Notes under the pieces: generated by a model
Seen by the model: only the letters and a program-made list of their open reading frames with translations
What the model was told of the DNA's origin: nothing
The model's database searches: none
DNA from: Anaerobacillus sp.
GTDB taxonomy: Bacteria; Bacillota; Bacilli; Bacillales_H; Anaerobacillaceae
DNA length: 6,121 bases
Assembly: GCA_007120055.1 (NCBI GenBank)
Contig: SKOL01000549.1
Coordinates: forward strand, 1 to 6,121
Reading direction: 5' to 3'
Shown: positions 1-6,121 of the stretch, one piece after another
Layout of the letters: each line of letters starts with the position of its first letter
How positions within the stretch are numbered: the stretch's first letter is position 1
Position numbers and translations under genes: made by a program

Positions 1-262
1 CAGTGTTTCTAAGTCGAATATTCATTTTGCAATGAATTATTTGAAAATGGAGGAAATTCCAGTTCTTTCATATGATGTTGGTGGTAAAGTCGGTAGAAAG
101 TTATATTTCGTCCCCGAAACTTTTGACGTATTTATTAAGAAAATTGGTCAAGAGGCAAGGTTAGCAGAAGCTGTCCGTGCCGAAGAAAGCTACTTACACC
201 AAATTAAACGATCAAGAGCCCAAAAAGCAAAATCTGCAGATAACTTAACCTTATTTGAGTGA
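1..262 (+). CDS. cheD: Chemoreceptor glutamine deamidase CheD, 3' part only
   Basis: The reading frame is open from base 2 and ends at TGA 260-262, giving the last 86 residues; the gene starts before the window. CheD deamidates receptor glutamines to glutamates and, in Bacillus, also works with CheC in adaptation. The recognisable part is the C-terminal CheD core: a helix (SNIHFAMNYLKMEEIPVL), the DVGGKVGRK motif at visible residues 25-33, and the final strands LYFVPETFDVFIKKIG. The family normally ends near this last strand. Here about 37 further residues follow, rich in charged residues and alanine (QEARLAEAVRAEESYLHQ, then KRSRAQKAK) and probably helical. The catalytic Cys and His lie in the missing N-terminal part, so activity cannot be judged. 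The internal ATG at 32 is not a start, because the homology continues upstream of it. cheB follows 43 bases downstream. The assignment rests on remembered family motifs. Confidence 0.87.
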   Translation, partial: SVSKSNIHFAMNYLKMEEIPVLSYDVGGKVGRKLYFVPETFDVFIKKIGQEARLAEAVRAEESYLHQIKRSRAQKAKSADNLTLFE

Positions 263-273
263 GATTACTCAAA
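254..273 (+). other. Small inverted repeat over the cheD stop codon
   Basis: TTTGAGT (254-260) and ACTCAAA (267-273) are perfect reverse complements separated by GAGATT. The stem is 7 bp, mostly A/T, and includes the first base of the cheD TGA stop. It could form a weak RNA hairpin between the two genes. No T-run follows, so it is not a convincing terminator, and it may have no function. Confidence 0.35.
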
Positions 274-295
274 ACTCAAAACTCGCAACTCGTAA
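268..295 (+). repeat. 7-bp tandem repeat, four copies, leading into the cheB RBS
   Basis: Four consecutive heptamers can be read: CTCAAAA (268-274), CTCAAAA (275-281), CTCGCAA (282-288) and CTCGTAA (289-295). The first two are identical; the last two differ from them at two positions each, and the last overlaps the first bases of the cheB Shine-Dalgarno sequence. The array fills most of the cheD-cheB gap. A 7-base unit is not a multiple of three, but this is non-coding if cheB starts at 306, so copy-number change would alter only the leader length. Confidence 0.7.
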
Positions 296-302
296 GGAGG
301 TG
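293..302 (+). promoter_or_regulatory. Strong RBS that fixes the cheB start at TTG 306
   Basis: TAAGGAGGTG is an uninterrupted 10-base complement to the 3' end of Bacillus-type 16S rRNA. AAGGAGG (294-300) ends 5 bases before TTG 306-308. This makes 306 the start rather than the in-frame TTG at 255, which overlaps the end of cheD, lacks such a site and would add 17 residues unlike the family. Confidence 0.88.
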
Positions 303-305
303 GTT

Positions 306-1373
306 TTGATAGGAAAGAAGATTAAAGTGTTAATTATTGATGATTCTGCTCTCGTCCGTGAATTATTAAAACGAATATTATCAAAAGATCAAGAAATTGA
401 AGTTGTCGGTTCAACTGTTGACCCGATTTATGCGATAAAAAAATTAAAAGAATTTAAGCCTGATGTCATTACGTTAGATTTAGAGATGCCAAGGATGGAT
501 GGTTTAACCTTTTTAAGAAAATTAATGGCGGTTATACCTACGCCTGTCATCATTATAAGTTCACGTGCTGAAAAAGGAAGTGAGATTTCTTTAAAAGCAT
601 TAGAATTAGGAGCTATAGATGTAGTTTTAAAGCCATCTGCAATGTTACAATCTTCACTTTTCGAAATTGAACAAGAGATCATTACTAAAGTGAAAAGTGC
701 TGCTAAAGTTAATATGACGGAGTTGAGGAAGCAAGCTAGGAAAAAGATAGCATCAAGAAACGAAGCAACTCCTGCGACAATTCAATTACTACAATCAAAC
801 ACAGATAAAATAATTGCGATCGGTGCTTCTACTGGAGGAACAGTTGCGATTAGATCCATATTAGAGCAATTACCAGCTAATTTACCAGGAATATTAATCG
901 TTCTGCATATGCCAGTAGGATTCACAAGTTCGTATGCCGATAGTTTAAATGCGTCTTGTAGATTAACAGTAAAAGAAGCGGTTAATGGTGAGTTGCTTCG
1001 AAAAGGGTTTGCTTACATAGCTCCAGGTGGAAAACATATTTTATTAAAGAAAAGTCATCAAAAAGGTTATTTTATCAGCCTTGAAGAAACACCACCTGTA
1101 AACCGTCATCGTCCTTCTGTAGATGTTTTGTTTTCATCTGTTACGAGAGAAGCAAAGAATAACTGCATTGGTGTAATACTAACTGGGATGGGGAATGACG
1201 GTGCCAACGGTTTAAAAGAAATGCACGACAATGGGGCATGGACAATTGCTCAAGATGAAAAAACATCGATCGTTCATGGAATGCCAAAACAAGCGATCAA
1301 ATTAGGGGCAGTTGATGAAGTTATCCCTTTGCAAGAAATGCCAAATGCAATCGTACAAGCATTACAAAAATAA
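306..1373 (+). CDS. cheB: Chemotaxis response regulator protein-glutamate methylesterase CheB
   Basis: This 355-residue cytoplasmic protein has the normal length for CheB, which hydrolyses methyl-glutamate esters on chemoreceptors and can also deamidate receptor glutamines; phosphorylation of its receiver by CheA activates it. Residues 5-120 form an intact receiver: acidic pair D12/D13, phospho-acceptor D58 in LDLEMPRMDG, S85/S86 after the fourth strand, and K109 in LKPS. A linker of about 45 residues precedes the methylesterase domain (about 167-355). The catalytic triad is complete: S175 in IGASTGG, H201 in VLHMP and D298 in TGMGNDG. Translation starts at TTG, placed by a near-perfect ribosome binding site, and this rarer start codon may lower expression. 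The gene lies between cheD and the receptor it presumably modifies. I see no missing key residue. Chemotaxis CheB and CheB of alternative chemosensory systems cannot be separated by sequence alone. Confidence 0.97.
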   Translation: MIGKKIKVLIIDDSALVRELLKRILSKDQEIEVVGSTVDPIYAIKKLKEFKPDVITLDLEMPRMDGLTFLRKLMAVIPTPVIIISSRAEKGSEISLKALELGAIDVVLKPSAMLQSSLFEIEQEIITKVKSAAKVNMTELRKQARKKIASRNEATPATIQLLQSNTDKIIAIGASTGGTVAIRSILEQLPANLPGILIVLHMPVGFTSSYADSLNASCRLTVKEAVNGELLRKGFAYIAPGGKHILLKKSHQKGYFISLEETPPVNRHRPSVDVLFSSVTREAKNNCIGVILTGMGNDGANGLKEMHDNGAWTIAQDEKTSIVHGMPKQAIKLGAVDEVIPLQEMPNAIVQALQK

Positions 1374-1421
1374 TCCATTGTAGAAAGAGAGCTAAAAGAA
1401 AATATATTGAAAAACCTTTCT

Positions 1422-1427
1422 AGGGAG
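1422..1427 (+). promoter_or_regulatory. RBS for the MCP gene
   Basis: AGGGAG lies 8 bases before ATG 1436-1438, a good spacing, though the match is weaker than the AAGGAGG sites of cheB and cheW. It is the only purine-rich candidate in the 62-base gap after cheB, which holds no other recognisable signal. Confidence 0.75.
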
Positions 1428-1435
1428 TTGAAGAT

Positions 1436-3520
1436 ATGAAAAAGAAATTTTCTTTAAATGTAAGTCTTAAAGTAAAAATGATAGGTCTATTTTTACTAGT
1501 AGGAATTCTTCCACTAATCGTTGTTAGCTTTTTAAATTATAACGCTGCAAGTAATAATGTTAGAGAAGAAATTTTAGCGAAAAATAATATGTATCAAGAA
1601 TTAGTTAGCTCAGAACTCGATGAGTATTTTGAATTTAGAAAAAGAAATGCTGAATTGTTAGCTGAAACACCAGGAGTTTATGAAAGCTTGCAAGTTCTAG
1701 ATGAACAAAATGGTGACACTACAAGCTCAGAGTGGTTGGAAAGAGAAGCGATATTATCGGAATTAGTCGCTTCAGCTGTAGAGAAGATGGACTACCTGTT
1801 AATGTATTTTACAGATGTAGAAGGAAACGTTGTTTATAGTGATTATCGCGATTTAATAGGTCAAAACATGTACGATCGTGAGTACATTCAACGTGCCGTT
1901 CAAGGTGAAAGCTACTGGTCAGCGTTGTTTCATTCAGGGGTTGTTAATGATAACGTTTTAGCAGTTGGTGCTCCAATTCGTGAAAATGGTCGTACTGGTA
2001 ATGTTATTGGGACATTAAGTGTCGTCGTAGACCAAGCGAGATTAGACGCTGTTGTTCATGCAGGACTTTCATCATTAGGGGAAACCGCAGATGCTTACTT
2101 AATCGACGCAGAAGGAACATTATTAACGAATACAATGTTTGGGGAGTATCGTTCGAATGCGGCATTAAATGAATCTATAAATACTGAAGCTGTAAGAATG
2201 CTCGGTCCGCAAGTACGCTCAGAAAATCATGCGTTTGCAGAGGCAGTTGAATATTTAGATTACGAAGGGGCACCTGTAATTGGGATGATCGGCGTCTTAA
2301 ATTTAGGTGATACTCCAGCAGGGTTGATAGTTGAAGTTTATCAGGAGGAAGCGTTTGCTGGGTTAGTTAGTATGAGAAATATGATTTTTATTATTGCGTT
2401 AATTGCGATTCCAATTATTGCTGTGGTAGGATTGTTTATTTCGCAAAGCCTTTCTAAGCCGATTAAAGAAACACAAGAGATTGTTAGCTTAATAGGTGAA
2501 AATGACTTTAGAGAAAAAGCTACCGTCTATACTAACGATGAAGTTGGTCAAATGGCGAAAGATTTAAATCAAACGATTGATAATTTATCAGAAACGATCT
2601 TCAGGGTAAGGAATGCCTCGGATACAGTTTCGCATGGTGCCGAAGAAATTGCTTCAGGTAACCAAGATTTATCACAACGTACCGAAGAGCAAGCATCGTC
2701 GTTAGAAGAAATTTCATCAACAATTGAAGAAATGACATCTTCATTAGAGGGCTCTGCAGCGAATGCCAATGAAGCCGATCACATTTCACAACAAACGATG
2801 GGTATCGTTCAATCTGGAGAAACGGTTGTTGTTGATTTACGTGAGGCAATGTCAGAAATCACAAAAGGAAGTAATGAAATTAGTGAAATAATTTCAACCG
2901 TAAATGATATCGCCTTCCAAACGAACTTACTAGCTTTAAATGCTGCCGTTGAAGCTGCAAGAGCAGGTGATCAAGGAAGAGGATTTGCTGTTGTTGCTGC
3001 GGAAGTTCGTAATCTTGCAGGCAGAAGTGCTGAAGCTGCAAAAGAAATTTCAAAGTTAATACAAGATAGCATCGTTCGAGTGGATAAAGGAAACGAGCTT
3101 ATGACCTCAACAGAGAAAGTTTTAAAGGAAATTGTTGAAAATACGCAACGAACAACAGATGTTGTTGGTGAAATCGCCGCGTCTTTAAAAGAACAGTCGA
3201 TGGCAGCTGGGGATATTCGCTCAGCTATTGAAGAGCTAAACCAAGTAACGCAGCAAAATGCTTCACTTGTTGAAGAGATTGCTAGCTCTAGTGAGAATAT
3301 GATGAGTGAATCTGTTGAATTGTCTAACTTAATCGGGGTATTTAAGCTAACTAATGATAAAGGTACCATAATGCAACCACAAAAAAAGTTAGTGAGCACA
3401 AATGCTATGAAAGAAAAGGATAAAGAGCCTTTACCGACACGCAAAAAACATCGTTCTGAACAAGAGACAAATCAAGAAGATGATTTTGACTTTAATGAAG
3501 ATGACTTTGAAAAGTTTTAA
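1436..3520 (+). CDS. Transmembrane methyl-accepting chemotaxis protein (dCache-like sensor, HAMP, MCP signal)
   Basis: A 694-residue chemoreceptor. A basic N-terminus is followed by TM1 (about 15-35), a large extracellular sensor (36-313), TM2 (about 316-337), HAMP (338-391, with P342 and the DEVGQM motif at 368-373) and a cytoplasmic signalling coiled coil (391-638). The sensor looks like a double Cache domain, with [10 protein letters not shown] then [10 protein letters not shown] in the distal half and [15 protein letters not shown] in the second half. The ligand is unknown, and I do not see the RxWY signature of amino-acid-binding dCache domains. The hairpin tip is [20 protein letters not shown] (492-511). 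Likely methylation pairs are E424/E425 and E431/E432, plus E613/E614 on the return helix. The return helix ends in GVFKL (634-638), followed by a charged linker of about 45 residues and an acidic-aromatic tail ending DFEKF. Tip and flanks align by eye without gaps to E. coli-type receptors. CheB and CheD upstream and CheW downstream fit this as the cluster's own receptor. Confidence 0.96.
3476..3511 (+). repeat. Imperfect 21-base direct repeat coding the MCP C-terminus
   Basis: GAAGATGATTTTGAC (3476-3490) recurs as GAAGATGACTTTGAA (3497-3511), offset by 21 bases and differing at two of 15 positions. In protein this is a 7-residue tandem pair, EDDFDFN (681-687) and EDDFEKF (688-694), which forms the extreme C-terminus. 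The second copy carries the pentapeptide-like end DFEKF. Confidence 0.7.
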
Positions 3521-3522
3521 AA

Positions 3523-3529
3523 AAGGAGG
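3523..3529 (+). promoter_or_regulatory. RBS that fixes the cheW start at ATG 3538
   Basis: AAGGAGG lies immediately after the MCP stop codon and 8 bases before ATG 3538. An in-frame GTG at 3532 would be only 2 bases from it, too close for initiation, so ATG 3538 is the start. Confidence 0.88.
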
Positions 3530-3537
3530 CAGTGCTC

Positions 3538-4134
3538 ATGAGTAGTAACCAACAATCCCATCCAATATTAAATCAACAGCTTATGAATGCGTCTCGGGAT
3601 AATCAATTTGTAACTTTTCAAGTTGGCGAAGAGTTTTATGGCATTGAAATTATGATCGTTCAAGAAATTATTCGTTATAAAAAACCAACGAGAGTGTTTA
3701 ATTCCCTCCCTGTGATTAAAGGTGTCATTAATTTCAGGGGGGATATTATCCCGATCATTGATATGAATATTAAATTTAAGTTGCCGCCTAAAGAGTATGA
3801 TGAATATACGGTCGTCATAGTTGTTGAAGTTAAAGGAAAGACGATGGGCATCATCGTAGATCGAATTTCTGATATTTTAACTTTTGAAAAAGAAGAAATT
3901 AAAGTCGTTGATAATGAGTTAGCTGAAGATATGAAAACAAACTATTTACGAGGGTTAGTTGATACTGACGACCGTGTTATAATGTTGTTAGACCCTTTTA
4001 AATTACTTACTTTTGATGAATTAAATCAAATCATCGAAATGAATGATAATGAAGCAGATAAAGACAAATCCGAAAATATAACTGCAATAAGAAGGACAGG
4101 GGGCGATGATAATGGAACAAATCAAAAATGGTAA
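3538..4134 (+). CDS. cheW: Chemotaxis coupling protein CheW
   Basis: CheW links the receptor tip to the P5 domain of the histidine kinase CheA in the cytoplasmic array. This protein has 198 residues; simple CheW proteins are usually about 140-170. The CheW fold spans about 22-166: QFVTFQVGEEFYGIEI (first strands), IKGVINFRGDIIPIID (60-75, with the conserved NxRG arginine at R67), MGIIVDRISDIL (103-114) and YLRGLVDTDDRVIMLLDPFKLL (136-157). There is no fused receiver domain, so this is CheW and not CheV. The extra length is a polar N-terminal segment of about 20 residues and a hydrophilic C-terminal tail (about 167-198, rich in D, E, N and K) that looks disordered. The last codons overlap the next gene, so the tail may partly reflect the need to hold that gene's start signals. 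It sits 17 bases after the MCP stop, consistent with matched receptor and coupler expression. Confidence 0.96.
   Translation: MSSNQQSHPILNQQLMNASRDNQFVTFQVGEEFYGIEIMIVQEIIRYKKPTRVFNSLPVIKGVINFRGDIIPIIDMNIKFKLPPKEYDEYTVVIVVEVKGKTMGIIVDRISDILTFEKEEIKVVDNELAEDMKTNYLRGLVDTDDRVIMLLDPFKLLTFDELNQIIEMNDNEADKDKSENITAIRRTGGDDNGTNQKW
4092..4103 (+). promoter_or_regulatory. RBS of the STAS gene, inside the end of cheW
   Basis: AAGGACAGGGGG carries two purine-rich stretches. AGGGGG (4098-4103) is 8 bases before ATG 4112 and 2 bases before ATG 4106. AAGGA (4092-4096) is 9 bases before ATG 4106. Either ATG is possible and they differ by two residues; I prefer 4112. Confidence 0.6.
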
Positions 4135-4420
4135 CGGAAAAGTGACATTAATCCCAGAAGGTAGAATTGATGTCGTTAATTCCCAAAACTTAAAACAAGA
4201 GTTATTAAATTTATACAATGACGGAGTTAAAGAAATTGTCATTGATTTTTCGAAGATTACTAGTATTGATAGTTCTGGGCTTGGAAAATTACTTCTGTTT
4301 CAAAAAAAGTTAAAAGAACGTGGTGGAGAATTACGAATTATTAATGTAACGAACGACTATATTCAAAATATGTTTAAAATGATCCATCTTAATAAAGTCA
4401 TTAAGATTGAAAATATGTAA
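4112..4420 (+). CDS. STAS-domain anti-sigma factor antagonist-like protein (SpoIIAA/RsbV type)
   Basis: A small cytoplasmic protein of 102 residues that is all STAS domain: VTLIPEGRIDVVNSQNLK (11-28), VKEIVIDFSKITSIDSSGLG (39-58) and ELRIINVTNDYIQNMFKMIHL (73-93). Antagonists of this family bind an anti-sigma kinase (SpoIIAB/RsbW) when unphosphorylated, and phosphorylation on a serine abolishes this. The expected site is S54 in the intact D-S-S-G-L-G motif (53-58). The start overlaps the end of cheW by 23 bases in another frame, implying translational coupling; ATG 4106 would add two residues. The next gene encodes a SpoIIE-type phosphatase, the enzyme class that dephosphorylates such proteins, so the two are a probable substrate-enzyme pair. 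No separate anti-sigma kinase or sigma gene is visible. Similar STAS proteins can also regulate non-sigma partners, so the target is open. Confidence 0.93.
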   Translation: MEQIKNGNGKVTLIPEGRIDVVNSQNLKQELLNLYNDGVKEIVIDFSKITSIDSSGLGKLLLFQKKLKERGGELRIINVTNDYIQNMFKMIHLNKVIKIENM

Positions 4421-4433
4421 ACACATTTCGGGC

Positions 4434-4440
4434 CGAGGAG
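4434..4440 (+). promoter_or_regulatory. RBS of the phosphatase gene
   Basis: CGAGGAG ends 8 bases before ATG 4449-4451 in the 28-base gap after the STAS gene. It supports ATG 4449 as the start. Confidence 0.75.
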
Positions 4441-4448
4441 CTTTTGAT

Positions 4449-6121
4449 ATGGAGGCAAACATAAAAGTATTAATTATTTGTAAGGATGAAGGAGAGAGTT
4501 GCCCCCTTCTGCAATTATTAAGTGAGGACAAAGCCATTATCTGTTCAACAATGACTAGTATCGGTGACGAGGTTTTGTACAATAATAATCTTGCGCCTTT
4601 TCTTTTGAAAAACGAGGTTGACACCATCATTTTATGTGATAGTTTTCAACAACTAAGTATTTTACAAACGATTAAACTGTTTAAAGAAAAAGATATATTA
4701 ATACCGATTATTGTAATTTCAAGTCGCAATGAAACTAGTTTAGCCGTCGAGGTTATGAAAGCTGGTGGAGAAAATTTTTTAGTAAGGAACGAATTATCTT
4801 CCAGTCGACTCATTGATACAGTTTATAGTGCCTTGCAATCACGGGAAGAGCAAAAACAGTTGAAAAAGGTTCGTATAGAAAACCAAAAACTTTCACAAAC
4901 AATCGAACAAAGTCCAGTATCTATCGTCATTACAGATGCCGAGACAAATAAAATTGAGTATGCGAACCCCATGTTCTCAAAGTTAACTGGATATTCTTTA
5001 CAAGAAGTGATCGGGGAATCTCCAAGTATTTTAAAGTCTGGTAAAAAAACAGCAAATGAGTACAAATACTTATGGGAAACGATTTTATCCGGATTGACAT
5101 GGAAGGGCGAGTTTGTTAACCGAAAAAAAGACGGTAGCCTTTATTGTGTAGCGGCAACGATAAGTCCGATTAAAATAAATAATAGTGAAACTACTCATTT
5201 TGTTGGTATTCATCAAGATATTAGTCAGCAAAAAAGAGCAGAACTAGATCTGAAAAGTTATGCAAGAAAGCTTGAAAATAAAAGTGAAGAACTTGAAAGT
5301 GCCTATGAATCTATTGAGGAAAATATTCAAAGGGCAAGAAGGCTGCACCGTCACTTTTTCCCTAATAGCTTTCCGGAAATGGAAGAAGTTCAACTTGACG
5401 CATTTTATGAACCTGCTGATAAAATTGGTAGTGATTATTACAACTTTGTTAAGATTAATAATCAACTAATTATTTACGTTGTAGACGTATCAGGCAGTGG
5501 TATTAGCGGGGCTTTTATTAATATTTTTATTCGACAAAAGATTAATCGGTTTCTTTATGTTGAAGAAGGAGTAGAACGTAAAAGAATCTCACCGAAAGAA
5601 ATGCTCAATTTTTTAGCAGAAGAGTTTCTGCAAGAAAATTTTCCAGAAGAATATTATATATGTTTTTACGTTTGTGTTTTAGATCTTGAAACGAAACAGT
5701 TAACGTACAGCAATGCTGGTATTCAAGTTCCACCTGCATTAATTAAAAACGGAGAGCTTGAATCGTTAACACTTGGTGGGCTCCCCATTAGTCGGATGAT
5801 TGATATTGAATTATTGAGCTATGAAGAAGAGACCGTTTTATTTGATGAAAACGCAACGCTTGTTATAGCGACTGACGGTCTTGTTGAAAGTGTTGAAAAT
5901 GGTAACGGTAATATGTACGGTATTGAGCGTTTTCAAGAAATAGTCCGTAATTATTACTTCTTACCACCGAAACAGTTAAAAAACGTGATTAATTCAGATA
6001 TTCAGCCGATTATCGATGCCGAGTATCCGAACGATGATATTACTTATGTCATTATTCAACAGAATTTTGAAGTAATTGATAAAAAACAGTTTATTTCTAA
6101 AAGTGATTGTAATGATGTTGA
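4449..6121 (+). CDS. Receiver-like/PAS/SpoIIE-type PP2C serine phosphatase, 3' end beyond the window
   Basis: The frame stays open to the window edge (557 complete codons). Residues 4-130 resemble a receiver fold (KVLIICKDE, VDTIILCD, IPIIVISSRNE, AGGENFLVRNEL), but the acidic pair is C11/K12, the phospho-acceptor position is C63 or a shifted D64, and the conserved lysine is R113. Residues about 150-262 are a PAS domain (IVITDAETNKIEYANPMFSK, GYSLQEVIGE, WKGEFVNRKKDGSLY, GIHQDISQQKRAE). A charged coiled coil (about 262-303) leads to a SpoIIE/RsbU phosphatase (about 296-538): ARRLHRHFFP, EPADKIGSDYYNF (320-333), VDVSGSG (345-351), ATDGLVE (474-480) and NDDITYVII (528-536). The metal-binding aspartates of the last three motifs are present. 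This enzyme class removes phosphate from the serine of STAS antagonists, and such a gene is immediately upstream. PAS or receiver input probably controls it. Sequence continues past the phosphatase fold, so a further domain may follow. Confidence 0.92.
   Translation, partial: MEANIKVLIICKDEGESCPLLQLLSEDKAIICSTMTSIGDEVLYNNNLAPFLLKNEVDTIILCDSFQQLSILQTIKLFKEKDILIPIIVISSRNETSLAVEVMKAGGENFLVRNELSSSRLIDTVYSALQSREEQKQLKKVRIENQKLSQTIEQSPVSIVITDAETNKIEYANPMFSKLTGYSLQEVIGESPSILKSGKKTANEYKYLWETILSGLTWKGEFVNRKKDGSLYCVAATISPIKINNSETTHFVGIHQDISQQKRAELDLKSYARKLENKSEELESAYESIEENIQRARRLHRHFFPNSFPEMEEVQLDAFYEPADKIGSDYYNFVKINNQLIIYVVDVSGSGISGAFINIFIRQKINRFLYVEEGVERKRISPKEMLNFLAEEFLQENFPEEYYICFYVCVLDLETKQLTYSNAGIQVPPALIKNGELESLTLGGLPISRMIDIELLSYEEETVLFDENATLVIATDGLVESVENGNGNMYGIERFQEIVRNYYFLPPKQLKNVINSDIQPIIDAEYPNDDITYVIIQQNFEVIDKKQFISKSDCNDV

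Follow-up and report, generated by a model that had tools for sequence, protein, structure and literature searches.

Does a chemosensory operon that ends in a STAS antagonist gene and a phosphatase gene use its receptors and CheA to set a partner switch? The question arises from a 6,121-nucleotide stretch of Anaerobacillus sp. DNA (the window), for which a first-pass annotation had proposed that receptor–CheA signalling alters the phosphorylation of the STAS serine. At stake are the role of arrays resembling those of stage 1 F7 clusters and any action they may have on sigma factors through partner switches. We read the sequence as probably encoding an alternative chemosensory operon that includes a CrsA/CrsR-like partner switch not driven by receiver phosphorylation.

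Gene content and known relatives

We recovered all six genes named by the first-pass annotation with Pfam models, in the same order and on the + strand. The window opens inside cheD, whose 3′ part (2–262; Pfam CheD, 2.8e-10) encodes a deamidase that measures 199 amino acids when whole, in A. arseniciselenatis. It continues with cheB (306–1373), which encodes a receiver and a methylesterase (Response_reg, 1.2e-22; CheB_methylest, 6e-65; scanned from 315) and reads from a TTG start preceded by AAGGAGG. There follow a gene for a membrane chemoreceptor with dCache, HAMP and MCPsignal domains (1436–3520; Pfam) and cheW (3538–4134; Pfam CheW, 7.2e-35), which starts at the ATG at 3538 or possibly the GTG at 3532. 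The fifth gene (4112–4420; Pfam STAS, 1.9e-14) encodes a STAS antagonist, STAS2, with the motif D53-S54-S55-G56. The sixth (4449–6121) is cut by the window end and encodes a predicted bifunctional phosphatase/kinase, in which a degenerate receiver (residues 1–140; 4449–4868), a PAS domain and a PP2C/SpoIIE phosphatase domain with conserved Asp residues (5313–6068) precede a HATPase part that lies beyond the window.

Finer details of the annotation also stood. With STAS2 starting at 4112, its gene overlaps cheW by 23 bases (29 from a start at 4106), the putative phospho-serine is S54, and 28 bases separate STAS2 from the phosphatase gene. The overlap is particular to the window, where cheW has a longer 3′ end than its A. 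arseniciselenatis counterpart (183 amino acids); the two genes lie 24–30 bases apart in A. arseniciselenatis and 13 in IKA-2. What is conserved is close spacing, and STAS2 and the phosphatase gene are separated by 28 bases in A. arseniciselenatis, by 94 in IKA-2 and by 20 in A. isosaccharinicus. Scanning for terminators yielded none between window genes and a single terminator-like site on the − strand, and promoter-like sites numbered 17 against a shuffle mean of 19.8.

The same block occurs in A. arseniciselenatis DSM 15340 (G001, locus L009), with a phosphatase 96% identical to that of the window. There the complete operon runs from a soluble MCP-like gene through STAS1, cheY, cheA, cheR, cheD, cheB, a Cache receptor gene, cheW and STAS2 to the phosphatase/kinase gene, and the window thus probably corresponds to the distal half of what is a second chemosensory operon in this genus. 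By inspection, arsA lies directly beyond the phosphatase/kinase gene on the other strand; upstream, on the operon strand, are a 98-amino-acid gene (labelled DUF98 here) and pcp, and beyond these a Crp/Fnr-like gene on the opposite strand. CheY has 126 amino acids in G005 and IKA-2 and is in frame throughout. The cheA, cheR and RsbW-like kinase that the annotation suggested looking for thus all exist, the first two upstream and the third fused to the phosphatase. The full-length protein P0001 (673 amino acids), which matches the window phosphatase at 556 of 557 residues, carries a HATPase_c_2 domain (PF13581), also present at the end of the A. arseniciselenatis copy, and the phosphatase is therefore fused to an RsbW-like kinase. 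PP2C and HATPase domains, each with its catalytic residues, occupy one protein. Against plasmid records, every match to the phosphatase fell below 60% identity, and 1 of 2,346 records covered 80% of the query.

That this is a second chemosensory system is borne out by a separate CheA elsewhere in all seven Anaerobacillus genomes, 33–39% identical to the operon CheA in genome searches. In A. arseniciselenatis the separate CheA (31.8%) lies 2 kb from a 261-amino-acid sigma-factor match and presumably belongs to the flagellar system. The E. coli F7 CheA fell outside the operon CheA's own clade in a tree with it as the sole labelled class reference, and we dropped assignment to an F class.

The first-pass annotation had named the Pseudomonas HsbA/HsbR pairs as related and set them apart as differently arranged; the view that the arrangement is unlike known ones proved wrong, the closest precedents having been missed. 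Stage 1 F7 clusters, whose function is described as yet unknown, are reported to combine two STAS genes with one for a serine phosphatase, and gammaproteobacteria are described as having this gene set (Ortega 2020; PMC7184735). Their described order (STAS, cheY, cheA, cheR, cheD, cheB, receptor, second STAS, serine phosphatase) recurs at L009 and L050, with cheW between the receptor gene and STAS2. In that description stage 1 F7 has two cheW-like genes and an aer2-like gene between cheA and cheR, whereas L009 and L050 have cheA directly followed by cheR and a single cheW, after the receptor, and a soluble MCP-like gene heads the Anaerobacillus operon. The che1 cluster of Shewanella oneidensis (F7) is likewise described with cheA, cheY, cheW, cheR, cheD, cheB and two MCP genes, together with one STAS antagonist, CrsA, and one receiver/PP2C/kinase protein, CrsR (PMC9855816). 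Compared with Che1 as described, Anaerobacillus has a degenerate receiver, an inserted PAS domain, a second STAS gene before cheY and cheA, and a Bacillota host.

Other partner switches resemble this one in part. HsbR and CrsR are reported to have receiver, phosphatase and kinase domains in common (PMC6482189), and Pseudomonas aeruginosa HsbR/HsbA likewise pairs a receiver–PP2C–kinase protein with a STAS partner; the HsbR receiver is described as the target of HptB, whereas that of Anaerobacillus is degenerate. RsbU/RsbV/RsbW–SigB would share the same three biochemical roles, but in Anaerobacillus kinase and phosphatase are fused and no sigma factor gene adjoins. Unlike in Rv1364c of Mycobacterium tuberculosis, STAS in Anaerobacillus has a gene to itself, within a che operon. 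We found no description of the Anaerobacillus operon in the titles and abstract openings of the open-licence PMC papers listed by our searches (general background: PMC8396549, PMC10390336, PMC10703414). The arrangement is already known in kind; new is a Bacillota variant with a fused kinase, an inserted PAS domain, a dead receiver and separability in both directions.

Receiver residues and the predicted partner switch

The receiver is where the proposed path from CheA would enter the phosphatase. In the window its phospho-Asp position is held by Cys63, its acidic pair by Cys11 and Lys12 (Cys-Lys also in P0001) and its conserved Lys by Arg113. Across 17 aligned family members, the basis of our overall reading, the acceptor position, which closes strand 3, holds Cys in 14 and Ser, Thr and Asp in one each; the Lys is kept in one, P0020, which is also the member with the acceptor Asp. 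The adjoining D64, kept in 11 of the 17, is a conceivable alternative acceptor. The first 140 residues retain the strand/helix alternation of receivers. Pfam Response_reg gives the A. arseniciselenatis copy 18.8 bits (cut-off 30.2), and Pfam's receiver model is among the listed matches for 3 of the 17 (P0003, P0010 and P0020), which argues that the fold is kept. Judged by these residues, the domain would not accept phosphate, and with the acceptor residues gone its phosphorylation is an unlikely way for CheA to act on the switch.

The first-pass proposal that CheA signalling reaches the STAS protein via the phosphatase thus falters on a receiver that has lost its acceptor Asp, acidic pair and Lys, and also on the persistence of the pair under like constraint where the che block is absent (below). 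Its fuller form, in which the activity of receptors and CheA determines, via the phosphatase, how STAS2 is phosphorylated and in this way governs a sigma factor, we consider unlikely. It draws support from the retained fold, from intact phosphatase receivers in the che clusters of two distant genomes (G238 and G576) and at a further locus (L144), and from S. oneidensis, where it is proposed, not proven, that Che1 'could be' involved in RpoS regulation with CrsR and CrsA (PMC9855816). CheA control of STAS2 by another route is possible, and is not what the sequence suggests.

We instead favour a switch that is complete in itself. STAS2 aligns with the SpoIIAA, RsbV and TM1442 structures, and its DSSG motif is present in all ten aligned sequences, the window's included. 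Together, STAS2 and the last protein would make up a whole CrsA/CrsR-type partner switch. In this scheme S54 of STAS2 would gain a phosphate from the HATPase domain and lose it through the PP2C domain; when unphosphorylated, STAS2 would engage the HATPase domain and so release that domain's target, which is probably a sigma factor whose gene lies elsewhere. Since they belong to the same operon, switch and array are presumably co-expressed. Any coupling between them would depend on contact of phosphorylated CheY with the pseudo-receiver or on STAS1; failing that, the PAS domain would be the switch's own input.

Separability of the switch and the che genes

Comparing the DUF98–arsA site in seven genomes of the genus, we found the full operon in A. 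arseniciselenatis and IKA-2 (G007); in G005 (62% complete) the che genes run up to cheD, where the contig ends. A. isosaccharinicus (G004) has STAS2 and the phosphatase gene alone, and three genomes (G002, G003 and G006) have neither che block nor pair. Genome-wide searches for the phosphatase, CheA and STAS2 agreed with this comparison. The A. isosaccharinicus assembly is a single contig given as 100% complete and its best CheA match is 38% identical, so this species lacks this che system.

STAS2 of A. isosaccharinicus is 84–86% identical to the three che-linked copies, which are 85–97% identical among themselves, and its dN to the others is 0.08–0.09 at a dS of 1.2–1.4, near saturation. Its phosphatase (P0006) shares 62–65% identity with two che-linked copies, which match each other at 64%. 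STAS2 and phosphatase are similarly constrained in the absence of the che block. In a midpoint-rooted phosphatase tree, the A. isosaccharinicus protein falls in a group of six (support 96/95) that includes P0011, which we infer to be che-linked; this grouping makes loss of the che block in the A. isosaccharinicus line likelier than a late gain elsewhere. Remnants of che genes were sought in its gap by tblastn of the operon proteins against L049 11001–12600, and apart from STAS2 itself the best match was a 29-residue CheW piece (E 0.077). A promoter scan there, which carries little weight, found no promoter of the pair's own.

We extended the comparison to 398 sampled Bacillota genomes, scoring the best two CheA candidates per genome at a threshold of E 1e-140; absence counts in our genome surveys refer to the best six, three or two candidates scored per genome. 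Eight genomes had a CheA at this threshold, 44–58% identical apart from A. arseniciselenatis itself. One order of 13 genomes contributed four more (41–53% identical), and a further search in three genomes added none. Hosts of the closest CheA proteins include Desulfitispora, Desulfuribacillus, Natroniella, Fuchsiella and Natranaerofaba. A candidate in G236 (L142), 46% identical over part of its length (E 1.2e-101) and 36% over the whole, lies among flagellar genes and was left out.

Among the 11 clusters compared outside Anaerobacillus, STAS1 is present in 10 and a STAS2-like gene in 7, one cluster (L139) being a 5-kb contig that is uninformative for STAS2. Kinase and phosphatase occur in four (L135, L138, L140 and L144), three of them with an intact receiver. 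They are separate genes at L138 and L140; L135 and L144 each have one phosphatase with a membrane MASE3 sensor and no receiver, and L144 has in addition a REC-PAS-PP2C-HATPase protein. The receivers of the separate receiver–PP2C proteins at L138 and L140 and of this fused one score above the Pfam cut-off and keep Asp and Lys. Three of the 11 clusters (L136, L137 and L143) have STAS2 and gave no phosphatase match in the stretch examined. Natranaerofaba (G290, L141) has its genes in this order from the soluble MCP-like one as far as cheW, where the cluster ends; other PP2C–HATPase proteins are encoded elsewhere in its genome. Poor conservation of the neighbourhood, which the first-pass annotation had named as an outcome that would refute its proposal, is partly the case: A. 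arseniciselenatis and IKA-2 share the full operon, A. isosaccharinicus keeps the pair alone and Natranaerofaba the che block alone. As these two and L136, L137 and L143 each carry a part, the association of switch and che genes is loose. Nor is a STAS gene beside cheA confined to this CheA clade, since such pairs appear in an Aeromonas record (MCP, receiver, STAS, cheA, MCP, cheW, MCP, cheR, cheD, cheB) and a Xanthomonas record (STAS, cheA).

Such separability in both directions, with three of seven genomes having neither block at the DUF98–arsA site and one the pair alone, is what mere co-location would produce, the switch and che block sharing transcription and a site beside ars genes without exchanging a signal. 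We rate this, too, as unlikely, and marginally more so than CheA control through the phosphatase: clusters of this CheA clade repeatedly carry STAS and PP2C genes across several Bacillota families, and the gammaproteobacterial gene set described in PMC7184735 is the same.

Signal could also flow in reverse, with the PAS-sensing phosphatase/kinase setting STAS2 and STAS2 acting on the array or CheA, making the switch an input. Phosphatases of these clusters have sensors of their own (PAS, or MASE3 at L135 and L144), and STAS1 lacks a phospho-site Ser in all 12 aligned sequences (Ala in eight, Gly in two, Thr in two). A REC–PP2C–kinase protein is suggested to affect a chemoreceptor through a STAS protein (PMC9239204), and Sinorhizobium meliloti CheS, a STAS protein, is reported to bind CheA (PMC12654446); STAS1 resembles CheS in position, as a small STAS beside cheY and cheA, and its binding to CheA would be putative. 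But the pair persists in A. isosaccharinicus, which lacks this array, and the interaction itself is putative; we regard reverse flow as improbable. More doubtful still is a specific form, in which the phosphatase/kinase senses through PAS or MASE3, the receiver serves as a docking domain, and STAS2 and the mostly unphosphorylatable STAS1 tune CheA or the receptors. If true, information would flow opposite to the accepted Che1-to-RpoS idea. Natural cuts are available for study: Anaerobacillus has a dead receiver and a pair that lacks the array, and its distant relatives have intact receivers and an array that lacks the pair. Which way any coupling runs, and how it is wired, can therefore be tested by comparison and in vitro.

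Candidate sigma factor targets

Under our preferred reading of a self-contained switch, the target would be encoded away from the operon. In A. arseniciselenatis, inspection of the stretches on either side revealed no sigma factor gene, and the operon's 316-kb contig (C40) holds none of the genome's 18 sigma-factor matches. Sigma70_r2 matches number at least 11–33 per genome, many of them ECF-sized. A search by co-occurrence for a dedicated sigma factor as target yielded no candidate: among the matches listed, SigA-, SigB- and SigF-sized proteins (assigned by size and place) occur in all seven genomes, so none of these ordinary sigma factors tracks the pair. The SigB of A. arseniciselenatis, the one sigma assignment tested by model, forms with RsbW a pair at a separate place (L102) that scores above the NCBIfam cut-offs.

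Serine position in STAS1

STAS1, the STAS gene that adjoins cheY and cheA, was compared between A. arseniciselenatis DSM 15340 (operon locus L009, positions 1598-1867) and its relatives. None of the 12 aligned sequences carries a serine after the motif aspartate, the position being filled by alanine (8), glycine (2) or threonine (2). STAS1 thereby differs at this residue from STAS2, the STAS gene after cheW with the putative phosphoserine S54. In contrast to these 12 sequences, an Aeromonas counterpart of STAS1 does have the serine.

Gene boundaries in cheY and cheW

The deposited A. arseniciselenatis record has an interrupted cheY (L009:1870-2250, open from 1966); cheY encodes 126 aa in IKA-2 and in another Anaerobacillus genome (G005). 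The interruption may be genuine or a sequencing error. Within the window, cheW extends (4076-4134) beyond the end point of its A. arseniciselenatis counterpart, and this longer 3' end alone accounts for its overlap with STAS2.

Operon head and further PP2C frames

Heading the A. arseniciselenatis operon is a soluble protein (L009:17-1585) whose MCP-signalling match is weak, below the Pfam cut-off; soluble MCP-like proteins recur across the operon's CheA clade. IKA-2 has two PAS-PP2C-HATPase proteins, which share 36% identity over 424 residues; the second of them (L050:16479-18455) heads the operon, 5' of the soluble MCP-like gene. In related che clusters of distant Bacillota, phosphatases (L135:17615-19901 and L144:13930-16251) lack a receiver and instead have MASE3 as a membrane sensor. 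An additional PP2C-like frame lies elsewhere in A. arseniciselenatis (L011:7644-8417, G001:C10), with an in-frame TAA within the wider match.

The site beside arsenic genes

Three of seven Anaerobacillus genomes (L097, L098 and L100) have neither the che block nor the pair of STAS2 and phosphatase/kinase between DUF98, a gene of 98 aa, and arsA, so a block of ~12 kb comes and goes next to the arsenic genes.
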